From Niveispirillum irakense DSM 11586 (lineage in GTDB: Bacteria > Pseudomonadota > Alphaproteobacteria > Azospirillales > Azospirillaceae), in NCBI RefSeq assembly GCF_000429645.1, contig NZ_AUCG01000020.1, forward strand, positions 1 to 64,000: a DNA stretch of 64,000 nucleotides. Reading direction: 5' to 3'. Positions 1-64,000 of the stretch are shown piece after piece. The position numbers and the translations under genes were made by a program. The notes beneath the pieces are model-generated. The model was not told where the DNA came from. It saw only the letters and a program-made list of their open reading frames with translations, and made no database searches. Positions within the stretch are counted from its first letter, which is position 1. Every line of letters begins with the position of its first letter.

Positions 1-60
1 AGTTTCGTAGAGCAACGCGCTTGTGACCCTGGACCCCGGCCTGCGCCGGGGTGACGGGGA
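1..60. repeat. Family A palindromic intergenic repeat, partial copy at window edge
   Basis: This is the right-hand part of an element seen four more times in the window (about 16083, 17737, 19057 and 60098). It keeps the central TCGTAGAGCAA core and the closing arm that ends in GCCGGGGTGACGG. The left arm lies outside the window. It sits upstream of kduD in non-coding DNA. Confidence 0.8.
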
Positions 61-128
61 AGTAGCACAAATCCCCCCATTCCCCCCCACTTCACACCCG
101 CCCTTCACTCCCCCCAAGGAGCATCCCG

Positions 129-887
129 ATGAGCAATCCGTTCAGCCTTGATGGCAAGGTGGCGCTGGTGACCGGCGCCAATACCGGTATCGGTCAGGGC
201 ATTGCGCTGGCGCTGGCCCAGGCCGGGGCGGCCATTGTCGCCGTTGGCCGGTCCACGCCCAGCGACACGCAGCAGGCGGTGGAAGCGGCCGGCGCGAAGT
301 TCCATTTCGTCCATGCCGACCTGGGCACCGGCGCGCCGGTGGCCGAGGTGGTGGAAAAGGCCGTGGCCGCTTTTGGCCGGCTGGACATCCTGGTGAACAA
401 CGCTGGCACCATCCGCCGTGCCGATGCGCTGGATTTCACGGAAGCCGACTGGGATCTGGTGCTGGACGTCAATCTGAAGACGCCCTTCTTCCTGGCCCAG
501 GCCGTGGCCAAGCAGTTCCTGGCCCAGGGCACGGGCGGCAAGATCATCAATATTGCCAGCATGCTGTCCTTCCAGGGCGGCATCCGGGTGGCGTCCTACA
601 CCGCGTCCAAGAGCGGCATTGCCGGGCTGACCAAGCTGCTGGCCAATGAATGGGCGGCCAAGGGCATTAATGTGAATGCCATTGCGCCCGGCTATTTCGC
701 CACCAACAATACCGAAGCACTGCGCGCGGACGAGGGTCGCAACCGCGACATCCTGGCCCGCATCCCCGCCGGCCGCTGGGGCACGCCCGCCGATCTGGGC
801 GGGGCCGCCGTGTTCCTGTCCTCTGCCGCTGCTGATTACGTCCACGGCACCACGCTCGCCGTCGATGGCGGCTGGCTGGCCCGGTAA
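129..887 (+). CDS. kduD: 2-dehydro-3-deoxy-D-gluconate 5-dehydrogenase KduD
   Basis: Short-chain dehydrogenase of 252 residues that interconverts 2,5-diketo-3-deoxygluconate and KDG with NAD(H), the last Kdu-pathway step before KDG enters central metabolism. The Rossmann motif TGANTGIG is at 15-22, NNAG at 90-93, and the catalytic set is N115, S144, Y157 and K161. The block NIASMLSFQGGIRV and the C-terminus AVDGGWLAR are hallmarks of the KduD subfamily, and the length matches the family. An AAGGAG ribosome site lies 6 bases before the ATG. It is convergent with the SDR gene that follows. KduI and KDG kinase are not in the window, so they must lie elsewhere. Cytoplasmic. Identification is firm. 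Confidence 0.95.
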   Translation: MSNPFSLDGKVALVTGANTGIGQGIALALAQAGAAIVAVGRSTPSDTQQAVEAAGAKFHFVHADLGTGAPVAEVVEKAVAAFGRLDILVNNAGTIRRADALDFTEADWDLVLDVNLKTPFFLAQAVAKQFLAQGTGGKIINIASMLSFQGGIRVASYTASKSGIAGLTKLLANEWAAKGINVNAIAPGYFATNNTEALRADEGRNRDILARIPAGRWGTPADLGGAAVFLSSAAADYVHGTTLAVDGGWLAR

Positions 888-893
888 GAAAAA

Positions 894-926
894 GGCCCGG
901 CGGGAAGGACCTCCCGCCGGGCCTTT
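894..926. terminator. Bidirectional Rho-independent terminator
   Basis: A perfect 12-bp GC-rich stem (894-905 with 912-923) closes a 6-base loop. On the minus strand it is followed by TTTTTC and on the plus strand by TTT, so it can end both kduD and the convergent SDR gene. Confidence 0.85.
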
Positions 927-949
927 ACATTTTCAGACTAGGACCGGCA

Positions 950-1699
950 TCACAGCTTGGTCAGGCGACCGCCATCCACCACCAGGCCCGACCCGGTGAT
1001 GAAGGACGCCTCTTCCGCCGCCAGAAAGGCGATGGCGGCGGCGATCTCGTCCGGCGTGCCAATGTCGGCAGGATCGATCGTCTCAGCGCCCGATTTGATA
1101 TTGGGGCTGTCGCGCAGCATCTGCGTTTCCACCGCCCCTGGCAGCACCGCATTGATGCGGATGCCCTTTTCCTTGCCCTCAATCGCCGCGCTGCGGGTCA
1201 GTGACACCAGCCCTGCCTTGGCAGCCGCATAGGGCGCCACCAGGGGCGAGGTCTGGTGCGCATGGATGGAGGCGACATTGACGATGGCGCCGCCCGGCCC
1301 CATCAACCGCAAGCCCTGGCGGATGAACTGCGCAGCGCCGAACAGATTGACGGCGAACAGCCGCTGCCAATCATCCATGGTCAGATCTTCCAGCGGCTTA
1401 TAGATCATCTGCCCGGCGACATTGACGATCACGTCCAGCCGGCCGGTTTCCGCTACCGCCCTGGCACAGACATCTGCCACGGCCGCCTCATCCGTGATAT
1501 CGGCCGGCAGGAACAGGGCCGGGGCGGCATCCGCTCCGGCCAGCGCCGCCAATAACGGTTCCGCATCCAGCCCCGGCCGGTCCACCAGCACCAGACGCGC
1601 CCCTTCTGCCGCCAGACGGCGGCAGGCAGCGCCGCCGATCCCGCCCAGCGCGCCCGTTACCAGGGCTGTCTTGCCTGCGAACCGCATCATGCTCACCAT
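950..1699 (-). CDS. SDR-family oxidoreductase, probable sugar 1-dehydrogenase
   Basis: Short-chain dehydrogenase of 249 residues. The TGALGGIG motif is at 15-22, an NVAG variant of NNAG at 93-96, and the catalytic residues are S144, Y157 and K161. Asp40 at the end of the second beta strand suggests NAD rather than NADP. Its ATG overlaps the stop of dgoD (ATGGTGA), so the two are translationally coupled; Met4 or Met5 are alternative starts. As the last gene of araFGH-dgoD-SDR it is best explained as an aldose 1-dehydrogenase, plausibly for D-galactose or L-arabinose, making the lactone that leads to the substrate of DgoD. The family is certain; the substrate is inferred from context only. Cytoplasmic. 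Confidence 0.85.
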   Translation of the reverse strand: MVSMMRFAGKTALVTGALGGIGGAACRRLAAEGARLVLVDRPGLDAEPLLAALAGADAAPALFLPADITDEAAVADVCARAVAETGRLDVIVNVAGQMIYKPLEDLTMDDWQRLFAVNLFGAAQFIRQGLRLMGPGGAIVNVASIHAHQTSPLVAPYAAAKAGLVSLTRSAAIEGKEKGIRINAVLPGAVETQMLRDSPNIKSGAETIDPADIGTPDEIAAAIAFLAAEEASFITGSGLVVDGGRLTKL

Positions 1700-2835
1700 T
1701 CCGCCAGGGTGCCGTCCGGCAGGCGCCAGGCCGGGTTGCGCCAGCGATGCGGCGTACGCGCCAGATCGCGGACCAGTTCCTCATTGATATCAACACCCAG
1801 GCCGGGCCCGGTGGGGGCCGCAACAAACCCATCCTTCACTGCGAAAATGGACGGATCGCGCATATAGGTCAGCAGGTCGTACCCGCCGGTATTGTAATGG
1901 ATGCCCAGCGACATTTCCTCAATCACGAAATTGGGCGTCGAGACGGCAACGGCCAGACAGGCGGCGAAGGCGATGGGCCCCAGCGGGCAATGCGGCGCCA
2001 GCGCCACATCATAGGCCTCCGCCATGGCGGCAATGCGCTTCACTTCTGAAATACCGCCCGCATGGGACAGGTCAGGCTGGATGATATCGACGATCCCGCC
2101 TTCCAGGAAGGGCTTGAAATCCCAGCGGCTATAAAGCCGCTCCCCCAAGGCAATCGGGATGCTGGTCTGGCCGGCCAACTGGCGCAGCCCCTCGATATTC
2201 TCCGACAAAAGCGGCTCTTCGATGAAAAGCGGGCGCAGTGGCTCCAGCAGGGCCGCCAGTTGGCGGGCCATCGGCTTATGGACGCGGCCATGGAAATCAA
2301 GGCCGACATCCAGCCCCTGATCCTTGACGGCCATGGCGCGTTCCACCACGCCGTCCAAGTCGCGCGGGCTGGAAAGCCAGCCCAGTTCAGCCGTGGCATT
2401 CATCTTCACGGCACGGAAGCTCTGCGCCTTGCGGGCGCGGGCGGCTTCCGCCACCTCATCCGGGCGGTCGCCGCCGATCCAGGCGTAGCATTCCACCTTG
2501 TCGCGCACCATGCCGCCCAGCATTTGCCAGACCGGGACGCCCAGCGCCTTGCCCTTGATGTCCCAGAGCGCCTGGTCCAGCCCGGACAAGGCCGACATCA
2601 GCACCGGGCCACCGCGATAAAAGCCCAGCCGATAGGCGGTCTGCCAGACATCCTCGATCCGGAACGGGTCGGTGCCGATGAAGCGATCCTTCAGGGATTC
2701 AAAGGCACCCTCCACGGCCTCCGCATGGCCTTCCAGGCTGCCCTCACCCCAGCCGACAAGACCATCATCGGTTTCCACACGCACAAACAGCCAGCGCGGC
2801 GGAACCTGGAACACTTCAATACGGGCGATCTTCAT
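1693..2835 (-). CDS. dgoD: D-galactonate dehydratase DgoD (enolase superfamily)
   Basis: Dehydratase of 380 residues converting D-galactonate to 2-keto-3-deoxy-D-galactonate. It follows E. coli DgoD almost block for block (GFYRGGP, ALWDIKGK, GGDRP, LDFHGR, FIEEP, QPDLSHAGGI, LAPHCPLGPIA, WRNP.WR, AEW at the end). Metal ligands are Asp180, Glu206 and Glu232; the acid/base residues are His182 and His282. The ribosome site is weak, but the start fits the family. It lies 60 bases downstream of araH and overlaps the SDR gene, placing galactonate dehydration in the same operon as a sugar importer. A related aldonate is possible as substrate, but the full DgoD signature argues for galactonate. Confidence 0.92.
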   Translation of the reverse strand: MKIARIEVFQVPPRWLFVRVETDDGLVGWGEGSLEGHAEAVEGAFESLKDRFIGTDPFRIEDVWQTAYRLGFYRGGPVLMSALSGLDQALWDIKGKALGVPVWQMLGGMVRDKVECYAWIGGDRPDEVAEAARARKAQSFRAVKMNATAELGWLSSPRDLDGVVERAMAVKDQGLDVGLDFHGRVHKPMARQLAALLEPLRPLFIEEPLLSENIEGLRQLAGQTSIPIALGERLYSRWDFKPFLEGGIVDIIQPDLSHAGGISEVKRIAAMAEAYDVALAPHCPLGPIAFAACLAVAVSTPNFVIEEMSLGIHYNTGGYDLLTYMRDPSIFAVKDGFVAAPTGPGLGVDINEELVRDLARTPHRWRNPAWRLPDGTLAEW

Positions 2836-2895
2836 GGGTGAACCTGTGGGAAGGGATTTTCAGGTGATAAGGAGTAAGAGGGCGGCGGCGCGGTA

Positions 2896-3870
2896 TCACC
2901 GCGCCTTGAGAAAGCTGGCCGGCGTCCAGCGATTTTGCCGCGCGCTATCGACAATGACGGCAAACAGCAGGATGCCGCCGCGCACCACATACTGGTAGAA
3001 GGTGGGCACATCGAGCAGGTTGAGCGCGTTCTGCGCCGCGCCCATGATCAGCACGCCGATCAGCACGCCGCCGATGCTGGCGATACCGCCCAGCAGCGAC
3101 ACGCCGCCCAGCACGCAGGCCGAAATGACCGCCAGTTCCAGCCCCAGCGAGGTATTGGGCTGGCCTGAGGTGATGCGCGCCGCCAGCACGATGCCAGCCA
3201 GCGCCGCGACAAAGCCCTGCAGGGCGAAGACGGTGATCCGCACCCGGTCCACCGGCACGCCGGCCAGCCGCGCCGCCTCCGGATTGCCGCCGATGGCAAG
3301 CACATTCTTGCCGAACACCGTCTTGTTCAGCACCACACCGAAAATGACGAAGCAGAGGATGGCGATCCAGATCGGGTAATTGATACCCAGCAACGCGCCG
3401 GACCCCAGTACATAGAAATCCTCACGCGGGATGGAAACGGCCTGCCCGCCGGAAACCAGGAAGGCCAGCCCGCGCACAATCTCCATCGTCGCCAGCGTGG
3501 CGATCAGGGAATTGATCTTCAGCTTGGCGACGACCACGCCGTTGAACAGCCCGACCATCGTGCCGCCCAGCAGGCCGGCACCGATGCCCAGCGCCACACT
3601 GCCGGTATCGCTGATCACCACGGCGCACAGCACGCCTGCCAGCGCGACGATGGAGCCAACAGAGAGGTCCACCTCCCGCAGCGCCAGCACCAGCATCATC
3701 GTGGTGGTGACGGTGCCGACCAGGCTGACCGACAGGATCAGGCCGCGCATGTTGCGCGCGCCGGCAAAGTCCGGCACGAACAGGGCCAGACAGGCAAACA
3801 GGACCAGCAGCACCAGAAGCGGGCCAATGGCGCTGTAGCGGCGGAAAGCCAACATCATCTGGGTCATCAT
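2896..3870 (-). CDS. araH: Sugar ABC transporter permease, AraH type
   Basis: Inner-membrane permease of 324 residues of the RbsC/AraH family, with about eight to ten hydrophobic segments starting at residue 15. It shares long blocks with E. coli AraH, such as AKLKIN.LI.TLATMEIVRGLA, NTLAIGGNPEAARLAGVPV-like text and TSGQP..S.G.EL.VISACVLGGVSL. The stop of araG and the ATG of araH share one base (TGATG). It forms the channel for the sugar delivered by the AraF-like lipoprotein. The family resemblance is to the L-arabinose system, which in E. coli also accepts D-galactose and D-fucose. Confidence 0.9.
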   Translation of the reverse strand: MMTQMMLAFRRYSAIGPLLVLLVLFACLALFVPDFAGARNMRGLILSVSLVGTVTTTMMLVLALREVDLSVGSIVALAGVLCAVVISDTGSVALGIGAGLLGGTMVGLFNGVVVAKLKINSLIATLATMEIVRGLAFLVSGGQAVSIPREDFYVLGSGALLGINYPIWIAILCFVIFGVVLNKTVFGKNVLAIGGNPEAARLAGVPVDRVRITVFALQGFVAALAGIVLAARITSGQPNTSLGLELAVISACVLGGVSLLGGIASIGGVLIGVLIMGAAQNALNLLDVPTFYQYVVRGGILLFAVIVDSARQNRWTPASFLKAR

Positions 3871-5384
3871 CAGATCCTCACCGCAGCGCCAACGGGCTTG
3901 CCATCGGGAAGCGCCAGTCGCAGAAGTTCATTGGGGGTCGCCTCTTCCCGCGTCAGCACGCCGGCGATGGCGCCATCGCGCATCACCACGATGCGGTCGG
4001 CGACGCCCATCACTTCCGGCATGTCGGAACTGGCGACCAGAAGGGTCTTGCCCTCCGCCGCAAGGCGGTACATCAGGGCATAGATTTCGCTGCGCGCACC
4101 GATATCGATGCCGCGCGTGGGTTCGTCCATCAGAAGGAAGCGGGCATCGGCATCCAGCCAGCGCGCCAGGATGGCTTTCTGCTGATTGCCACCCGACAGG
4201 GTACCGATGGCGGTATCGGCCGAGGCCGTCTTCACCCGCATCGACCCGATCAGCTTTTCCGCCCGCCCAGACTCTTCCTGCCGCCGGATCAGCGGCGCGG
4301 TCTCCATATTGCGGCGGGTGATGGTGATGTTCTCCCGCACGGCGGCCAGCTTGAAAATGCCCTCATCCTTGCGATCCTCCGGGCACAGGCCCAGACCGGC
4401 GGCAATGGCATGGCGCGGGGTGGCAAAGCGCCGAGGCTCCCCATCCAGGCTGATCGTGCCGCTGGCCAACGGTGTCGCGCCATAGATCAGCTTGAACAGT
4501 TCCGACCGACCAGCCCCGACCAGCCCGAAAAAGCCCAGGATTTCCCCGCGCCGGGCCGACAGGCTGACCGGCTGTTTCACCCCTGGCCCCGTCACACCGG
4601 ACAATTCCAGGCTGACGGGGCCAAGCTCGCGGGATTGATAGCCATAGACATCGGCGATGGTGCGCCCAGCCATCTGCGCGATCAGGTGATCGGGATCGGT
4701 CTGGCGCATGTCGGGATATGTGGCGACATGGCGTCCATCGCGCAGGATGGAGACGCTGTCACACAGGGCAAACACCTCCTCCATCCGATGCGAGACATAG
4801 AGGATGGCGCGTCCATCGGCCTTCAGGTCGCGGATGATCCGCATCAAGGTTTCCGTCTCGCGCGCGGAAAGCGAGCTGGTCGGTTCGTCAAAGGCGATGA
4901 TGGCGGCATCGCGCAGCAGCGCCTTGCCGATTTCCACCATCTGGCGTTTGCCGATCGGCAGGGTCTTCACCTTGGCATCGGGGTCGATATCCTCCCCCAG
5001 CCGCGCCAGGATGGCACGCGCACGGGCCCGCACCGCGCGCCCATCCACCAGCCCCAACCGGCCAGGATAGGCACCCAGCAGCAGATTGTCGGCGACGGAC
5101 ATATCCGGCGCCAGATGCAGTTCCTGATGGATGATGGCAATGCCAGCGCTGGCACTGTCACGCGGGCCATTAAAGGCAACGGCACGGCCATCGACCGCCA
5201 AAGCCCCGCTGTCCGGGCGGTATTCACCCGCCAGTATCTTCAACAGGGTGGATTTTCCGGCCCCATTCTCCCCCATCAGGGCACGGATTTCCCCCCGCCC
5301 CAGATCCATGGAGACATCGGCCAGCGCAACCACGCCAGGGAAAACCTTGCCGATATCGGTGAATTGCAGGATCGGCGCCGTCAT
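3870..5384 (-). CDS. araG: Sugar ABC transporter ATP-binding protein, AraG type
   Basis: Double-ATPase subunit of 504 residues. Domain 1 has Walker A GENGAGKST at 38-46 and Walker B IIAFDEPTSSLS. Domain 2 has the degenerate loop GLVGAGRSEL, the signature LSGGNQQK and the Walker B segment LLMDEPTRGID, as is typical of RbsA/AraG/MglA. Sequence blocks such as HQELHL, AFDEPTSSLSARE and LCPEDRK match AraG best. It overlaps araF upstream by an ATGA and araH downstream by one base, so the three subunits should be made together. Confidence 0.92.
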   Translation of the reverse strand: MTAPILQFTDIGKVFPGVVALADVSMDLGRGEIRALMGENGAGKSTLLKILAGEYRPDSGALAVDGRAVAFNGPRDSASAGIAIIHQELHLAPDMSVADNLLLGAYPGRLGLVDGRAVRARARAILARLGEDIDPDAKVKTLPIGKRQMVEIGKALLRDAAIIAFDEPTSSLSARETETLMRIIRDLKADGRAILYVSHRMEEVFALCDSVSILRDGRHVATYPDMRQTDPDHLIAQMAGRTIADVYGYQSRELGPVSLELSGVTGPGVKQPVSLSARRGEILGFFGLVGAGRSELFKLIYGATPLASGTISLDGEPRRFATPRHAIAAGLGLCPEDRKDEGIFKLAAVRENITITRRNMETAPLIRRQEESGRAEKLIGSMRVKTASADTAIGTLSGGNQQKAILARWLDADARFLLMDEPTRGIDIGARSEIYALMYRLAAEGKTLLVASSDMPEVMGVADRIVVMRDGAIAGVLTREEATPNELLRLALPDGKPVGAAVRI

Positions 5385-6370
5385 GCGTTCTGCTCCGCCA
5401 GAAGGGCCTGCCAGTTATCGCGGGTCATTTCCAACCCGTCAGTATAGACCAGGGGGGCCGGCGCTTCGCCCGCCTCCCCCCAGCGATAAAGGGCCAGCGC
5501 CGTGTCATAGCCATGCCGCTTGGGCGACAGCAGGATGGACGCGAAGAAGCCGGTGGGGTTGGCCTTGGAAAACTCCGCCGTGGCAGAGCCGGAGCCGCCG
5601 ATACCGACACCGATAATATCGGACCGTGACAGGCCCAGCCCTTCCGCCGCGCGGACGCCACCCAGCACCGCCTCGTCATTCATGCCGATGATGGCCCATT
5701 TGCGGATGGCCCCCATCCGGGTCAGAACCGGGTTGGCGGCGGTGAAGCCGCCTTCGGTGTCGGTGGTGCGCTGGGGGGCGTCATAGACGGCACTGGCGGG
5801 CAGGCCCGCCGCGATCAACGCGTCGCGCCCGCCCTGCGTGCGCTCCAGCCCTGTCTGCAAACTGTCAAACGCCAGGCGCAGCAGCCCGACCTCTCCAGAG
5901 GCCAGATCCCACCCCCGGCCAGCCGCTTCCCGCGCAATCACCTGCCCCGCCATGGTGCCGATATTCAGCGCGGAGATGCCGACATGGGGAATGCTTTCAA
6001 TCGGGTCCCCATCCGGGCCGATCAGCCGGTCATCAACCGACATCACCTTCAGCCCCCACATGGCAGCGGATTGGCGGATCGCCGGGCCCAGCTTGGGATC
6101 GGGGGTACAGATGACGAAGCCCAGCGCGTTCTTGGCCGCCAGCGTATCAATGGCTGACAGCACCCGGTCGCCATCCGGCGCACCGATCTTGATGACTGTG
6201 AAACCATGCTCGGCACCGGCACGGTCGGCATGGAACCATTCGCTCTGGAACCATTGCTCTTCCGGCTGTTTGACGATGAAGCCGATCTTTGGCCGGTCGT
6301 CGGAACGGGCGCAGCCGGCAAGACCAAGGCCCGCCATCAGCGCCAGCATCTCCCTTCTTGTCGGGCCCAT
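5381..6370 (-). CDS. araF: Sugar-binding protein, AraF type, predicted Tat/lipoprotein
   Basis: Periplasmic binding protein of 329 residues. The mature part follows AraF closely (GFIVKQPEEQWFQSEW, VIKI..PDG, FVICTPDPKLG, VDDRLIGPDG, IIGMNDEAVLGGVRA.EG, MTRDNW). The N-terminus differs from E. coli AraF: a twin-arginine TRREML is followed by a hydrophobic stretch and a lipobox LAGC with Cys20, so it is probably an inner-membrane-anchored lipoprotein. A strong GGAGGA ribosome site precedes the ATG. It is the first gene of araFGH-dgoD-SDR. Ligand is likely L-arabinose and/or D-galactose; the dgoD gene downstream favours galactose. Confidence 0.9.
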   Translation of the reverse strand: MGPTRREMLALMAGLGLAGCARSDDRPKIGFIVKQPEEQWFQSEWFHADRAGAEHGFTVIKIGAPDGDRVLSAIDTLAAKNALGFVICTPDPKLGPAIRQSAAMWGLKVMSVDDRLIGPDGDPIESIPHVGISALNIGTMAGQVIAREAAGRGWDLASGEVGLLRLAFDSLQTGLERTQGGRDALIAAGLPASAVYDAPQRTTDTEGGFTAANPVLTRMGAIRKWAIIGMNDEAVLGGVRAAEGLGLSRSDIIGVGIGGSGSATAEFSKANPTGFFASILLSPKRHGYDTALALYRWGEAGEAPAPLVYTDGLEMTRDNWQALLAEQNA

Positions 6371-6480
6371 ATTTCCTCCGGTGGCGTCTATTGCAATGAC
6401 GCTTTCCTTTGGTGTTATGCCGCCCCCAGGCCAGCGTCAATCATAGTTTACATATTTATATGATTTAGTGCCGCACGCAT
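6371..6480 (-). promoter_or_regulatory. araF promoter region with AT-rich dyad
   Basis: Control region of the araFGH-dgoD-SDR operon. On the minus strand it has a TTGACG -35-like hexamer followed 15 bases later by CATAAC, a poor fit. Upstream is an AT-rich imperfect dyad CATATTTATATG (6451-6462) that could be an operator. No regulator can be named from the sequence. Confidence 0.3.
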
Positions 6481-6517
6481 AAAAAAGCACCGCCCCCCGT
6501 GAGGGAGCGGTGCTTAC
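6481..6517 (-). terminator. Rho-independent terminator of the IclR gene
   Basis: On the minus strand AAGCACCGC pairs with GCGGTGCTT, with an inner CCC/GGG pairing, followed by six T residues. It lies just after the stop codon of the IclR-family gene and insulates it from the araF promoter. Confidence 0.9.
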
Positions 6518-6536
6518 AGACCGGCGAAATTGGGTG

Positions 6537-7343
6537 TTAGCGGCGGCGTAGCGGCAGGTTGCCGGACCAGCCCAGGCCACGGCTGATCTGGCGGGCCGTT
6601 TCCTTCACCGTTTCAATCAGTTCCTGCATGCGCGCATCATTCATATATTGCGCGGCGCTGGACAGGCTGATGGCGGCAACGATCCTGCCATTGGCACCCC
6701 GGATCGGGGCGGCAACGCAGCGGATACGGTCCTCATTCTCTTCCAGATCGAAGGCGTGGCCGCCTTCGGCATATTGCTGCATCCGTCCAAACCAGACCGG
6801 CCACAGGCTTTCATCCTTGAAGCGGGCATCGAAAAATTCCCGCCAGCGCTTTTCCGACTCATCCAGGATCAGGGCCTTGCCCAGGCCCGTGGTGGCGATG
6901 GGGTGGCGTTCCCCAATGCGGGAGCCGATTTCGATGCGGCGGCGACCGGGGATCTTGTCCAGATAGAGCGCCTCTTCCCCATCCAGGATACCCAGATGCA
7001 CCGTATCCTCGGTGGCGGCGGCCAGATCCTCGATATGCGGGCGGGCAACGCGGGGCAAATCCATCTGCTGCTGGGCGCGATAGCCCAGTTCCAGCAGCTT
7101 GGGCCCCAACTGATAGCCCTCACGCGGGGTCAGCGTCAGGTAATTACGCTCCACCAGGGCGGCAGCCAGACGGTGCGTGGTGGAACGGGTCAGTTCCAGG
7201 GTCTGCGCCAGCTTGGCGAGGCTGATCGGCCCCTCCGCAACCGCGTCGAGAACATCCAGGCCCCGAAGCAGCGTCTGGCTGCCGCTGGGAGTGGCCTTCG
7301 TGGTGGCCTCCGGCTCGTCACGGGTGGCGGTCAGGCTGGTCAT
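6537..7343 (-). CDS. IclR-family transcriptional regulator, KdgR-like
   Basis: Regulator of 268 residues from the chosen ATG at 7343, which has an AAGGCG ribosome site about 11 bases upstream; an upstream in-frame start at 7406 would add 21 residues without one. The winged helix spans about 41-62 (SLAKLAQTLELTRSTTHRL). The IclR effector domain follows, with TVHLGILDGEEALYLDKI, IGERHPIATTGLGKA and RCVAAPIRG. The C-terminus (ETARQISRGLGW) resembles enterobacterial KdgR, which represses pectin genes and responds to KDG. Its place between the sugar importer and oligogalacturonate lyase suggests control of this locus. The family is certain; effector and regulon are inferred. Confidence 0.88.
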   Translation of the reverse strand: MTSLTATRDEPEATTKATPSGSQTLLRGLDVLDAVAEGPISLAKLAQTLELTRSTTHRLAAALVERNYLTLTPREGYQLGPKLLELGYRAQQQMDLPRVARPHIEDLAAATEDTVHLGILDGEEALYLDKIPGRRRIEIGSRIGERHPIATTGLGKALILDESEKRWREFFDARFKDESLWPVWFGRMQQYAEGGHAFDLEENEDRIRCVAAPIRGANGRIVAAISLSSAAQYMNDARMQELIETVKETARQISRGLGWSGNLPLRRR

Positions 7344-7483
7344 CGTCTTTATTTCGCCTTCTTTCACTTTGCGGAATATCATCCCATAATCCGGCCAAAA
7401 CAGCAAGGATCAGGCAAAAGGGCAATTATCCATCACCCACCAGGCGGCCGAAGGCCGGCAAATAAAATAAAAGCCCAAGAAAA

Positions 7484-7528
7484 CCCCGCACGGAATAATG
7501 ATCTTAATAATCACCCTGCCGTGCGGGG
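7484..7528 (-). terminator. Probable terminator after oligogalacturonate lyase
   Basis: A perfect 10-bp inverted repeat CCCCGCACGG / CCGTGCGGGG encloses a 25-base AT-rich loop and is followed on the minus strand by TTTTCTTGGG. The large loop makes it weaker than the other terminators. It lies directly after the last gene of the long minus-strand carbohydrate series. Confidence 0.6.
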
Positions 7529-7535
7529 TAGTGCT

Positions 7536-8837
7536 TTACTTTTTCGCAGGCTCGATTTCCACGGCGTAGGTATAAGCCTCGCCATGCATGTTAGAGCGGA
7601 AAACCACCCACTTGCCGTCGGGCGTGAAGGTGATGTTCGGCTCCATCCGGTAATCATGGTCCTTCATATTGACCAGCTTGGTCGCACGCAGCACGCCGGG
7701 GCTGATCAGGTTGGCAGCATCGGGCGCGCTGATACCGGCCACATCGGGGATGCCTTCGGGGCGGAACAGGTAAATCCATTTCCCGTCCTTGGCCTTGGCT
7801 ACCATCTCCTCGTCGCCGCCATCACCGGCGAACAGGGTGCCATCGCGGTTGATATTGTAATGGACCGACCATTCATCACGGTCCAGATGGTACCAGGTGC
7901 GCTTACCGGTCGCGATCTCGTACCCGGCCAGCCAGAAATCCTCGCCGCGCGGGGTCTGCAGGTCGTACCAGATCATCTTGCCGTCATGACTGAAGAACTC
8001 ATGGCCGGCGATTTCCATGTTCATGCTGCGCTTATGCACCTTGGTCAGGCCGGTGCCATCGGTGCGGATCAGCCAGATCCGGTCTACCTTGTGCCAGGGC
8101 CCTTCATGGCAGAACATCAGCAGGTTGGGATCGGTGGGGGAGAACTGGACATGGTTCAGCCAGTCGGTCGCCGCATGCACCACCTTGCGTTCACCCGTTT
8201 TGATGTTGAGGGTGAAAATCTCCATCGGGATGCGGGCTTCCAGCCGGTCGTTCAGCCGCACCTCCTTGGCGTCGGCAAAACTCAACGGCTTTCCATCCGG
8301 CCCGGTGGCCGCGTAATGATCGTCGAAATTGGTCGTGTTCTGCTTCGGTGCGCCCGGCTGCAGGTCAAAATCCCGCTCCGCCCAGGTGCCCAGCAACAGC
8401 GTCTCATCGGCATTGATGGATTCGATCCGCCCGCTTTTCACATGCGCGATCTTGGTCGGCTTGCCACCCTTGCTGTCCACCCAGAACACGTCATAAGGAC
8501 CGCCCTGCTTCACATCGTCATTGGCGTAATAGACGCGGCCCGTCTTCGGGCCCACGAACAGGGGTGCCAGATGCTCCCCCTTTACCAGCGGGGTCTGTTT
8601 GCGGGTTTCCAGATCAATGATGGAGATGGTGGTGGCAGAACTGACCACCACCCGCTTGCCATCGGGCGTATAGGCGTTCTGGTGGAAATAGAGGCTGCGG
8701 CTGCCCGGTTCGGTGGACAGGCGCACGACGCGATGGCCGGTATCCGGGTCGATCCATTCGCGCGGCGGCTCTGCGGCATGGACGGTGCTGCTGGCCAGCA
8801 GCGCCAATGCGGCGATCAAATGCGCCAGCTTCTTCAT
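7536..8837 (-). CDS. ogl: Oligogalacturonate lyase (PL22), exported form
   Basis: Beta-propeller lyase of 433 residues that cleaves (unsaturated) digalacturonate to 4-deoxy-L-threo-5-hexosulose uronate. The PL22 core is clear: NHVQFSPTDPNLLMFCHEGP with His229 and His244, RIWLIRTDG, GHEFFSHDGKMIWYD and a final MEPNITFTPDGKWVVFRSN. Unlike the cytoplasmic enterobacterial enzyme (about 388 residues) it starts with a signal peptide (1-21, cleavage after VHA), so it should act in the periplasm. Its ATG overlaps the GH28 stop (ATGA), so the two are coupled. An RG-specific variant of PL22 cannot be excluded. Confidence 0.88.
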   Translation of the reverse strand: MKKLAHLIAALALLASSTVHAAEPPREWIDPDTGHRVVRLSTEPGSRSLYFHQNAYTPDGKRVVVSSATTISIIDLETRKQTPLVKGEHLAPLFVGPKTGRVYYANDDVKQGGPYDVFWVDSKGGKPTKIAHVKSGRIESINADETLLLGTWAERDFDLQPGAPKQNTTNFDDHYAATGPDGKPLSFADAKEVRLNDRLEARIPMEIFTLNIKTGERKVVHAATDWLNHVQFSPTDPNLLMFCHEGPWHKVDRIWLIRTDGTGLTKVHKRSMNMEIAGHEFFSHDGKMIWYDLQTPRGEDFWLAGYEIATGKRTWYHLDRDEWSVHYNINRDGTLFAGDGGDEEMVAKAKDGKWIYLFRPEGIPDVAGISAPDAANLISPGVLRATKLVNMKDHDYRMEPNITFTPDGKWVVFRSNMHGEAYTYAVEIEPAKK

Positions 8838-10348
8838 GGCATCTCTCCCTTATCATCCATCAATCCGCGCACGTCCCGGCAGACAAGGCGCGGCGTATCC
8901 TGGGCATTGCGTGTTTGCAGATTGTCGATGCGTACCCCGTCCACATCCTCCAGCCAGACGGCCGGTCGGCCATCGGGCGCGAGGGTAGACAGGTGGATAT
9001 CGCGCAGGTGCAGGCCGCGCGCGTGGCGGACATAAAGCCCATAAGCCGGCAGCGTGCCGAACATGCTGGGTTCCGGATAGGCATCCGGCTTTTCCGGCAC
9101 CGGGTCCGTCACCACATCCAGCCCGCCGGCATAAGTGATGCGGATATCCTGGAACGTCACATCCTCAACCGGCTGTTCCGGCAGCCCGGCGATGATGGAG
9201 GCATAGCGCGGGTCCACGTCATAGGCGGTAATATGGGCAAAGCGGATGCGGCGCATCGGGCCGGGCTTCGTGCCTTCCGGTGCGCGCAGCCGGGCACCGA
9301 TGCGCAGGAACAGGGCTGCTGTCGTCACCTCCCGCATGGTGATGTTGGTGATGGACACATCCTCCAGCACCCCGCCATCCACGGTTTCCAGCGCCAGCCC
9401 GCGCGAGCGTTCCACCGTGCAGTTGGAAATCGCGATATTGCGGAAGCCGCCATGGCTTTCCGTGCCCAGCTTGATCCGCCCCGTCACCCGGTCCCGGTCG
9501 GGTGACACCTGTTGCGTGCGCCCATAGGTGCCATCCAGCAGGGTGCCCAGGTCAAAGCCGCTGACATGGCAATTGGTGATGGCGACATGTTCCGTCGCCC
9601 GCGCCACACCCAAGGCACCGGAGCTTTTCAGCACCAGCGCATCATCATTGGGCGTGTTGATCTGGCAATTGCTGACGCGGACATAGCGCACGGCATCCAG
9701 ATCAATACCGTCGCGGTCGGTATCAATACGCAGATTATCGATGGTGAGGTTATCAACGCCCGTCGCCAGGATGGCAAAATGGCCACCCTTCAGAATGCTG
9801 AAATCTCGCAGGGTGACGTTGCGGCAGTTCTTCAGGGCGATGGCCTTGTTGCCAAGGCCCCGCATCAGCGCTTCATCGGGGTCTTCAGCGGCCAGTTCAG
9901 CCGCACTCATCCCCGCCATGCTTTCCGGGAAATAGCCTTTGCGCTTGGCCCATTTCGCCCCCGGCCCTTTGGAAGTCAGCCCCGCGCCATCAATCAGGCC
10001 GGGACCGGTGATGGCGACGTCATTCACCCCATCGCCCCAGATCAGGCTGTTCTGCCAGTGGGAATGGCCGAAATCCTGATAGAGATCATGCGGGTTGGGC
10101 TCCGGCAGGTCATAGGCACCGCCATCCGTCGCCGGGTCCGCCGCCAGCAGCACGGCACCCGGCCCCAGATGCAGACCGATATGGCTGAACAGGCGCAGCG
10201 AGAAGGAAAGATACCGCCCCGCCGGGAACAGCACCGTCCCGCCGCCCGCCTTTGCAGCGGCGGCGATGGCGCGGTTGATGGCGGGGCTGTCCAGCACCAC
10301 GCCATCGCCCACAGCGCCAAAGCTGCGAATATCGAAAATGGCCGTCAT
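8834..10348 (-). CDS. GH28 family glycoside hydrolase (polygalacturonase-like)
   Basis: Parallel beta-helix enzyme of 504 residues. It begins with the pectate-lyase-3-like motif FGAVGDG and carries the GH28 catalytic set: TDRDGID around Asp213/Asp216, NDD at 234-236, RIK at 291-293 and a TESHGG histidine at 299. GH28 enzymes hydrolyse galacturonan or RG galacturonosyl bonds. There is no signal peptide at the chosen start, which overlaps the stop of the GH43-like gene upstream (ATGA). A cytoplasmic exo-acting enzyme on imported oligomers is likely, while its neighbours on both sides are exported. The exact linkage cannot be told from sequence. Confidence 0.85.
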   Translation of the reverse strand: MTAIFDIRSFGAVGDGVVLDSPAINRAIAAAAKAGGGTVLFPAGRYLSFSLRLFSHIGLHLGPGAVLLAADPATDGGAYDLPEPNPHDLYQDFGHSHWQNSLIWGDGVNDVAITGPGLIDGAGLTSKGPGAKWAKRKGYFPESMAGMSAAELAAEDPDEALMRGLGNKAIALKNCRNVTLRDFSILKGGHFAILATGVDNLTIDNLRIDTDRDGIDLDAVRYVRVSNCQINTPNDDALVLKSSGALGVARATEHVAITNCHVSGFDLGTLLDGTYGRTQQVSPDRDRVTGRIKLGTESHGGFRNIAISNCTVERSRGLALETVDGGVLEDVSITNITMREVTTAALFLRIGARLRAPEGTKPGPMRRIRFAHITAYDVDPRYASIIAGLPEQPVEDVTFQDIRITYAGGLDVVTDPVPEKPDAYPEPSMFGTLPAYGLYVRHARGLHLRDIHLSTLAPDGRPAVWLEDVDGVRIDNLQTRNAQDTPRLVCRDVRGLMDDKGEMP

Positions 10349-11463
10349 TGCGGCGGCACCAGCTTCACCGATGTCGGCTGTTCGCGGTCAGCGGTCAGCC
10401 AGCCATCCTTCTCCTTCAACTCCACCACCTGGATGACAGAACGGCGTTTCCAGGTCGGGTCTTTGGCCTGTTCCGGCTCCCCTTCCTGCTGCACGAAATA
10501 GAACAGGAAGGCGCGGTCGTCGCTGACCAGCACGTCGGGATGGCCGCCCTTGGCCCGGTCGGTCAGCGCCGTGCCCGGCTGCTCCAGCAGATTATAGGGC
10601 TGGTGTTCCCAATTGGTCAGGTCTTTGGAGCGATAGACGCCCAAGCCCGCCCAGGCATCCATGATCAGCCAATAATAGCCTTTCCATTCGATGATCTGCG
10701 GGCCTTCGCCACGCTGTTTCACTGCGACACCGCCATGGGTCCAGGTCTTCAGGTCTTGGCTGTCGGCATAATGGGTGCTGCTGCCGTCGCGCTCATCCTT
10801 GTACCAGAGCCGCCAGCCGCCACCGGGCAGCGCATGCACGGCGGCATCAATCACCCGGTCGGAACCGAGGTTCAGCTTATCGGCGAAATCCCAGCGCTTC
10901 AGGTCCTTGCTGGTCAGGTGGATGATCTCACGCGGGGCATTCCAGTCCTTGAAGATGCCTGGCACAATGGTCAGCCACATGTGATAGGTGCCGTCGATCT
11001 CTTCCACATTGGGCGCCCAATGGGTGATGTCGGCAGCATCGCCATAGCGGATATCGGCGGTGCCCTCATAGGTCCATGTATTACCGCCATCCTTGGACCG
11101 CGCCATGCCGATGCGGGTGCCATGCACCCATTCCACGCCCTCGGCCTCTTTCAGGTTGGCGCGACGGTTGGTGTAGAACATCACCCAGTCGCCTGCCTTG
11201 CGGTCATAGATGATGGAGGCATCAGCCGCCCCGTCAAAGGTCGGGTCGCGGAACAAGGGTTTAGGGGCCACATCGGCGGCGAAGCCGGGGGTGATGGTGG
11301 TGCCGGTGGCCAGCAGGAGGGTGACTGCCATCGCACCGGCGACCTGTTTTGCCTTCTCCGCGAAAGCGGGGAACCAGGGGCCACGGGAATGACGCATTGG
11401 TGCAGACGGCCCCTGGCCCCCCGCTTTCGCGGGGGAGGCACCTTTTTTCTTATCCATCATCAT
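10345..11463 (-). CDS. GH43-like five-bladed propeller hydrolase with repeat-encoded N-terminus
   Basis: Protein of 372 residues from an ATG triplet at 11463, eight bases after the preceding hydrolase stop. Residues 8-38 are encoded by a palindromic repeat (11351-11440). A hydrophobic export segment follows (about 42-61, cleavage after GFA). The mature part looks like GH43/GH32-type propellers, with Asp81 (ADASIIYD), Asp206 (VIDAAV) and Glu253 (GEGP) in the order base, modulator, acid. Repeated W..S.D..TW-type blade motifs support this. The substrate is probably arabinan- or galactan-derived oligomers, but the subfamily is not recognised. In-frame upstream starts exist as far as 11622 but overlap the previous gene. 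Confidence 0.75.
   Translation of the reverse strand: MMMDKKKGASPAKAGGQGPSAPMRHSRGPWFPAFAEKAKQVAGAMAVTLLLATGTTITPGFAADVAPKPLFRDPTFDGAADASIIYDRKAGDWVMFYTNRRANLKEAEGVEWVHGTRIGMARSKDGGNTWTYEGTADIRYGDAADITHWAPNVEEIDGTYHMWLTIVPGIFKDWNAPREIIHLTSKDLKRWDFADKLNLGSDRVIDAAVHALPGGGWRLWYKDERDGSSTHYADSQDLKTWTHGGVAVKQRGEGPQIIEWKGYYWLIMDAWAGLGVYRSKDLTNWEHQPYNLLEQPGTALTDRAKGGHPDVLVSDDRAFLFYFVQQEGEPEQAKDPTWKRRSVIQVVELKEKDGWLTADREQPTSVKLVPPQ
11351..11440. repeat. Family B palindromic repeat inside a coding sequence
   Basis: A 90-bp imperfect palindrome. Outer arms with CCGCGAAAGCGGGG and CCCCGCTTTCGCGG flank an inner GGGGCC-rich part. It matches the intergenic copy at 12497-12588 along most of its length. This copy lies within the 5' end of the GH43-like gene and is translated, adding about 31 residues before the export signal without breaking the frame. 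Confidence 0.85.
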
Positions 11464-11470
11464 CGCGCGC

Positions 11471-12436
11471 TCAAACAAACCCATGGCTCCGGCTCCATTC
11501 GATGAAAAGCGACGGCCAGGCCGCCACAGGGGCTGCTTTGGGGCTGCGCAGGCCGAAGCCATGGCCACCCGCTTCAAACAGATGCATCGCCACCTTGGTG
11601 TCCACTTTGCGCAAGGCGGCATAGATCAGCAGGGAATTTTCCACCGGGACTGCCGCATCATCGGCAGCCGCAGTGATGAAGGTGGGCGGGATATTGCCCG
11701 GCACGCCCTGGTCGGCAGAGAATTCGGCGATCCTCTCGGCACTCGGGCTTTCGCCCAGCATCTGCTTGGCCGAACCGGCATGGGCCACCCCCGGCACCAT
11801 GGAAATGACGGGGTATCCCAGGGCCGCGATATCCGGGCGGGCTGACACCTGATCCGCCGCATCCACCGGCTTGTACGTCGCCTTGTCAAACCGGGTGGCC
11901 GCCATGGCAGCCAGATGGCCCCCGGCGGAGAAACCCATCACCCCGATGCGGGCAGGGTCAATGCCCCAGCCCTTGGCCCCGGCCCGGATCAGGCGGATGG
12001 CGCGCTGCGCATCCTGCAAGGGGGCATCCGGCCCGGCTTCCCAACCATCGGCGGGCAAACGGTACAGCAGGACGAACACCGTCACGCCTTCGCCTGCCAG
12101 CCATTGGGCGATATCATAGCCTTCCTTGCCCACCACCACGCGCTGATAACCGCCGCCGGGGATGATCAGCATGGCGGCGCCATTGGGTTTCGCCGGGCGG
12201 AACAGGGTCAGGTTGGGCTGGGTAACATTCAGGATCGCCACGTCGCGGAAACGCGGATCATCGGACCGCGCCACCTCCGACTGTTTCACGGTTACCTTTT
12301 CCCCACCGGGCGGCTTGTCACCGGGCCAGAGGGACAGGGTTTCGCCCTTCACATCGGCGGCATTACTGCTGCCGGGCAGGCTGGCGGCCAGCAGCGCGGT
12401 GGCAGCAGCGGCGGTGAACAGGGTGCGGCGGTGCAT
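11471..12436 (-). CDS. Alpha/beta hydrolase, acetylesterase-like, exported
   Basis: Esterase-type hydrolase of 321 residues. The signal peptide spans 1-26 with an early twin arginine (HRRTLF). The oxyanion region is IIPGGGY (GGG at 94-96). The nucleophile is Ser170 in GFSAGG, the acid Asp260 in AADDAAVP and the base His292 in GGHGFG. Such proteins often remove acetyl groups from plant polysaccharides and sit in carbohydrate loci. It heads the block esterase - GH43-like - GH28 - PL22, all closely spaced on the minus strand. Acetyl-xylan, acetyl-pectin or acetyl-rhamnose specificity cannot be told apart here. Confidence 0.8.
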   Translation of the reverse strand: MHRRTLFTAAAATALLAASLPGSSNAADVKGETLSLWPGDKPPGGEKVTVKQSEVARSDDPRFRDVAILNVTQPNLTLFRPAKPNGAAMLIIPGGGYQRVVVGKEGYDIAQWLAGEGVTVFVLLYRLPADGWEAGPDAPLQDAQRAIRLIRAGAKGWGIDPARIGVMGFSAGGHLAAMAATRFDKATYKPVDAADQVSARPDIAALGYPVISMVPGVAHAGSAKQMLGESPSAERIAEFSADQGVPGNIPPTFITAAADDAAVPVENSLLIYAALRKVDTKVAMHLFEAGGHGFGLRSPKAAPVAAWPSLFIEWSRSHGFV

Positions 12437-12496
12437 GGTGGTTATCCTGTTTTGCTTCTAATCCAGCGAGTATGGCCGTAGCCGCCCCACCAACTT

Positions 12497-12588
12497 GCCT
12501 CCCCCGCGAAAGCGGGGGTCCAGGGGCCAAAGGCACTGAAGCATTGGTCCTTATGATCCCTGGTTCCCCGCTTTCGCGGGGAAGGCAG
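12497..12588. repeat. Family B palindromic repeat, intergenic copy
   Basis: An imperfect palindrome whose arms contain CCCGCGAAAGCGGGGGTCCAG and its near complement, with an inner CAGGGGCC/GATCCCTGG part. It lies in the 174-bp gap between the RG acetylesterase and the alpha/beta hydrolase, and could act as a terminator or mRNA stabiliser between the two blocks. Confidence 0.85.
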
Positions 12589-12610
12589 GAAAGAGCCAAC
12601 GCCGGCGCTT

Positions 12611-13879
12611 TCAATTCCCCCGCGGCGTCACATCCGACCGCATCGGGCTTTGCGCAATCCGCACCGCATCCGGCAGGGGCGGATGCGCCGGATCAAACAC
12701 CCCGATATCGGCCTTGATATGATCCTTCAGCGGCAGCGCCGATGCCCGTATCCCTTCCACCACACAGCGGGCCAGCAGCCAGGCGCCGTAATTATTATGG
12801 TGGGTGGCATCCTTGCCATCGGCGGCAAAGGCGCGGGGTGACACCTCCGGCCCCAGCGCCTCATACAGCACCTTGCTCATGGCGTTCAGGTCGATCAGCG
12901 CCACCTTCTCTTCCGCCGCCACCCGGCGCACGGCGTCAGGGTAATCGCCATGGCTGTTGGTAATCTGACCGCTGGCATCAAAGGTGCGGCGGTGCATGGA
13001 GGTGACAAGCACCGGCGTCGCCCCGCGCCGCCGGGCTTCCGCAATGAAGACGCGCAGATAGGCCGGGTATGTGATGGCCGGATCAGCATAGGTCTGCGGC
13101 CAGCCCTGCTTGCTGTCATTATGGCCGAACTGGATGAACAGGTAATCGCCCGGCTTCATCCGGCTGAGCAGCTTGTCCAGCCGCAAACCGGTGATGAAGC
13201 TCTTCATCGTCTCCCCGGATTCGGCATGGTTAGCCACGGCCACATCCGGGGTCAGGAAGGCCGTCAGCATCTGCCCCCAGCTAGCCCCCGGCTCCGCCGG
13301 CTGGTCGGTCACGGTGCTGTCGCCAGCCAGATAAACCGTCGGCACATCCGCCTTCTCGATCGACAAGGCCGCCAGTTTCGGCGCGCTGCCGTCAAATTCC
13401 AGGGTCAGCTTGTCATCCCAATGGAACTTGCCGACCTCCCGCTCATTGATGCGTACTGTGGTGCCGCCGGGCGCATTCGGCGGGGGGGACGGCATGGCCG
13501 TGTCACGGACATTGACGATGAAGCTGCGCGTCTCGAACTTGCCCTTCGCCGTCGCCACATCAGCCAGCATCAGCCGCCGGCTTTCGGCCTTCACGGTCGT
13601 GTCGCCAGCGGACTTTGCGTCCCCCAGCGTGACGGTGACCCGGTAATTGCCTTCCGGCACCTTGACGGAGAACAGGAAGGGCTTCCCCGGCTCCGGCTTA
13701 AAGGCTGGCTCATACCCAAAGCCCTTGGCCGGATCGTAAAGATCCGCTTCAGAGATGGCGAGCGCCTGTGCCGGCGCCTTGGCGCTGCTGGTGAAGCGGA
13801 AATCCCAACGGTCCTGCGCCGTGGCCGGCATGGCGAACACCAGAAGGCTGAGGGGGAGAAGGAACAGATGCGGCTTCAT
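12611..13879 (-). CDS. Rhamnogalacturonan acetylesterase (CE12, SGNH hydrolase) with N-terminal beta-sandwich
   Basis: Protein of 422 residues. The signal peptide is 1-21 (cleavage after ATA). An N-terminal beta-sandwich of about 150 residues resembles the accessory domain of YesT/YxiM-type esterases. The SGNH domain carries block I GDST (Ser188), the Gly block NHAESGET, block III GHND (252-255) and the terminal DATH dyad (Asp357, His360). CE12 enzymes deacetylate galacturonate in the RG-I backbone so lyases can cut. The stop of this gene precedes a repeat; its ATG overlaps the GH53 stop (ATGA). Periplasmic or secreted. Confidence 0.9.
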   Translation of the reverse strand: MKPHLFLLPLSLLVFAMPATAQDRWDFRFTSSAKAPAQALAISEADLYDPAKGFGYEPAFKPEPGKPFLFSVKVPEGNYRVTVTLGDAKSAGDTTVKAESRRLMLADVATAKGKFETRSFIVNVRDTAMPSPPPNAPGGTTVRINEREVGKFHWDDKLTLEFDGSAPKLAALSIEKADVPTVYLAGDSTVTDQPAEPGASWGQMLTAFLTPDVAVANHAESGETMKSFITGLRLDKLLSRMKPGDYLFIQFGHNDSKQGWPQTYADPAITYPAYLRVFIAEARRRGATPVLVTSMHRRTFDASGQITNSHGDYPDAVRRVAAEEKVALIDLNAMSKVLYEALGPEVSPRAFAADGKDATHHNNYGAWLLARCVVEGIRASALPLKDHIKADIGVFDPAHPPLPDAVRIAQSPMRSDVTPRGN

Positions 13880-15126
13880 CGCCCAGCCTCTGCCGGCACG
13901 GCCAGCCCATAGCGGCGGGCCAGATCGCGGTAGAGATCAAGGAAGCTGTTCGCCTCGTACCGCCCGCCCTTGCCATGTTTGGGCGGGCCGGCGGGCGGGG
14001 GCGGTGGTGCTGTTCCCGGCTGCACGGCGCCCGGTGCCTCGGCGGCATTGATGCCCTGGGACAACAGGTTGGGCTTGGCTCCACCGCCGGCATTCTTGCC
14101 ATCCAGGTCAAAGATCGCTTCCTGGTGCCGCGTCGGCTCCCAGATAAAGCTGCCCCAGCCCCGCTTGCCCGGCGCGTTGAACACCAGATCGTTGATGTAC
14201 TGCTTGCGACCGGAATATTCGACGGCGCAGAAGCCCAGTTGCGGGTACCGCGCGGTGAATTCCTGGAAGCTCCGCTCCCAGTCCCCTTCCGCCAGTTGCT
14301 GGTAGCAGGAGAACCCGACCAGATCGAACGCCACCCCGCGCGCCAGCAGCGCATCGGTCCATTCCCGCACGATCACCCAATGGCGGCCCAGATGGTTGTG
14401 CAGCATGATGCTGGCATCCGGCACAACGGCACGGGCAGCACCAATCCCGGCCTTCAGCAACGTGGCCAGATTGTCGTAGCCGCCAATGCCTTCCGGCTTC
14501 AGATGCACGGCATCGGTGGCGGGGTTGCCGGTCGGCACCGGCAGGGCCACCCGCCCTTCCGGCCACAGCATGCCGAACGTGATCTCGTTGCCGATATGCA
14601 CCATGTCGGGTGCCACGCTGGCGGCCTTCATGGCGGACAGGCTGTCGCGCGTGTGGGTCTCCACCGCCTTCACCAGATCGGGGAAAGACAGGTTTGCCCA
14701 GGCCGCCGGCTTTTCCTGATGCTGCGGGTCGGCCCAGGTATCGGAATAATGGAAGGTGAGCGCGATCTTCATCCCCGCCGCCTTCACACGGCGGGCAAGT
14801 GCGATGGTCTGTTCCAGCCCGCACCAGGGGCTGTTCTTTTTTCCCGCCGAATAGCCGTTCTCCGGGTTCACAAACAGGCGCAGCCGCACCCAGTTGAACC
14901 CGGCACCGGTCAGGATGCTGAAAATATCCTGGCGCTGGCCATCAACGTAGAATTCAGCCCCCGCCGCCTCATCCTCCGGTATCCAGGAGATATCGGCACC
15001 CAGCATATAGGGGCCGGGCCGTTCGGGTCCGATGGCAGCCCTTGCCGGACGGGGCAAAGCGGCCAGGGTGAGCGCGGCCAGGGCGGTGGCCCCCAGCGCA
15101 CGCCGCGTCAACGTCCCGCCCCTCAC
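13876..15126 (-). CDS. Arabinogalactan endo-beta-1,4-galactanase (GH53)
   Basis: Enzyme of 416 residues that cleaves the beta-1,4-galactan side chains of RG-I. It starts at a GTG that overlaps the upstream stop (GTGA). The export signal carries a twin arginine (TRRALG, cleavage after ARA at 30). The (beta/alpha)8 barrel has acid/base Glu181 in HIGNEITFGMLWPEG and nucleophile Glu303 in AVEYSG. Other family blocks are GADISWIPEDE, WVRLRLFVNP and FHYSDTWADP. A Pro-rich low-complexity stretch (about 369-385) precedes the C-terminus. With the GH35 enzyme it would feed galactose to the araFGH-dgoD operon. Confidence 0.92.
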   Translation of the reverse strand: MRGGTLTRRALGATALAALTLAALPRPARAAIGPERPGPYMLGADISWIPEDEAAGAEFYVDGQRQDIFSILTGAGFNWVRLRLFVNPENGYSAGKKNSPWCGLEQTIALARRVKAAGMKIALTFHYSDTWADPQHQEKPAAWANLSFPDLVKAVETHTRDSLSAMKAASVAPDMVHIGNEITFGMLWPEGRVALPVPTGNPATDAVHLKPEGIGGYDNLATLLKAGIGAARAVVPDASIMLHNHLGRHWVIVREWTDALLARGVAFDLVGFSCYQQLAEGDWERSFQEFTARYPQLGFCAVEYSGRKQYINDLVFNAPGKRGWGSFIWEPTRHQEAIFDLDGKNAGGGAKPNLLSQGINAAEAPGAVQPGTAPPPPPAGPPKHGKGGRYEANSFLDLYRDLARRYGLAVPAEAGR

Positions 15127-16034
15127 AGGCCCGCAATCCCAAGGCGATAGATGCGGTTGGCATTGCCGGCGAACATCGCCCGGCGCTCCGCATCCGTGAA
15201 ATCTGCCGTGATGGTATCATAGGCCGCGTAATGGGTGCCGAACGCGCCATAGAGCTTATCGACGGGGAAGTTGCTGGCGAACAGGGCGCGGTCGGGGCCG
15301 AACGCCTCAATGGCGTGCAGCACATAGGGACGCAGGCTGTCGATGGTCCATTCCCGGTCAATCATGGCCAGACCGGATATCTTGATCGACACATTGGGCT
15401 GGGCCGCCAGCAGGGCCAGCCCACGCCGCCACAGGGCCAGCCCCGCCTCATCCCGGTCGGTCGGCATGCCGGCATGGTTGATGATCACCGGGATATCCGG
15501 GTGCCGGGCCGCCAATTGGGCCGCCACTTCCATCTGGCTGGGATAGATCTGCAGGTCGAAGGACAGGCCATATTTGGCCAGCAGCGCATAACCTGCCTGC
15601 CAGTCCGCATCACCAATCACATCGCGGGCCGAATAGGTCTTGGCCGGATCAGCGTGGAAATTGATGATATGGCGGATGCCGCGCACCGCCCCATGTTCGG
15701 CATGCGCGGCCAGAAGCTTTTCCACATCCGGGTCGTTCAGTGCGGCGAACGCCACCAGCCCCATAGGCAGCCGCCCTTCATCCGCCAGGCCCTGCAGCCA
15801 CTGGGTTTCGGCGAGCGATTGGGCGGTGCTGGCACCAGCCTCCACATGCACCACACCGCGCAGATCATACCCCTCGGTGTCGGCCAGATATTCCGACAGA
15901 CCATAGGGCTTGGCGATGGGCGCCACATCACCCGCCGCATTGGGCGGCAGCGGATCATCCATCAGCCAGGAATAATGCTGACGGGTGAAATCCCACAAAT
16001 GCATATGGGGATCGACGATCGGCAGGCTGGTCAT
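15123..16034 (-). CDS. Amidohydrolase-2 family protein, probable sugar lactonase
   Basis: TIM-barrel hydrolase of 303 residues from the ATG at 16034, which has a perfect GGAGGA site six bases before it; an upstream ATG at 16088 lacks one. The metal-binding DPHMHLWD (HxH) opens the protein, and the family's FASNFPVD motif lies near the end. This family (COG3618) includes L-fuconolactonase and L-rhamnono- or arabinono-lactonases. No signal peptide, so cytoplasmic. In a locus with a sugar dehydrogenase and a galactonate dehydratase, opening a galactono-, arabinono- or rhamnono-lactone is the likely role; the substrate is inferred. It is coupled to the GH53 gene by overlap. Confidence 0.8.
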   Translation of the reverse strand: MTSLPIVDPHMHLWDFTRQHYSWLMDDPLPPNAAGDVAPIAKPYGLSEYLADTEGYDLRGVVHVEAGASTAQSLAETQWLQGLADEGRLPMGLVAFAALNDPDVEKLLAAHAEHGAVRGIRHIINFHADPAKTYSARDVIGDADWQAGYALLAKYGLSFDLQIYPSQMEVAAQLAARHPDIPVIINHAGMPTDRDEAGLALWRRGLALLAAQPNVSIKISGLAMIDREWTIDSLRPYVLHAIEAFGPDRALFASNFPVDKLYGAFGTHYAAYDTITADFTDAERRAMFAGNANRIYRLGIAGL

Positions 16035-16082
16035 GGGTTCCTCCGCGAGATTTTTTTTCGCGCCGCTCTTACTCCGTTCCAC

Positions 16083-16164
16083 CGTCATCCCGGCGCAGGC
16101 CGGGATCCAGATTCGTAGAGCAATGCGCCTGTGGTCTGGACCCCGGCCTGCGCCGGGGTGACGG
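16083..16164. repeat. Family A palindromic intergenic repeat
   Basis: About 82 bp: CGTCATCCCGGCGCAGGCCG arm, TCGTAGAGCAA core, and the complementary arm ending GCCGGGGTGACGG. It separates the symporter gene from the lactonase-GH53-CE12 operon. Confidence 0.85.
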
Positions 16165-16211
16165 GAGAGGGGGTAACAAGCGGTTAAAAGACCTTTTGCC
16201 TCAGACAGGCC

Positions 16212-17696
16212 TCACCGCTTCCCCCGACCCCACAGCGTCTCGTAACGCCAGCCGGTCAGGTCTTCCAGGATGGCCTTGCGCTCCGGCGTGGTTTCCATCC
16301 GGCCTTCCTTGAAGCGGGCGATTTCCTCCATCAGGATGGCATGGCGCGGACCATCCAGCTTGAAGCGCAGGGAGACCAGGAACCCGCCGCACAGCACGGC
16401 GATGGTGCCAATGCCCATCACCAGCAGGATGGTGTTAATGGCGGCGTCGCTCTGCACCTCCGCCTTGGGCAGGAAGCCACCAGCCTCCAGGATCAGGCCC
16501 ACACCCATCACAGCAGCGGCCTGGGTGGCCTTGCGGATAAAGGTCATGACACCGGCAAAGATGCCTTCACGACGCTTGCCGGTAACCACCTCATCCACAT
16601 CGGCCATGTAGTTATAGGTGTTCCAGGGGATGTAGTTCAGGCCACCGCGACCCATGCCCGACAGGGCCACCGGGATGAACAGCCAGAAGGCCAGGTTCTC
16701 CGGCTTCACGGCGTCCAGCACCAGGAAGGCCACGACACCCAGGATATAGAAGCACACAGCCACCCGGTAGGACGGGGCCGGGTGGAAGCGCAGGCAAAGC
16801 TGGATGAACACGGCAACGGCGAAAAGCTGCACGATATACATGCTGCCCAGCATGGAAGAGGCAACGGCAACCGAGCTGCCCAGCGCAAAGACGATGAAAT
16901 AGGTGAAGACGGCGTTGAACACGTCCTGGCTGATATAGCCACCCAGATACATGCCCAGATGCAGCCGGAAGGCGCGGATTTTCAGGGTGGAGAACAGGTT
17001 GGCGTAGAGCGTCTTGAAACTGTCGCCCAGGCTCTGCACCGGCTCACCGGCCTTCATCTGCTCCACCTCGGCCACCGAACGCTCGAAGGTGAAAGCCCAG
17101 GTGAAGGCCAGCACGATGGCGAAGGTGACGGCGAAGATGACGCCCATGATGAAGAAGGTGTCGGCGCTGTCCTTGCCACCCACCCAACTGATGATGGCAG
17201 CCGGCAGGAAGCCGGCGGCAATGGCGGAGCTTTGCGCGAACAGGATGCGGATGCCGGCCAGCTTTGCCTTGATCTTGTAATCCTTGGTCATTTCGGCGGC
17301 CAAGGTTTCATAGGGGATCAGGACGACGGCATAGATCGTCTCAAACAACACATAGGTTGCCAGATAATACCAGAAGCTCTGCCCCCCCACCCACATCAGG
17401 GCAAAGGTGGGCACCAGCGGGATACAGATCAGCAGGAAGAAGCGGCGGCGCCCGAAACGGCGGCCGAGCGCCGTGCGATAGAAATTATCGGACAGATGCC
17501 CGACCAGGGGGCTGACAATGGCATCCAGCAGGCGGGCGATGGCGAAGATGGCCGCCGCCTGCGTGGCCGACAGCCCGCAGAAGGTTGTATAAAAATAAAG
17601 AATCCAGCCGCTGATCACGGCCATCGAACCCGCACCCAGGATGTCGTTAGCACCATAGGCGAGGTAGTTGATCGGTTTGACGGGCCGTGCGGTCAT
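16212..17696 (-). CDS. GPH-family sugar:cation symporter (MFS), oligosaccharide importer candidate
   Basis: Inner-membrane transporter of 494 residues with about twelve membrane segments. The glycoside-pentoside-hexuronide family is indicated by YGANDILGAGSMAV near the start, RRR after the second helix pair (GRRFGRRRFF), the IPYETLAAEMTKDY block and the late motif IPWNTYNYMADVDE. An AGGA ribosome site precedes the ATG. It lies between repeats and next to GH105, an arrangement like that of RhiT/GH105 pairs, so unsaturated rhamnogalacturonides or galacturonides are the likely cargo. The substrate is inferred from neighbours only. Confidence 0.85.
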   Translation of the reverse strand: MTARPVKPINYLAYGANDILGAGSMAVISGWILYFYTTFCGLSATQAAAIFAIARLLDAIVSPLVGHLSDNFYRTALGRRFGRRRFFLLICIPLVPTFALMWVGGQSFWYYLATYVLFETIYAVVLIPYETLAAEMTKDYKIKAKLAGIRILFAQSSAIAAGFLPAAIISWVGGKDSADTFFIMGVIFAVTFAIVLAFTWAFTFERSVAEVEQMKAGEPVQSLGDSFKTLYANLFSTLKIRAFRLHLGMYLGGYISQDVFNAVFTYFIVFALGSSVAVASSMLGSMYIVQLFAVAVFIQLCLRFHPAPSYRVAVCFYILGVVAFLVLDAVKPENLAFWLFIPVALSGMGRGGLNYIPWNTYNYMADVDEVVTGKRREGIFAGVMTFIRKATQAAAVMGVGLILEAGGFLPKAEVQSDAAINTILLVMGIGTIAVLCGGFLVSLRFKLDGPRHAILMEEIARFKEGRMETTPERKAILEDLTGWRYETLWGRGKR

Positions 17697-17736
17697 TGGC
17701 GTTTCCTGGGGTTTTTATGGATTTGGCCCTACCCCT

Positions 17737-17822
17737 ACCGTCACCCCGGCAAAGGCCGGGGTCCAGGTTCGTAGAGCAATGTGCTTGTGACACTGGATCC
17801 CGGCCTGCGCCGGGATGACGGT
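17737..17822. repeat. Family A palindromic intergenic repeat
   Basis: About 86 bp: CCGTCACCCCGGCAAAGGCC arm, TCGTAGAGCAA core, right arm GGATCCCGGCCTGCGCCGGG followed by ATGACGGT. It lies between the GH105 stop and the symporter ATG. Confidence 0.85.
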
Positions 17823-17859
17823 GGGGATGGGGAACATGTCTGCCCCATCCCCATCCGCC

Positions 17860-18966
17860 TCAGATAAACCGGCGCATCAGCTCCGTCAGGCACAGGATGG
17901 CCAGGGACTGGCCATAAGGCATGGAGGTCAGCTTGACGTCGCGATAGTACTGCAGGTCCGAACCCAGAGCCGTACCGAAGGACACATCCTGCAGCTCGCC
18001 ATCGGGCGCGATCTTGGCCATGACCGCCTTCACCGCCTTGATGGCCATCGGCTCATACTCAGCAGAGATGTAGCGCTTGCGCACCGCCTTCATGATGCCA
18101 TAGGCGAAGCCGGCAGCGGCCGAGCTTTCCAGATACGAGGACGGGTCGTCGATCAGCGTGTGCCAGCGGCCTTCCTCGGCCTGGTACTTGGCCAGCGCCT
18201 TGACCTGATTTTCCAGCGTGTCGATCAGGAAGGTGCGCAGCGGGTCGCCCTTCTTCAGGTCCAGCAGCTCGATAAATTCCGGGATGGCGATGGTCACCCA
18301 GCAATTGCCGCGCGCCCAGAGCGCGTTCGCGAAATTGTGGCGGCCGTCGAAGGTCCAGCCATGGAACCACAGGCCGGTCTTGGTATCGAACAGATACTTG
18401 ATATGGATGAGGAACTGGCGCTTGGCCTCTTCCACATATTCCGGGCGGTTCAGCAGCAGGCCGATCTTGGCCAGCGGCAGCACGCTCATCATCAGCGTAT
18501 CGTCCCACAGTTGCTGCGGGTTTTCGCTGTTGAAGACGATGTGCTGGAAGCCGCCTTCCTCCGTCTTCGGCAGCCCATCCATCACCCATTCGGCCCAGGT
18601 GTCCAGATAGGGGATGTAGGACTGGTCGCCGGTCTTCTCATAAAGATAGGCCAGCGTCAGGAAGGGGCTGACGGTGTTGATATTCTTGGTCGGCGTGCCG
18701 GCGGCGAACCGGTCACGGAACCAGTCCCGCATGATCTGGAAGGCACGGGCATTGTTGGTCTGCTCGTAATACTTCCACATGCCATAGAGGCCGATGCCGT
18801 GGGTCCATTCCCAATCGTTCCAGCCCTTGGTGTCAATGACGCGGCCATCGTCCAGGCGCAGCAGGAATTCGCCGGTCTGGTCCTTGATATCGACCAGATT
18901 GCTGATCAGCAGATCGATGGTCTTGGTGACATCCGCGGCCTGGATGCCATGGGCGAGGTTAGGCAT
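17860..18966 (-). CDS. Unsaturated rhamnogalacturonyl hydrolase (GH105)
   Basis: (alpha/alpha)6-barrel enzyme of 368 residues without a signal peptide, so cytoplasmic. It removes the 4,5-unsaturated galacturonosyl residue left on RG-I oligomers by lyases such as the PL11 protein at 27526. Family marks are GWNDWEWTHGIGLYGMWKYY, the catalytic-region LWDDTLMM with Asp155/Asp156, WARGNCWV and SSYLESSAAAGFAYG. The length fits the YteR/RhiN group. An AGGATAGAG ribosome site precedes the ATG. It sits next to the symporter that could import its substrate. Confidence 0.92.
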   Translation of the reverse strand: MPNLAHGIQAADVTKTIDLLISNLVDIKDQTGEFLLRLDDGRVIDTKGWNDWEWTHGIGLYGMWKYYEQTNNARAFQIMRDWFRDRFAAGTPTKNINTVSPFLTLAYLYEKTGDQSYIPYLDTWAEWVMDGLPKTEEGGFQHIVFNSENPQQLWDDTLMMSVLPLAKIGLLLNRPEYVEEAKRQFLIHIKYLFDTKTGLWFHGWTFDGRHNFANALWARGNCWVTIAIPEFIELLDLKKGDPLRTFLIDTLENQVKALAKYQAEEGRWHTLIDDPSSYLESSAAAGFAYGIMKAVRKRYISAEYEPMAIKAVKAVMAKIAPDGELQDVSFGTALGSDLQYYRDVKLTSMPYGQSLAILCLTELMRRFI

Positions 18967-19056
18967 GGATCTCTATCCTTGAAGAGAGGCTTGTGTGCTG
19001 GAGTTTGGGTTGAGAAGGCCGGGGGCCTTTTTGGATAACATTGTCACTCTATGGTC

Positions 19057-19141
19057 CCGTCACCTCGGCGAAGACCGGGGTCCAGTATCGTAGAGCAAAG
19101 CGCTTGTGGCCCCTGGACCCCGGCTTTCGCCGGGGTGACGG
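19057..19141. repeat. Family A palindromic intergenic repeat
   Basis: About 85 bp: CCCGTCACCTCGGCGAAGAC arm, TCGTAGAGCAA core, right arm CCCCGGCTTTCGCCGGGG then TGACGG. It lies between the GH35 fusion stop and the GH105 gene. Confidence 0.85.
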
Positions 19142-19166
19142 AAGAGAGGCGACAGGCGGAATACTG

Positions 19167-22100
19167 TCAACGCATCACCTCCTTGAAGGCGGGGGACTTC
19201 ACCATTTCCACCTTCAGCGGGCTGCGCGCGGTGCGCATATTGACCAGACGGACGGCTTCCAGCGCATCGCCTTGCTTACCATCACTGGTGACCGCCAGGG
19301 CCAGCGTGTTTTTGCCATTCGGGTTCAAAATCCCCGTCGGGATCACGAAGGTCCGTTGCGGCCCGACATCGGCAATGAACTGGCCCATGTTCCAGCCATT
19401 CACGAAGATCAGCACCCGGTAATTACCGGCCGACCGGACCGTGCTGGTATCACCGAAGGACAGGCCCAGCGTCAGGTCGTGCCCCTTGGGCGCGTCCAGC
19501 GAGAATTCCGTCCGGTACCAGCTTGTGCCGGCGGGCGTATTCGCGGCCGGGACGGCCACCTTCTGCCAACCAGCATCGTCAAACCCAGGCAGATACCAGC
19601 CGGCACGCTCGCCATACTGGCCGCCATTATTCATCGGCCCGCGCACCTTGTCCTGGATATCCTGACCGCCCAGATTGCCCTGGATTTTCCAGGAAATCGG
19701 CAGCAGGAAGCTCTTGGCGGTCGGGTTGGTCAGGGAAGCGGAGATCAGGCCGCGCGCTTCCTTATGCAGGTCGTCGGCGTCCAAGTCCCAATGGTGGGAA
19801 TTGTTGCGCACCATGATCGACAGCACCCGTTCCCCCGGCGCCCGCAGGGCTTCCGGGATTTCGAAGCTGGCGACACCCTGGCCCGGCGGGCGGGCAAGGC
19901 CGGTGGGCAGCACATTCTGGCCCAGATACTGACCATCCAGCCAGACCTGTACCATGCCGGCGCCACCGGCACCGTAATGCAGGTCCAGCTTGGTCACCGA
20001 CCCATCGCTGTTATAGCGACCGCGATACCAGACATCGCCATGATGGAAGCCGTAATCATCCATGTTCAGCAGCGGCTGGCCGGCCGGCGGCTTCACGAAG
20101 CTGGCGGTACGGCCAGAACGCACGCTTTGCCAGGAACTGTCGTCGAAATCCTTGGCTGCTTCCGGCACACCGGGCTGGAAGCGCCAGTCGGCCCTGGTCA
20201 GGTCCGGCAGGCTGATCTCCGCCGGTCCCTTCAGCGTGGCCTTGGCGATCAGGCTGCCATCAGCAGCCTTGTCCATCGACACGGCGTCGCCATTCCAGCG
20301 CACGCGGGAAATGGTTGAAGGTGCCCAGACTTCCAGCGGGCTTTCCGCATTGGTATCGCCGGCCAGTTCCAGCGTCCGGCCATTGACCTTGGCGGAACGG
20401 ACCAGCGCCGGTCCGCGCTGCAACAGCACGCCCTCTGCCGTTTCCTGGCGCCAGAAGGTCTGCGCCGTGGGCACATCGGCCAGCAGCAGGGTCATGTCCG
20501 GACGACCACCGCCGGAAATGCGCACCCGCGCCAGACCCTTATGGACATAGTTCAGCCGCAGGTCACCCTTGGCGGCGTCGAAGCTGCTTTCCACCTGACC
20601 TTCCAGCACCGTGACGCTGGGGGCGCTGGTATAGCGCAGTACGGTCTCACCATCCTCACCCGCACGGCCATAGAACAGGGCGACATCGCCTTCACCCTGA
20701 CGCAGATGGGTGAACAGTTCCGACGTGGAATAGACCAGACGCTGGCGTTCCATATCGTAACCGGCCAGCCACATCTTGGCGTCATAGCCATTGACGCGCA
20801 GCGTGCCCGCCTGCGGGATCGCATACTCTCCGTCCGGCAGCTTGGCCTTGAAGGTGAAGCTGTCGTCCGTCTGGGCGTTGGGCGGGTTGTGCATCGCCAC
20901 CAGCAGGCGGGTGCCGGTGCTGGGATTCACATTATGATACAGCTTGATCTTGTCAGACGACGGCTGCAGCCCCTCGGCCTTTTCCATCTGGGCCAGATCT
21001 TTGACCGTATTCAGGAAATGGCCCATCAGCTTCATGGTCTGCGCCTTTTCGCGCAGACCCCGCGTCTCGTCGATGGCCGCCCCATAATCATAGGAGGTGA
21101 ACACGACCGGGGCCGGCAGCCAGCCCCAGCTGGTGCCCCCGAACGTCATGTAGAAGCTCTGGACCGTCAGGCCATTGGCGATATTGGTGCCATAAAACAC
21201 CCGCTGATAGGCGGAGCCATTGCGCAGCGCCGTGCAGGGATAGGTGTCATTGCTGCCCCAATAGTCGAACCAGCCGCCACCGAATTCCGCCGCGAAGCCC
21301 GGCGTATTGGGTGAGGCGGAAGCTCCACCCTTGGCACCGCCCGGCCCATAGAGGCCCCAATCCGGTGCCACGGTCGGATTGCCGACCGAGCCATCGACAT
21401 TACAGGAGCCGCCGGGATAGCCGTCGAAGGAATAAAGATCGTTCGGCCCTTCCACCGTGCCCGGCACATTGCTGCCCTTGGGCACCCAGAAGCCGTTGCG
21501 GCCCTTGTCATTGTGGAAAATCGGCACGGTAATACCGTCCGCCCGCGCCTTGTCATAGAGATGCTGCATGTAGCGCTGGTGCGACGGGGTGGTCACATCC
21601 AGTTCATTCTCGATCTGATAGAGAATGACCGCACCACCATTATTGATCTGATGCTTGGACAGGATGGCGTTGATCTGGGTCAGCCATTCATCTGCTGCGG
21701 CAAGATACTCCGGATGATCGGTACGGGCTTTCGCCTGCTGGTTGACCAGCCAGGACGGGAAGCCACCGCGCGTTACTTCGGCGTTCATGTAGGGACCGGG
21801 CCGGGCGACGACAAAGAGCCCCGCCTCCTTGGCCATGGTCAACATCCGATCCATATCGCGGACGCCGGTAAAGTCATACACGCCCTGCTTGGGCGAGTGG
21901 TAACCCCAGTCGAAATAGATCGCGACCGTGTTATAGCCGCTGGCCTTCATCTTCTCGAACACGTCCCGCCACAGATCGGGGCTGGGCAGGCGGAACGGAT
22001 GCATTTCCCCGCCCCAGGAGAAAATGCGGTTGCCGTCGATCTTCAGCGAATACTTATCATAGGTCACGCGCTGCGGGCCGGGGGCGATGGCGGCCTTCTT

Positions 22101-22997
22101 GGCCTTATCCTCGCCCCCTTCCTTCAGCACCGTGAAATGGCGGGCCTGGCCGGACAGGCCGGGCAGTTCCACCTTGGGCGACCAGGTGTCAAACCCGTTG
22201 ATGCTGTCGCTATACCAATAGCGCTTGTCCATATACTGGTCGAAATAGATGCGCCAGCCGCCATCGGGGCGCTTCACCAGCGCCGGCCCTTCGACATGGC
22301 GGCCCCAGCCGGCCCAGTCGCCGGACTTGATCACCACCCACGGGCCTTCCAACGCCGTCGCCGTCGCCAGTTCGATGAACTTGGTCGATTCGTTCTTGGC
22401 GAAGGCGTAGTAGCGCCGGTCCTGCTTGATGATGAAGGCGTCGATATAGTTCGGGCCCAGCCCGCTCAGCACCTTGGGCGCGGACCATTGCGTCAGGCCC
22501 GCATCCTGCGCCGTCAGATAATGCGGCTTGAACAGGCCGTGCGTGCCGTTGGTGGAGACCGATAGCACGACATGGACGGTGCCATCCTCATCCCGAAACC
22601 ATTCCGGCGCCCAGGCATTGGTGATGCCACCCACGGCAACCTTCTGGTTGCCCAGGAAGGTCCAGCTCTCCAGATCGGCGCTGCGGGCAAAGCCGATCTC
22701 ATCACCGGTCCAGTTGGTGGTGTAGACGACATAATAGTTGCCGTCGCTGTGACGCATGATCGACGGATCGCGGATCAGGCCCTGCGGCGGCTTATAGGCC
22801 AGTTCCTTGGCCAGCTTGAAATTCAGCGCATCGTCGGAGCGATAGACATTCATCGCCGCCGCATTGCCATTGGTGAAGGCGGTCAGCGTGTAGGTGGGGC
22901 CATCCTTGGCGACCGCCTGCCCGGCGGGCAGCAGGAACGGCAATGTCGCCAGCGACAGGGCAAGCGACAGGCGGCGCAGCTTCTTGTGCATCATCAT
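19167..22997 (-). CDS. Exported GH43-like / GH35 beta-galactosidase fusion
   Basis: Protein of 1276 residues. The signal peptide is 1-30 (cleavage after AVA). Residues about 35-295 form a GH43-like propeller with Asp77 (RDPSI), Asp186 (IDAFI) and Glu236 (VEGPAL), the usual base/modulator/acid order. A linker (about 293-310) leads to a GH35 beta-galactosidase barrel with acid/base Glu465 in QIENELD and nucleophile Glu571 in AAEFGGGWFDYWG. C-terminal beta domains with galactose-binding-like jelly rolls fill about 870-1276. I chose the ATG at 22997; the in-frame ATG at 23012 overlaps the rhaM stop (TAATG). It should strip terminal galactose, and perhaps arabinose, from RG-I side chains in the periplasm. 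The coupling to rhaM implies a shared transcript. Confidence 0.85.
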   Translation of the reverse strand: MMMHKKLRRLSLALSLATLPFLLPAGQAVAKDGPTYTLTAFTNGNAAAMNVYRSDDALNFKLAKELAYKPPQGLIRDPSIMRHSDGNYYVVYTTNWTGDEIGFARSADLESWTFLGNQKVAVGGITNAWAPEWFRDEDGTVHVVLSVSTNGTHGLFKPHYLTAQDAGLTQWSAPKVLSGLGPNYIDAFIIKQDRRYYAFAKNESTKFIELATATALEGPWVVIKSGDWAGWGRHVEGPALVKRPDGGWRIYFDQYMDKRYWYSDSINGFDTWSPKVELPGLSGQARHFTVLKEGGEDKAKKAAIAPGPQRVTYDKYSLKIDGNRIFSWGGEMHPFRLPSPDLWRDVFEKMKASGYNTVAIYFDWGYHSPKQGVYDFTGVRDMDRMLTMAKEAGLFVVARPGPYMNAEVTRGGFPSWLVNQQAKARTDHPEYLAAADEWLTQINAILSKHQINNGGAVILYQIENELDVTTPSHQRYMQHLYDKARADGITVPIFHNDKGRNGFWVPKGSNVPGTVEGPNDLYSFDGYPGGSCNVDGSVGNPTVAPDWGLYGPGGAKGGASASPNTPGFAAEFGGGWFDYWGSNDTYPCTALRNGSAYQRVFYGTNIANGLTVQSFYMTFGGTSWGWLPAPVVFTSYDYGAAIDETRGLREKAQTMKLMGHFLNTVKDLAQMEKAEGLQPSSDKIKLYHNVNPSTGTRLLVAMHNPPNAQTDDSFTFKAKLPDGEYAIPQAGTLRVNGYDAKMWLAGYDMERQRLVYSTSELFTHLRQGEGDVALFYGRAGEDGETVLRYTSAPSVTVLEGQVESSFDAAKGDLRLNYVHKGLARVRISGGGRPDMTLLLADVPTAQTFWRQETAEGVLLQRGPALVRSAKVNGRTLELAGDTNAESPLEVWAPSTISRVRWNGDAVSMDKAADGSLIAKATLKGPAEISLPDLTRADWRFQPGVPEAAKDFDDSSWQSVRSGRTASFVKPPAGQPLLNMDDYGFHHGDVWYRGRYNSDGSVTKLDLHYGAGGAGMVQVWLDGQYLGQNVLPTGLARPPGQGVASFEIPEALRAPGERVLSIMVRNNSHHWDLDADDLHKEARGLISASLTNPTAKSFLLPISWKIQGNLGGQDIQDKVRGPMNNGGQYGERAGWYLPGFDDAGWQKVAVPAANTPAGTSWYRTEFSLDAPKGHDLTLGLSFGDTSTVRSAGNYRVLIFVNGWNMGQFIADVGPQRTFVIPTGILNPNGKNTLALAVTSDGKQGDALEAVRLVNMRTARSPLKVEMVKSPAFKEVMR

Positions 22998-23011
22998 GGA
23001 TATCCCACCCA

Positions 23012-23332
23012 TTATGCGAAGTGGAACATCGGCGCCAGCGGCACCTCGACCGGGGAATTGTCCGGATTCACATCCATGATATCGGCCATATAATCCCACC
23101 AGCGGCGCATTACCGGCTGCTGCGGCAGGGCCGCGCGCTGCGCCTCATATCCCGGCTTCAGCTTCAGCACCGCGAACAGCGACAGGCTCTCTTCGTCCAG
23201 GAAGATCGAATAATCATAGATGCCGGCAGCGCTCAGCGCTTCGGCCAGATCGGGCCACAGCTCGTCATGGCGGCGCTTATATTCCTCCACGAAGCCGGGT
23301 TTCAGCTTCATCCGGAAAGCGGTGCTCGTCAT
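23012..23332 (-). CDS. rhaM: L-rhamnose mutarotase RhaM
   Basis: Protein of 106 residues that interconverts alpha and beta anomers of L-rhamnose. It matches the RhaM family along its length: EYKRRHDELWPDL with His22, YSIFLDEES, RWWDYMADIM and NPDNSPV. A strong AGGAGAGG ribosome site precedes the ATG. It is the promoter-proximal gene of the minus-strand series starting here. RG-I lyase and GH105 action releases rhamnose, which explains its presence; isomerase, kinase or dehydrogenase genes for rhamnose are not in the window. Cytoplasmic. Confidence 0.93.
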   Translation of the reverse strand: MTSTAFRMKLKPGFVEEYKRRHDELWPDLAEALSAAGIYDYSIFLDEESLSLFAVLKLKPGYEAQRAALPQQPVMRRWWDYMADIMDVNPDNSPVEVPLAPMFHFA

Positions 23333-23527
23333 CTATCCTCTCCTTTTATGTTCATTGGACCCTTGCGGGCCGCCCGCTGCCACGGGCAAGGTGGACCATC
23401 AAGAGGAAAGACGGGCCATCATCAGCCATTCGACCAATTGGCATGCGTTCCATCCTCCCCCGGCAGCAATGCTGCGACGTAACCTTATCGCCAGCCCTTC
23501 TGCCGGGACTGAAGCCGGATTAGTCAT

Positions 23528-23536
23528 ACAATGTGG
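23528..23536 (-). promoter_or_regulatory. CCACATTGT motif in the rhaM upstream region
   Basis: On the minus strand CCACATTGT is followed directly by ATGAC, giving a TATGAC -10-like hexamer 17 bases after TTGTGC. The 9-mer recurs at the TonB-receptor promoter (24238) and, with one change, near the PL11 promoter (29590). A shorter CACATTG copy lies at 23741-23747. Possibly an operator; no regulator is proven. Confidence 0.4.
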
Positions 23537-23823
23537 ATGCCTATTGCACAATATGAGATTTTTCCAGCGGCGCGATGGAAAAAGCGTATCGTTGGCGCAT
23601 CCGCAACATACGAAGCAATGCTGACGCGAGCGTATGCTCGCGGTTTCAATAAAATCAGTCTTTAAGGTCAAAACTTGGTTCTGCTGCAATGCAACATGGC
23701 GGCAATCTTTAACGATACCAATATGTGATATGTAATTTTGCAATGTGAAAAACGCTTGCACCTTTCGGGCAAGCCGGTCACATTCCGTTTCAGAAGAAAG
23801 AATAAACGCAGAAGGGGAAGGTC

Positions 23824-23937
23824 ATGCCTGCAGGGTTCGCCCAGATGGCAGAGAGAAAGACGGCCATGGTTTCCGCCCTGGCTGATCATCCGGTTTATTG
23901 TCGTATCGGCCGAACGGGAGCCTACCAGAACCGGTAG
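23824..23937 (+). CDS. Possible 37-residue small protein, uncertain
   Basis: An ATG follows the purine-rich AGAAGGGGAAGG, a good ribosome site. The frame reads 37 codons to TAG, starting MPAGFAQMAERKTAMV and ending GAYQNR, with one cysteine and no membrane segment. I do not recognise it. It ends about 30 bases before the predicted small-RNA start, so it could be a leader peptide or chance. Low confidence. Confidence 0.25.
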   Translation: MPAGFAQMAERKTAMVSALADHPVYCRIGRTGAYQNR

Positions 23938-23964
23938 CGATCGCGAAAAATCTATACTGATCCC

Positions 23965-24170
23965 GCGCCCTTTCGCTTCACGACATCAATGAATTTCGGC
24001 ACTGAAGAAGTACGGCCATAGTCCGTTTCCCCTTCGTGCTGAAATTATGGGCCTACGTCACCCATTAACCGACTACATCATATGTCGTCGGAGACGTAAT
24101 TTTTCTTCTTTGACTTCCTCCTTACTGAAGCCCGCTGTGAACCTCATCCGTCACGCGGGCTTTTCTTTTT
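23965..24170 (+). ncRNA. Candidate trans-acting small RNA with anti-Shine-Dalgarno stretch
   Basis: Three well-formed hairpins follow one another. Hairpin 1 (23992-24046) has an 11-bp stem, a bulged T and a further GAAG/CTTC helix. Hairpin 2 (outer TACGTC/GACGTA at 24054-24098) holds an inner CCGAC/GTCGG and ACAT/ATGT stem. Hairpin 3 (24129-24161, AGCCCGC/GCGGGCT with inner GTGA/TCAC) ends in TTTTCTTTTT, a textbook terminator. Between hairpins 2 and 3 is single-stranded TTTCTTCTTTGACTTCC then TCCTTAC, complementary to Shine-Dalgarno sites. A -10-like TATACT at 23953-23958 sets the start near 23965; no good -35 is seen. The layout resembles alphaproteobacterial anti-SD sRNAs, but I cannot match a named family. 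Confidence 0.6.
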
Positions 24171-24234
24171 GCAATTTTGCAACACTAACCCAGAAGAGTC
24201 AGTTTTTGTTGTCTGTCCCAAAATATGTCATTGA

Positions 24235-24262
24235 TTGCCACATTGTGGATGATCAATATGAT
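24235..24262 (+). promoter_or_regulatory. Sigma-70 promoter of the TonB receptor with overlapping palindrome
   Basis: TTGCCA (24235-24240), a 16-base spacer and TATGAT (24257-24262) each match consensus at five of six positions; the start is expected near 24269. The palindrome CCACATTGTGG (24238-24248) overlaps the -35 end and spacer, a good place for a repressor. Confidence 0.7.
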
Positions 24263-24268
24263 AATTGA

Positions 24269-24417
24269 CTGACGGCGACCGAAAGGCCGCAGCAACAAAA
24301 TCAATCCTGGGGGAGAAACCGGCGCGTCAGGGCCGGTGGTTTTCATCACCAGCGCCTAGAAAAATCGGCAGTTCGGGGTCGAAGGGGCGCAAAGTCACCG
24401 AGTGTTGGGAGGGAACT
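24269..24417 (+). other. Structured 149-base leader of the TonB receptor mRNA
   Basis: CTGACG (24269-24274) can pair with CGTCAG (24325-24330), enclosing a GAAA-tetraloop hairpin (24275-24290). Alternatively CCGGC (24319-24323) pairs with GCCGG (24332-24336), which buries the CGTCAG strand. The two folds exclude each other, as in attenuators or riboswitches, but it matches no riboswitch consensus I know. Confidence 0.4.
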
Positions 24418-27363
24418 ATGTCGTACCGGAACGGTCGCGCTGTGCGGCCCGGGAAGCTGTTGTCGTGCGCCGCTGTCGGCCTGGCGCTGGCAAGCATGGG
24501 GGGAACTGCCTGGGGGCAAGCAGCCACCCAGGTTGCACAGGCCGAAGAGGCGCTCGAAGAAATCATCGTTGTTGGCACCCGCGCCAGCTTGCAGTCCGCT
24601 ATCGACCGCAAGAAGAATGCCTCCACGGTCGTGGACAGCATTGTTGCCGAAGACGTTGCCTCCTTCCCCGACAAGAACGTGGGTGAAGCGCTGCAGCGTA
24701 TCACCGGCGTTCAGCTCAGCCGTGCTTTCGGCGAAGGTGAGTCCGTCTCCATCCGTGGCGTCGAGCCCGACCTGAACCGCGTTGAAATCAATGGCGTTTC
24801 CGTTCTGGGTGGCGCCGGCACCGGTGGTCGTGGCGCCGATCTGCGCGACATGGCCTCGGAACTGATCAAGTCCATCGACGTGTTCAAGGGCTTCACCGCC
24901 GACATGACCGAAGGTGGCGTTGGTGGCACGGTGTCGATCCAGACCCGCCGTCCGCTGGAACTGAAGAGCACCCTGTTCTCCGTGTCCGCTGCCGGCCAGT
25001 ATCTGGACCTGCAGAAGGATGTGACGCCCCGCGCCAACGTGACATATGGCGACAAGTTCATGGATGACCGCCTGGGCGTCCTGGTGAACGTCACCTATGA
25101 CAAGGTCCAGACCCGCGGCGACTTCCTGCGCAATACGGAATGGGTGGCGCTGGCTGATTTCGACAATTCGCCGAACAAGACCCGCACTGTTGAGGGTTAT
25201 GAGAGCTACGCGACCAAGGCATCGTGCAGCACCATCACCAACTCCGCCAACCGTACGAGCTGCCAGTCGCAGTGGAATGACCTGTCGCCACGTATTCCGC
25301 GTTACGGCATGTGGTATCGCGACGATAAGCGCGTCACCGCCATGGGTACGCTGCAATATCAGGTGACCGATAACCTCGATGTCTATGTCGACGTCAATTA
25401 TAACCAGCGCGACCAGTTCCTCACCGACTATAACTACTCCATCGACCTGACCTCGGCCGCTCGTATGAGCCTGCTGAATGCAGTGGTTGATGAGAATCAT
25501 AACGTCATCGAACTGACCACGGCGGCCACCGCCCCGACCTCCACCACCGGTGCCGGCAATATTTTCGGCTCCCAGATGCGTGGCTTCGATTACGAGCTGA
25601 AGTCCCATTATTACACGGGTGGCTTCAACTGGAATGGCGACCGCCTGAAGATCAACGGTTTCTATTCAACGTCTGAATCGACGATGAACAGCGACAGCAA
25701 TTCAGTGTCGATCAGCGCCACGGTCCCCAGCATCCGGATCGCCCTTTCCGACAAGGGTATTCCGTCCTTCACCTTCCCGACGAACTTCGACCCCGCCAAC
25801 CCCGAGACCTATCGTAACGGTGGCGCGGGCATCCAGTACCGTCCGGAAGAGGTGGAAGTCACCGAAGATGCCGCGAAGCTGGATGTCGACTATGATCTCG
25901 ACCGCTGGGGCCTGACGGTTCTGGAAGCCGGTGGTCAGTGGCGCAAGACCGGTTCTCTGCGTTATGCGGGTGGTGGTTACACCGCGCTGGACGGCACCGT
26001 CGTCCCGTCCGCCAACGTCACCAGCAATGTGGCCCTGGGCACCACGACCAGTGGCCTGACCTGGTCGCCGCAGCGTCTGGTGGACTTCGTCCGCGCTGCT
26101 GCCAGCCTGACCCCGCAGAATTTCTACAAGGGTTATGGCGGCAATATCGGTAATGTGCCGCGCGGCTGGATGGCCCCGGACGTCAATGTGATTGGCGACT
26201 GGTTTGATACGTCGGGCTTCAATCACAATCTGATCCGCGAAGCCAATGGCTATGCGCAGATCCCGGCCCATGACATCAGCGAGGAAGTCAGCGCCGGCTA
26301 CCTCAAGGCCAATTTCGCCTTTGATGTTGGTGATATCCCGGTGTCCGGTAACTTCGGTGTCCGTTACGTTCAGACCGACGTGACCGCGACCGGCGCCCTG
26401 ACCCGCCGCGAACGGGTTGTTGTTGGCCAGACCAACACCGGCCAGCCGATCACGGAAATCCAGACGCGCGGCGTAACCTCGGTCTCGATCAACGAGAAAT
26501 ATTCCGACACGCTGCCGGCCTTCAACATCAGCTTCGGCCTGGTGCCGGATGAAGTCATCGTTCGCCTGGGTTATGCCAAGGTGATGGCCCGTCCGAAGCC
26601 GACCGATCTGGTGCCGTCCGCCAACTGCCTGTATGACCTGACCGGTGCCAACGAGGCGGAAAACCTGCTGGACACCTGCTCCTCGGGCAACCCGGATCTG
26701 GATCCCTATCGTGCCGACCAGTATGACCTGAATGTCGGCTGGTACATGAATGCCGACACCCTGTTGAGCGCTTCCTACTTCTATAAGGACGTGAAGAGCT
26801 TCATCCTGGCCCGTACCCTGGTCCGGAATGTGGATCTGTTCAACGATGGTGACCGCTTCGACGTGACCATGCCGATCAACGGCACCGGTGCACAGCTTGA
26901 CGGTATCGAATTGTCGGCGCAGACCGCTTTCACCTTCCTGCCCTCGCCGTTTGACGGTCTGGGCGCCAGCGTCAACTACACCTACTCCCGCGCCAAGGAT
27001 GTGGGTCTGGTCAACTCGCTGGACGGTTCGGACCTGCCGTTCCCCGGTCTGTCCAAGCACAGCTACAACCTGATCGCCTATTACGACAAGGATGAGTACA
27101 ACGTCCGCGTCGCTTACAATGGCCGCAGCAAGTGGCTGCAAGCTGCCGCTGAACGGTCGGGCAACCCGGTCTTCCGCGACGGCACCGGCTACCTGGATGC
27201 CAAGGCCACCTACCGCGTGCCGAATTCGGGCCTGTCCTTCTTCGTGGAAGGCAAGAACCTGACCGGCGAAGCAGAGCGCACCACCTCGGGCGACGATATC
27301 CGCCTGGGCGAACTGGCTTACTCCGGCAAGCGCTACTATGTCGGCGCTTCCTATAAGTACTGA
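24418..27363 (+). CDS. TonB-dependent receptor, oligosaccharide (Caulobacter/Xanthomonas) type
   Basis: Outer-membrane receptor of 981 residues from the ATG at 24418, preceded by GGGAGGGAA. The signal peptide covers about 1-33 (cleavage after AWG). The TonB box region is EEIIVVGTR, then the plug with DKNVGEALQRITGVQLSR, ESVSIRGVEPDLNRVEINGV and GGVGGTVSIQTRRPLEL. The 22-strand barrel ends in ...GKRYYVGASYKY with a terminal aromatic residue. This subfamily typically imports plant oligosaccharides. Lying between the RG-I hydrolase series and PL11, it should take up pectic oligomers. It has its own promoter and structured leader, and two hairpins follow. Confidence 0.92.
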   Translation: MSYRNGRAVRPGKLLSCAAVGLALASMGGTAWGQAATQVAQAEEALEEIIVVGTRASLQSAIDRKKNASTVVDSIVAEDVASFPDKNVGEALQRITGVQLSRAFGEGESVSIRGVEPDLNRVEINGVSVLGGAGTGGRGADLRDMASELIKSIDVFKGFTADMTEGGVGGTVSIQTRRPLELKSTLFSVSAAGQYLDLQKDVTPRANVTYGDKFMDDRLGVLVNVTYDKVQTRGDFLRNTEWVALADFDNSPNKTRTVEGYESYATKASCSTITNSANRTSCQSQWNDLSPRIPRYGMWYRDDKRVTAMGTLQYQVTDNLDVYVDVNYNQRDQFLTDYNYSIDLTSAARMSLLNAVVDENHNVIELTTAATAPTSTTGAGNIFGSQMRGFDYELKSHYYTGGFNWNGDRLKINGFYSTSESTMNSDSNSVSISATVPSIRIALSDKGIPSFTFPTNFDPANPETYRNGGAGIQYRPEEVEVTEDAAKLDVDYDLDRWGLTVLEAGGQWRKTGSLRYAGGGYTALDGTVVPSANVTSNVALGTTTSGLTWSPQRLVDFVRAAASLTPQNFYKGYGGNIGNVPRGWMAPDVNVIGDWFDTSGFNHNLIREANGYAQIPAHDISEEVSAGYLKANFAFDVGDIPVSGNFGVRYVQTDVTATGALTRRERVVVGQTNTGQPITEIQTRGVTSVSINEKYSDTLPAFNISFGLVPDEVIVRLGYAKVMARPKPTDLVPSANCLYDLTGANEAENLLDTCSSGNPDLDPYRADQYDLNVGWYMNADTLLSASYFYKDVKSFILARTLVRNVDLFNDGDRFDVTMPINGTGAQLDGIELSAQTAFTFLPSPFDGLGASVNYTYSRAKDVGLVNSLDGSDLPFPGLSKHSYNLIAYYDKDEYNVRVAYNGRSKWLQAAAERSGNPVFRDGTGYLDAKATYRVPNSGLSFFVEGKNLTGEAERTTSGDDIRLGELAYSGKRYYVGASYKY

Positions 27364-27416
27364 TCCAATGGCGACCCCAGGCCGGTAACGGCCTGGGGAA
27401 GACAAGGGTAAAAGGC

Positions 27417-27446
27417 AGGGCGGCATCCGAAAGGGTGCCGCCCTTG
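27417..27446 (+). terminator. Hairpin after the TonB receptor gene
   Basis: A 9-bp stem AGGGCGGCA/TGCCGCCCT with an inner CC gaaa GG loop is followed by TTGT. A further hairpin without T tract (CCCCAGGCC/GGCCTGGGG, 27375-27398) comes just before it. Confidence 0.6.
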
Positions 27447-27474
27447 TCGTATGGGCACGTGAAAAGGAACATGA

Positions 27475-27504
27475 AAAAGGCGGCGCCCGCAGGTGCCGCC
27501 TTTT
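27475..27504. terminator. Bidirectional Rho-independent terminator
   Basis: AAAAGGCGGC pairs with GCCGCCTTTT around a 10-base loop, symmetrical with A and T tails. It lies between the convergent TonB receptor and PL11 genes and can serve both. Confidence 0.88.
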
Positions 27505-27525
27505 CCGGTACAAGCCGCCGGATTT

Positions 27526-29484
27526 TTACGGCGTGCGGATATTCACCTTGGGCGGCGGCGCCATCCCGACACCCAGATAATAGCTGGTATGGGGTGGCTG
27601 GTTGTACGCCACATTCTGCCAGGCGATCCCCAGCCGGTAGACGGGATCATGCATCAGGGTGACGAAGCGGTAATCAGTCGGCCAGGGCGATACATAGATA
27701 CGCAGGGCCTGATTATCCTTGGTCCGCCAGATCACCTCTTCCCGCCAGTCGCCCAGGATATCCGCTGACAAAGCCGGATTGGCCTTGGTTCCGTTGTTGG
27801 AACTCACGCCTTCCGGCGCCAACAGGGTGACTGTCTTGCCTTCCTGCCAGTCCCATTTGCTGATCTCTTCCCGGTCCAGCAACTCCCGCAGCAGATCGCC
27901 ATCCCACCAGATGGCGAAATTGGTCTGGCGCGGCCGGCTGGCGGCGATCACATCGCCACGGGCACTATAGAGATTGGGGGAATTGCTGCCCCATACCTCC
28001 GCCCCCGGCGAGCGCGGATCGATATCGGCGGCCAGGCCACGCCCGGTATCCTTTTCCGCCGGCGTGGTCCACAGGATTTTGCCCGTGGCAGCGTCCAGCA
28101 TCGCGGCCCCGATACCGCCATTATGGCGGACTTCCTCATGCACGCCAAACCGCTCCAGCCCCGGCCGCAACGGGTCCAGGTCGGAGACATGCAGCGCATC
28201 GCCATGGCCCAGCCGCGCCGACCAGAGGCCCTTGCCATCATCATCGACGGCCATAGAGCCATAGATGATCTCATCCCTGCCATCGCCATCCACATCGGCA
28301 ACGGAGAGCTGGTGATTGCCCTGGCCGGCAAATTCCTGATTGCCGGGGGCCGCACTGTCAAACAGCCAGCGCTGGGTCAGCTTGCCGTCCCGCCAGTCCC
28401 AGGCCGCCAGCGTGCTGCGGGTATAGTAACCCCGGGCCATGACGATACTGGGCCGTTCGCCATCCAGATAGGCAACCCCGGCCAGGAACCGGTCGGACCG
28501 GTTGGCATAGCCATCACCCCACACCTCGGTCATCCGTTCCGGCGTGGGGGCATCGGTTGCATCATCACGACCGGGAAGATAGGGCTGGGTGGCCAGCGCC
28601 TTGCCGGTCGCGCCTTCAAAAACCGTCAGATATTCCGGCCCCTTGACGATACGCCCCTGCATCGGCGCCACCTTGCGCCCATCCGGCTTGGTCATCGCGC
28701 CCGTCCGGTCGGCCTGGGGCACCTCCCCGCCATCGCCGCGCCAATCGGTCTTGGCGTCACCGATCACGGTGCCGGTGCCATCGACAGTGCCGTCACTGGT
28801 CCGCACCGCCAGTTCCGCCTTGCCGTCGCCATCGAAATCATAAACCAGGAACTGGGTATAATGGGCGCCGGCCCGGATATTGGGGCCAAGATTGATGCGC
28901 CACAGATGCTCCCCCGTCAGGCGATAGGCATCCAGGATCACCGGCCCCGTATAGCCTGGAAAGGCATTATCCTTGGAGTTGGACGGGTCCCATTTCAGGA
29001 TAATCTCATACTGGCCGTCGCCATCCAGATCACCGACGCTGGCATCATTGGCATTGTAGGTATAGGCCTCACCCGCAGGCGTGGTGCCGCCGGGCGGTTG
29101 CTGCAACGGCACTGTGAGATAGCCGTCCTTCAACATCAGCGCCTTGCCGGGCACGGGCTTTTCGGTCCCGCCTTGTACGATAGCCAGGGTATAATCACCC
29201 GTGCCATTCGCGCGCTTGTCGAGGAAGCTGGTTGCCCCCGTCAGCGGCTTTCCATTCAGCTTGCGGCCATCGCGATAAAGGTTGAAGGCGATGTCCGCCG
29301 GATCGGTGCCCAGCAGACGCCAGCTTACCAGCACCCCCTCCGCCGCGGGCACCGCAACCGTACCGCGGTCCAGCTTCTCCATCTGGCGCGGTGGGGTCGC
29401 GGCCTGGGCCTGCAGGGCAATGGCGGCTGTCGCCAACCCCATGGCAACTGCCACCACACGGGCGACGGGGACGAGCTTGTTCAT
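27526..29484 (-). CDS. Rhamnogalacturonan lyase (PL11)
   Basis: Eight-bladed beta-propeller lyase of 652 residues that cuts RG-I by beta-elimination. The start is the ATG at 29484 with AGGGAG five bases upstream; a GTG two codons earlier has no room for a site. The signal peptide ends near residue 28 (after AQA). PL11 marks are the N-terminal fibronectin-like domain (LVSWRLLGTDPADIAFNLYR), calcium-loop repeats DLDGDGQYE, DFDGDGKAE and DVDGDGRDE, KWDPSNSKDNA, and the late NNGTKANPALSADILGDWREE. Whether endo- (YesW) or exo-acting (YesX) is not clear from sequence. Its products fit GH105. Confidence 0.94.
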   Translation of the reverse strand: MNKLVPVARVVAVAMGLATAAIALQAQAATPPRQMEKLDRGTVAVPAAEGVLVSWRLLGTDPADIAFNLYRDGRKLNGKPLTGATSFLDKRANGTGDYTLAIVQGGTEKPVPGKALMLKDGYLTVPLQQPPGGTTPAGEAYTYNANDASVGDLDGDGQYEIILKWDPSNSKDNAFPGYTGPVILDAYRLTGEHLWRINLGPNIRAGAHYTQFLVYDFDGDGKAELAVRTSDGTVDGTGTVIGDAKTDWRGDGGEVPQADRTGAMTKPDGRKVAPMQGRIVKGPEYLTVFEGATGKALATQPYLPGRDDATDAPTPERMTEVWGDGYANRSDRFLAGVAYLDGERPSIVMARGYYTRSTLAAWDWRDGKLTQRWLFDSAAPGNQEFAGQGNHQLSVADVDGDGRDEIIYGSMAVDDDGKGLWSARLGHGDALHVSDLDPLRPGLERFGVHEEVRHNGGIGAAMLDAATGKILWTTPAEKDTGRGLAADIDPRSPGAEVWGSNSPNLYSARGDVIAASRPRQTNFAIWWDGDLLRELLDREEISKWDWQEGKTVTLLAPEGVSSNNGTKANPALSADILGDWREEVIWRTKDNQALRIYVSPWPTDYRFVTLMHDPVYRLGIAWQNVAYNQPPHTSYYLGVGMAPPPKVNIRTP

Positions 29485-29538
29485 TTCCACTCCCTGGGTT
29501 CTTTTATCGAAGGGTGGGTCACCCCCCTCCAGGTGGGA

Positions 29539-29567
29539 ATTATAGCGACGCTTGTATGATAATTAAA
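29539..29567 (-). promoter_or_regulatory. Promoter of the PL11 gene
   Basis: On the minus strand a perfect TATAAT (29539-29544) follows TTTAAT (29562-29567) with a 17-base spacer. The start would be near 29532, giving a 48-base leader. The -35 is weak, which suggests activator dependence. Confidence 0.6.
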
Positions 29568-29603
29568 TTCCAATATAGGAAATATCATCCCACATTTTGG
29601 AAT
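29567..29603. promoter_or_regulatory. Inverted repeat and CCACATTTTGG motif upstream of PL11
   Basis: ATTCCAA (29567-29573) and TTGGAAT (29597-29603) form an inverted repeat next to the PL11 -35. Within it CCACATTTTGG (29590-29600) differs by one base from the palindrome at the TonB-receptor promoter. The right half lies in the last codons of the small HTH gene. Confidence 0.45.
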
Positions 29604-29932
29604 TTATAATCATTCTCCCTCTCCATCCGGCCGGCATTTTTAGCAACATAACTGCCGGCGCCCCGGCGGAAAACCAGCAGCCCGGTCATGGCAAGCTGTT
29701 CATACGCCATGACCACGGTCAGACGGCTGACGCCCAGCCATGTTGCCGCATCCCGGGAAGAGGGCAGCCGCGCACCCGGCCGCAGGCGCCCCTCGGCAAC
29801 ACAGCGCACGATACCGTCACGGATATGGGCCTGCCGGGCACCGGCGGCCGGGAGCGGATCTGTCCAGATATCCCTGGCCGCCAGGGTTGGCGGCCGGCGG
29901 GAGGGGCGGTTCACGCTTTCAACAACAGTCAC
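29585..29932 (-). CDS. Small GntR-type winged-helix protein (HTH domain only)
   Basis: Protein of 115 residues. A GntR winged helix spans about 33-97 (QAHIRDGIVRCVAEGRLRPGARLPSSRDAATWLGVSRLTVVMAYEQL, then FRRGAGSYV), closest in style to the DNA-binding part of MocR regulators. There is no effector or aminotransferase domain; the frame ends after an atypical AT-rich tail (ERENDYKFQNVG). Its ATG overlaps the adaptor-protein stop (ATGA), so it is coupled to the RND operon. It is either a free-standing HTH regulator or a MocR gene cut short. The DNA-binding domain call is firm; the role is not known. Confidence 0.7.
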   Translation of the reverse strand: MTVVESVNRPSRRPPTLAARDIWTDPLPAAGARQAHIRDGIVRCVAEGRLRPGARLPSSRDAATWLGVSRLTVVMAYEQLAMTGLLVFRRGAGSYVAKNAGRMERENDYKFQNVG

Positions 29933-31056
29933 GAACTGGGTCCTCCATCGGTCAACAGGCTGTTCGGGTTCAGCATCAGCTCTTCATTCCCATCCAGGCC
30001 AGACAGCACCTCGACCTGGGGGCCGAGATTGCGCCCCAGCGATACGGGCAGAAAATGGACATGGCCGTCGCGGAGCGCGGCGACATGGGGCTGGCCTTCC
30101 CGCGTCACCAGGGCGGCCAGGGAAATGCGCAGCGGGCGTGATGTGCTGTCGGTCAGTTCCAGCGTGCCGGCCATGCCGGCGGGAATGGCGGCATCGGGGT
30201 TATCCATCTCCGCTTCCACCCGCATGGTACCGGTCGTGCGGTCGATCAGGCCGGCCGTGCGGGCGACCTTGGCGTCAAAGGATTGGCTGGGAAATTCCGG
30301 GAACCCCACCTTGACCACCGCCCCCGGTACCAGGGACCGCACCGTGCTTTGCGGCGCGTCGATCACCACGCGCAGCCGGTCCACCCGGGCAATGCGAAAC
30401 AGCGGCGCGCCGCTGCCCGGCTGGTCGCCGGCCACCAGATCGCCCCGTTCCACCAGCCGCTCCACCACAACCCCGTCAAACGGGGCGCGAACCTCCCGGA
30501 AGGCCAACTGCTCCTGGATACGGGCCAGATCGGCCGCCACGGCATCGCGGCTGGCCTCGGCGCTGGCGGCCTCCGCCTGACGCTGGTCCAGTATGGCACG
30601 GCTGACATGGCCCTGGGTCACCAGCGGCTCCGTCCGGCGCAGATTGGCAGCGGCCAGCCGCACCTGGGCTTCCGCCTCCGCCAGGGCCGCCCGCAGCCGC
30701 TGCTGTTCCCGCACCTGTTCCGGTGCCTCGATCAAGGCCAGCACCTGCCCGGCCTTGACCCGGTCACCGATCTCTGCCCGGCGTTCACCGACAAAGCCGG
30801 CCAGACGGGCATGGATGGCGGCTTCCTCCTCCGGCGCCACACTGATCGGCAGGCGGATGGTGGCGGCCTCCGCCGGTCGCACCGGCTTGGCCACGCGCGG
30901 CTTCGGGGCCAGGGCAGCCGCCGGGGCAGGCTGGGCGGTGACCAGGGGTGATTGCCAGATGGCAGCGGCAAGCGCCATACCGGCCATGCCCCCCAGCAGC
31001 AGGGCAATGTTCCTTTTGCGCATCATCGACATCCTTGGAAACAAGCTCCTGTTCAT
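29929..31056 (-). CDS. RND efflux periplasmic adaptor (membrane fusion protein)
   Basis: Adaptor of 375 residues. An N-terminal anchor spans about 17-36, a Pro/Ala-rich linker about 42-62, the first half of the lipoyl domain follows (GFVGERRAEIGDRVKAGQVLALIEAP), a coiled-coil hairpin covers about 112-190 (EQQRLRAALAEAEAQVRL... to IQEQLAFREVRAPFDGVV), then the second lipoyl half and beta-barrel with a conserved TGTMRVEAEMDNPD. It overlaps the permease stop by ATGA and bridges that pump to an outer-membrane factor, which is not encoded nearby. The substrate is unknown. Confidence 0.9.
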   Translation of the reverse strand: MNRSLFPRMSMMRKRNIALLLGGMAGMALAAAIWQSPLVTAQPAPAAALAPKPRVAKPVRPAEAATIRLPISVAPEEEAAIHARLAGFVGERRAEIGDRVKAGQVLALIEAPEQVREQQRLRAALAEAEAQVRLAAANLRRTEPLVTQGHVSRAILDQRQAEAASAEASRDAVAADLARIQEQLAFREVRAPFDGVVVERLVERGDLVAGDQPGSGAPLFRIARVDRLRVVIDAPQSTVRSLVPGAVVKVGFPEFPSQSFDAKVARTAGLIDRTTGTMRVEAEMDNPDAAIPAGMAGTLELTDSTSRPLRISLAALVTREGQPHVAALRDGHVHFLPVSLGRNLGPQVEVLSGLDGNEELMLNPNSLLTDGGPSS

Positions 31057-34000
31057 TCAGCCGGGACCGGGGCCGGTATCGACCGGGCACCGGTGGCCAG
31101 GGCACTGGCATAGCGCCGGGCCAGCAGGGTGAAAAGGATGGGAACCAGGGTCAGCGTGGCCGGCGTCGCCAGCAGCAAGCCGCCGATCACGGCCCGGGCC
31201 AGGGGCGCATTCTGCTCACCGCCCTCCCCCATCGCCACAGCCATGGGCAGCATGCCGACCAGCATGGCGGTGGCGGTCATCAGCACCGGGCGGATACGGG
31301 CGCGGATGGCATCAAGGGCGGCTTCCATCACCCCCGCCCCCTGTTCCAGCCGGTCGCGGGCAAAGCTGACCACCAGCACGGAATTGGCCGTGGACACGCC
31401 GACCACCATGATCAGTCCCATCAGGGCGGGCACGGAAATGGTGGTGCCGGTCACGGCCAGCCCCAGCGCCGCACCAGCCACGGCCAGCGGGAAGGCGCCC
31501 ATGCTGGCCAGCGGCAGGGCCCAGCTCTGGAAATTCACCACCATCACCAGATAGACCAGCAGCAGGGCCACGGCCAGCCCACCAGCCAGATCGGCATAGG
31601 CGGCCTGCATGGCGGCGGCTTGGCCCTGCAAAGTGACAGTGTTGCCGGGCTTCAGCGTGCCCCGCATCTCCGCCACCAATCCTTCCACCCCGGCAATCAC
31701 ACCGGCCAGATCATGGCCCGGCGCCACCCCGACCAGCAGATTGACCAGCGGCATCATGGTGGCGCGGCTGACGGAAGCGGAAGTCTTCTGCTCCGTGATC
31801 GTGGCGAGGTTGCGCAGCAAAACCTGCCCCCCCGCAGCCCCTGCCGCGCGCACCGGTGTGTTCAACACATCCTCGGCCCGGCCAATCCGGTCCGGCGGCA
31901 CCTGCACGGCGACAATGTAACTGGTGCCGGCATCGGCCCAATAGATTGGCGTCACGGTGCCGCTGCCGGACAGGGAGATCAGCAGCGCATTGGCGACATC
32001 CTGCATCGTCACGCCCAACTGTGCCGCCCGCACCCGGTCCACAGTGACACGCACATCGGGCCAGTCGGTGATCTGACGCAGGGTGACATCCGCCGCCCCT
32101 GGCACTTCCCGCCGCACCCGTTCCGCCAACTGGCGGACGAAGGCCAGATTGCCAGCCACGTCGCGACCGGCAATGCGGACATCAATGGCCGCCGCCGCAC
32201 TGCCATTCAGCGTCTGGCCGACAATATCGGCCGGGCGGAACAGGGCCGTCACCTGGGGGAACCGGTCGGCCAGCATGGCGCGGATCGCCTGTTCATAGCC
32301 GGGCGTGGGGCCATGGCCGGGATTAAGCTGGATCAGCATCTCCCCCTCCCCCGGCGTGACGGTGAAACTATCGACCCAGGCCAGGTTCACCGGGTCGGAG
32401 GTGCCGATATTCTCCACCACCACCCCCAGCTCCGCTGCCGGGATGATGGTGCGGATGTCGCGTTGGATATCAGCGAACAGGCTGGCCGCCTCCTCCACCC
32501 GCGTGCCGGCGGGGGCACGCAGATGCAGGCGCAGGGTGCCCGCATCCACGGTGGGGAAGAAGTCGCGCCCCAGTTGGGCGCCAACCCCCAGGCCGCCTGC
32601 CACAATAACCAGCGCCAGCCCCAGGACCACCACCCGGTGCCGGGCGGCCCAGGCCACGCGGGCCACCTGCCCGTCGCGCACCTTGTCCAGCCCGTGTTCC
32701 ACCCGATGATGCATCGCCTCCAGCCAGCCGCCCCGGCCGGCGGCACGGGCCGCCACTTCCGCCGGCAACAGCAGGAAGGCCAGCGTCGGCACCAGGGTGC
32801 GCGACAGAATGAAGGATGCCGCCATGGAGATAACAACCGCCAGGGCCAGCGGCCGGAACACATAGGCGGAGATGCCCGTCATCATGAATACCGGCACGAA
32901 AACGATACAGATGCATAAGGTGGAGACGAATTCCGGGAACACCACCTGCTGCGCGCTGTCCAGCACGGCCTGACGCACGCTCTTGCCCATGGCGATGTTG
33001 CGGTTGGTGTTCTCAATCTCCACCATCGCATTATCGACCAGGATACCGATGGCCAGCATCAGCCCGCCCAGCGTCATCAGGTTCAACGTATGGCCCAGCG
33101 CGTTCAGCCCGGCCACCGCCACCATGATCGACAGCGGGATGGAGGTCAGCACGATGGCGGTACTGCGGGCACTGCCCAGGAAAACCAGCACCAGCACACC
33201 GACCAATGCCGCCACCAGCGCCCCTTCATGCAGCACCGCATCCACAGCGGCCCGGACGAACAGGGACTGGTCGAAGATCGGCTCGATCCGCATCCCTTCC
33301 GGGGCTGCGGCCCGCATCTCCGGCAGCTTGGCCAGCAACTGGTCAACGATCTCCACCGTGGAGGCATCGCCCAGCTTCATCAGGGACACGGTGACGCCCG
33401 CCGCGCCATCGACACGGGCGACATTGGTCTGCGGGGCGCCGCCATCGCGGACATTGGCGACATCACGCAGGAACAGCACCCGCCCATCCACCGCGCGCAG
33501 CGGCAGGTTGTTGAAAGACTCCACCGTCTCCGGGCCGCCATTCAGGCTGACATAGGCTTCGCGCCCATCCTCCCGCAATGTACCCGATGGCAGGGTCAGG
33601 TTCTGCGCCGCGACGGCGCGCGACACATCCGCCGGGGTCAAGCCATAGGAACGCATCCGGTCCGGGTCCAGATCAACCATGATCTGGCGGGCCGTGCCGC
33701 CATAGGGCAGGGTCAGCCGCACGCCGGGGATGGATTGGATCTGGCCGCGCAGGGCCAGCCGGGCATAATCATAAAGCTGGCTTTCCGTCATGCTGTCAGA
33801 TGACAGGGCCAACTGGATGATCGGCACACTGCCGGTCTGGCTGCGCACCACCAGCGGCGGCGTCATACCCGCCGGCATGCGGCGCAGAATGGTCTGCGAC
33901 ACGCCGGTCACCTGGGCCAGGGCCAGATCAATCTCCACCTCCGGCTGGAATTCCACCTTGACGATGCCCACACCGTTCGACGTTTCCGACGCGACGGACC

Positions 34001-34235
34001 GGACATTATCGACATTGTTCAGGATGGAGATTTCACTGAAGGAGGTGACCTTGGCCGCCATTTCCTGCGGGTTCAGCCCCTGATAGGTCCAGACAACGGT
34101 GATGGCGGGGATATCGATGCCGGGCAGGATATCCGTCGGCATCCGCCGCGCGGCTCCCAATCCCAGCAACAGGGCCAGAATGGCCATCACCGCAATCGTG
34201 TATGGACGACGAAGCGCATAGGCGACGATCCACAT
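31053..34235 (-). CDS. RND-family efflux permease (AcrB-like)
   Basis: Inner-membrane proton/drug antiporter of 1060 residues with the usual layout: TM1 at about 10-28, a large periplasmic loop, TM2-6, a second loop, TM8-12. The central motif GILVDNAMVEIENTNR keeps one aspartate of the AcrB Asp407/Asp408 pair, with Asn in the second place, as in many HAE/HME-like branches. The start MWIVAYALRRPYTIAVMAIL is typical of a group often paired with short adaptors. First gene of the permease - adaptor - HTH operon, divergent from a two-component system that probably controls it. Confidence 0.9.
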   Translation of the reverse strand: MWIVAYALRRPYTIAVMAILALLLGLGAARRMPTDILPGIDIPAITVVWTYQGLNPQEMAAKVTSFSEISILNNVDNVRSVASETSNGVGIVKVEFQPEVEIDLALAQVTGVSQTILRRMPAGMTPPLVVRSQTGSVPIIQLALSSDSMTESQLYDYARLALRGQIQSIPGVRLTLPYGGTARQIMVDLDPDRMRSYGLTPADVSRAVAAQNLTLPSGTLREDGREAYVSLNGGPETVESFNNLPLRAVDGRVLFLRDVANVRDGGAPQTNVARVDGAAGVTVSLMKLGDASTVEIVDQLLAKLPEMRAAAPEGMRIEPIFDQSLFVRAAVDAVLHEGALVAALVGVLVLVFLGSARSTAIVLTSIPLSIMVAVAGLNALGHTLNLMTLGGLMLAIGILVDNAMVEIENTNRNIAMGKSVRQAVLDSAQQVVFPEFVSTLCICIVFVPVFMMTGISAYVFRPLALAVVISMAASFILSRTLVPTLAFLLLPAEVAARAAGRGGWLEAMHHRVEHGLDKVRDGQVARVAWAARHRVVVLGLALVIVAGGLGVGAQLGRDFFPTVDAGTLRLHLRAPAGTRVEEAASLFADIQRDIRTIIPAAELGVVVENIGTSDPVNLAWVDSFTVTPGEGEMLIQLNPGHGPTPGYEQAIRAMLADRFPQVTALFRPADIVGQTLNGSAAAAIDVRIAGRDVAGNLAFVRQLAERVRREVPGAADVTLRQITDWPDVRVTVDRVRAAQLGVTMQDVANALLISLSGSGTVTPIYWADAGTSYIVAVQVPPDRIGRAEDVLNTPVRAAGAAGGQVLLRNLATITEQKTSASVSRATMMPLVNLLVGVAPGHDLAGVIAGVEGLVAEMRGTLKPGNTVTLQGQAAAMQAAYADLAGGLAVALLLVYLVMVVNFQSWALPLASMGAFPLAVAGAALGLAVTGTTISVPALMGLIMVVGVSTANSVLVVSFARDRLEQGAGVMEAALDAIRARIRPVLMTATAMLVGMLPMAVAMGEGGEQNAPLARAVIGGLLLATPATLTLVPILFTLLARRYASALATGARSIPAPVPAE

Positions 34236-34552
34236 CGGGCGTTCCTGATCACAGGGCGGCCGATCCGATCAACGGATAGCGGCCGCGACAATAGTGGATG
34301 AAAGGTCCGACCGCCCTTTGCGGGCAGGAGATCGGGGTCCGGCCAGAGCCCCAGGGTAAAGGGGGGGAGGGAGCCCCGGCCGGACCGTCGGTGTGCAACG
34401 CAGCACCGATGGCCCTTTATGGCGGGCGTTTGTCGCAAGGCTTTGTCGGGAATGGCCCTTTCGCATGTCGGTTTTTCACAAGGGCCGGCGATTGACGCAC
34501 TTTGGTACAATTAGCGTCTCGACAGGGGCCGGGGGCGTGCCACTCTCCGCCC
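34236..34552. other. Divergent control region of RND operon and two-component system
   Basis: A 317-bp gap. Near the right end an inverted repeat GACGC-N15-GCGTC (34494-34518) surrounds TACAAT, a fair -10 hexamer, and follows TTGACG, but these two are only 8 bases apart and cannot form one promoter. The inverted repeat could bind the response regulator. No gene seen. Confidence 0.4.
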
Positions 34553-35290
34553 ATGCCGACCGAAATCGATGCCCATATCCTGCTGGTCGATGACCATGAG
34601 GAAATCCGCGAGATGCTGGGGCGCTACCTGCGCCGCCATGGCATTCAGGTAACGACGGCGGAAGATGCCGCCGCGGCCCGGCGGGCCTTGCGCACATCCT
34701 CCCCCGATCTGGTGCTGCTGGACATCATGATGCCGGGGGAGGATGGGCTGAGCCTGTGCCGGCACCTGCGGGAAAATTCCGACTTGCCCATCATCCTGCT
34801 GACCGCGGTGGATGAAGCGACGGACCGTATCCTGGGGCTGGAGATGGGGGCCGATGATTATGTCACGAAGCCTTTCGAGCCGCGGGAACTGCTGGCCCGT
34901 ATCCGCGCGGTGCTGCGCCGGGCCCAATCCCTGCCCGTGACCGTGGCCCGGCGGCGACAGGAACCGGGTGAAAGCCTTTATTTCAGCGGATGGATGCTGG
35001 ATCTGGGCCGGCGGGAATTGAGCGGACCGGATGGGGTCGCCGTCTCGCTCTCCACGTCCGAATTCCTGCTGCTGGAAGCCTTCGCCCGCCATCCCAAGAT
35101 GGTGTTGAGCCGCGACCAGTTGATGGATTTGACCAAGGGGCGCGGGGCCGAAAATTTCGACCGGTCGGTCGATAATCAGGTCAGCCGCCTGCGCCGCAAG
35201 GTGGAGGCCGATCCCCGCAACCCGACCCTGATCAAAACTGTCTGGGGTGGGGGCTATTGCTTCGCCGCCGATGTCAGGAGCGCATCATGA
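34553..35290 (+). CDS. OmpR-family response regulator
   Basis: Regulator of 245 residues from the ATG at 34553. The receiver domain (1-120) has the acidic pair DD at 13-14, phospho-acceptor Asp57 in LVLLDIMMPG, Thr84 and Lys106 in YVTKPF. The OmpR winged helix (about 145-240) has LSTSEFLLLEAFARHP, LSRDQLMDLTKGR and RSVDNQVSRLRRKVE. The ribosome site is weak and an in-frame TTG upstream is unlikely. Its stop overlaps the kinase ATG (ATGA). By position it probably controls the divergent RND pump. Confidence 0.93.
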   Translation: MPTEIDAHILLVDDHEEIREMLGRYLRRHGIQVTTAEDAAAARRALRTSSPDLVLLDIMMPGEDGLSLCRHLRENSDLPIILLTAVDEATDRILGLEMGADDYVTKPFEPRELLARIRAVLRRAQSLPVTVARRRQEPGESLYFSGWMLDLGRRELSGPDGVAVSLSTSEFLLLEAFARHPKMVLSRDQLMDLTKGRGAENFDRSVDNQVSRLRRKVEADPRNPTLIKTVWGGGYCFAADVRSAS

Positions 35291-36648
35291 AGGCGTTTCG
35301 GCTTCTGGACCGGTTATTCCCCCGCACCCTGTTCATGCAGATGGTCGTGCTGCTGGCCGTTGCCGTGTGCGGCGGCAAGTTGGGAAGCTGGTACGTGCTG
35401 ATGGAGGATCGGGCCTTCGCCGTCCAGCAGATGCATGTCAATGACACCATGGCCCGGATTGCCGCCACGGTCCGGCTGATCACGGCGGCACCCGATACGC
35501 GGGAGATGGTGCTGGAAGCCGCCAATAGCCGGGAATTCCGCTTCGGGATCGGCACGGAGACGCGGATTGAGCCGTGGATGATGACGCCGGAATCCATTGC
35601 CGCCGCCCAGCGCCTTCAAGACCTGATCGGCCCGGTGGCGCGGGATGTGCGGGTGAAGATGCTGCGTAAAGGGGAGGCGGGGGACGGGCCGGAGGATGTG
35701 GCCGCCGTGGCCATGAAGGTCTCTGTGGAACTGTCACCCGGTGTCTGGCTGAACGCAGCAACCTATCAGGCAATCAACCCGCCCGGCTATTGGCGGGCGC
35801 TGCTGATCTCCACCCTGATTTCGGTCCTGGTCGTCTCCCTGGTCGCCTTCTTCATCTCCCGCCGGATCGCCCGCCCTTTACGCGCGCTGGCTGGGGCCGC
35901 GGAACGGCTGGGCCGGGGCGAGAATGTCGAAGCCCTGAACGAGTGTGACGGCCCGCAGGAGGTGCGGCGCACCGCCGCCGCCTTCAACGCCATGGGCGCG
36001 CGGTTGCGCCGCTTTGTGACCGACCGTACCCGCATGCTGGCCGCTGTCAGCCATGATCTGCGCACCCCGCTGACCAATCTGCGTCTGCGGGTGGAGATGC
36101 TGGATGACGAGGAAACCCGGGCCCGCATGCTGGATACGCTGGATGAATTGCGGCAGACGGCGGAAACCATGCTGGCCCTGGCACGGGAGGAAGCGTCGGA
36201 GGAGCCGCGCGCCGCCGATCTCGCCTCCCTGGTTGATAGTGTCTGCACCGATCTGGCGGAATCGGGCCAACCGGTCACCTGCGCGCCTGCGCCCAAAACC
36301 CCCATCATCTGCCGGCCTGTGGCGCTGCGCCGTATCATCCGCAATCTGGTGGAAAATGCTGTCGCCTATGGCGGGGTGGCGCGCGTGGCAGTGACGCGGG
36401 AAGAAGGAATGGTCTGCGTGACCGTGGATGATGACGGCCCCGGCATTCCTGAAGAAGAGCGGGAGCGGGTTTTCGAGCCGTTTGTCCGGTTGGAGAAGTC
36501 ACGCAACCGGCGCACAGGCGGGGCGGGACTGGGCCTGTCCATCGCCCGCTCGCTGGCACATGCCCATGGTGGGAATATTACGCTGCACCGCCGAGAAGAA
36601 GGTGGTCTGCGGGCCATGCTGTGCCTGCCGGTGCAACATACCCCGTGA
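35287..36648 (+). CDS. Sensor histidine kinase (EnvZ/OmpB type)
   Basis: Membrane kinase of 453 residues. TM1 is about 15-37, a periplasmic sensor follows (about 38-168), TM2 about 170-190, a HAMP domain with SRRIARPLRALAGAAERLG, then the H-box AVSHDLRTPLTNLR with phospho-His256, N-box NLVENAVAYGG, G1 DDDGPGIP, F-box FEPFVR and G2 GAGLGLSIAR. The periplasmic part contains no domain I recognise. It is translationally coupled to the response regulator. The signal is unknown; efflux substrates or envelope stress are plausible. Confidence 0.93.
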   Translation: MKAFRLLDRLFPRTLFMQMVVLLAVAVCGGKLGSWYVLMEDRAFAVQQMHVNDTMARIAATVRLITAAPDTREMVLEAANSREFRFGIGTETRIEPWMMTPESIAAAQRLQDLIGPVARDVRVKMLRKGEAGDGPEDVAAVAMKVSVELSPGVWLNAATYQAINPPGYWRALLISTLISVLVVSLVAFFISRRIARPLRALAGAAERLGRGENVEALNECDGPQEVRRTAAAFNAMGARLRRFVTDRTRMLAAVSHDLRTPLTNLRLRVEMLDDEETRARMLDTLDELRQTAETMLALAREEASEEPRAADLASLVDSVCTDLAESGQPVTCAPAPKTPIICRPVALRRIIRNLVENAVAYGGVARVAVTREEGMVCVTVDDDGPGIPEEERERVFEPFVRLEKSRNRRTGGAGLGLSIARSLAHAHGGNITLHRREEGGLRAMLCLPVQHTP

Positions 36649-36931
36649 AGGGAAGCCCCCTGGAAAGACCAACCATCGTATCCGGGCCAAGTCTTGTCGC
36701 GGAATCTTGGTTAAATACCGGGGCGATATACGGATAAACAACCCCGAAGATTGCTGGACGATATTTTATGCAATCAATACCGTCACGCTTGCGCTCTTTT
36801 CTTTCTGTCCTTGGCCCGATCGCGTTAATAAATGACCCCCAAGGACGCGCCGGGCCGGAAGGGAGAGCCTAGGCTAAACGCTGTGAGTGGCCGGTCCACG
36901 GCCCGAAAGCAGAATGACAGGGGGCCTACCC

Positions 36932-39157
36932 ATGAGCAGCTCAAAGGCGCTTCGCGCCCTTCTTTTCGCCGGCGTGGCCGGCAGCATGATGGCCGGTCCG
37001 GCCTTCGCCCAGGACGCAGGCGGCAGCCTGATCCTGGAAGAGATCATCGTTACCGCGACCAAGCGCCAGGAAAGTGTGCGCGATGTGTCGGGCGGCATCA
37101 GTGCCGTCACCGGCGCGCAACTGGAAGCCATCGGCGCCCAGAGCTTCGCCGACTATATCCAGCGCACGCCCGGCGTGGTCTTCAACGACTATCGTCCCGG
37201 CACCTCCCATGTCGTGATCCGTGGCGTGGCCACCAATTCCGGCAATGTGCAGGGCCAGGGCACGACCGGCTATTACATCAACGAAGTGCCGCTGACCGAG
37301 CCGGGCTGGACCATCGTGATCCCCGATGTCGACGCGTTCGATGTCAGCCGGGTGGAAGTGCTGCGCGGTCCGCAGGGCTCCCTCTTCGGGTCCGCCTCCA
37401 TGGGTGGCGCCATCAATTATATCGCCAACAAGGCTGACAGTTCTGCCCTGGACATGGCGGTGGAAACCACCCTGTCCAAGACCAAGAATGCCGATGTCGG
37501 CTACACGATGAAGGGCATGCTGAACGTGCCCGTGGTCGAAGATAAGCTGGCCGTGCGCGCCGTCGGCTCCTTCCGCCGCGACCAGGGCTTCATCGACAAT
37601 CTGGGCATCAACCGCGAAGGCTCCAACGATGCCGCCATCGGTGGCGGCCGCCTGTCCGTGGTCTGGACCCCGGACGATCTGACGGAAGTGTCCTGGCTGA
37701 GCCTGTATCAGCAGACCGATGTTGATGACGCGCCCTATCAGAACCCGACCGTGGGCGAGCTGAAGCGCCGCACCCCCTTGGCGGAGCCGAACAAGACCGA
37801 TGTTGAAATCCACTCCCTGCGCGTGGACCGGGATCTGGGCTTCGCCACGCTGACGGCACTTGGCGCCTACCAGAAGAAAAGCCAGGATTTCATCTTCGAC
37901 TTCACATCCTATCGCGATGCCTATAACGCCGATCTGGGCCTGAACCTGACCAGCCCGCTCTATATCGGCAGCGGCGGTGACAGCAAGGGCAAGAGCGCGG
38001 AACTGCGCCTGGCCTCCAACGGCGATGGCCCGCTGAAATGGCTGGTCGGCGGCATGTATTTCAAGACCGACAAGAACCTGTATGAAGGGTTGGGTGCCAC
38101 CAGCGGCGTGCAGGCCGCGTTCGACGCCTCGCCGCTCTATGGCCCGGGCAAGGGCGCTATCATCGCCCCCGATGGCCGCATCTTCAACGCCTTCTATACC
38201 GACCTGGATGGCGAGGAATCGGCCCTGTTCGGTGAAGCCAGCTACAATTTCACCCCGGAATGGAAGCTGACGGTCGGCGGTCGCCTGTTCGAGACCAAGG
38301 TCACCGAAACGGCGACCTCCTCGGGCTTCTCCGCCTACCCGACCCCGGCCGCCCCGGCCGTGACGACGACGAAGGAAGATGGCTTCACGCCGAAGGCGTC
38401 GCTGACCTACACGCCATCGCGTGATTTCATGGTTTATGGTCTGTATTCGGAAGGCTTCCGTTTCGGCACGCCGAATACCCAGGGCCTGTCCACCTTCCCC
38501 ATCCCCAGCGGTTCCAAGAGCGACTCTTTGAAGAACTATGAGCTGGGTGTTCGGACCACGCATCTGGACGGGGCGCTGCAGCTTGACCTGACAGCCTTCT
38601 ATATCGACTGGACGGATATCCAGCTCCGCGTCCAGACGCCGGATAATTTCAACTACGCTTCCAACGGCGGTGCGGCGGATATCAAGGGTCTGGAATTCAC
38701 CGGTTCCTGGCACGCCACCGACAATCTGGACCTGCAGACCTCCATCACCTACATGGAAGCCCGCCTGAAGGAAGACCTGTTCATCCTGTGGTACGGCACG
38801 GCGCCGAAGGGCTCGCAATTGGCCGGCTCTGCCGACTGGTCGATTTCCAACACGGTCTTCTACCAGTTCGAAGCCAATTATGAGCCGACCCTGACCCTGT
38901 CGCACCGCTATCTGTCCAAGGGTATCAGCGACATGAACTCCGCCGTGCCGGGGGCAACCCCGAACAAGCAGGGTGGCTACAACATCTTCGACGCCCGCCT
39001 GGGCGCCAGCCTGGGCACCACGCATGTCAGCGTGTTCGCCAACAACATCACCGACGAGCGGGGCGTGACCCTGACCGCCATCTCCGACAGCGGTGGTTAT
39101 AACCAGGGCCTGGTCCGGCCGCGCACCTTCGGTGTGACCTTCGGCTGGTCGATGTAA
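36932..39157 (+). CDS. TonB-dependent receptor (second)
   Basis: Outer-membrane receptor of 741 residues from the ATG at 36932, with GGGGG about eight bases upstream. The signal peptide ends after AFA (residue 26). The TonB box region EEIIVTATKR is followed by the plug (VSGGISAVTGAQLEAIGAQSF then RVEVLRGPQGSLFGSASMGGAINY) and a barrel ending FGVTFGWSM. It belongs to the general COG1629-like receptors, not the oligosaccharide type of the 24418 gene. It lies just before an S9 oligopeptidase lipoprotein. The substrate cannot be told; peptides or plant aromatics are possible. Confidence 0.9.
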   Translation: MSSSKALRALLFAGVAGSMMAGPAFAQDAGGSLILEEIIVTATKRQESVRDVSGGISAVTGAQLEAIGAQSFADYIQRTPGVVFNDYRPGTSHVVIRGVATNSGNVQGQGTTGYYINEVPLTEPGWTIVIPDVDAFDVSRVEVLRGPQGSLFGSASMGGAINYIANKADSSALDMAVETTLSKTKNADVGYTMKGMLNVPVVEDKLAVRAVGSFRRDQGFIDNLGINREGSNDAAIGGGRLSVVWTPDDLTEVSWLSLYQQTDVDDAPYQNPTVGELKRRTPLAEPNKTDVEIHSLRVDRDLGFATLTALGAYQKKSQDFIFDFTSYRDAYNADLGLNLTSPLYIGSGGDSKGKSAELRLASNGDGPLKWLVGGMYFKTDKNLYEGLGATSGVQAAFDASPLYGPGKGAIIAPDGRIFNAFYTDLDGEESALFGEASYNFTPEWKLTVGGRLFETKVTETATSSGFSAYPTPAAPAVTTTKEDGFTPKASLTYTPSRDFMVYGLYSEGFRFGTPNTQGLSTFPIPSGSKSDSLKNYELGVRTTHLDGALQLDLTAFYIDWTDIQLRVQTPDNFNYASNGGAADIKGLEFTGSWHATDNLDLQTSITYMEARLKEDLFILWYGTAPKGSQLAGSADWSISNTVFYQFEANYEPTLTLSHRYLSKGISDMNSAVPGATPNKQGGYNIFDARLGASLGTTHVSVFANNITDERGVTLTAISDSGGYNQGLVRPRTFGVTFGWSM

Positions 39158-39170
39158 GTTCTGGTATGAG

Positions 39171-39204
39171 AAATGGCGCGGGGTTTCGGTCCCGCGCCAT
39201 TTTC
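39171..39204 (+). terminator. Rho-independent terminator after the second TonB receptor
   Basis: AAATGGCGCGGG pairs with CCCGCGCCATTTT around an 8-base loop; TTTTCATTTT follows. Confidence 0.88.
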
Positions 39205-39259
39205 ATTTTGGCTTTGGCCGTTCCCGCGGATGGACGGCCCCGGATCATAAGGGATTTCC

Positions 39260-41419
39260 ATGCGGCGGCGATTTTTCCTGCAAACGGCGATGGCAACCTC
39301 CCTGCTGGCCCTGGCCGGCTGCGGCACCACACCCAAGGCCGCCATCGGCCCCACGCCGCCGCGTCCCATCAAACGGCCCAAGCGCATTGTGCAGTTGGGC
39401 CGCACCCGCATCGACAATTACGCCTGGCTGCGTGATGCCAACTGGGCACAGGTATCCCGTGATACCAGCCTGCTGAACCCGGAAATCCGCGCCCATCTGG
39501 ATGCGGAAAACGCCTATGCCGATGCGCTGCTGGCCCCCACCCAGGCGCGACAGGATTTCTATGCCCGCCAGATGATGGCCCTGACCGGCACCGGTGCCGC
39601 CCCCCTGGCCGTGCCGGATGGGGATTGGGAATATTACACCTATGTCCGGCCGGGGGAGGATCATCCCGTCCATGCCCGCCGCCCCCGGGGTGGCGGGGCG
39701 GAACAGATTCTGCTGGATGAGCAGGAGCGCGCGCGCGGCCATGCCTATTACCGGCTGGCGGAAGCGACCCACAGCCCCGATCATCGGTTCTACCTGTGGG
39801 CGGAGGATCTGGAAGGGGGCGACCGTCACCGCATCTGCGTGCGCAACCTGGAAACGGGCGGCATCACCACCACGCCCAATGCCGATGCCTATGGCTATAA
39901 CGGGGTGATCTTCTCCCCCTGCTCCCGCTTTGTGTTCTGGATCTGGCGCGACCCGCTCAGCCGCCCGACCCGCGTCTATCGCCGCCCTGTGACGGGGGGT
40001 GCGGATGTGCTGGTCTATGCGGAAAAAGACCCGGCCTTGTTCATGTCCGTGGGGCGCACCGCATCCAACCGCTATGCCTTCATCCATATTCTGGGCCCGG
40101 ATGTGGATGAGGTGCGTCTGATCCCGGCGAAGGAACCGACCGCCGAGCCCATCTTGATGGAGCCGCGCCAGCCCGGCCTGCATTACCGGGTAGAAGATTG
40201 GGATGGTGACCTGATCATCCTGACCGATGCCGATGGCGCCGTGGATGGCAAGCTGATGCGGGCCAGCCCTGGCCAGCCGGGCCGCGCCCATTGGCGGGAA
40301 TGGGTCGCCCACCAGCCCGGCCGCCATATCATGGAAATCCGCGCCTTCCGCGACCATTTCGTGCGGCTGGAGCGGGTGGATGCCAAACCCATCGTCACCG
40401 TGACCGACCGGGCCGGCAAGGACAGCACCATCGGGTTCGATGAGCCGGCCTATGCCCTGTCGCTGGAAAAGCTGCAGGAACATGATGGCAGCCTGCTGCG
40501 CCTGATCTACCAGTCCCCGCGCCAGCCCCGCCAATGGCTGGAGCAGGATATGGCCAGCGGCCAGCGCCGCGTGCTGCAGGCGGAAAGTGCGGGGCCCGGC
40601 TTCTCCCCCGACAAGTACGAAATCGTCCGCCTGGATGCCCCGGCCCCCGATGGCGCGCTGGTGCCGGTCACCGTGCTGATGCGCAAGGGGACAAAGCTCG
40701 ACGGGTCCAACCCGCTGCTGATCTATTCCTACGGTGCCTATGGCATCTCCTCGGAAGCGGAATTCTCCATCCCCGCCCTGGCGCTGGTGGACCAGGGCTG
40801 GGTCTATGCCATCGCCCATATCCGGGGCGGGTCGGAACGGGGGCGCAACTGGTTCCTGGAAGGGCGCCGCTTCCAGAAGAAGAACAGCTATACCGACTTC
40901 ATCGCCGCCGCCGAGCATCTGATCGCCAAGGGCTATACAAGGCGGCAGCGCGTTGTGGCCTATGGCCTGTCGGCAGGCGGGCTACTGATGGGCGGCATCG
41001 CCAATCTGCGCCCCGATCTGTGGGGCGGGATCATCGCCCAGGTGCCGTTTGTCGATATGTTGAACACGATGAGCGATGCCGATCATCCGCTGGTGCCGGC
41101 CTTCCGGCCCGACTGGGGTGACCCGCTGGCCGATCCGGAGGCCTATGATTACATCCTCTCCATCTCGCCTTATGAGAATGTGACGGCCCAGGCCTATCCG
41201 CCGACCCTGGCCACCGCCGGCATTCGCGATGACCGCGTCTCTTACTGGGAAGCGGCGAAATGGGTGGCGGCCCTGCGCGAACATACGACCGGCAAAGCAC
41301 CCATCCTGTTCCGCATCAACATGGCCGCCGGCCACCAGAGCGCGGCGGGCCTCTCCGACCAATATGGCCAGATGGCCTTGTTCTGGGCTTTCGCGGAACA
41401 GGCGCTGGACTGGGTGTGA
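39260..41419 (+). CDS. S9-family oligopeptidase (oligopeptidase B-like) lipoprotein
   Basis: Serine peptidase of 719 residues. An N-terminal propeller (about 45-430) is followed by an alpha/beta-hydrolase domain with nucleophile Ser571 in YGLSAGGLLMG, Asp657 in GIRDDRVSYWE and His692 in AGHQSAAG. Further S9A marks are IRGGSERGRNWFLEGR and KKNSYTDFIAAAEHL. The N-terminus RRRFFLQTAMATSLLALAGC carries a lipobox with Cys21, so the protein should be lipid-anchored in the periplasm rather than cytoplasmic like E. coli PtrB. AAGGGA lies upstream of the ATG. Together with the TonB receptor before it, it may process imported peptides. Confidence 0.88.
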   Translation: MRRRFFLQTAMATSLLALAGCGTTPKAAIGPTPPRPIKRPKRIVQLGRTRIDNYAWLRDANWAQVSRDTSLLNPEIRAHLDAENAYADALLAPTQARQDFYARQMMALTGTGAAPLAVPDGDWEYYTYVRPGEDHPVHARRPRGGGAEQILLDEQERARGHAYYRLAEATHSPDHRFYLWAEDLEGGDRHRICVRNLETGGITTTPNADAYGYNGVIFSPCSRFVFWIWRDPLSRPTRVYRRPVTGGADVLVYAEKDPALFMSVGRTASNRYAFIHILGPDVDEVRLIPAKEPTAEPILMEPRQPGLHYRVEDWDGDLIILTDADGAVDGKLMRASPGQPGRAHWREWVAHQPGRHIMEIRAFRDHFVRLERVDAKPIVTVTDRAGKDSTIGFDEPAYALSLEKLQEHDGSLLRLIYQSPRQPRQWLEQDMASGQRRVLQAESAGPGFSPDKYEIVRLDAPAPDGALVPVTVLMRKGTKLDGSNPLLIYSYGAYGISSEAEFSIPALALVDQGWVYAIAHIRGGSERGRNWFLEGRRFQKKNSYTDFIAAAEHLIAKGYTRRQRVVAYGLSAGGLLMGGIANLRPDLWGGIIAQVPFVDMLNTMSDADHPLVPAFRPDWGDPLADPEAYDYILSISPYENVTAQAYPPTLATAGIRDDRVSYWEAAKWVAALREHTTGKAPILFRINMAAGHQSAAGLSDQYGQMALFWAFAEQALDWV

Positions 41420-41423
41420 ACCT

Positions 41424-41461
41424 AACCTTCCTTGATCGTTACCGATCAAGGAAGGTTTTGC
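41424..41461 (+). terminator. Rho-independent terminator after the oligopeptidase
   Basis: A perfect 15-bp stem (AACCTTCCTTGATCG with its complement) closes a TTAC tetraloop and runs into a T tract. Confidence 0.92.
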
Positions 41462-41464
41462 TTT

Positions 41465-41500
41465 CCCTCACGCGCCGGACGGCGGCCCGGCGCGTGAGGG
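41465..41500. repeat. Perfect 14-bp inverted repeat
   Basis: CCCTCACGCGCCGG and CCGGCGCGTGAGGG flank an 8-base loop, directly after the previous terminator and about 115 bases before the DUF1080 gene. No T tract follows, so it is not a simple terminator. It could be a protein site or a single copy of a repeat. Confidence 0.7.
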
Positions 41501-41616
41501 TCGGCTTGATGATAACCGATAGGCCAACCTGTTTGCACCCATCGCCCCGATAGGGTACAAAACTCCCTAAGCAATGACAGCGTTGTCAAATTCAACGCCG
41601 CGGCGGGAGGAATGGA

Positions 41617-42564
41617 ATGATGGGACGGATGCTCGCAACCCTGGCCCTGGCTTGCCTTATGGCCAGCCCGGCTGCCCTGGCCCAGACGGAACCGATGGAT
41701 GCGGCACAGGCCGCCGCCATCAAGGGCGATCCGCCTTTCGTGGCCCCGAAACTCACCCTCACCGATATTCCAGCCCCGGCGGGACCGGCGGTCAGCCTGT
41801 TCAATGGCCGCGATCTGGCGGGCTGGGATACATGGCTGGGCTATGAAGATCCGGCGCTGACCTTCAAGAAAACCGATGCCCCCACCTATGGGCTGAACCA
41901 GGACCGGTTCGGCGTTTTCTCCGTCGTGACGGAGGATGGGGCCCCGGCCCTTTTCATCACCGGCACCACCTGGGGCGGCATCGTCCACCAGGGCACCTAT
42001 GGCGATTACCATCTGCGGCTGGAATATAAATGGGGCCGCAACCGGCACCCGCCGCGCGCGAACCTGCCGCATAATAACGGCCTGCTCTACCATTCCCACG
42101 GTGCGCCCGGCGCCGTGTTCGGAAGCTGGATGGCGGCGGTGGAGTTCGAGATCATGCTGGGGTCGGTCGGCATGGTGGTGCCGGTGGGCACCCATGTCGG
42201 GATCAAGACCAAGGCCGGTTATGACCCCACCATCATCTATCCCATGCGCCGCTTCATGCCCCAGGGGCGGGAAGTGAGCGTGGAACAGCCGGCCTGGAAT
42301 GTGGAAGCCGCCACGGACGCGGAAAAGCCGGTGGGGGAATGGAATGTGCTGGATCTCTATGTGCTGGGTGACCGGGCGATCCATGTCGTCAACGGCGTGC
42401 CGGTGATGGAGGTCTGGAACCTGACCCGCGCCGATGGCCCGGATGGCAAGCCACAACCCTTGACGCAGGGGCATATCCAGCTTCAATCAGAAGGGGCGGA
42501 CACCTATTTCCGCAATATCACGCTGTCCCCGATCCGCAGCCTGCCGCGGATCGTCGCGCAGTGA
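41617..42564 (+). CDS. Exported DUF1080 (3-keto-disaccharide hydrolase-like) protein
   Basis: Protein of 315 residues with GGGAGGA ahead of the ATG. The signal peptide ends after ALA (residue 22). The concanavalin-like DUF1080 fold is shown by VSLFNGRDLAGWDTW, DYHLRLEYKWG, NNGLLYHSHG, VEFEIMLG and late LQSEGADTYFRNITLSPI. The family includes 3-keto-glycoside hydrolases and sugar-binding proteins. It overlaps the next gene, an exported TIM-barrel protein, suggesting joint periplasmic sugar modification. The exact reaction is inferred from family only. Confidence 0.85.
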   Translation: MMGRMLATLALACLMASPAALAQTEPMDAAQAAAIKGDPPFVAPKLTLTDIPAPAGPAVSLFNGRDLAGWDTWLGYEDPALTFKKTDAPTYGLNQDRFGVFSVVTEDGAPALFITGTTWGGIVHQGTYGDYHLRLEYKWGRNRHPPRANLPHNNGLLYHSHGAPGAVFGSWMAAVEFEIMLGSVGMVVPVGTHVGIKTKAGYDPTIIYPMRRFMPQGREVSVEQPAWNVEAATDAEKPVGEWNVLDLYVLGDRAIHVVNGVPVMEVWNLTRADGPDGKPQPLTQGHIQLQSEGADTYFRNITLSPIRSLPRIVAQ

Positions 42565-42578
42565 ACGGGAGAATGGGA

Positions 42579-43448
42579 ATGTCGCTGCGTCTGTCGCTTA
42601 TCGCCCTGCTGCTCTCGGCCCTCTCTCCGCTGGCGGCCCACGCCGCCCGCCCGGTAGCCGAGGAAAAGCTGGCCGTCCAGCTTTACAGCCTGCACCAAGG
42701 GGTGACCCGCGACCTGCCGGCCACGCTGGCAACCATCAAGGGCATGGGGCTCAACCGGGTGGAGCTTTATCCCCTACCCAACCGGTCTGCCACCGATCTG
42801 CGCAAGGCGCTGGATGAAGCGGGACTGACCGCCATCGGGACGCATATCGCCCTGAGCGATCTGGAACTGACCGCCCTGCCGGCCACCATCGAGCGGGCAA
42901 AGACCCTGGGCGTTGGCTATATCGGGGTCGCCTGGATACGCCCGGCAGGGAAATCGGCCCCGGATGCCGCCGATATTGACCGGGTGGCCGCCCTTTACAA
43001 TGCCGCCTGTCCCGCCCTGCGGGAGGCCGGGCTGGGGCTGATGTACCATATCCATGGGTATGAACTGGCCCAAGGCCCGGACGGCACCCTGTTCGACCGG
43101 CTGATGGCCGGAACCGATCCGGCCTGCGTGAGTGTGGAGATGGATGCCTTCTGGGTGGCCAAGGCTGGCGCCGACCCGGTGGCCCTGCTCCAGCGCTACC
43201 CTGACCGTATCCGCATGCTGCACCTGAAGGACCTGCGCGCCGGTGCGGCCCGCAGCGAAAATGGGCAGGCGGACAAGGGCGATTTCATGCCCGTGGGCGA
43301 AGGCTCCATCGACTGGCCGACCCTGCTGGCCGCTGCCGGGCAGGTGGAATGGCTGGTGCTGGAGGATGAAAGCGCCCAGGCCGCCGACCATCTCCGCCGC
43401 TCCCTGGCGTGGCTGCGGGGGGAGAAGGCGGCGGCACCGGCGCCCTGA
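42579..43448 (+). CDS. Exported sugar phosphate isomerase/epimerase-like TIM-barrel protein
   Basis: Xylose-isomerase-like (AP-endonuclease 2) barrel of 289 residues from the ATG at 42579, which has GGGAGA six bases upstream; GTG at 42561 and ATG at 42573 are alternatives. It has a signal peptide (about 1-22). Candidate metal ligands lie in VEMDAFWVAKAG, MLHLKD and WLVLEDE. Enzymes of this fold with export signals often act on 3-keto sugars together with DUF1080 proteins. Its TGA directly abuts the TCA of the convergent yciA gene, leaving no intergenic base. Confidence 0.82.
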   Translation: MSLRLSLIALLLSALSPLAAHAARPVAEEKLAVQLYSLHQGVTRDLPATLATIKGMGLNRVELYPLPNRSATDLRKALDEAGLTAIGTHIALSDLELTALPATIERAKTLGVGYIGVAWIRPAGKSAPDAADIDRVAALYNAACPALREAGLGLMYHIHGYELAQGPDGTLFDRLMAGTDPACVSVEMDAFWVAKAGADPVALLQRYPDRIRMLHLKDLRAGAARSENGQADKGDFMPVGEGSIDWPTLLAAAGQVEWLVLEDESAQAADHLRRSLAWLRGEKAAAPAP

Positions 43449-43853
43449 TCAGCCCTCCGCCGGCGGCACCGGGCGGGGGCGGCCATTCTCATCAATGGCG
43501 ACAAAGGTGAACAGGGCTTCCGTCACCTTGAAGCGCTGCTCCCCATGGCGGGCGCGGCGCCAGGCATCGACATGGATTTTCATGGAGGTGCGGCCAACCT
43601 GGATGATGTCGGCATAAAGGCTGACCTCATCCCCCACCAGCACGGGACGGTGGAACACCATGCCATCCACGGCGATGGTGGCGCAGCGGCCCTGGGCGCG
43701 CCGGGCGGCGGCATTGCCGGCGGCCAAGTCCATCTGCGCCATCAGCCAGCCGCCGAAAATATCGCCTGACGGATTGGTATCCGCCGGCATGGCAATGGTC
43801 CGCACCACCGGCTCCACCGGGCAGCCATTTTCCGTCACGCTTTCCCCGCTCAT
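43449..43853 (-). CDS. yciA: Acyl-CoA thioesterase YciA
   Basis: Hot-dog thioesterase of 134 residues that hydrolyses acyl-CoA esters in the cytoplasm. It follows E. coli YciA in nearly every block: TIAMPADTNPSGDIFGGWLMAQMD (22-42 region, with the catalytic Asp in DIFGGW), GMVFHRPVLVGDEV, and KVTEALFTFVAID followed by G.PRPVP. It is convergent with and directly abuts the TIM-barrel gene. Confidence 0.93.
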   Translation of the reverse strand: MSGESVTENGCPVEPVVRTIAMPADTNPSGDIFGGWLMAQMDLAAGNAAARRAQGRCATIAVDGMVFHRPVLVGDEVSLYADIIQVGRTSMKIHVDAWRRARHGEQRFKVTEALFTFVAIDENGRPRPVPPAEG

Positions 43854-44048
43854 GTCCCCATTCCCTTTATCCGCCCGTCGGTTACCGCGATCATGCCGAA
43901 GCCGCGCGGAATGGTCGAGCGATGCGTTCCGCCATCCACGCCCATGGCACCCATGTGCAGCATCCGGGGCAATAGCGCTTGCACGCGGGCGCGACGATGA
44001 TCAAATAGCCCCTTAATACCGCTGCCCCCGACCCGAGGCCATTTACGC

Positions 44049-44888
44049 ATGTCCATCCGCGCGACCTACAGCCCGACACCGGTGCCGCATGTCGATCCGA
44101 TCTGGGCCTCCTTGCGGGAAGAGGCGAGCCGGGCCGTGGCCGATGAGCCTTTGATGGCCAGCCTGTTTTATGGCGCCATCCTGAACCAGCCATCCCTGGA
44201 ACTGGCGGTGATCCACCGGATCGCCACCCGTCTGGCCCATACCGACATGCCGGGCGAATTGCTGGTCCAGGCTTTCACCGCCGCCCTGGATGCGGAACCG
44301 GAACTGGGGCAGGTCTTCCGCGCCGATATCGCCGCCGTGCTTGATCGCGATCCGGCTTGCAGCCGGCATATTGAACCGGTCCTGTATTTCAAGGGCTTCC
44401 AGGCGCTGGAAACCCATCGCATGGCCCATCGCCTGTGGCAGCAGGGCCGCCGCGACATCGCCTATTACCTGCAGAGCCGGTCTTCGGTGGTCTTCGGGGT
44501 CGATATCCACCCCGCCGCCCGCTTCGGGCGCGGGGTCATGATCGACCATGCCACCGGCGTGGTGGTGGGGGAGACGGCCGTGGTCGGCGATAATGTCTCC
44601 ATGCTGCACGGGGTCAATCTGGGCGGCAATGGCAAGGAACATGGCGACCGCCATCCCAAGATCGGGTCCGGCGTGCTGCTGGGGGCCAATGCCAAGGTGC
44701 TGGGCAATATCCGCATCGGGGATTGCGCGCGCATCGCTGCCGGCTCCGTTGTCCTGCGTGATGTGCCGCCCTGCGTCACCGTCGCCGGCGTTCCGGCCAA
44801 GGTGGTGGGCGAAGCCGGCTGCGCCAACCCGGCCCGCGTCATGGACCATGTGTTCGCCGATTACCTGGATGTGGGCGCCGATATCTGA
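44049..44888 (+). CDS. cysE: Serine O-acetyltransferase CysE
   Basis: Enzyme of 279 residues making O-acetylserine, the first committed step of cysteine synthesis. An N-terminal helical domain (1-140) precedes the left-handed beta-helix hexapeptide domain. Catalytic Asp152 and His167 lie in GVDIHPAARFGRGVMIDHATG; His188 is in SMLHGV; GGNGK.HGDRHPKIG and VVLRDVPP..TVAGVPAKVVG complete the family pattern. Divergent from yciA over 195 bp in which I see no clear promoter. Confidence 0.94.
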   Translation: MSIRATYSPTPVPHVDPIWASLREEASRAVADEPLMASLFYGAILNQPSLELAVIHRIATRLAHTDMPGELLVQAFTAALDAEPELGQVFRADIAAVLDRDPACSRHIEPVLYFKGFQALETHRMAHRLWQQGRRDIAYYLQSRSSVVFGVDIHPAARFGRGVMIDHATGVVVGETAVVGDNVSMLHGVNLGGNGKEHGDRHPKIGSGVLLGANAKVLGNIRIGDCARIAAGSVVLRDVPPCVTVAGVPAKVVGEAGCANPARVMDHVFADYLDVGADI

Positions 44889-44990
44889 TCCGCCCACCCG
44901 CCATGGCTGCGGCAAAGGATGGTCCCATCCCGGCCATTATCCTTTCGGAATATCCCGGATGCGGGGTGTCTCTCTGAACATCAGATATCC

Positions 44991-45019
44991 TTGCAGAAAC
45001 CCGGTTCCGGGTTAAGGTA
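44991..45019 (+). promoter_or_regulatory. Promoter of the LdtR-like regulator with palindrome in the spacer
   Basis: TTGCAG (44991-44996) and AAGGTA (45014-45019) are 17 bases apart. The spacer contains the 16-bp palindrome AACCCGGTTCCGGGTT (44998-45013). A regulator bound there would block the promoter, fitting autorepression by the MarR-type protein downstream. Confidence 0.5.
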
Positions 45020-45093
45020 GCCTCGTGTCGGGATGTGCCGCCGGCTGGACCGCAAGAATGAGGTCAAGAATGCAGGACCAGAAGGGGTCGCGA

Positions 45094-45663
45094 ATGAAGG
45101 CCGGCGAAGAAGGATTTGGGACGATGATCAGATTACCCCGTCTGGCCGAGCGGACGGCCGGGACCGGCGACGGCGCCGGCAACCAGGCGGTGACCAGCGA
45201 AGTGGCACTTTACCGTGATATCGCGCGCGTCATCGACCATATGCAACGCCGCCTGCATGATGTGGTGCGGGTGGAACTGGGCCGGGTCGGGGTGGATGAT
45301 ATCAGCCCGATGCAGGTGCTGATGCTGCTGAATATCGGGGAGGATGAATTGTCCGTCCGCGATCTGATGGAGCGCGGCTATTATCTTGGTTCCAACGCCA
45401 GCTATAATCTGAAGCATCTGGTCGAACAGGGCTATGTTGACCGCGCGGCCTCGCAGCGCGACCGCCGCGCAGCCCGGCTGCGTTTGTCGGAAAAGGGCCA
45501 ATGGCTCTGCACCCAGATCGGCAAGCTGGAAGACCGGCATGCCACCCAGCTTCTGCGGGGGCCGGCAGATGCCGCCGACCTGGAAACCACCTATCGCATG
45601 CTGCGCCGGCTGGAGCGGATGTGGGGCGATGTGGTCCGCTATGACAGCCGCGGCCAAGACTGA
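45094..45663 (+). CDS. MarR-family regulator, LdtR-like
   Basis: Winged-helix regulator of 189 residues from the ATG at 45094 (GGGG seven bases upstream); the ATG at 45124 is an alternative. The core LHDVVRVELGRVGVDDISPMQVLML then NIGEDELSVRDL.ERGYYLGSN.SYN.K.LVEQGY and SQRDRRAARLRLSEKG resembles the alphaproteobacterial LdtR group, which controls envelope genes such as L,D-transpeptidases. It overlaps the DUF2336 gene by 23 bases. Target genes here are unknown; a palindrome in its own promoter suggests autoregulation. Confidence 0.85.
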   Translation: MKAGEEGFGTMIRLPRLAERTAGTGDGAGNQAVTSEVALYRDIARVIDHMQRRLHDVVRVELGRVGVDDISPMQVLMLLNIGEDELSVRDLMERGYYLGSNASYNLKHLVEQGYVDRAASQRDRRAARLRLSEKGQWLCTQIGKLEDRHATQLLRGPADAADLETTYRMLRRLERMWGDVVRYDSRGQD

Positions 45664-46858
45664 CCCCGCCACCATGCCCCCCGCGCCAGGCGACGTTGAG
45701 GCACCGCCCCGTCCCATCATCCGTGCGCGCCTGACCAGCAGCGATGTTGATCGCCTGCTGCGCCAGCCCGGTGCTGAATCCCGCATCGGCACCATGGCCA
45801 AGCTGGTCACGGAGATGGAAGAAGGCAGCCTGACCACCACGGAACAGCGGCTGGCGCTGGAGGTGCTGCACGCCTTCGCATCGGATGCGGAGATGGAAGT
45901 GCGGGCCGCCGTGGCCTGGCAGATCCATAACAGCCCGGTATTGACCGCCGACATGGCCGAACGGCTGGTGCGTGACGTCGCACAGGTGGCGGTGCCCATC
46001 CTGAAATATGTGGAATGGCTGCCCGAACAGTTGCTGCTGGAAGTGGTGGCCGAGCGCGACTCGCAGAAGCAGCTTGCCATTGCCGGTCGCCGCACCGTAT
46101 CCGCCGCCGTATCCGCCGCCCTGGTGGAGACCGGCAATGTGGTCACCGTCATGCACCTGCTGCGCAATCGCGGCGCGGCGGTGAAGGCGGCCACGCTGGG
46201 TCGGGCAGCCGAGCGGTTTGGCCAGTTCCGCAACATTGCCGACAGTATCGCTGCCCGGCCAGACATCACCTTGTCGATCGTGGAGCGCATGATTGCGCTG
46301 GTGTCGGAAGATGTGCGCGAACAATTGATCCGCGACCATGGGATTGAGCCCGCACTGGCCCAACGGCTGGCCCAGGGCGGGCGGGAAGCGGCGACGCTGC
46401 GCCTGCTGCAGCCACTGCTGCTTTCCCGCCAGGATGCGGAGATGGTGGCCAAACACCTGCGCCGGCAGGGGCGTTTGACACCGCAGGTACTGTTCCGCGC
46501 CTTATGCGCTGGCGATCTGGAATTGTTCGTGGCCGGGATGGCGGCACGGGCCAACATCACCCCGCAGGCCGCCGCCATCCTGGCCTGGGATGATGGCATC
46601 CTGGGCTTGCATTGCCTGATGGACGCTGCCACCATCCCCCCGGCCCTGCTTTCCCCCTTCCGCGCCGCGCAACAGGTTGCCCTGGACAGCGATTACGTGT
46701 CAGGCGGATGCGGGCGGGAGCGGTTCCAGGTTCTGGTGCTGGAGACATTGTTCGACCGTTTCGCCGGTACTGCCGAGCGGGAGGTGGATGAGTTGCTGAT
46801 GCAGATCGCCGACCAGCCGGGACTGGACATCAACGCACTGTTGCCGATGCGCGCCTGA
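45641..46858 (+). CDS. DUF2336 domain protein
   Basis: Mostly helical protein of 405 residues from the ATG at 45641; the ATG at 45674 is also possible. DUF2336 proteins are common in Rhodospirillales and Caulobacterales and have no settled function. The repeated helix pairs (LTADMAERLVRDVAQVAVPIL, LSIVERMIALVSEDVREQLI) give a HEAT-like look. No signal peptide or membrane segment. Coupled to the LdtR-like regulator, so possibly linked to stress or envelope control. Confidence 0.8.
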   Translation: MTAAAKTDPATMPPAPGDVEAPPRPIIRARLTSSDVDRLLRQPGAESRIGTMAKLVTEMEEGSLTTTEQRLALEVLHAFASDAEMEVRAAVAWQIHNSPVLTADMAERLVRDVAQVAVPILKYVEWLPEQLLLEVVAERDSQKQLAIAGRRTVSAAVSAALVETGNVVTVMHLLRNRGAAVKAATLGRAAERFGQFRNIADSIAARPDITLSIVERMIALVSEDVREQLIRDHGIEPALAQRLAQGGREAATLRLLQPLLLSRQDAEMVAKHLRRQGRLTPQVLFRALCAGDLELFVAGMAARANITPQAAAILAWDDGILGLHCLMDAATIPPALLSPFRAAQQVALDSDYVSGGCGRERFQVLVLETLFDRFAGTAEREVDELLMQIADQPGLDINALLPMRA

Positions 46859-46918
46859 CCCCCGGACGGGAATAGCGGAACGCCAAGAAGCCCGAAGGGG
46901 AAAGGGCAGCCAGAATCC

Positions 46919-47659
46919 ATGAAGCTGATCTGCTACGCGCTCTATGACCCGCCGCCCCTGATCCGGCCGGCACCGGCCACGCGCGACTGGATGGATGCCA
47001 CGCCGGACGCCTATGCCTATCGCTGCCTGCCGCTGAACATCGCCAATGCCCATGGCTGGGAATTGCTGTGCCCCACCGGCTTCAGCGCGCATTGGAATGG
47101 CGGCCCCGGACCAGATGCCATCACCGTCACCCTGGATGAAGGGGACCGGCCACCGGCCATCTCCCATTTCGGGTCCGGCATCCTGACCTTCCATATCGAA
47201 GCCGTATTCCGCACGGAGCCGGGATGGAGCCTGCTGGCTCAGGGACCGATGAACAGGCCCAAGGATGGTATTGCCGCCCTGGCCGGGGTGGTGGAAACGG
47301 ATTGGGCCCCCTACAGCTTCACCATGAACTGGAAATTCACCGCCCCCAACCGGACCGTACGGTTTGAAAAAGGGGAGCCGTTCTGCGCCTTCTTCCCCGT
47401 CCAGCGCGCACTGGTGCCCGGCGTGGAACCGGAAATCCGCACCCTGTCGGAAGAACCGGAATTGCTGGCCGAATATCAGGCCTGGTCTGCCGGGCGCAAC
47501 CGCTTCAATGCCGATCTGGCCGTCCCCGGATCACCGGCACGCGCTGCGAAATGGCAGAAAGCCTATTATCTCGGCAACAAGCCCGATGGCACCAGTGCCG
47601 ACGCCGACCATATCATCAAGCTGCGCCCGGCCCCCTTCGCGGACAAGCGCTCGTCATAA
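46919..47659 (+). CDS. DUF6065 family protein
   Basis: Protein of 246 residues with a purine-rich site (GAAGGGGAAAGGG) upstream. Marks of the family are WELLCPTGFSAHWNGG, ISHFGSGILTFHIEAVFRTE, PKDGIAALAGVVETDWAPY and FTMNWKFT..N..VRFE.GEPFC. There is no signal peptide. Homologues tend to occur near 2OG-oxygenase or tailoring genes, but no function is established and none is suggested by the neighbours here. Confidence 0.75.
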   Translation: MKLICYALYDPPPLIRPAPATRDWMDATPDAYAYRCLPLNIANAHGWELLCPTGFSAHWNGGPGPDAITVTLDEGDRPPAISHFGSGILTFHIEAVFRTEPGWSLLAQGPMNRPKDGIAALAGVVETDWAPYSFTMNWKFTAPNRTVRFEKGEPFCAFFPVQRALVPGVEPEIRTLSEEPELLAEYQAWSAGRNRFNADLAVPGSPARAAKWQKAYYLGNKPDGTSADADHIIKLRPAPFADKRSS

Positions 47660-47681
47660 AACTGTCGCGGAACTTATGATA

Positions 47682-47713
47682 GCAGACCCACCGGTCCAGC
47701 CGGCGGGGTCTGC
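47682..47713. terminator. GC hairpin between DUF6065 and phytase genes
   Basis: GCAGACCC and CCGG pair with CCGG and GGGTCTGC around a TCCAG loop, with one bulge each side. The plus strand is followed by C-rich DNA rather than T, so its role as terminator or leader structure of the phytase mRNA is open. Confidence 0.45.
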
Positions 47714-47776
47714 ACTCCCCCCTCCTCCCAAGGTTCCGGTGGCTTGGCCGTTACCCGTCACGGGAGAGAGGCAGAA

Positions 47777-49144
47777 ATGAAAAAGCTGTATCAAGCTACC
47801 CTGGTGGCCCTGGCCCTGCTGGCCAGCGCCTGCTCCAAGGAACCGGCCACCACCACCGAGACCACGCAGGCAGCGGCTTCCCCCACCGGCCCCACCATCG
47901 CGGAAGTGGCGCCCGCGGCGGAAACCGCGCCCGGCCTGCCCGATGGCGGTGCGGAAGGCGATGCCGATGACCCGTCTGTCTGGCTGCACCCGACCGATCC
48001 CGCGCGCAGCCTGATCATCGCCACGGGCAAGGGGGCGGGCCTGCGTGTCTATGACCTGGCCGGCAAGCTGGTGCAGCGTATCGATGCCGTGAGCGATGGC
48101 CGGTACAATAATGTCGATGTTGCCTATGGGCTGCGCCGTCCCGACGGCACCTTGATGGATGTGGCTGTTGCCAGCGACCGGGGCCGCGACGGGCTGCGCG
48201 TCTGGCGCATTGATGGCGATGCCGCCACACCGCTGACCGATATCACCGCCGCCGACCAGCCGCAGGTCTTCCCCACCCGCCGCGCTGCCGACGGGTCCAG
48301 CGAGGTTGCCAACCCCGTGGCTGACCAGCACAGCGCCTATGGACTGACGCTTTGGCACGACAAGGCGGGCGGGCAGGTCCATGCCATCATCGCCCAGCGC
48401 AAGGAGGCGCGGCTGGCCCAGCAGCGGCTGGTGGTGCGCGAAGATGGCACCGTCAGCCATGAGCGCGTGCGGCACTGGGATTTCCCCTACAGCCATCGCG
48501 GCCAGGATCTGACGGTAGAGAATGACGATGATCCGGCGCTGGACTGGCAATCCCAGTTCGAAGGGCTGGTGGTGGATGGCGACCGTGCCCTGCTGTTCGC
48601 CGGGCAGGAGGATGTCGGCCTCTGGCGCATTGACCTCGCCAGCGGCAAGGCCGACGACAAGCCCTTCTATGAGACGCGCGGATCGGCCAAAAGCCCGTTC
48701 AACAACCCGGAAAGCCGCATTGTGCGTGATGTGGAGGGGTTGGCGCTCTATCGCGGGGCCAATGGCAAAGGCTATCTGATCGCCTCCAGCCAGGGCGATG
48801 CCCATGGCGACAGCCAATCCCCCGACCCGGACGGGCTGCACGACACGTTCGCGGTATTTGAGCGCGACGGCGACAACCGCTATCTGGGCAGCTTCCGCAT
48901 CAAGGCCGCCAACGGCATTGATGCGGTGCAGGAATGCGACGGGGCCGAACTGGTCTCCTTCCCCCTGCCAGGATACCCGCAAGGGCTGCTGATTGTGCAG
49001 GACGGCTATAATGACGATCTGAACAACATGTCAGGCGAACCGGGGGCGACCAATTTCAAGCTGGTTTCCTGGGAAGCGGTGGTCGCCGCCTTCCCCGTGC
49101 CGCTGACCGTGCCAGCCGGCGGGCACGATCCCCGCGCACCGTAA
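47777..49144 (+). CDS. Beta-propeller phytase (3-phytase) lipoprotein
   Basis: Phytase of 455 residues from the ATG at 47777 (GGGAGAGAGG upstream). A lipobox-like LLASAC gives Cys19 as anchor, followed by a Thr/Ala-rich linker (25-55). The six-bladed propeller shows ADDPSVWLHPTDPARSLIIATGKGAGLRVYDL, RYNNVDVAYG, DRGRDGLRVWRID, QFEGLVVDGDRALLFAGQEDVGLWRI and VEGLALY; the acidic residues bind calcium and phosphate. It releases phosphate from phytate, a plant phosphorus store, which suits a plant-associated life. Confidence 0.9.
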   Translation: MKKLYQATLVALALLASACSKEPATTTETTQAAASPTGPTIAEVAPAAETAPGLPDGGAEGDADDPSVWLHPTDPARSLIIATGKGAGLRVYDLAGKLVQRIDAVSDGRYNNVDVAYGLRRPDGTLMDVAVASDRGRDGLRVWRIDGDAATPLTDITAADQPQVFPTRRAADGSSEVANPVADQHSAYGLTLWHDKAGGQVHAIIAQRKEARLAQQRLVVREDGTVSHERVRHWDFPYSHRGQDLTVENDDDPALDWQSQFEGLVVDGDRALLFAGQEDVGLWRIDLASGKADDKPFYETRGSAKSPFNNPESRIVRDVEGLALYRGANGKGYLIASSQGDAHGDSQSPDPDGLHDTFAVFERDGDNRYLGSFRIKAANGIDAVQECDGAELVSFPLPGYPQGLLIVQDGYNDDLNNMSGEPGATNFKLVSWEAVVAAFPVPLTVPAGGHDPRAP

Positions 49145-49152
49145 GGGACGGG

Positions 49153-49188
49153 CCAGGGGCGGGCTGTTCACCCGCCCCTGGATTTTTT
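49153..49188 (+). terminator. Rho-independent terminator after the phytase gene
   Basis: CCAGGGGCGGG pairs with CCCGCCCCTGG around a 7-base loop, then ATTTTTT. It ends just before the stop of the convergent aminotransferase gene. Confidence 0.92.
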
Positions 49189-49192
49189 CGGC

Positions 49193-50362
49193 TTAAACAC
49201 AGGCAGCAATCGCCTGGGCAAAGCGGCCCGCCGTTTCCACCGTCAGGCCGGCAATATTGATGCGGCCCGATCCGGCCATGTAAATCCCATGCTCGGCCCG
49301 CAGCCGGGCGATGACCGGTGGCGACAGCGGCAACTGGGAGAACATGCCGTTCTGTTCCGCCACATGGGCCAGGGCCCCGCCATGGGCGGCCAGCGTGTCG
49401 CGCACGGCCCGCAGCCGGTCCCGCATCCCGTCCAGTTCAGTGCGCCATTGCACCACCAGATCCGGGTCTTCCATCAGCAGGGCAATGGCCGCCGCGCCAT
49501 GGTCGGGCGGCATGGACCAGTTGGCACGGGCCAGGGACAGAAGGTTGGAATTGACCCGATCGGCGTCGGCGGCCTTCGCCGTCAGGGCGAACAGGGCGCC
49601 CACACGTTCCCGATAGACGCCGAAATTCTTGTCGCAGGAATAGGCGATCAGCGCTTCCGGCACCTTATCCAGCACCAGCCGCACACCGGCGGCATCGGCA
49701 TCCATGCCATGGCCCAGCCCCTGATAGGCCAGATCCAGCAGCGGCACGATCCCGCGGTCGGCCAGCAGGTCGGCCAGGGCCGCCCATTGATCGCCATCCA
49801 GATCGGCCCCGGTCGGGTTGTGGCAGCACCCGTGCAGCAGCGCCACGTCGCCTGCTTGCGCCGTGCCAAGGGCCGCCATCATCTCATCAAAACACAGGCG
49901 CTGCGTGGCGACATCGAAATGGGTGTAGGTCTGTGTCGTCAGCCGAGCAGCGGCCAGGAGGGGCGGATGGTTGGGCCATGTCGGGGTGCCGACAAAGACG
50001 CGCGCGCCCGGCTTGGCCGCCGCCAGCAATTCCGCCGCCAGACGCAGCGCACCCGTGCCGCCCGGTGTCTGTACGCCGGTGATCCGGCCACCAAAGTCAC
50101 CCGCGCCAAAGGCCAGCGCGCGCATATGGCGGGTGAAGGCGGCATTGCCCTCCGGCCCCAGATAGGATTTGCTGTCCTGGCTTTCCCACAGGCGCTTTTC
50201 CGCCTGTTTCAAAGCCGCCATCACGGGTGTGCGCCCTGCCTCGTCGCGGTAGACGCCAACGCCCAGATCCAGCTTATGGGCGCGCGGATCGTCACGATAC
50301 AGCCCGATCAGGGCCAGAAGGGCATCGGCGGGCTGCTGCGGCAGGGGGGCGAAGAAGGACAT
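49193..50362 (-). CDS. Aspartate/aromatic amino acid aminotransferase (class I)
   Basis: PLP enzyme of 389 residues of the AspC/TyrB group. Key parts are LDLGVGVYRDE, YLGPEGNAAF, TPGGTGALRLAAELL, the Asn182 loop CHNPTG, Asp210/Tyr213 in DLAYQGLGHG, PLP Lys245 in SCDKNFGVYRERVG and the SRWS-type carboxylate-binding pattern towards the end (GSGRINIAGLT). It likely transaminates aromatic amino acids and/or aspartate with 2-oxoglutarate in the cytoplasm. The exact preference cannot be decided. Confidence 0.9.
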   Translation of the reverse strand: MSFFAPLPQQPADALLALIGLYRDDPRAHKLDLGVGVYRDEAGRTPVMAALKQAEKRLWESQDSKSYLGPEGNAAFTRHMRALAFGAGDFGGRITGVQTPGGTGALRLAAELLAAAKPGARVFVGTPTWPNHPPLLAAARLTTQTYTHFDVATQRLCFDEMMAALGTAQAGDVALLHGCCHNPTGADLDGDQWAALADLLADRGIVPLLDLAYQGLGHGMDADAAGVRLVLDKVPEALIAYSCDKNFGVYRERVGALFALTAKAADADRVNSNLLSLARANWSMPPDHGAAAIALLMEDPDLVVQWRTELDGMRDRLRAVRDTLAAHGGALAHVAEQNGMFSQLPLSPPVIARLRAEHGIYMAGSGRINIAGLTVETAGRFAQAIAACV

Positions 50363-50599
50363 GGTCGCTTAAGCTTTCCTTGGCAAGCGGCGAGGAATGA
50401 GGGCTAAGCATAGTCCCCTTGGCGGAAAATTTTCATGCGATCTCCACGGGATATGGCAGTAGATCACGCCATTTTGGCCATTCTGGGACGGAAAATTGCG
50501 TATCCGCAGCGCCAAGCGGTCGCCCCCTCGCGGCGCTTGATCCGCCCCTGGGAAAGCGGCACTTTTCACCCAGGGGATAATGGGGCTTCGGGGCTGGGG

Positions 50600-51757
50600 A
50601 TGAGCAGTGAGATCGAAGCGGTCGGCGCAGTGACGACGGCCGGGTTGGTGGCGTCTGTGGTGGAGCCGGATGGCGCGCATGGTCATGCCCATGGGGCCTG
50701 CGCCAATTGCGGCACGGTCCTGAAAGGGCCCTATTGCCATGCCTGCGGGCAGGTGGGCCATCTGCACCGGTCCATGCTGCATATCGTGGAGGAATTTTTC
50801 CACGGCATCCTGCATTTCGACACCAAGGCGTGGCGCACGCTGCCCCTGCTGGCCTTCCGGCCGGGCAAGCTGACGCATGATTATATCCATGGCCATCGCG
50901 TGCGCTATGTCTCGCCGCTGGCCTTGTTCCTGTTCACCGCCTTCTTGATGTTCATGGTCTTTTCCATGATGGGGGGTGGAGCCAAGGTGGCGGCGCCAAC
51001 CACGCTGAACCCGGACGGGGTACGCGCCGGTCTTGTGCAGCAGGTGGAGGAAGCCCGCACCCTTCTGGATCAGGCAGAAAGCGCACTGGCAGCAAAGGCG
51101 GCAACGGGGGCCGACACCAGCGCCCAAACCCAACAACGCGACCAAGCGCAGCAGGATTTGACCAAGGCGGAGACCGCCTTGCAGACCTTCGACACGACGA
51201 TTGCCGAAACAACAGGGGCCCTGAAGGGGGACATTGGCACCGCCGCGGGAGAGGTGAACAGTGCCGTTGCCAGGGCGCTGGAAAATCTGGCGCAGAATGA
51301 TGACGCGATCAATATCGGCAACGAATCCCTGGAGGCCAAGATCAGGGCGAAGCTGAAAAATCCGGATCTGCTGCTCTATAAGCTGCAGAATACGGCCTAT
51401 AAATTCTCCTGGATGCTGATCCCGATCTCGCTGCCGTTCCTGTGGCTTCTGTTCTTCTGGCGGCGGGACGTGGCCCTGTATGACCACGCAATCTTCTCGC
51501 TCTACTCACTTTCCTTCATGTCACTGCTGTTCATCACCATATCGCTGCTGTTAAACGCTGGTGATGACGAGGGATGGCTGAACGACCTGGGGGAATGGCT
51601 GCTGTTGGTGCCCCCGGTCCATATGTTCTTCCACCTGAAGGGCACTTACAGATTGTCTTTCGGTTCTGCCCTGTGGCGGACCTTTGCGCTGCTGGTCGTC
51701 ACCTCTATCACCAGCCTGCTGTTCGTGCTGTTCATCCTGTCAATCGGGTTCAGCTAA
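50600..51757 (+). CDS. DUF3667 membrane protein with zinc ribbon and coiled coil
   Basis: Protein of 385 residues from the ATG at 50600, with GGGGCTGGGG upstream. A zinc-ribbon-like CANC...CHAC motif lies near residues 34-50, then HFDTKAWRTLPLLAFRPGKLTHDYIHGHRVRYVSPLALFLF, the DUF3667 block ending in a first membrane segment. A long Ala/Gln/Glu-rich coiled-coil insert (about 145-255) precedes three further membrane segments. The function of the family is unknown. It is convergent with ghrA, five bases apart. Confidence 0.8.
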   Translation: MSSEIEAVGAVTTAGLVASVVEPDGAHGHAHGACANCGTVLKGPYCHACGQVGHLHRSMLHIVEEFFHGILHFDTKAWRTLPLLAFRPGKLTHDYIHGHRVRYVSPLALFLFTAFLMFMVFSMMGGGAKVAAPTTLNPDGVRAGLVQQVEEARTLLDQAESALAAKAATGADTSAQTQQRDQAQQDLTKAETALQTFDTTIAETTGALKGDIGTAAGEVNSAVARALENLAQNDDAINIGNESLEAKIRAKLKNPDLLLYKLQNTAYKFSWMLIPISLPFLWLLFFWRRDVALYDHAIFSLYSLSFMSLLFITISLLLNAGDDEGWLNDLGEWLLLVPPVHMFFHLKGTYRLSFGSALWRTFALLVVTSITSLLFVLFILSIGFS

Positions 51758-51762
51758 GCCCT

Positions 51763-52704
51763 CTAATATCCCCGCCCCCGGTCCACCACATGCGCCAGCC
51801 CCTGGCCGGCACGGTGGCGGGCGATATTGGCGGTGATGATGGGGGCCGCCGTCTGCGGCAGGGTTTGGGCTGCGGCATGGGGCAGGATGGTGATGAAAGG
51901 ATGGGTCCAGAACGGGTGATCGGCGGGTAAAGGCTCTACCGCGAACACATCCAGCGTCGCCGCCGCCAGCCGCCCCTCCTCCAGCAGGGGCAGCAAATCC
52001 GCCTCCACCAGATGGGCGCCACGGGCGGCATTGATCAGATAAGCGCCGTGCGGCAGGTGGGACAGGGTCTCCCGGTTCAGGATGCCGCGCGTATCCGGGG
52101 TCAGCGGCAGCAGGCAGACCAGGATATCGGTCTGGGCCAGCATATCGCGCAGCCCGTCCGCCCCCTGGAAGCAGCGCACACCCGGCAGCGTCTTCGGCCC
52201 CCGGCTCCACCCCAGCACATCGAAACCGAAACCGCTGAGCGCGCGGGCCGATGCGGCCCCCAGTTCCCCCAGGCCCAGCAGGCCGACGCGACGTTCCGAC
52301 GCCAGACTTTGGGGCAGCATCTGCCAGTGCAGCACTTCCTGTTGCGCCCGATAGGCCGGCATGGAGCGGTGGTAATGCAGCACCTGCATCACGACAAATT
52401 CCACCATGCCGGCGACCAGCGACGGGTCCACCATCCGCACCAGCGGGATATGGGCGGGCAGGCTGGCATCCAGCAGGACATTATCCACCCCCGCCCCCAT
52501 GGAGAAGATGGCCTTCAGCCCCACCATCCCATCCAGAAGGCCGGGCGGCTGTTTCCACAGCAGGGCATAGTCGATTTCCGCCGGATCGCCGACCGACGGC
52601 CAGACCCTTATGTCCAAACCCGGATCGGCCCGGTGCAGGGCTGCCAGCCACGCCGCCTGGTCCACCCCCTGGCAGGCGAACAGCAAAACCGGTGCGCGGC
52701 TCAT
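51763..52704 (-). CDS. ghrA: Glyoxylate/hydroxypyruvate reductase GhrA
   Basis: D-2-hydroxyacid dehydrogenase of 313 residues reducing glyoxylate and hydroxypyruvate. The nucleotide fold has GLGELG at 144-149 and WSR after the second strand (NADPH type). Catalytic residues are Arg228 (NAARGAHLVE), Glu257 (AVEPLP) and His276 (LPHAAA). The ending VDRGRGY and the block IFSMGAGVD match E. coli GhrA. Its ATG overlaps the stop of the TPR-methyltransferase gene. Confidence 0.9.
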   Translation of the reverse strand: MSRAPVLLFACQGVDQAAWLAALHRADPGLDIRVWPSVGDPAEIDYALLWKQPPGLLDGMVGLKAIFSMGAGVDNVLLDASLPAHIPLVRMVDPSLVAGMVEFVVMQVLHYHRSMPAYRAQQEVLHWQMLPQSLASERRVGLLGLGELGAASARALSGFGFDVLGWSRGPKTLPGVRCFQGADGLRDMLAQTDILVCLLPLTPDTRGILNRETLSHLPHGAYLINAARGAHLVEADLLPLLEEGRLAAATLDVFAVEPLPADHPFWTHPFITILPHAAAQTLPQTAAPIITANIARHRAGQGLAHVVDRGRGY

Positions 52705-53984
52705 GGCCCCTTCCCCTCGATCATCAGTGCCACCTGCCCCGTAAACGGGCTGACGGCGATATAGCGCCAGGCCAGCCCCTGCGCAGCGGCAAATTCATGG
52801 AACGCCTTGAATTCATGCTCAGCCCAGGTCCGGTTGCCGATGAATTCGTCAAAGACCAGCACGGTCCCCGGCCCGATATAGGGTGCCAGCCCGGCCAGCA
52901 CCGTGACGGTGGAACTGTAGATGTCGCAATCCACATTCACAAAGCGCACCGGCCCGGCCTGGGCGGCCATGAAGGCGGGCAGCGTCTGGTCGAACCAGCC
53001 TGGATGCAGGGACACATTATCCGGCATGGCGGGCAGGTCCAGCCCGGTGCTGAAGGTGCCCGCCGGCTCATTCCCCCAGCCTTCGGGCAGCCCTTCAAAA
53101 CTATCGAACCCATGGACAGGCTGCCCGGCCACCGCCGCGATATGGCGCAGGGAGGTGCCACGTCGCACGCCAAATTCCAGCACCAGCCCCGGCACCACCG
53201 CCTGGGACAGGGCAAAGCGCAGGATATCGGCACTGACCGCGAAAAGCCGGCAATCAGGGGCCAGATGTGGCAGCAGGGCCGCTGCCCCCGCCGCCACCGG
53301 GCTATCGGCGCCGGCATCGGGGACAGGCCGTCCGGTCAACAGCGCATAGGCGGCCAGGAAGCCCTGATATTTGCGGTTGGCGCCAATGCAGGCGGTGGCC
53401 CGGCGCAGCCGGGTTTCTGCGGCATCCAGCCCTTCGGGGCCAAGCGCGCAGGCATGGGACAGGAACCATCCCGCCGCATGGCCGGGATCGACCGCCAACA
53501 GCCGGTCACATTCGGCCAGCGCCTCCGCTGCCGCCCCCAGCGCATGCAGGGACAAGGCCCGCTGATAGCGCAACTCATCGGTCAGGCTGTTGCCTTCGCC
53601 TGCCACCTGATCAACCAGGGCCACCGCCTCGGCATATTGCGCATCGCGGCGCAGGGCCGATGCCAGCGCCTCCCACACCGATGGGCTGGGGTCCGACACC
53701 GCCAGTTCGCGCAGCAGCGGCACCGCCGCATGGGCCAGCCCCAACCCGTTCAACGCGCGGGCCAGGGTGAAGCGGGCGCCCTTGTCCGTGGGGTCAAGGG
53801 CCAGGGCCGCCTGCAGGTGCTGGCGGGCGGCTTCATGCTCATGCAGCCCGACCAGCGCCTGTCCCAGAAGCGTCAGGCCGTGCACCGTCCCTGGCGATCC
53901 CCCATCAGCCAGCAAAAGGCGCCGCGCCGCACGATAGCGCCCCGCCTGGACCAGCGCTGCCGCCTCTTCCTCACGCTGCCGCAT
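52701..53984 (-). CDS. TPR protein with C-terminal TylF-like methyltransferase domain
   Basis: Protein of 427 residues. The first 190 residues hold several TPR-like helix pairs (ALVGLHEHEAARQHLQAALALDPTD, ALGAAAEALAECDRLLAVDPGHA). From about 230 comes a class I SAM-dependent methyltransferase of the macrocin O-methyltransferase (TylF) type, with LVLEFGVRRGTSLRHIA (SAM loop), FDSFEGLPEGW and FVNVDCDIYSST (metal-binding acids). Such domains methylate sugar or small-molecule hydroxyls. The acceptor is unknown; TPR repeats suggest a protein partner. Coupled to ghrA. Confidence 0.82.
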   Translation of the reverse strand: MRQREEEAAALVQAGRYRAARRLLLADGGSPGTVHGLTLLGQALVGLHEHEAARQHLQAALALDPTDKGARFTLARALNGLGLAHAAVPLLRELAVSDPSPSVWEALASALRRDAQYAEAVALVDQVAGEGNSLTDELRYQRALSLHALGAAAEALAECDRLLAVDPGHAAGWFLSHACALGPEGLDAAETRLRRATACIGANRKYQGFLAAYALLTGRPVPDAGADSPVAAGAAALLPHLAPDCRLFAVSADILRFALSQAVVPGLVLEFGVRRGTSLRHIAAVAGQPVHGFDSFEGLPEGWGNEPAGTFSTGLDLPAMPDNVSLHPGWFDQTLPAFMAAQAGPVRFVNVDCDIYSSTVTVLAGLAPYIGPGTVLVFDEFIGNRTWAEHEFKAFHEFAAAQGLAWRYIAVSPFTGQVALMIEGKGP

Positions 53985-54072
53985 CGTGCCGCTTCTTCCT
54001 TGTCATCAGGGTCTGGAAACTGCTGATAGCAGGATGGGCGCGAGGCGGCAAATCTCCCTCATGCGCCTTGCT

Positions 54073-54591
54073 TCAGGTCGCCTCCGTCGTCTGCCAGCCG
54101 GCCAGCAGCTTGGCCAGCAGCCGCTCCAGGGTTGCCTGTTCCTCCCCTTCCAGGGGGGACAGCAAGGCCTTTTCATTGGCGACATGCGGTTCCAGTATCT
54201 TTTCCATCAAGGCCAGACCGGCAGGCGTCAGGCACACCATCACGCCGCGGCGGTCCGCTGGATGGGGCTGGCGTTCAATCAACCCGGCTTTTTCCAGCCG
54301 GTCCAGACGGCCCGTCATCCCACCAGAAGAGATCATCGCCGTGTCGGCCAGGGCCGTCGGGGTCAGCCGGTAAGGGGCGCCGGCGCGGCGCAGCGTGGCC
54401 AGCACGTCAAATTCCCCATATTGCAACCCATGGCCAGCAAAGAAAGGCGTCAGCCGATCCCGCACGATCAGATGTGCCGCTTCCACAATCCGGCCCACCA
54501 GTACCATGGGGAAAGGGTCGATGTCGGGCCGCTCCCGTCGCCATTGTTCCGCCACCATGCCCGCGCGATCCCGCATAGCTGCCCCCGTCAT
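54073..54591 (-). CDS. MarR-family transcriptional regulator
   Basis: Regulator of 172 residues. The winged helix spans about 57-130 (LQYGEFDVLATLRRAG, TPTALADTAMISSGGMTGRLDRLEKAGLIER, PADRRGVMVCLTPAG). It is divergent from the MFS gene at 54680, with a 14-bp palindrome between them, the usual layout for a repressor of a neighbouring exporter that responds to a small aromatic or drug-like ligand. Confidence 0.9.
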   Translation of the reverse strand: MTGAAMRDRAGMVAEQWRRERPDIDPFPMVLVGRIVEAAHLIVRDRLTPFFAGHGLQYGEFDVLATLRRAGAPYRLTPTALADTAMISSGGMTGRLDRLEKAGLIERQPHPADRRGVMVCLTPAGLALMEKILEPHVANEKALLSPLEGEEQATLERLLAKLLAGWQTTEAT

Positions 54592-54607
54592 ATCCCGGCC
54601 CCAAGTT

Positions 54608-54621
54608 TCTTACTGGTAAGA
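54608..54621. promoter_or_regulatory. Palindromic operator between MarR and MFS genes
   Basis: TCTTACTGGTAAGA is a perfect 14-bp palindrome in the 88-bp divergent gap. It overlaps a TAAGAT -10-like hexamer reading towards the MFS gene. A MarR dimer site controlling both genes is likely. Confidence 0.6.
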
Positions 54622-54679
54622 TAAAAAGCGCCCAACAGGCGGGCGAACGACCCCGCCGACGATAAGGGAATCGTTTACC

Positions 54680-55870
54680 ATGTCCACCATTAGCCACGCC
54701 GACACCGGCAGGCGGGCGGAGACGCATGGCTTTGCACTTGGCTTGGCCGGGCTGTTGCTCTTGGCGCTCAATCTCCGTCCGGCCCTGGCCAGCATCGGCC
54801 CGCTGCTGGACCTGATCCAGAAATCGACCGGCCTTTCCAATACCAGCGCCAGCCTGCTGACCGTTCTGCCCGTCATTGCGATGGGGCTGGGGGCGCTGGC
54901 CGGCGGCTGGCTGCAGCGCCATCTGGGTGAAAGGCGGGGCGTTGCCGCCGGTATGGCGCTGATTGCGCTGGCTTGCCTGTCCCGCCTGCTGCCGGCTGGC
55001 GGGGCCGGGCTGCTGGCCAGCGCGGTGCTGGCCGGTATCGGCATTTCCCTGGTCCAGGCCCTGCTGCCCACCGTGATCAAGCGGCGCTATGGCGCGCAAT
55101 CCGGGCGGATGCTGGGGCTCTACACCACCGGGATCATGGGCGGGGCAGCCATCGCCGCCGCCAGTGCCGCCGGGCTCAGCAACTGGCTGGGCTGGGACGG
55201 CGCGCTGGGATTCTGGGCCATACCGGCCTGTGTGGCCCTGTTGATCTGGCTGGTGACGGAACCGGCGGCCCGCCGGACCCAGAGCACCGCCGCCGCACCG
55301 CCCATCAACTGGCTGCAGCGGCGCCGGACATGGGAATTGCTGGCCTTTTTCGGCCTGGGCACGGGGGCTTTCACCCTGATGCTGGCCTGGTTGCCGCCCT
55401 TCTATACCGGCCTGGGCTGGGAGCGGGCGGATGCCGGCTTCCTGATGGCAGGCCTGACGGTGACGGAGGTGGTGGCCGGGCTGCTGGTATCCGCCCTTAT
55501 CGGCCGCTTCCCGGACCGGCGCGGGCCGCTGCTGCTGGTTCTAAGCCTGCTGCTGGCGGGTCTGGGCTGCCTGATCCTGGCGCCGGAAGCCTTGGCCGTG
55601 CCTGCCTGCATCGCCCTGGGCCTGGGCATCGGGTCTTTGTTTCCCCTGTCCATGATCCTGGCGATGGATCAGGCGGAGCGGCCGGCTGATGCCGGCGCGC
55701 TGCTCTCCCTCGTGCAGGGCGGCGGCTATCTGCTGGCCAGTCTGGTGCCGCTGCTGGCCGGATATCTGCGCGACCATTTCGCCGACCTGACCCAAGCCTG
55801 GATGGCGATGGGGGTTGGCGTGGTGGTGATGATGATGCTCTGCCTGCGCTTCCGTCCCATCCGGCATTGA
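54680..55870 (+). CDS. MFS transporter, CynX/NimT type
   Basis: Inner-membrane transporter of 396 residues with twelve predicted segments. The NLRPALASIGPLL opening and GEALAG-like loops place it in the cyanate permease / 2-nitroimidazole transporter group. AAGGGAA lies upstream of the ATG. It is probably controlled by the divergent MarR protein. The transported compound cannot be told. Confidence 0.85.
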   Translation: MSTISHADTGRRAETHGFALGLAGLLLLALNLRPALASIGPLLDLIQKSTGLSNTSASLLTVLPVIAMGLGALAGGWLQRHLGERRGVAAGMALIALACLSRLLPAGGAGLLASAVLAGIGISLVQALLPTVIKRRYGAQSGRMLGLYTTGIMGGAAIAAASAAGLSNWLGWDGALGFWAIPACVALLIWLVTEPAARRTQSTAAAPPINWLQRRRTWELLAFFGLGTGAFTLMLAWLPPFYTGLGWERADAGFLMAGLTVTEVVAGLLVSALIGRFPDRRGPLLLVLSLLLAGLGCLILAPEALAVPACIALGLGIGSLFPLSMILAMDQAERPADAGALLSLVQGGGYLLASLVPLLAGYLRDHFADLTQAWMAMGVGVVVMMMLCLRFRPIRH

Positions 55871-55893
55871 CCGGGGCGAAGGGGCGGCGGGTC

Positions 55894-55992
55894 ATACCAA
55901 CCCGCCTTGAGTTTGACTCATGGCGGGTTGGTATCGGCGGCGACTGCCGCCGCGCGGCTCGTGCCGCGTTAGCCAAACCAACGGAGTTGGTG
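55894..55992. repeat. Family C multi-hairpin element
   Basis: Four hairpins in a row: a long one with ATACCAACCCGCC / GGCGGGTTGGTAT arms and an inner TGAG/CTCA (55894-55934), GGCGGC/GCCGCC (55937-55952), GCGCGGC/GCCGCG (about 55953-55969) and ACCAAC/TTGGT (about 55977-55992). It lies between the convergent MFS and MocR genes and may serve as a terminator for both. Only one copy is in the window. Confidence 0.6.
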
Positions 55993-56049
55993 CCGGCGCC
56001 TGAGGCCGTCGAAGGGTTGACCAAGGGTCAATCATTCGGCGGATTAGGA

Positions 56050-57441
56050 TCAGACGATCTCCTGGACCGGGGCGGGGCCATAGGCCAGCAGGTCGGCGAT
56101 CCGCTCCAGCGCCAGGGTCAGTTGCTGCCGGTCAGGGGCAGCCCCCAGGGCAATGCGCACATGCTCCCCCACCGGCTGGCCGACGGTAAAGGCGCTGCCG
56201 GCCACCAGCCCCAGCCCGGTGCGGCGGGCCTGCTCGACAAAATCCGTCGCCCCCTGCCCCGGCGGCAGGCGCAGCCACACATGGTGGCCGGCGGGGTTCG
56301 CCTCGTAACTGCCGGCGGGCAGGATCGTCGCGGCCAGTTCCTGGCGGACCATGGTTTCCGCCCGGATGGCCGTCAGGATCGTTTCTGCGGTGCCATCCTG
56401 TATCCAGGCCGTCGCCACCGCTACGGAAAGCGGCGGCGCCATCTGCGCCACGGCCCGCAAGGCGGTACGGGCCTGCTGGGCACGGGCGGCATCAGGGGCC
56501 ACCAGATAGGCCAACCGAAGGCCGGGCGTCAGCCCCTTGGCCAGCGTCGCCACATACCAGACCAGATCAGGCGCAAGGTGCGCCAGGGGTGGCACCGGCA
56601 CAGGCGGCAGCCGCCCATAGGCATCATCCTCGATGATGCAAAGCCCATGGCGCCGCGCCACAGCCAGCAGCGCCATGCGCCGTTCCAGCCCCGCCGTGCG
56701 GGTGGTGGGGTTCTGGATAGTGGGGGACAGGTACAGCACGGCGGCCCCGCCCCCGGCACAGGCGCGATCCAGCGCCTCGGGGCATACGCCCTCCCCATCC
56801 ATCTCCACGCCTTCAATCGCGATACCCAGCGCATCGGCGGCGGCCCGCAGGCCGGGATAGGTGAAACAGCCGGTCAACAGACGGCGGCCAGCGGGCACCA
56901 GCAGCGTCAACAGGGCAGCCAGCCCGGCCTGCGCGCCCCCGACCAGCAACACCCGATCCGCCTGCAAGCCTGGCAGCAGCGGAGCCAGCCAGGCAGCCCC
57001 CGCCGCCCGGTCCACCGGCGCGCCGCCAATGGGCTGGTAATTCAACAGGCGCGACAGGTCCGGCCGCTGCGTCACCGCCGCCAGGGTCCGGGCCAGCCGG
57101 GCCTGGATGGAGGCCGCCGGGGGCTGGGGCGGCAGGTTCATGGACAGGTCAAGTTCCACCGGACGCAAACTGGCCACCGGGGCTGGCCCCAGATCGCGGA
57201 TGAAGGTGCCACGGCCCACCGCCGCATCAATCAACCCGCGTTCCCGCGCCTCCCCATAAGCGCGCGTCACCGTGGTCAGATCCACGCCCAACGCTTGGGC
57301 CAGCGCGCGATGGGTCGGCAGCCGGTCCCCCGGTCGCAACAGGCCATTGGCAATGTCGCTGGCAATGGCATCGGCAATCGCCCGGTAGAGCGGCCCCTGC
57401 CCCAGCCGGCCAGCGGGGGTCCAGCCGGCCTCACTCGGCAT
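56050..57441 (-). CDS. MocR-family regulator (GntR HTH fused to aminotransferase)
   Basis: Protein of 463 residues. A GntR winged helix (about 17-82: GPLYRAIADAIASDI, RPGDRLPTHRALAQALGVDLTTVTRAY, GRGTF) is joined by a linker to a fold-type-I aminotransferase domain with PLP-binding Lys302 in ATLAKGLTPGLRLAYL and the Asn of IQNPTTRTAG. MocR proteins use PLP and amines as effectors. Its start overlaps the DUF983 stop by 11 bases, so they form an operon. Direct repeats upstream of DUF983 could be its binding sites. Confidence 0.9.
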   Translation of the reverse strand: MPSEAGWTPAGRLGQGPLYRAIADAIASDIANGLLRPGDRLPTHRALAQALGVDLTTVTRAYGEARERGLIDAAVGRGTFIRDLGPAPVASLRPVELDLSMNLPPQPPAASIQARLARTLAAVTQRPDLSRLLNYQPIGGAPVDRAAGAAWLAPLLPGLQADRVLLVGGAQAGLAALLTLLVPAGRRLLTGCFTYPGLRAAADALGIAIEGVEMDGEGVCPEALDRACAGGGAAVLYLSPTIQNPTTRTAGLERRMALLAVARRHGLCIIEDDAYGRLPPVPVPPLAHLAPDLVWYVATLAKGLTPGLRLAYLVAPDAARAQQARTALRAVAQMAPPLSVAVATAWIQDGTAETILTAIRAETMVRQELAATILPAGSYEANPAGHHVWLRLPPGQGATDFVEQARRTGLGLVAGSAFTVGQPVGEHVRIALGAAPDRQQLTLALERIADLLAYGPAPVQEIV

Positions 57442-57874
57442 TGCCTGTCCCTTTCACGGTCCCGGCGGATTGTATGGATTGATTGTCTGCATTTTCTTCC
57501 GTGTCCAGCCGGGCCTGTTCCGCCTTATTCATATATTGGGAACAGACCAGCCAGCCCTTCAGCGGCCGCAGCAAGCCCAGGCAAGAGACGACTGACAGCG
57601 GCAGCGTCGTCAGCAGATGCACCCAGAGCGGCGCCTGATAGGCCATTTCCAGCCAGATCGCGAAGCAGACCAGCGGAATGCTGACAATGGACATGGTGAA
57701 GAAAGCCGGGCCATCCGCCGGATCGGCGAAGCTGAAATCCAGGCCGCAGACATTGCATTGCTTGGCCAGCCGCAGATAGCCGTTGAAGATGTGCCCCTCG
57801 CCGCAGGCGGGGCACAGCCCGCGCGCGCCCAACCCCATCGGTGTATCGGCAAAGTCCGAAAGTTTGCGTTCCAT
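57431..57874 (-). CDS. DUF983 membrane protein
   Basis: Protein of 147 residues from the ATG at 57874 (GAGG upstream); the ATG at 57892 is also possible. A four-cysteine zinc-ribbon-like site (LCPACGEGHIFNGYLRLAKQCNVCG) is followed by two membrane segments (IVSIPLVCFAIWLEMAY and HLLTTLPLSVVSCLGLL) and LRPLKGWLVCSQYMNKAEQ. DUF983 proteins are widespread in Alphaproteobacteria without a settled role. Here the gene is coupled to the MocR gene and may be part of its regulon. Confidence 0.85.
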   Translation of the reverse strand: MERKLSDFADTPMGLGARGLCPACGEGHIFNGYLRLAKQCNVCGLDFSFADPADGPAFFTMSIVSIPLVCFAIWLEMAYQAPLWVHLLTTLPLSVVSCLGLLRPLKGWLVCSQYMNKAEQARLDTEENADNQSIQSAGTVKGTGNAE

Positions 57875-57890
57875 GGGGGAGGCCTCATTC

Positions 57891-57956
57891 ATGTATGGAT
57901 AATCACAGCCCGCAATGTATGGAACATGTACGGGATAAACATCCATAATGTCTGGA
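57891..57956. promoter_or_regulatory. Three direct repeats upstream of DUF983-MocR
   Basis: ATGTATGGA occurs at 57891-57899 and 57915-57923, and ATGTCTGGA at 57948-57956 (steps of 24 and 33 bases). On the minus strand these are TCCATACAT boxes. MocR regulators of the GabR/PdxR kind bind direct repeats, which supports autoregulation by the downstream gene. Confidence 0.5.
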
Positions 57957-57991
57957 TGGCAACCGTGCCCCCACCGCATGAAGTGCGACAA

Positions 57992-58654
57992 TTAGGGCGT
58001 TGTGATCTCCACCACCAGGGTGCCCACCCCCTCCACAAAACCTTCCAGCCGGTCGCCCACGGCCAGGGCAGAGACACCCGCCGGGGTGCCGGTGAAAATC
58101 AGGTCACCCGGCGCCAGCGGCATGTAACGGCCCAATTCCTGGATGATTTCCGGCACGGTCCAGATCATCTCCGCCAGATCGCCCCGCTGGCGTTCCGTGC
58201 CATTGATGGACAGGGTGATGGCCCCCTGATCGACACGCGGCACCTGTGATGCCGGCCGCAGGGCGGAAACAGGGGCTGCCCCATCAAAGCCCTTGCCCAT
58301 GTCCCAGGGCTTGCCCTCCTTCTTCGCGGCGCCCTGCAGGTCACGCCGCGTCAGGTCCAGACCCACGCCATAGCCGAAGATGCCCCCGCCCTCCCCGATG
58401 GCGACAACCAGTTCCACCTCATGATGCAGATCGGCCGTCAGCGGTGGATAGGCAACCTTGCCGCCGCCCGGCACAAGGGCATTGGGCGGCTTCATGAAGA
58501 AGAAGGGCGGTTCCCGATTGGCCTGCCCCATCTCCCGCGCGTGGGAATCATAATTGCGACCGACACAGAAGATGCGGCCCACGGGAAACAGCGCGTCACT
58601 TCCCTCCACCTGCAGGGCAGGCACGGGCGGGGGCGGGAAGGCATAATTGGTCAT
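57992..58654 (-). CDS. Fumarylacetoacetate hydrolase family protein
   Basis: Protein of 220 residues from the ATG at 58654; the ATG at 58663 is close and neither has a strong ribosome site. The FAH fold is shown by FPVGRIFCVGRNYDSHAREMG, PPFFFMKPPNAL, LHHEVELVV (metal-binding Glu), GYGVGLDLTRRDLQ and PGDLIFTGTPAGVSAL. Members act on acylpyruvates or oxaloacetate. Divergent from kynureninase over 123 bp, so a role next to aromatic catabolism is plausible. Confidence 0.88.
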   Translation of the reverse strand: MTNYAFPPPPVPALQVEGSDALFPVGRIFCVGRNYDSHAREMGQANREPPFFFMKPPNALVPGGGKVAYPPLTADLHHEVELVVAIGEGGGIFGYGVGLDLTRRDLQGAAKKEGKPWDMGKGFDGAAPVSALRPASQVPRVDQGAITLSINGTERQRGDLAEMIWTVPEIIQELGRYMPLAPGDLIFTGTPAGVSALAVGDRLEGFVEGVGTLVVEITTP

Positions 58655-58777
58655 GGCGATCATCCGGCTGGAAGCAACGGCGCCACTATCCACCAGCCCA
58701 CCCGCTTCACCAAGCAGCTTGACGCACAGGCCATTGGCACGGTTGGTTATCGCCATCGGACAAGAGGGAGAGACCCC

Positions 58778-60013
58778 ATGATCACCCGGCAGCAGGCAGC
58801 AGACCTGGACCGCGACGATCCTTTGGCCCCGCTGCGGGATGCCTTCGCCCTGCCGGAGGGGGTGATCTATCTGAATGGCAATTCCCTTGGGCCCCTGCCC
58901 CGCGCCGCAGCCGAAAGGGTCGCGCAGGCAGCCACGCAGGAATGGGGCCAGGGCCTGATCCGCAGTTGGAACAGTGCCGGCTGGTACGAGGCACCGCGGC
59001 GGCTGGGCGCCCAACTGGCAGGTCTGCTGGGCGCTGAACCGGATGAAATGGTGGTGACCGATGCCACGGGGCTGAACCTGTTCAAAGCCGTGGCGGCTGC
59101 CCTGGCCCTGCGCCCGGACCGGCGCACCATCCTGATGGAAGGCAGCAACTTCCCCACCAATAATTACATCGTCCAGGGCCTGGCCGGCTGGCTGGACCGG
59201 GGCTATCAGATCCGCTTTGTCGAGAAAGGGGAAATCGCCGCCGCCATCACCCCCGATGTCGCCGTGCTGGCCCTGACCCATGTGCATTACAAGACGGCCC
59301 ATATCCTGGACATGCAGGGCCTTACCGCCGCCGCCCATGCCATGGGCGCGCTAACGGTCTGGGATCTGTGCCACAGCGCCGGCGCCATCCCTGTGGATCT
59401 GAACAGGGCCGAGGCCGATTTCGCCGTTGGCTGCACCTATAAATATCTCAATGGCGGGCCGGGCAGCCCCGCCTTTCTGTTCGCCGCCCGCCGCCATCAT
59501 GCCGCCATGGCCCAGCCCCTGTCCGGCTGGTGGAGCCATGCCGCCCCCTTCGCTTTTGACCGGGATTTCCGCCCGGCGGACGGCATCGCCCGCATGATGA
59601 CCGGTACCCAGCCCATCCTGTCGCTGCTGGCCGCCGAAGCCGGGATCGCGCTGGCCTGCGCCACCGACCCGCATCAGGCCCGCGCCAAATCACAGGCGCT
59701 TGGCGCGCTGTTCCTGGGCTTGGTGGAAGAACGCTGCCCCGACCATGGCTTCACCCTGGGCAGCCCCACCGATGCCGGCGAACGCGGCGGCCATGTCGCC
59801 CTGCAGCACCCACAGGGCTATCCGGTGATGAAAGCGCTGATCGAGGCCGGGGTGATCGGCGATTTCCGCGCGCCCGACACGCTGCGCTTCGGCTTCTCCC
59901 CGCTCTATCTGCGCTACGTGGATATCTGGGACGCGGTAGAGATATTGACGACGATCCTGCAAACCGGTCGCTGGCGCGAAGCCCGCTTCCAGCAGGTGGA
60001 GGCGGTGACGTGA
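58778..60013 (+). CDS. kynU: Kynureninase
   Basis: PLP enzyme of 411 residues that cleaves kynurenine to anthranilate and alanine. AGAGGGAG lies upstream of the ATG at 58778. Family parts are IYLNGNSLGPLPRAA, WGQGLIRSWNSAGW, EGSNFPTNNYIVQG, VWDLCHSAGAIPVDL and PLP Lys222 in CTYKYLNGGPGSPAF, with GWWSHA towards the end. Kynurenine formamidase and tryptophan dioxygenase genes are not in the window. Cytoplasmic. Confidence 0.94.
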   Translation: MITRQQAADLDRDDPLAPLRDAFALPEGVIYLNGNSLGPLPRAAAERVAQAATQEWGQGLIRSWNSAGWYEAPRRLGAQLAGLLGAEPDEMVVTDATGLNLFKAVAAALALRPDRRTILMEGSNFPTNNYIVQGLAGWLDRGYQIRFVEKGEIAAAITPDVAVLALTHVHYKTAHILDMQGLTAAAHAMGALTVWDLCHSAGAIPVDLNRAEADFAVGCTYKYLNGGPGSPAFLFAARRHHAAMAQPLSGWWSHAAPFAFDRDFRPADGIARMMTGTQPILSLLAAEAGIALACATDPHQARAKSQALGALFLGLVEERCPDHGFTLGSPTDAGERGGHVALQHPQGYPVMKALIEAGVIGDFRAPDTLRFGFSPLYLRYVDIWDAVEILTTILQTGRWREARFQQVEAVT

Positions 60014-60097
60014 CACCCCCTGTGTGACGTCACACACCCTCTGCGGCACTACGCTAGATTTTGCTGGTTTTAATGGGAACAGGCATATTTCTTAATT

Positions 60098-60181
60098 CCG
60101 TCACCCCGGCGAAGGCCGGGGCCCAGTTTCATAGAGCAAAGAGCCCGTGATTCTGGACCCCGGCCTTCGCCGGGGTGACGG
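60098..60181. repeat. Family A palindromic intergenic repeat
   Basis: About 84 bp: CCGTCACCCCGGCGAAGGCC arm, TCATAGAGCAA core (one change), complementary arm ending CGCCGGGGTGACGG. It lies between the convergent kynureninase and omega-aminotransferase genes. Confidence 0.85.
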
Positions 60182-60208
60182 TGGGGGGCTACCCGATCTC
60201 GCCCTGCC

Positions 60209-61534
60209 CTACTCCACCTGCGCCAATGCCGCGCGGATCGTGTCCACGATCTGGTCGATCTGGGCCTTTTCCACAATCAGCGGCGGGGACAGGGCGATGG
60301 TGTCGCCCGTGGTGCGGATCAACACACCCTGTTCAAAACATTTCAGGAAAGTGCTGAAGGCACGCTTGGTCGGCTGACCGGAAAGCGGTTCCAGCTCAAT
60401 CGCACCGATCAGGCCCAGATTGCGGATATCAATCACATGGCGCGCATCGCGCAGGGAGTGCATGGCCACTTCCCAATATCCCGCCAGATCGCCCGCCCGG
60501 GTCAGCAGCCCTTCCTGTTGATAGACATCCAGCGTCGCCAGCCCGGCGGCAGCGGCCAGCGGATGGCCGGAATAGGTGTAGCCGTGGAACAGCTCGATCA
60601 CATGCTCCGGGCCGTTCATGAAGGCGTCGTAGATGGCCTTCTGGAAGAAGACAGCGCCCATCGGCACGGTGGCATTGGTCAGCCCCTTGGCAGAGGTGAT
60701 GATATCCGGCACCACGCCGAAATAATCCGTGGCAAAGGGCGTGCCCAGACGGCCAAAGCCGGTGATCACTTCATCGAAGATCAGCAGCAGGCCATGGCGG
60801 TCACAGATGGCACGCAGCTTCTCCAGATAGCCTTTGGGCGGGACCAGCACGCCGGTGGAACAGGCCACCGGCTCCACGATTACGCCGGCAACGGTACTGG
60901 CATCATGCAGGGCGACGATACGTTCCAACTCGTCCGCCAGATGGGCACCCCAGTCCGGCTGCCCACGGGTAAAGGCCTGATGGGTGCGATCATAGGTGTG
61001 GGGCAGATGATCGACGCCCGGCAGCATAGTGCCGAACACCTTGCGGTTGGTGACGATCCCGCCGACGGAGATGCCGCCGAAGCCGACGCCATGGTACCCC
61101 CGCTCACGTCCGATGAAGCGGGTGCGCTGCCCTTCACCCCGGGCGCGGTGATAGGCCAGCGCCACCTTCAGCGCCGTATCCACCGATTCCGACCCGGAAT
61201 TGGTGAAGAACACATGGTCCATCCCATCAGGCAGAAGCTGCACCAGACGGGAGGCGAATTCGAACGCCACCGGGTGGCCCATCTGGAAGGTGGGCGCATA
61301 ATCCATCTGCGCCGCCTGGGCCTGGATGGCGGCAACAATCTCCGGCCGGCAATGGCCGGCATTCACACACCAGAGACCCGCCGTCCCGTCCAGTATCTCC
61401 CGCCCGTCATCGCTGCGGTAATACATGCCGCTGGCCGACACCAGCAGGCGCGGCGCCTGCTTGAACTGTCGGTTCGCGGTGAACGGCATCCAGAACGCAT
61501 CCAGATTGTTGGGGCGCTGCTGACCTTCCGGCAC
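60209..61534 (-). CDS. Class III aminotransferase, omega-amino acid:pyruvate type
   Basis: PLP enzyme of 441 residues starting at GTG (61534) with GGGAG about eight bases upstream. Marks are WMPFTANRQFKQAPRLL (typical of beta-alanine:pyruvate aminotransferases), FFTNSGSESVDTALK, YHGVGFGG, LIFDEVITGFGR (253-262), PLP Lys283 in SAKGLTN and the HGYTYSGHPLAAAA block. It probably moves the amino group from beta-alanine or other omega-amines to pyruvate. The precise amine cannot be told. Confidence 0.92.
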   Translation of the reverse strand: MPEGQQRPNNLDAFWMPFTANRQFKQAPRLLVSASGMYYRSDDGREILDGTAGLWCVNAGHCRPEIVAAIQAQAAQMDYAPTFQMGHPVAFEFASRLVQLLPDGMDHVFFTNSGSESVDTALKVALAYHRARGEGQRTRFIGRERGYHGVGFGGISVGGIVTNRKVFGTMLPGVDHLPHTYDRTHQAFTRGQPDWGAHLADELERIVALHDASTVAGVIVEPVACSTGVLVPPKGYLEKLRAICDRHGLLLIFDEVITGFGRLGTPFATDYFGVVPDIITSAKGLTNATVPMGAVFFQKAIYDAFMNGPEHVIELFHGYTYSGHPLAAAAGLATLDVYQQEGLLTRAGDLAGYWEVAMHSLRDARHVIDIRNLGLIGAIELEPLSGQPTKRAFSTFLKCFEQGVLIRTTGDTIALSPPLIVEKAQIDQIVDTIRAALAQVE

Positions 61535-61711
61535 GGTATCCGTCTCCCGTTGCTATGTCCGTCCTGAAGCATGCCACGCCTGTCGGGCGTTGCATCATGA
61601 ATTGTCGCAGGCTCGCACCCTGGCCGGAAAGATGATTGAATTCGGTCAAGGGTAGGACCAGAGATGGGCCGCTTGCCGCTTTCCATCTTTGCGCTGGGAG
61701 ACTTCACGTCC

Positions 61712-64000
61712 ATGCGTTCCGGTATTGAAGCCCTACAACCGGCCTCCGGGCCCCGCCGGCTAAGGGCCGGGCTGGGCGGGTTGGCCGTTCTGGTGGTGGC
61801 GGCCCTGGCCTGGGTGGCCATCACCCATCTGGCGCAGGAAATCTCCTATCCGGAGATGATGGATGCCTTGCGCGGCACGTCGCCCTGGACCATCGCCGGC
61901 GCCTTGGCCGCCACTGCCATCAGTTTCCTGGCCCTTGGCTTTTATGATCGCGCGGCCCTGGCCTGGGTGGGACGCCGGGTGCCCTACCCGGTCACCGCGC
62001 TCACCTCCTTCTGCGCCTATGCCGTGGGCAATACGGTGGGCTTTGGTCCGCTGACGGCGGGTGCGATCCGCTATCGCTTCTATACCCCCCATGGGCTGGA
62101 GCCGGAGGAGGTGGCGCGCATCGTCGCCTTTGTCACCGCTACGTTCGGGCTGGGGCTGGCCGCCTGCACCGGGTTGGCCTTGCTGGTCACCGGGGATGTG
62201 GTGGGGCTGGGGCTGCCCGGCTTGCTGGCCCAGGCGATCGGCGCCCTGGTCCTGGCCCTGTTGGGCGGGCTGCTGCTGTTGGCCCGCCGCCGCCGGCGCT
62301 TGCGGCTGGGACAATGGGCGGTGGAACTGCCGCGCCCCCGCCTACTGCTGGGCCAGATGGCCGCGGCCCTGGTGGATATCGTGGCAGCCGGCACGGCCCT
62401 GTGGCTGCTGCTGCCGCCGACAGAAATCGGCCTGCCCGCCTTCATCGCCCTTTATGCCGTGGCCGTGGGATTGGGTGTCTTGAGCCATGTGCCCGCCGGG
62501 CTGGGCGTGTTCGAAACCGTGATCCTCGCCGCCATCGGCAGCCGTGCGGACACAGAGCAGGTGCTGGGCGCGCTGGTGCTGTACCGCATCATCTATCATG
62601 TGGTGCCGCTGGTGCTGGCCGGGCTGGCCGTGGCCTTGCTGGAGACGCGCCGCGCCGCACTGGCGCTGGCCGGGTCGCGGGCAGGACAGATCGGCGTACG
62701 GCTGGCCCCACCCGTGCTGGGTGCCCTGGCCCTGGTGCTGAGCGCCATGCTGATTTTCTCCAGCGTCACGCCGGCTGCCGATGCTGATCTGGCGCTGCTG
62801 TCCGACGTTCTGCCCCTGCCCCTGCTGGAAGGGGCGCATTTCCTGTCCAGCGTGATGGGGCTGCTGCTGTTCATTGTCGCGCGCGGGCTGGTTTACCGCA
62901 TGGATGGCGCCTGGTGGGCCGCCATCATCATCATCCCGCTGACCATGCTGCTGGCCCTGGCCAAGGCGCTGGCCCTGACGGAAACAGTGCTGCTGGCGGT
63001 GCTGCTGGGCCTGCTGCTGCTGACACGGGCACAGTTTTCCCGCCGCGCTTCGCTGCTGCATCAGGCTTTGACCACACGCTGGGTGGTGGCCGTGGCAACC
63101 CTGCTGCTGGCGGCCATGGCCATCCTGTTCTTCGTCTATAAGGACGTCGCCTACGCCAATGGCCTGTGGTGGCAGTTCGAATTTGCCGAAGAGGCGCCGC
63201 GCAGCCTGCGTGCCCTGCTGGGCGTCACCCTGCTGGCAGGCTTCGCCGCCGCCTGGACGCTGCTGCGCCCGGTCGCCCTGCCGGCCTCCCCCGCCACGGC
63301 GGAAGAGCTGGAACAGGCGCGGGCCATCATCGCGGCACAGCCGAAGACCGGCGCCCAACTGGCGCTGCTGGGCGACAAGAGCCTGCTTTTCTCCGAAGAT
63401 GGCCGCGCCTTCATCATGTATGGACGGCTGGGCCGGTCCTGGATTGCGCTGTTCGATCCCGTCGGCGCCCCTGATGCCTGGCCACAACTGATCTGGCGGC
63501 TGGTGGAAAGTGCGCGGGCCAGCGGTGGCCGGGCCGTCTTCTATCAGGTGTCCCCCGCCAATCTCTCCCTTTATGCCGATGCGGGTCTGACCGCCTTCAA
63601 GCTGGGGGAGGAGGCACAGGTCTACCTGCCCGATTTCGACTTGAAAGGCGCCAAGCGCGCCAATCTGCGCAATGCCATGAACCGGGCGGAACGGGAAGGC
63701 TCCATCTTCGAGATCCTGTCCGTTGAGGCTGTGAAGGCGGAGATGGAGACGCTGCGAACCATATCCAACGAATGGATGGAGGCCCATAATGTCCGGGAGA
63801 AGCGCTTCTCCCTGGGCGCCTTCGACCCCGATTACATCGTCCTGCAGCCGGTAGGCGTCTTGCGGCGGGAGGGGCGGATCGTCGCCTTCGCGTCCCTGAT
63901 GCTGACCGACGCGCACGAAGAAGCCAGCGTCGATCTGATGCGCTTTTCCAGTGCTGCCTCGCCGGGGGCGATGGAGTATCTGCTGCTGCGGCTGATCCTG
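61712..64000 (+). CDS. mprF: MprF-like phosphatidylglycerol flippase/synthetase, 3' end beyond window
   Basis: The frame is open from the ATG at 61712 (GGGAG upstream) to the window end, 763 codons so far. The first 500 residues hold about fourteen membrane segments of the flippase type, with SHVPAGLGVFETVIL and AGAIRYRFY typical of MprF/YbhN proteins. From about 530 begins the DUF2156 acyltransferase domain (LLGDKSLLFSEDGRAFIMYGRLGRSWIALFDPVG, KGAKRANLRNAMNRAEREG, MEYLLLRLIL). MprF adds lysine or alanine to phosphatidylglycerol, lowering membrane charge and raising resistance to cationic peptides. The C-terminus is missing only because of the window edge. Confidence 0.9.
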   Translation, partial: MRSGIEALQPASGPRRLRAGLGGLAVLVVAALAWVAITHLAQEISYPEMMDALRGTSPWTIAGALAATAISFLALGFYDRAALAWVGRRVPYPVTALTSFCAYAVGNTVGFGPLTAGAIRYRFYTPHGLEPEEVARIVAFVTATFGLGLAACTGLALLVTGDVVGLGLPGLLAQAIGALVLALLGGLLLLARRRRRLRLGQWAVELPRPRLLLGQMAAALVDIVAAGTALWLLLPPTEIGLPAFIALYAVAVGLGVLSHVPAGLGVFETVILAAIGSRADTEQVLGALVLYRIIYHVVPLVLAGLAVALLETRRAALALAGSRAGQIGVRLAPPVLGALALVLSAMLIFSSVTPAADADLALLSDVLPLPLLEGAHFLSSVMGLLLFIVARGLVYRMDGAWWAAIIIIPLTMLLALAKALALTETVLLAVLLGLLLLTRAQFSRRASLLHQALTTRWVVAVATLLLAAMAILFFVYKDVAYANGLWWQFEFAEEAPRSLRALLGVTLLAGFAAAWTLLRPVALPASPATAEELEQARAIIAAQPKTGAQLALLGDKSLLFSEDGRAFIMYGRLGRSWIALFDPVGAPDAWPQLIWRLVESARASGGRAVFYQVSPANLSLYADAGLTAFKLGEEAQVYLPDFDLKGAKRANLRNAMNRAEREGSIFEILSVEAVKAEMETLRTISNEWMEAHNVREKRFSLGAFDPDYIVLQPVGVLRREGRIVAFASLMLTDAHEEASVDLMRFSSAASPGAMEYLLLRLIL

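Follow-up and report, generated by a model that had tools for sequence, protein, structure and literature searches.

The alphaR8 small RNAs, among them MmgR of Sinorhizobium meliloti and SisA-D of Caulobacter crescentus, are described in the available extracts of the source as a weak hairpin followed by the single-stranded UUUCCUCCCU and then a Rho-independent terminator, and as present in all Alphaproteobacteria but the Rickettsiales (PMC12559287). In the same extracts SisA represses a TonB-receptor mRNA and CrfA of Caulobacter acts as a sponge of alphaR8 RNAs (PMC12559287). AbcR1/2 (alpha-r15) and NfeR1 (alpha-r14) are likewise alphaproteobacterial and, according to the excerpts at hand, act through exposed anti-Shine-Dalgarno (anti-SD) motifs on mRNAs for transport and metabolism (PMC8844928, PMC10746234). 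A literature search returned nothing that joined Niveispirillum with a small RNA. The one paper that mentioned pectin and TonB-dependent uptake together with an sRNA and polysaccharide utilization loci was, judged by its listing, on alginate, and the three that mentioned small RNA, rhamnogalacturonan and TonB-dependent uptake were on other topics, judged by title.

We analyzed a 64-kb stretch of the Niveispirillum irakense genome (hereafter the window) that contains a rhamnogalacturonan-type pectin locus. The divergent genes for L-rhamnose mutarotase (rhaM, Pfam PF05336; 23012..23332, − strand) and for a TonB-dependent receptor (Pfam Plug, with orthologs in 8 genomes; 24418..27363, + strand) flank a structured RNA element at 23965..24170 on the + strand. 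With a probability of about 0.6, this element is the body of a free-standing, trans-acting anti-SD sRNA gene, a relative of alphaR8 that has diverged, is bound to this locus and carries additional structure on its 5′ side. The pectin setting beside a TonB receptor, which had been proposed from the sequence, was borne out by the Pfam domains of the window (rhaM, GH88, GH35/GH43, oligogalacturonate lyase, rhamnogalacturonan lyase (RGL11) and the TonB plug).

In the portions of the sources available, the feature common to the alphaR8 RNAs is a single-stranded anti-SD core of ∼10 nt before a terminator (PMC12559287, PMC7143759). Unlike these RNAs, the window element has an extra structured 5′ part and a site in a pectin locus, lacks the weak hairpin before the core and scored weakly. 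The AbcR RNAs are described in the same kind of excerpt with two motifs, one in a loop and one between stem-loops, and NfeR1 with three identical motifs in single-stranded portions of three hairpins, whereas a single motif lies here between a hairpin and the terminator (PMC8844928, PMC10746234). CrfA is tied to TonB receptors and carbon supply; the purine-rich element that it presents to the alphaR8 core resembles only the self-pairing alternative considered below. As far as its available description goes, CrfA differs in being a sponge of alphaR8 RNAs, and it is likened to the locus by description, not by sequence (PMC12559287).

With Rfam 15, the window and 8 syntenic loci gave no family at the gathering cut-off. 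A RybB match (RF00110; 24099-24168) reached 24.2 bits against a gathering cut-off of 40 (E 0.026 in 1.2 kb, 1 in 47 kb) and was taken as chance. A Pxr sRNA match in one relative (L011, 1349-1452, + strand; 41.5 bits against a cut-off of 80, E 6e-4) lay outside the element, on the far side of the receptor gene, and was also taken as chance, like the remaining sub-threshold matches. The alpha-r14/alpha-r15 motifs (CCUCCUCCC three times, or CUCCUCCC with UUCCCCUC) were rejected after inspection by eye, which found one CCTCC in 23965-24170, the longer motifs all being absent.

Fold, parts and conservation of the element

The minimum free energy (MFE) fold of 23965..24170, whose 5′ end is not fixed, had −61.2 kcal/mol compared with −41.7 (sd 3.6) for shuffled sequences (z −5.45; 0/200 shuffles as good). 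It consists of hairpin H1 (23992..24046, + strand), hairpin H2 (24054..24098, + strand), a 3-pair hairpin, a 4-pair closing stem and a Rho-independent terminator (24127..24170, + strand). Between H2 and the terminator, 28 nt (24099-24126) are unpaired. This stretch contains CTTCCTCCTTAC at 24114-24125 and a CU-rich anti-SD core, GACTTCCTCCTTACT (24112..24126, + strand). The mean unpaired probability of 24110-24126 was 0.90 in RNA 23965-24170, 0.82 in 24060-24170 and 0.91 in 24095-24170, and fell to 0.17 when the RNA started at 23791. The structured element with an exposed anti-SD stretch that the original prediction had described was therefore recovered by folding. Its "perfect terminator" was nearly right: the stem (24127-24163) has 13 pairs and a 10-nt loop and runs into a U-rich tail (TTTTCTTTTT at 24161-24170), but it contains one bulged base. 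A simple terminator scan found part of this stem only, and its 3 terminators against 1.7 expected were within chance; CTTCCTCC by itself is not very rare either (5 in 64 kb against 1.9 expected; 3/100 shuffles reach 5). The fold, and the fact that it recurs at this position in 8/8 related genomes, do go beyond chance.

For the comparison, 40 genomes were searched, and 8 (the window's own included) had a receptor match of at least 76% identity over the whole length. The loci compared (L007-L014) are from Niveispirillum-type genomes with an orthologous TonB receptor; Niveispirillum sp. SYP-B3756, Niveispirillum lacus and Azospirillum sp. RU38E were the closest named records, with receptor orthologs at 74-81% identity. 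Hairpins, the CU-rich anti-SD stretch and a terminator were present in 8/8, with the CU stretch 250-318 nt upstream of the receptor start; all 7 relatives have a terminator stem that differs in sequence from that of the window. The fold z-score of 130-nt segments over the element was −3.2 to −8.1 in 8/8 and was the strongest value of the profile in 7/8. The exception was L011, with its strongest fold (z −4.2) at −240 upstream compared with −3.2 at the core. Outside the element z was mostly ∼0, except in L010 and L011 (−240, −180), L009 (−360), L012 (+60) and L007 (+120).

Although anatomy and place were kept in 8/8, the sequence of the element turns over quickly and occurs in three forms: that of the window, that of L010 and L011 (CTTCTCCCTAGACTC), and that of L008, L009, L012, L013 and L014 (group A), in which the hairpin GCAGGTGA/TCACCTTGC is followed by CTTCCCTCCT. 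At the place of H1, L010 and L011 have hairpins of differing sequence. The rhaM genes were 92-93% identical among the window, L010 and L011, 93-97% among the five group A loci and 76-79% between these sets, and judged by this identity and by the block-to-core spacing given below, the window, L010 and L011 belong to one lineage. The receptor orthologs, 73-98% identical among the 8 genomes, split unlike rhaM and the element forms. The window receptor was 81% identical to those of L008, L009 and L010 and 76% to that of L011, and the window rhaM 92% to those of L010 and L011 and 77-78% to the rest. Across L007-L014 this disagreement between receptor and rhaM suggests recombination at the locus.

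Within group A (n = 5), invariant columns made up 60-85% of the alignment from the last hairpin through the core to the terminator, 40-65% of H1 and 5-30% of the 120 nt preceding H1. The figures were 35-55% for the operator/promoter block farther upstream and, some lower blocks apart, 60-75% for most of the TonB promoter and leader; the TonB promoter region (blocks of 65-75%) was thus conserved as highly as the element. Conservation of the paired positions, the test that the original prediction had set, was mildly supported: the helices were kept, but covariation was sparse. Of 40 pairs, 3 had changed on both sides in the five relatives, a number reached by 64/500 shuffles, and the observed count of cells with both sides changed was reached by 15/500.

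No open reading frame explained the structures, as had been predicted. ORFs of at least 15 aa with a Shine-Dalgarno (SD) sequence were found once each in L009, L011 and the window; they were mutually unlike and none was common to the relatives. The one in the window encodes 37 aa behind a good SD (23824-23937), lies just upstream of 23965 and downstream of the putative transcript start, and is not conserved.

Searches with the element itself remained close to the locus. At the DNA level it matched itself alone, both in 59 genomes and in plasmids. A 20-mer of the window returned itself and 4 three-mismatch matches in 11 genomes of the genus, and a group A 18-mer matched exactly at the five syntenic loci and nowhere else in 59 genomes. 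A covariance model of the five group A loci (R1) gave its own members 117-168 bits in 82 genomes of the family and the next best match 31.7 bits; the latter was in G084 (C32:31150-31294, L096), outside the syntenic loci. R1 missed the elements of the window and L011 and had merely a 4.7-bit overlap with that of L010. A model of L010 and L011 (R2), run on the six other loci, scored highest precisely at the window element (15.9 bits, E 0.29); in 11 whole genomes it recovered the two loci from which it was built and, for one of them, the reverse strand as well, and nothing in the window's genome. An alignment of the window, L010 and L011 (A3) was not used for a model because the stem of the window element has a bulge that puts the columns out of register. 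Among 31 of the 32 loci L040-L071 (L064 omitted; ∼800 nt each, upstream of TonB homologs in other Alphaproteobacteria), there were 6 terminator-like structures, none with the CU motif.

Probable relationship to alphaR8

The window core CUUCCUCCUU is identical to the alphaR8 UUUCCUCCCU at 8/10 positions. The core of L010 and L011, CUUCUCCCUAGACUC, has CUCCCUARACUC in common with canonical alphaR8 copies, and that of group A is CUUCCCUCCU. Directly after the core, the window has the Rho-independent terminator that belongs to the alphaR8 description. No weak hairpin immediately precedes the core in the window and L010; in L011 it is partial, and the five group A relatives have a hairpin.

An 18-nt alphaR8 core pattern (at most 2 mismatches) was found in 81/82 Azospirillaceae genomes, with at least 2 matches in 76/82; the highest number was 9 (G105), and the reversed control gave 0 or 1 per genome. 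All 11 genomes of the genus had at least two exact core copies and one ATTCC variant. Near FGase genes (46 places, 30 loci checked), the motif occurred with a terminator in 2/30. Sixty canonical copies were collected and twenty of them aligned to build a covariance model (R3), from which the pectin-locus elements were left out. R3 matched the element of L011 with 29.5 bits (E 5.6e-6 in 47 kb; E 7.2e-4 in genome G001) and that of L010 with 21.2 bits (E 9.4e-4 in 47 kb), so that two counterparts in sister genomes match a model of canonical alphaR8 sRNAs of the MmgR/SisA kind, which is new here. The best of its 8 matches in the 64-kb window was at the element (24098..24172, + strand), but weak (14.9 bits, E 0.064). 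Unrelated places in L013 (15.1 bits) and L009 (14.6 bits) scored comparably, and in group A only L009 had a match at the element (7.4 bits), the other four having none. In whole-genome searches the L011 copy was among the matches listed and the other seven elements were not. Among the matches listed for the window's own genome were 3 canonical copies (89.7, 72.7 and 61.1 bits) and eight non-canonical places at 15.3-20.7 bits, above the 14.9 bits of the window element, whose score is thus without significance at the scale of the whole genome. The canonical copies (C1:368191, C5:280871 and C3:492248) lie near genes for GT20 (trehalose-phosphate synthase type), trehalose-phosphatase and permease.

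The link to alphaR8 is thus good for L011 and fair for L010, and for the window it rests on synteny and lineage. The window element probably works like alphaR8 and is probably derived from it, but its membership is unproven and it is best called alphaR8-like, not alphaR8 itself.

Putative promoters, operator-like sites and predicted targets

A conserved promoter-like block (23756..23784, + strand) consists of TTGCAC (23756-23761), 17 nt and CACATT (23779-23784), preceded by GTGAAAAACGC, and is likely to be the sRNA's own promoter. The motif [AG]TGAAAA..CTTGC was found in 8/8 genomes, 342-353 nt before the CU core in three and 224-228 nt in five. As the second hexamer CACATT is poor and the block is absent from the sites of a sigma70 scan, the start site of the sRNA is putative. 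That scan gave 2 sites against 1.0 expected, by itself within chance; a sigma70-like promoter of the TonB receptor gene (24235..24262, + strand) lies downstream of the terminator, in surroundings that are conserved in the relatives. Transcription from the 23756 block would end at the terminator, upstream of this separate promoter region.

Three operator-like sites were seen on the + strand: AATATGAGAT on the rhaM side (23550..23559), with CAATATGAGAT kept in 7/7 relatives; AATATGTGAT upstream of the promoter-like block (23720..23729); and AATATGTCAT on the TonB side (24222..24231), the last two not exact in the relatives. The motif AATATGWSAT occurs 3 times in 64 kb (0.09 expected), each time in the rhaM-TonB intergenic region, and was picked after the sites had been seen. 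A wider pattern, CMAATATGNSAT with 1 mismatch, showed no enrichment (5 against 3.07 expected; 17/100 shuffles). In addition, TGYAATTTTGCAA occurs before the promoter-like block (23731-23743) and at the end of the terminator (24170-24182) and is possibly a regulator site.

By the precedent of SisA-D and MmgR, the core exposed just before the terminator would bind mRNAs for transporters and catabolism at their ribosome-binding sites and prevent translation, probably with Hfq. The original prediction had the RNA tune the neighboring carbohydrate genes, rhaM among them, and for this the calculations gave no support. The local core paired with the TonB and rhaM start regions of the 8 genomes within the range of shuffled seeds in 16/16 cases (best case 66/500), and the 12-mer complement was not enriched genome-wide (11 places with at most 1 mismatch, counting the element; the reversed control gave 37). 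An open frame longer than 50 aa begins close to 6 of the 10 places with one mismatch, in 3 of these cases with ATG.

At the TonB start region, the canonical alphaR8 core (17 nt) paired with −15.6 to −23.3 kcal/mol compared with −12.3 to −16.1 kcal/mol for the local core (22 nt), and it was the stronger of the two in 8/8 when the raw energies were compared directly. Its pairing included the 7-pair run UCCUCCC/GGGAGGA in 6/8 genomes, an 8-pair run outside the SD in L009 and a 6-pair run in the window. Because the canonical core pairs better with the TonB start in 8/8, the receptor is a predicted target of the canonical copies, as any GGGAGGA start site would likewise be.

Possible leader pairing and alternative explanations

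Transcription from the conserved upstream block would place a purine-rich leader segment (23808..23826, + strand) on the same RNA as the core, and this leader would hide the window anti-SD. In an RNA starting at ∼23792, the window core was paired to GAAGGGGAAGG (23811-23821) and its unpaired probability was 0.18 compared with 0.97 in the short form. In the two other genomes of this lineage the core was also less free in the long form (0.36 compared with 0.86 in L010, 0.47 compared with 0.69 in L011). Such a transcript may be self-silenced or act as a sponge, its leader binding its own or a canonical alphaR8 core in the manner of Caulobacter CrfA, until processing or another RNA frees the core. 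If so, the net effect could be relief of the alphaR8 repression of the receptor, and the stronger pairing of the canonical core with the TonB start region in 8/8 is in line with a sponge. The best leader site for the 18-nt core lay at +17, +18 and +18 from the putative start in the window, L010 and L011, and 0/1000 base-shuffled triples were as close; the shared ancestry of a purine-rich stretch could equally explain this common position, and within single genomes the complementarity was ordinary (56, 87 and 12 of 300 shuffles reach it). The window core preferred the window leader (−18.2 kcal/mol) over the other two (−11.3 and −10.4), and the swap test favored own pairing in the window and L011 but failed in L010 (own −11.2, window core −11.3). 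The window leader was bound by the L010/L011 core with −11.6 kcal/mol and by the canonical alphaR8 core with −9.8 only, and both values speak against this reading. The effect was missing in the five other relatives: their best leader sites were unremarkable (matched by 91 to 249 of 300 shuffles), and the core was about equally free in both forms, or freer in the long form in L014. As the start site is itself putative and the leader pairing was sought after the fold had been seen, we consider this explanation unlikely. More doubtful still is the wider proposal that the pectin locus has a dedicated alphaR8-derived RNA, with anti-SD core and purine antidote in one self-locked or sponge-like transcript, which would modulate how strongly alphaR8 represses the neighboring TonB receptor and changes fast in sequence between species.

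The strong fold with its terminator could instead be an attenuator, that is, a conditional terminator in a long leader of the receptor mRNA. It is on the receptor's strand, ends ∼250 nt before the receptor start and is kept in 8/8. However, the terminator is separated from the receptor by a promoter-like site and a conserved region, and the CU core, which an attenuator does not need, is also kept; we rate this reading as improbable, much like the wider proposal above. Least probable of all is that a short mRNA simply ends here, or that the element insulates the divergent genes from each other, in either case with an incidental CU-rich stretch. The 37-aa frame with its good SD would fit a short mRNA, but it is not common to the relatives, and against both versions, conservation in the five relatives is far higher in the core and hairpins than in the preceding 120 nt, and two sister loci score as alphaR8. 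The reading as a free-standing anti-SD sRNA gene is therefore preferred.

If this reading is true, the pectin locus of N. irakense would have an anti-SD sRNA inside a polysaccharide-utilization locus of an alphaproteobacterium, adjoining a receptor of the type repressed by an alphaR8 RNA in Caulobacter. In such an sRNA, anatomy and place would be retained while sequence and seed evolve rapidly, in a family, the Azospirillaceae, in which the alphaR8 core pattern turns out to be common.
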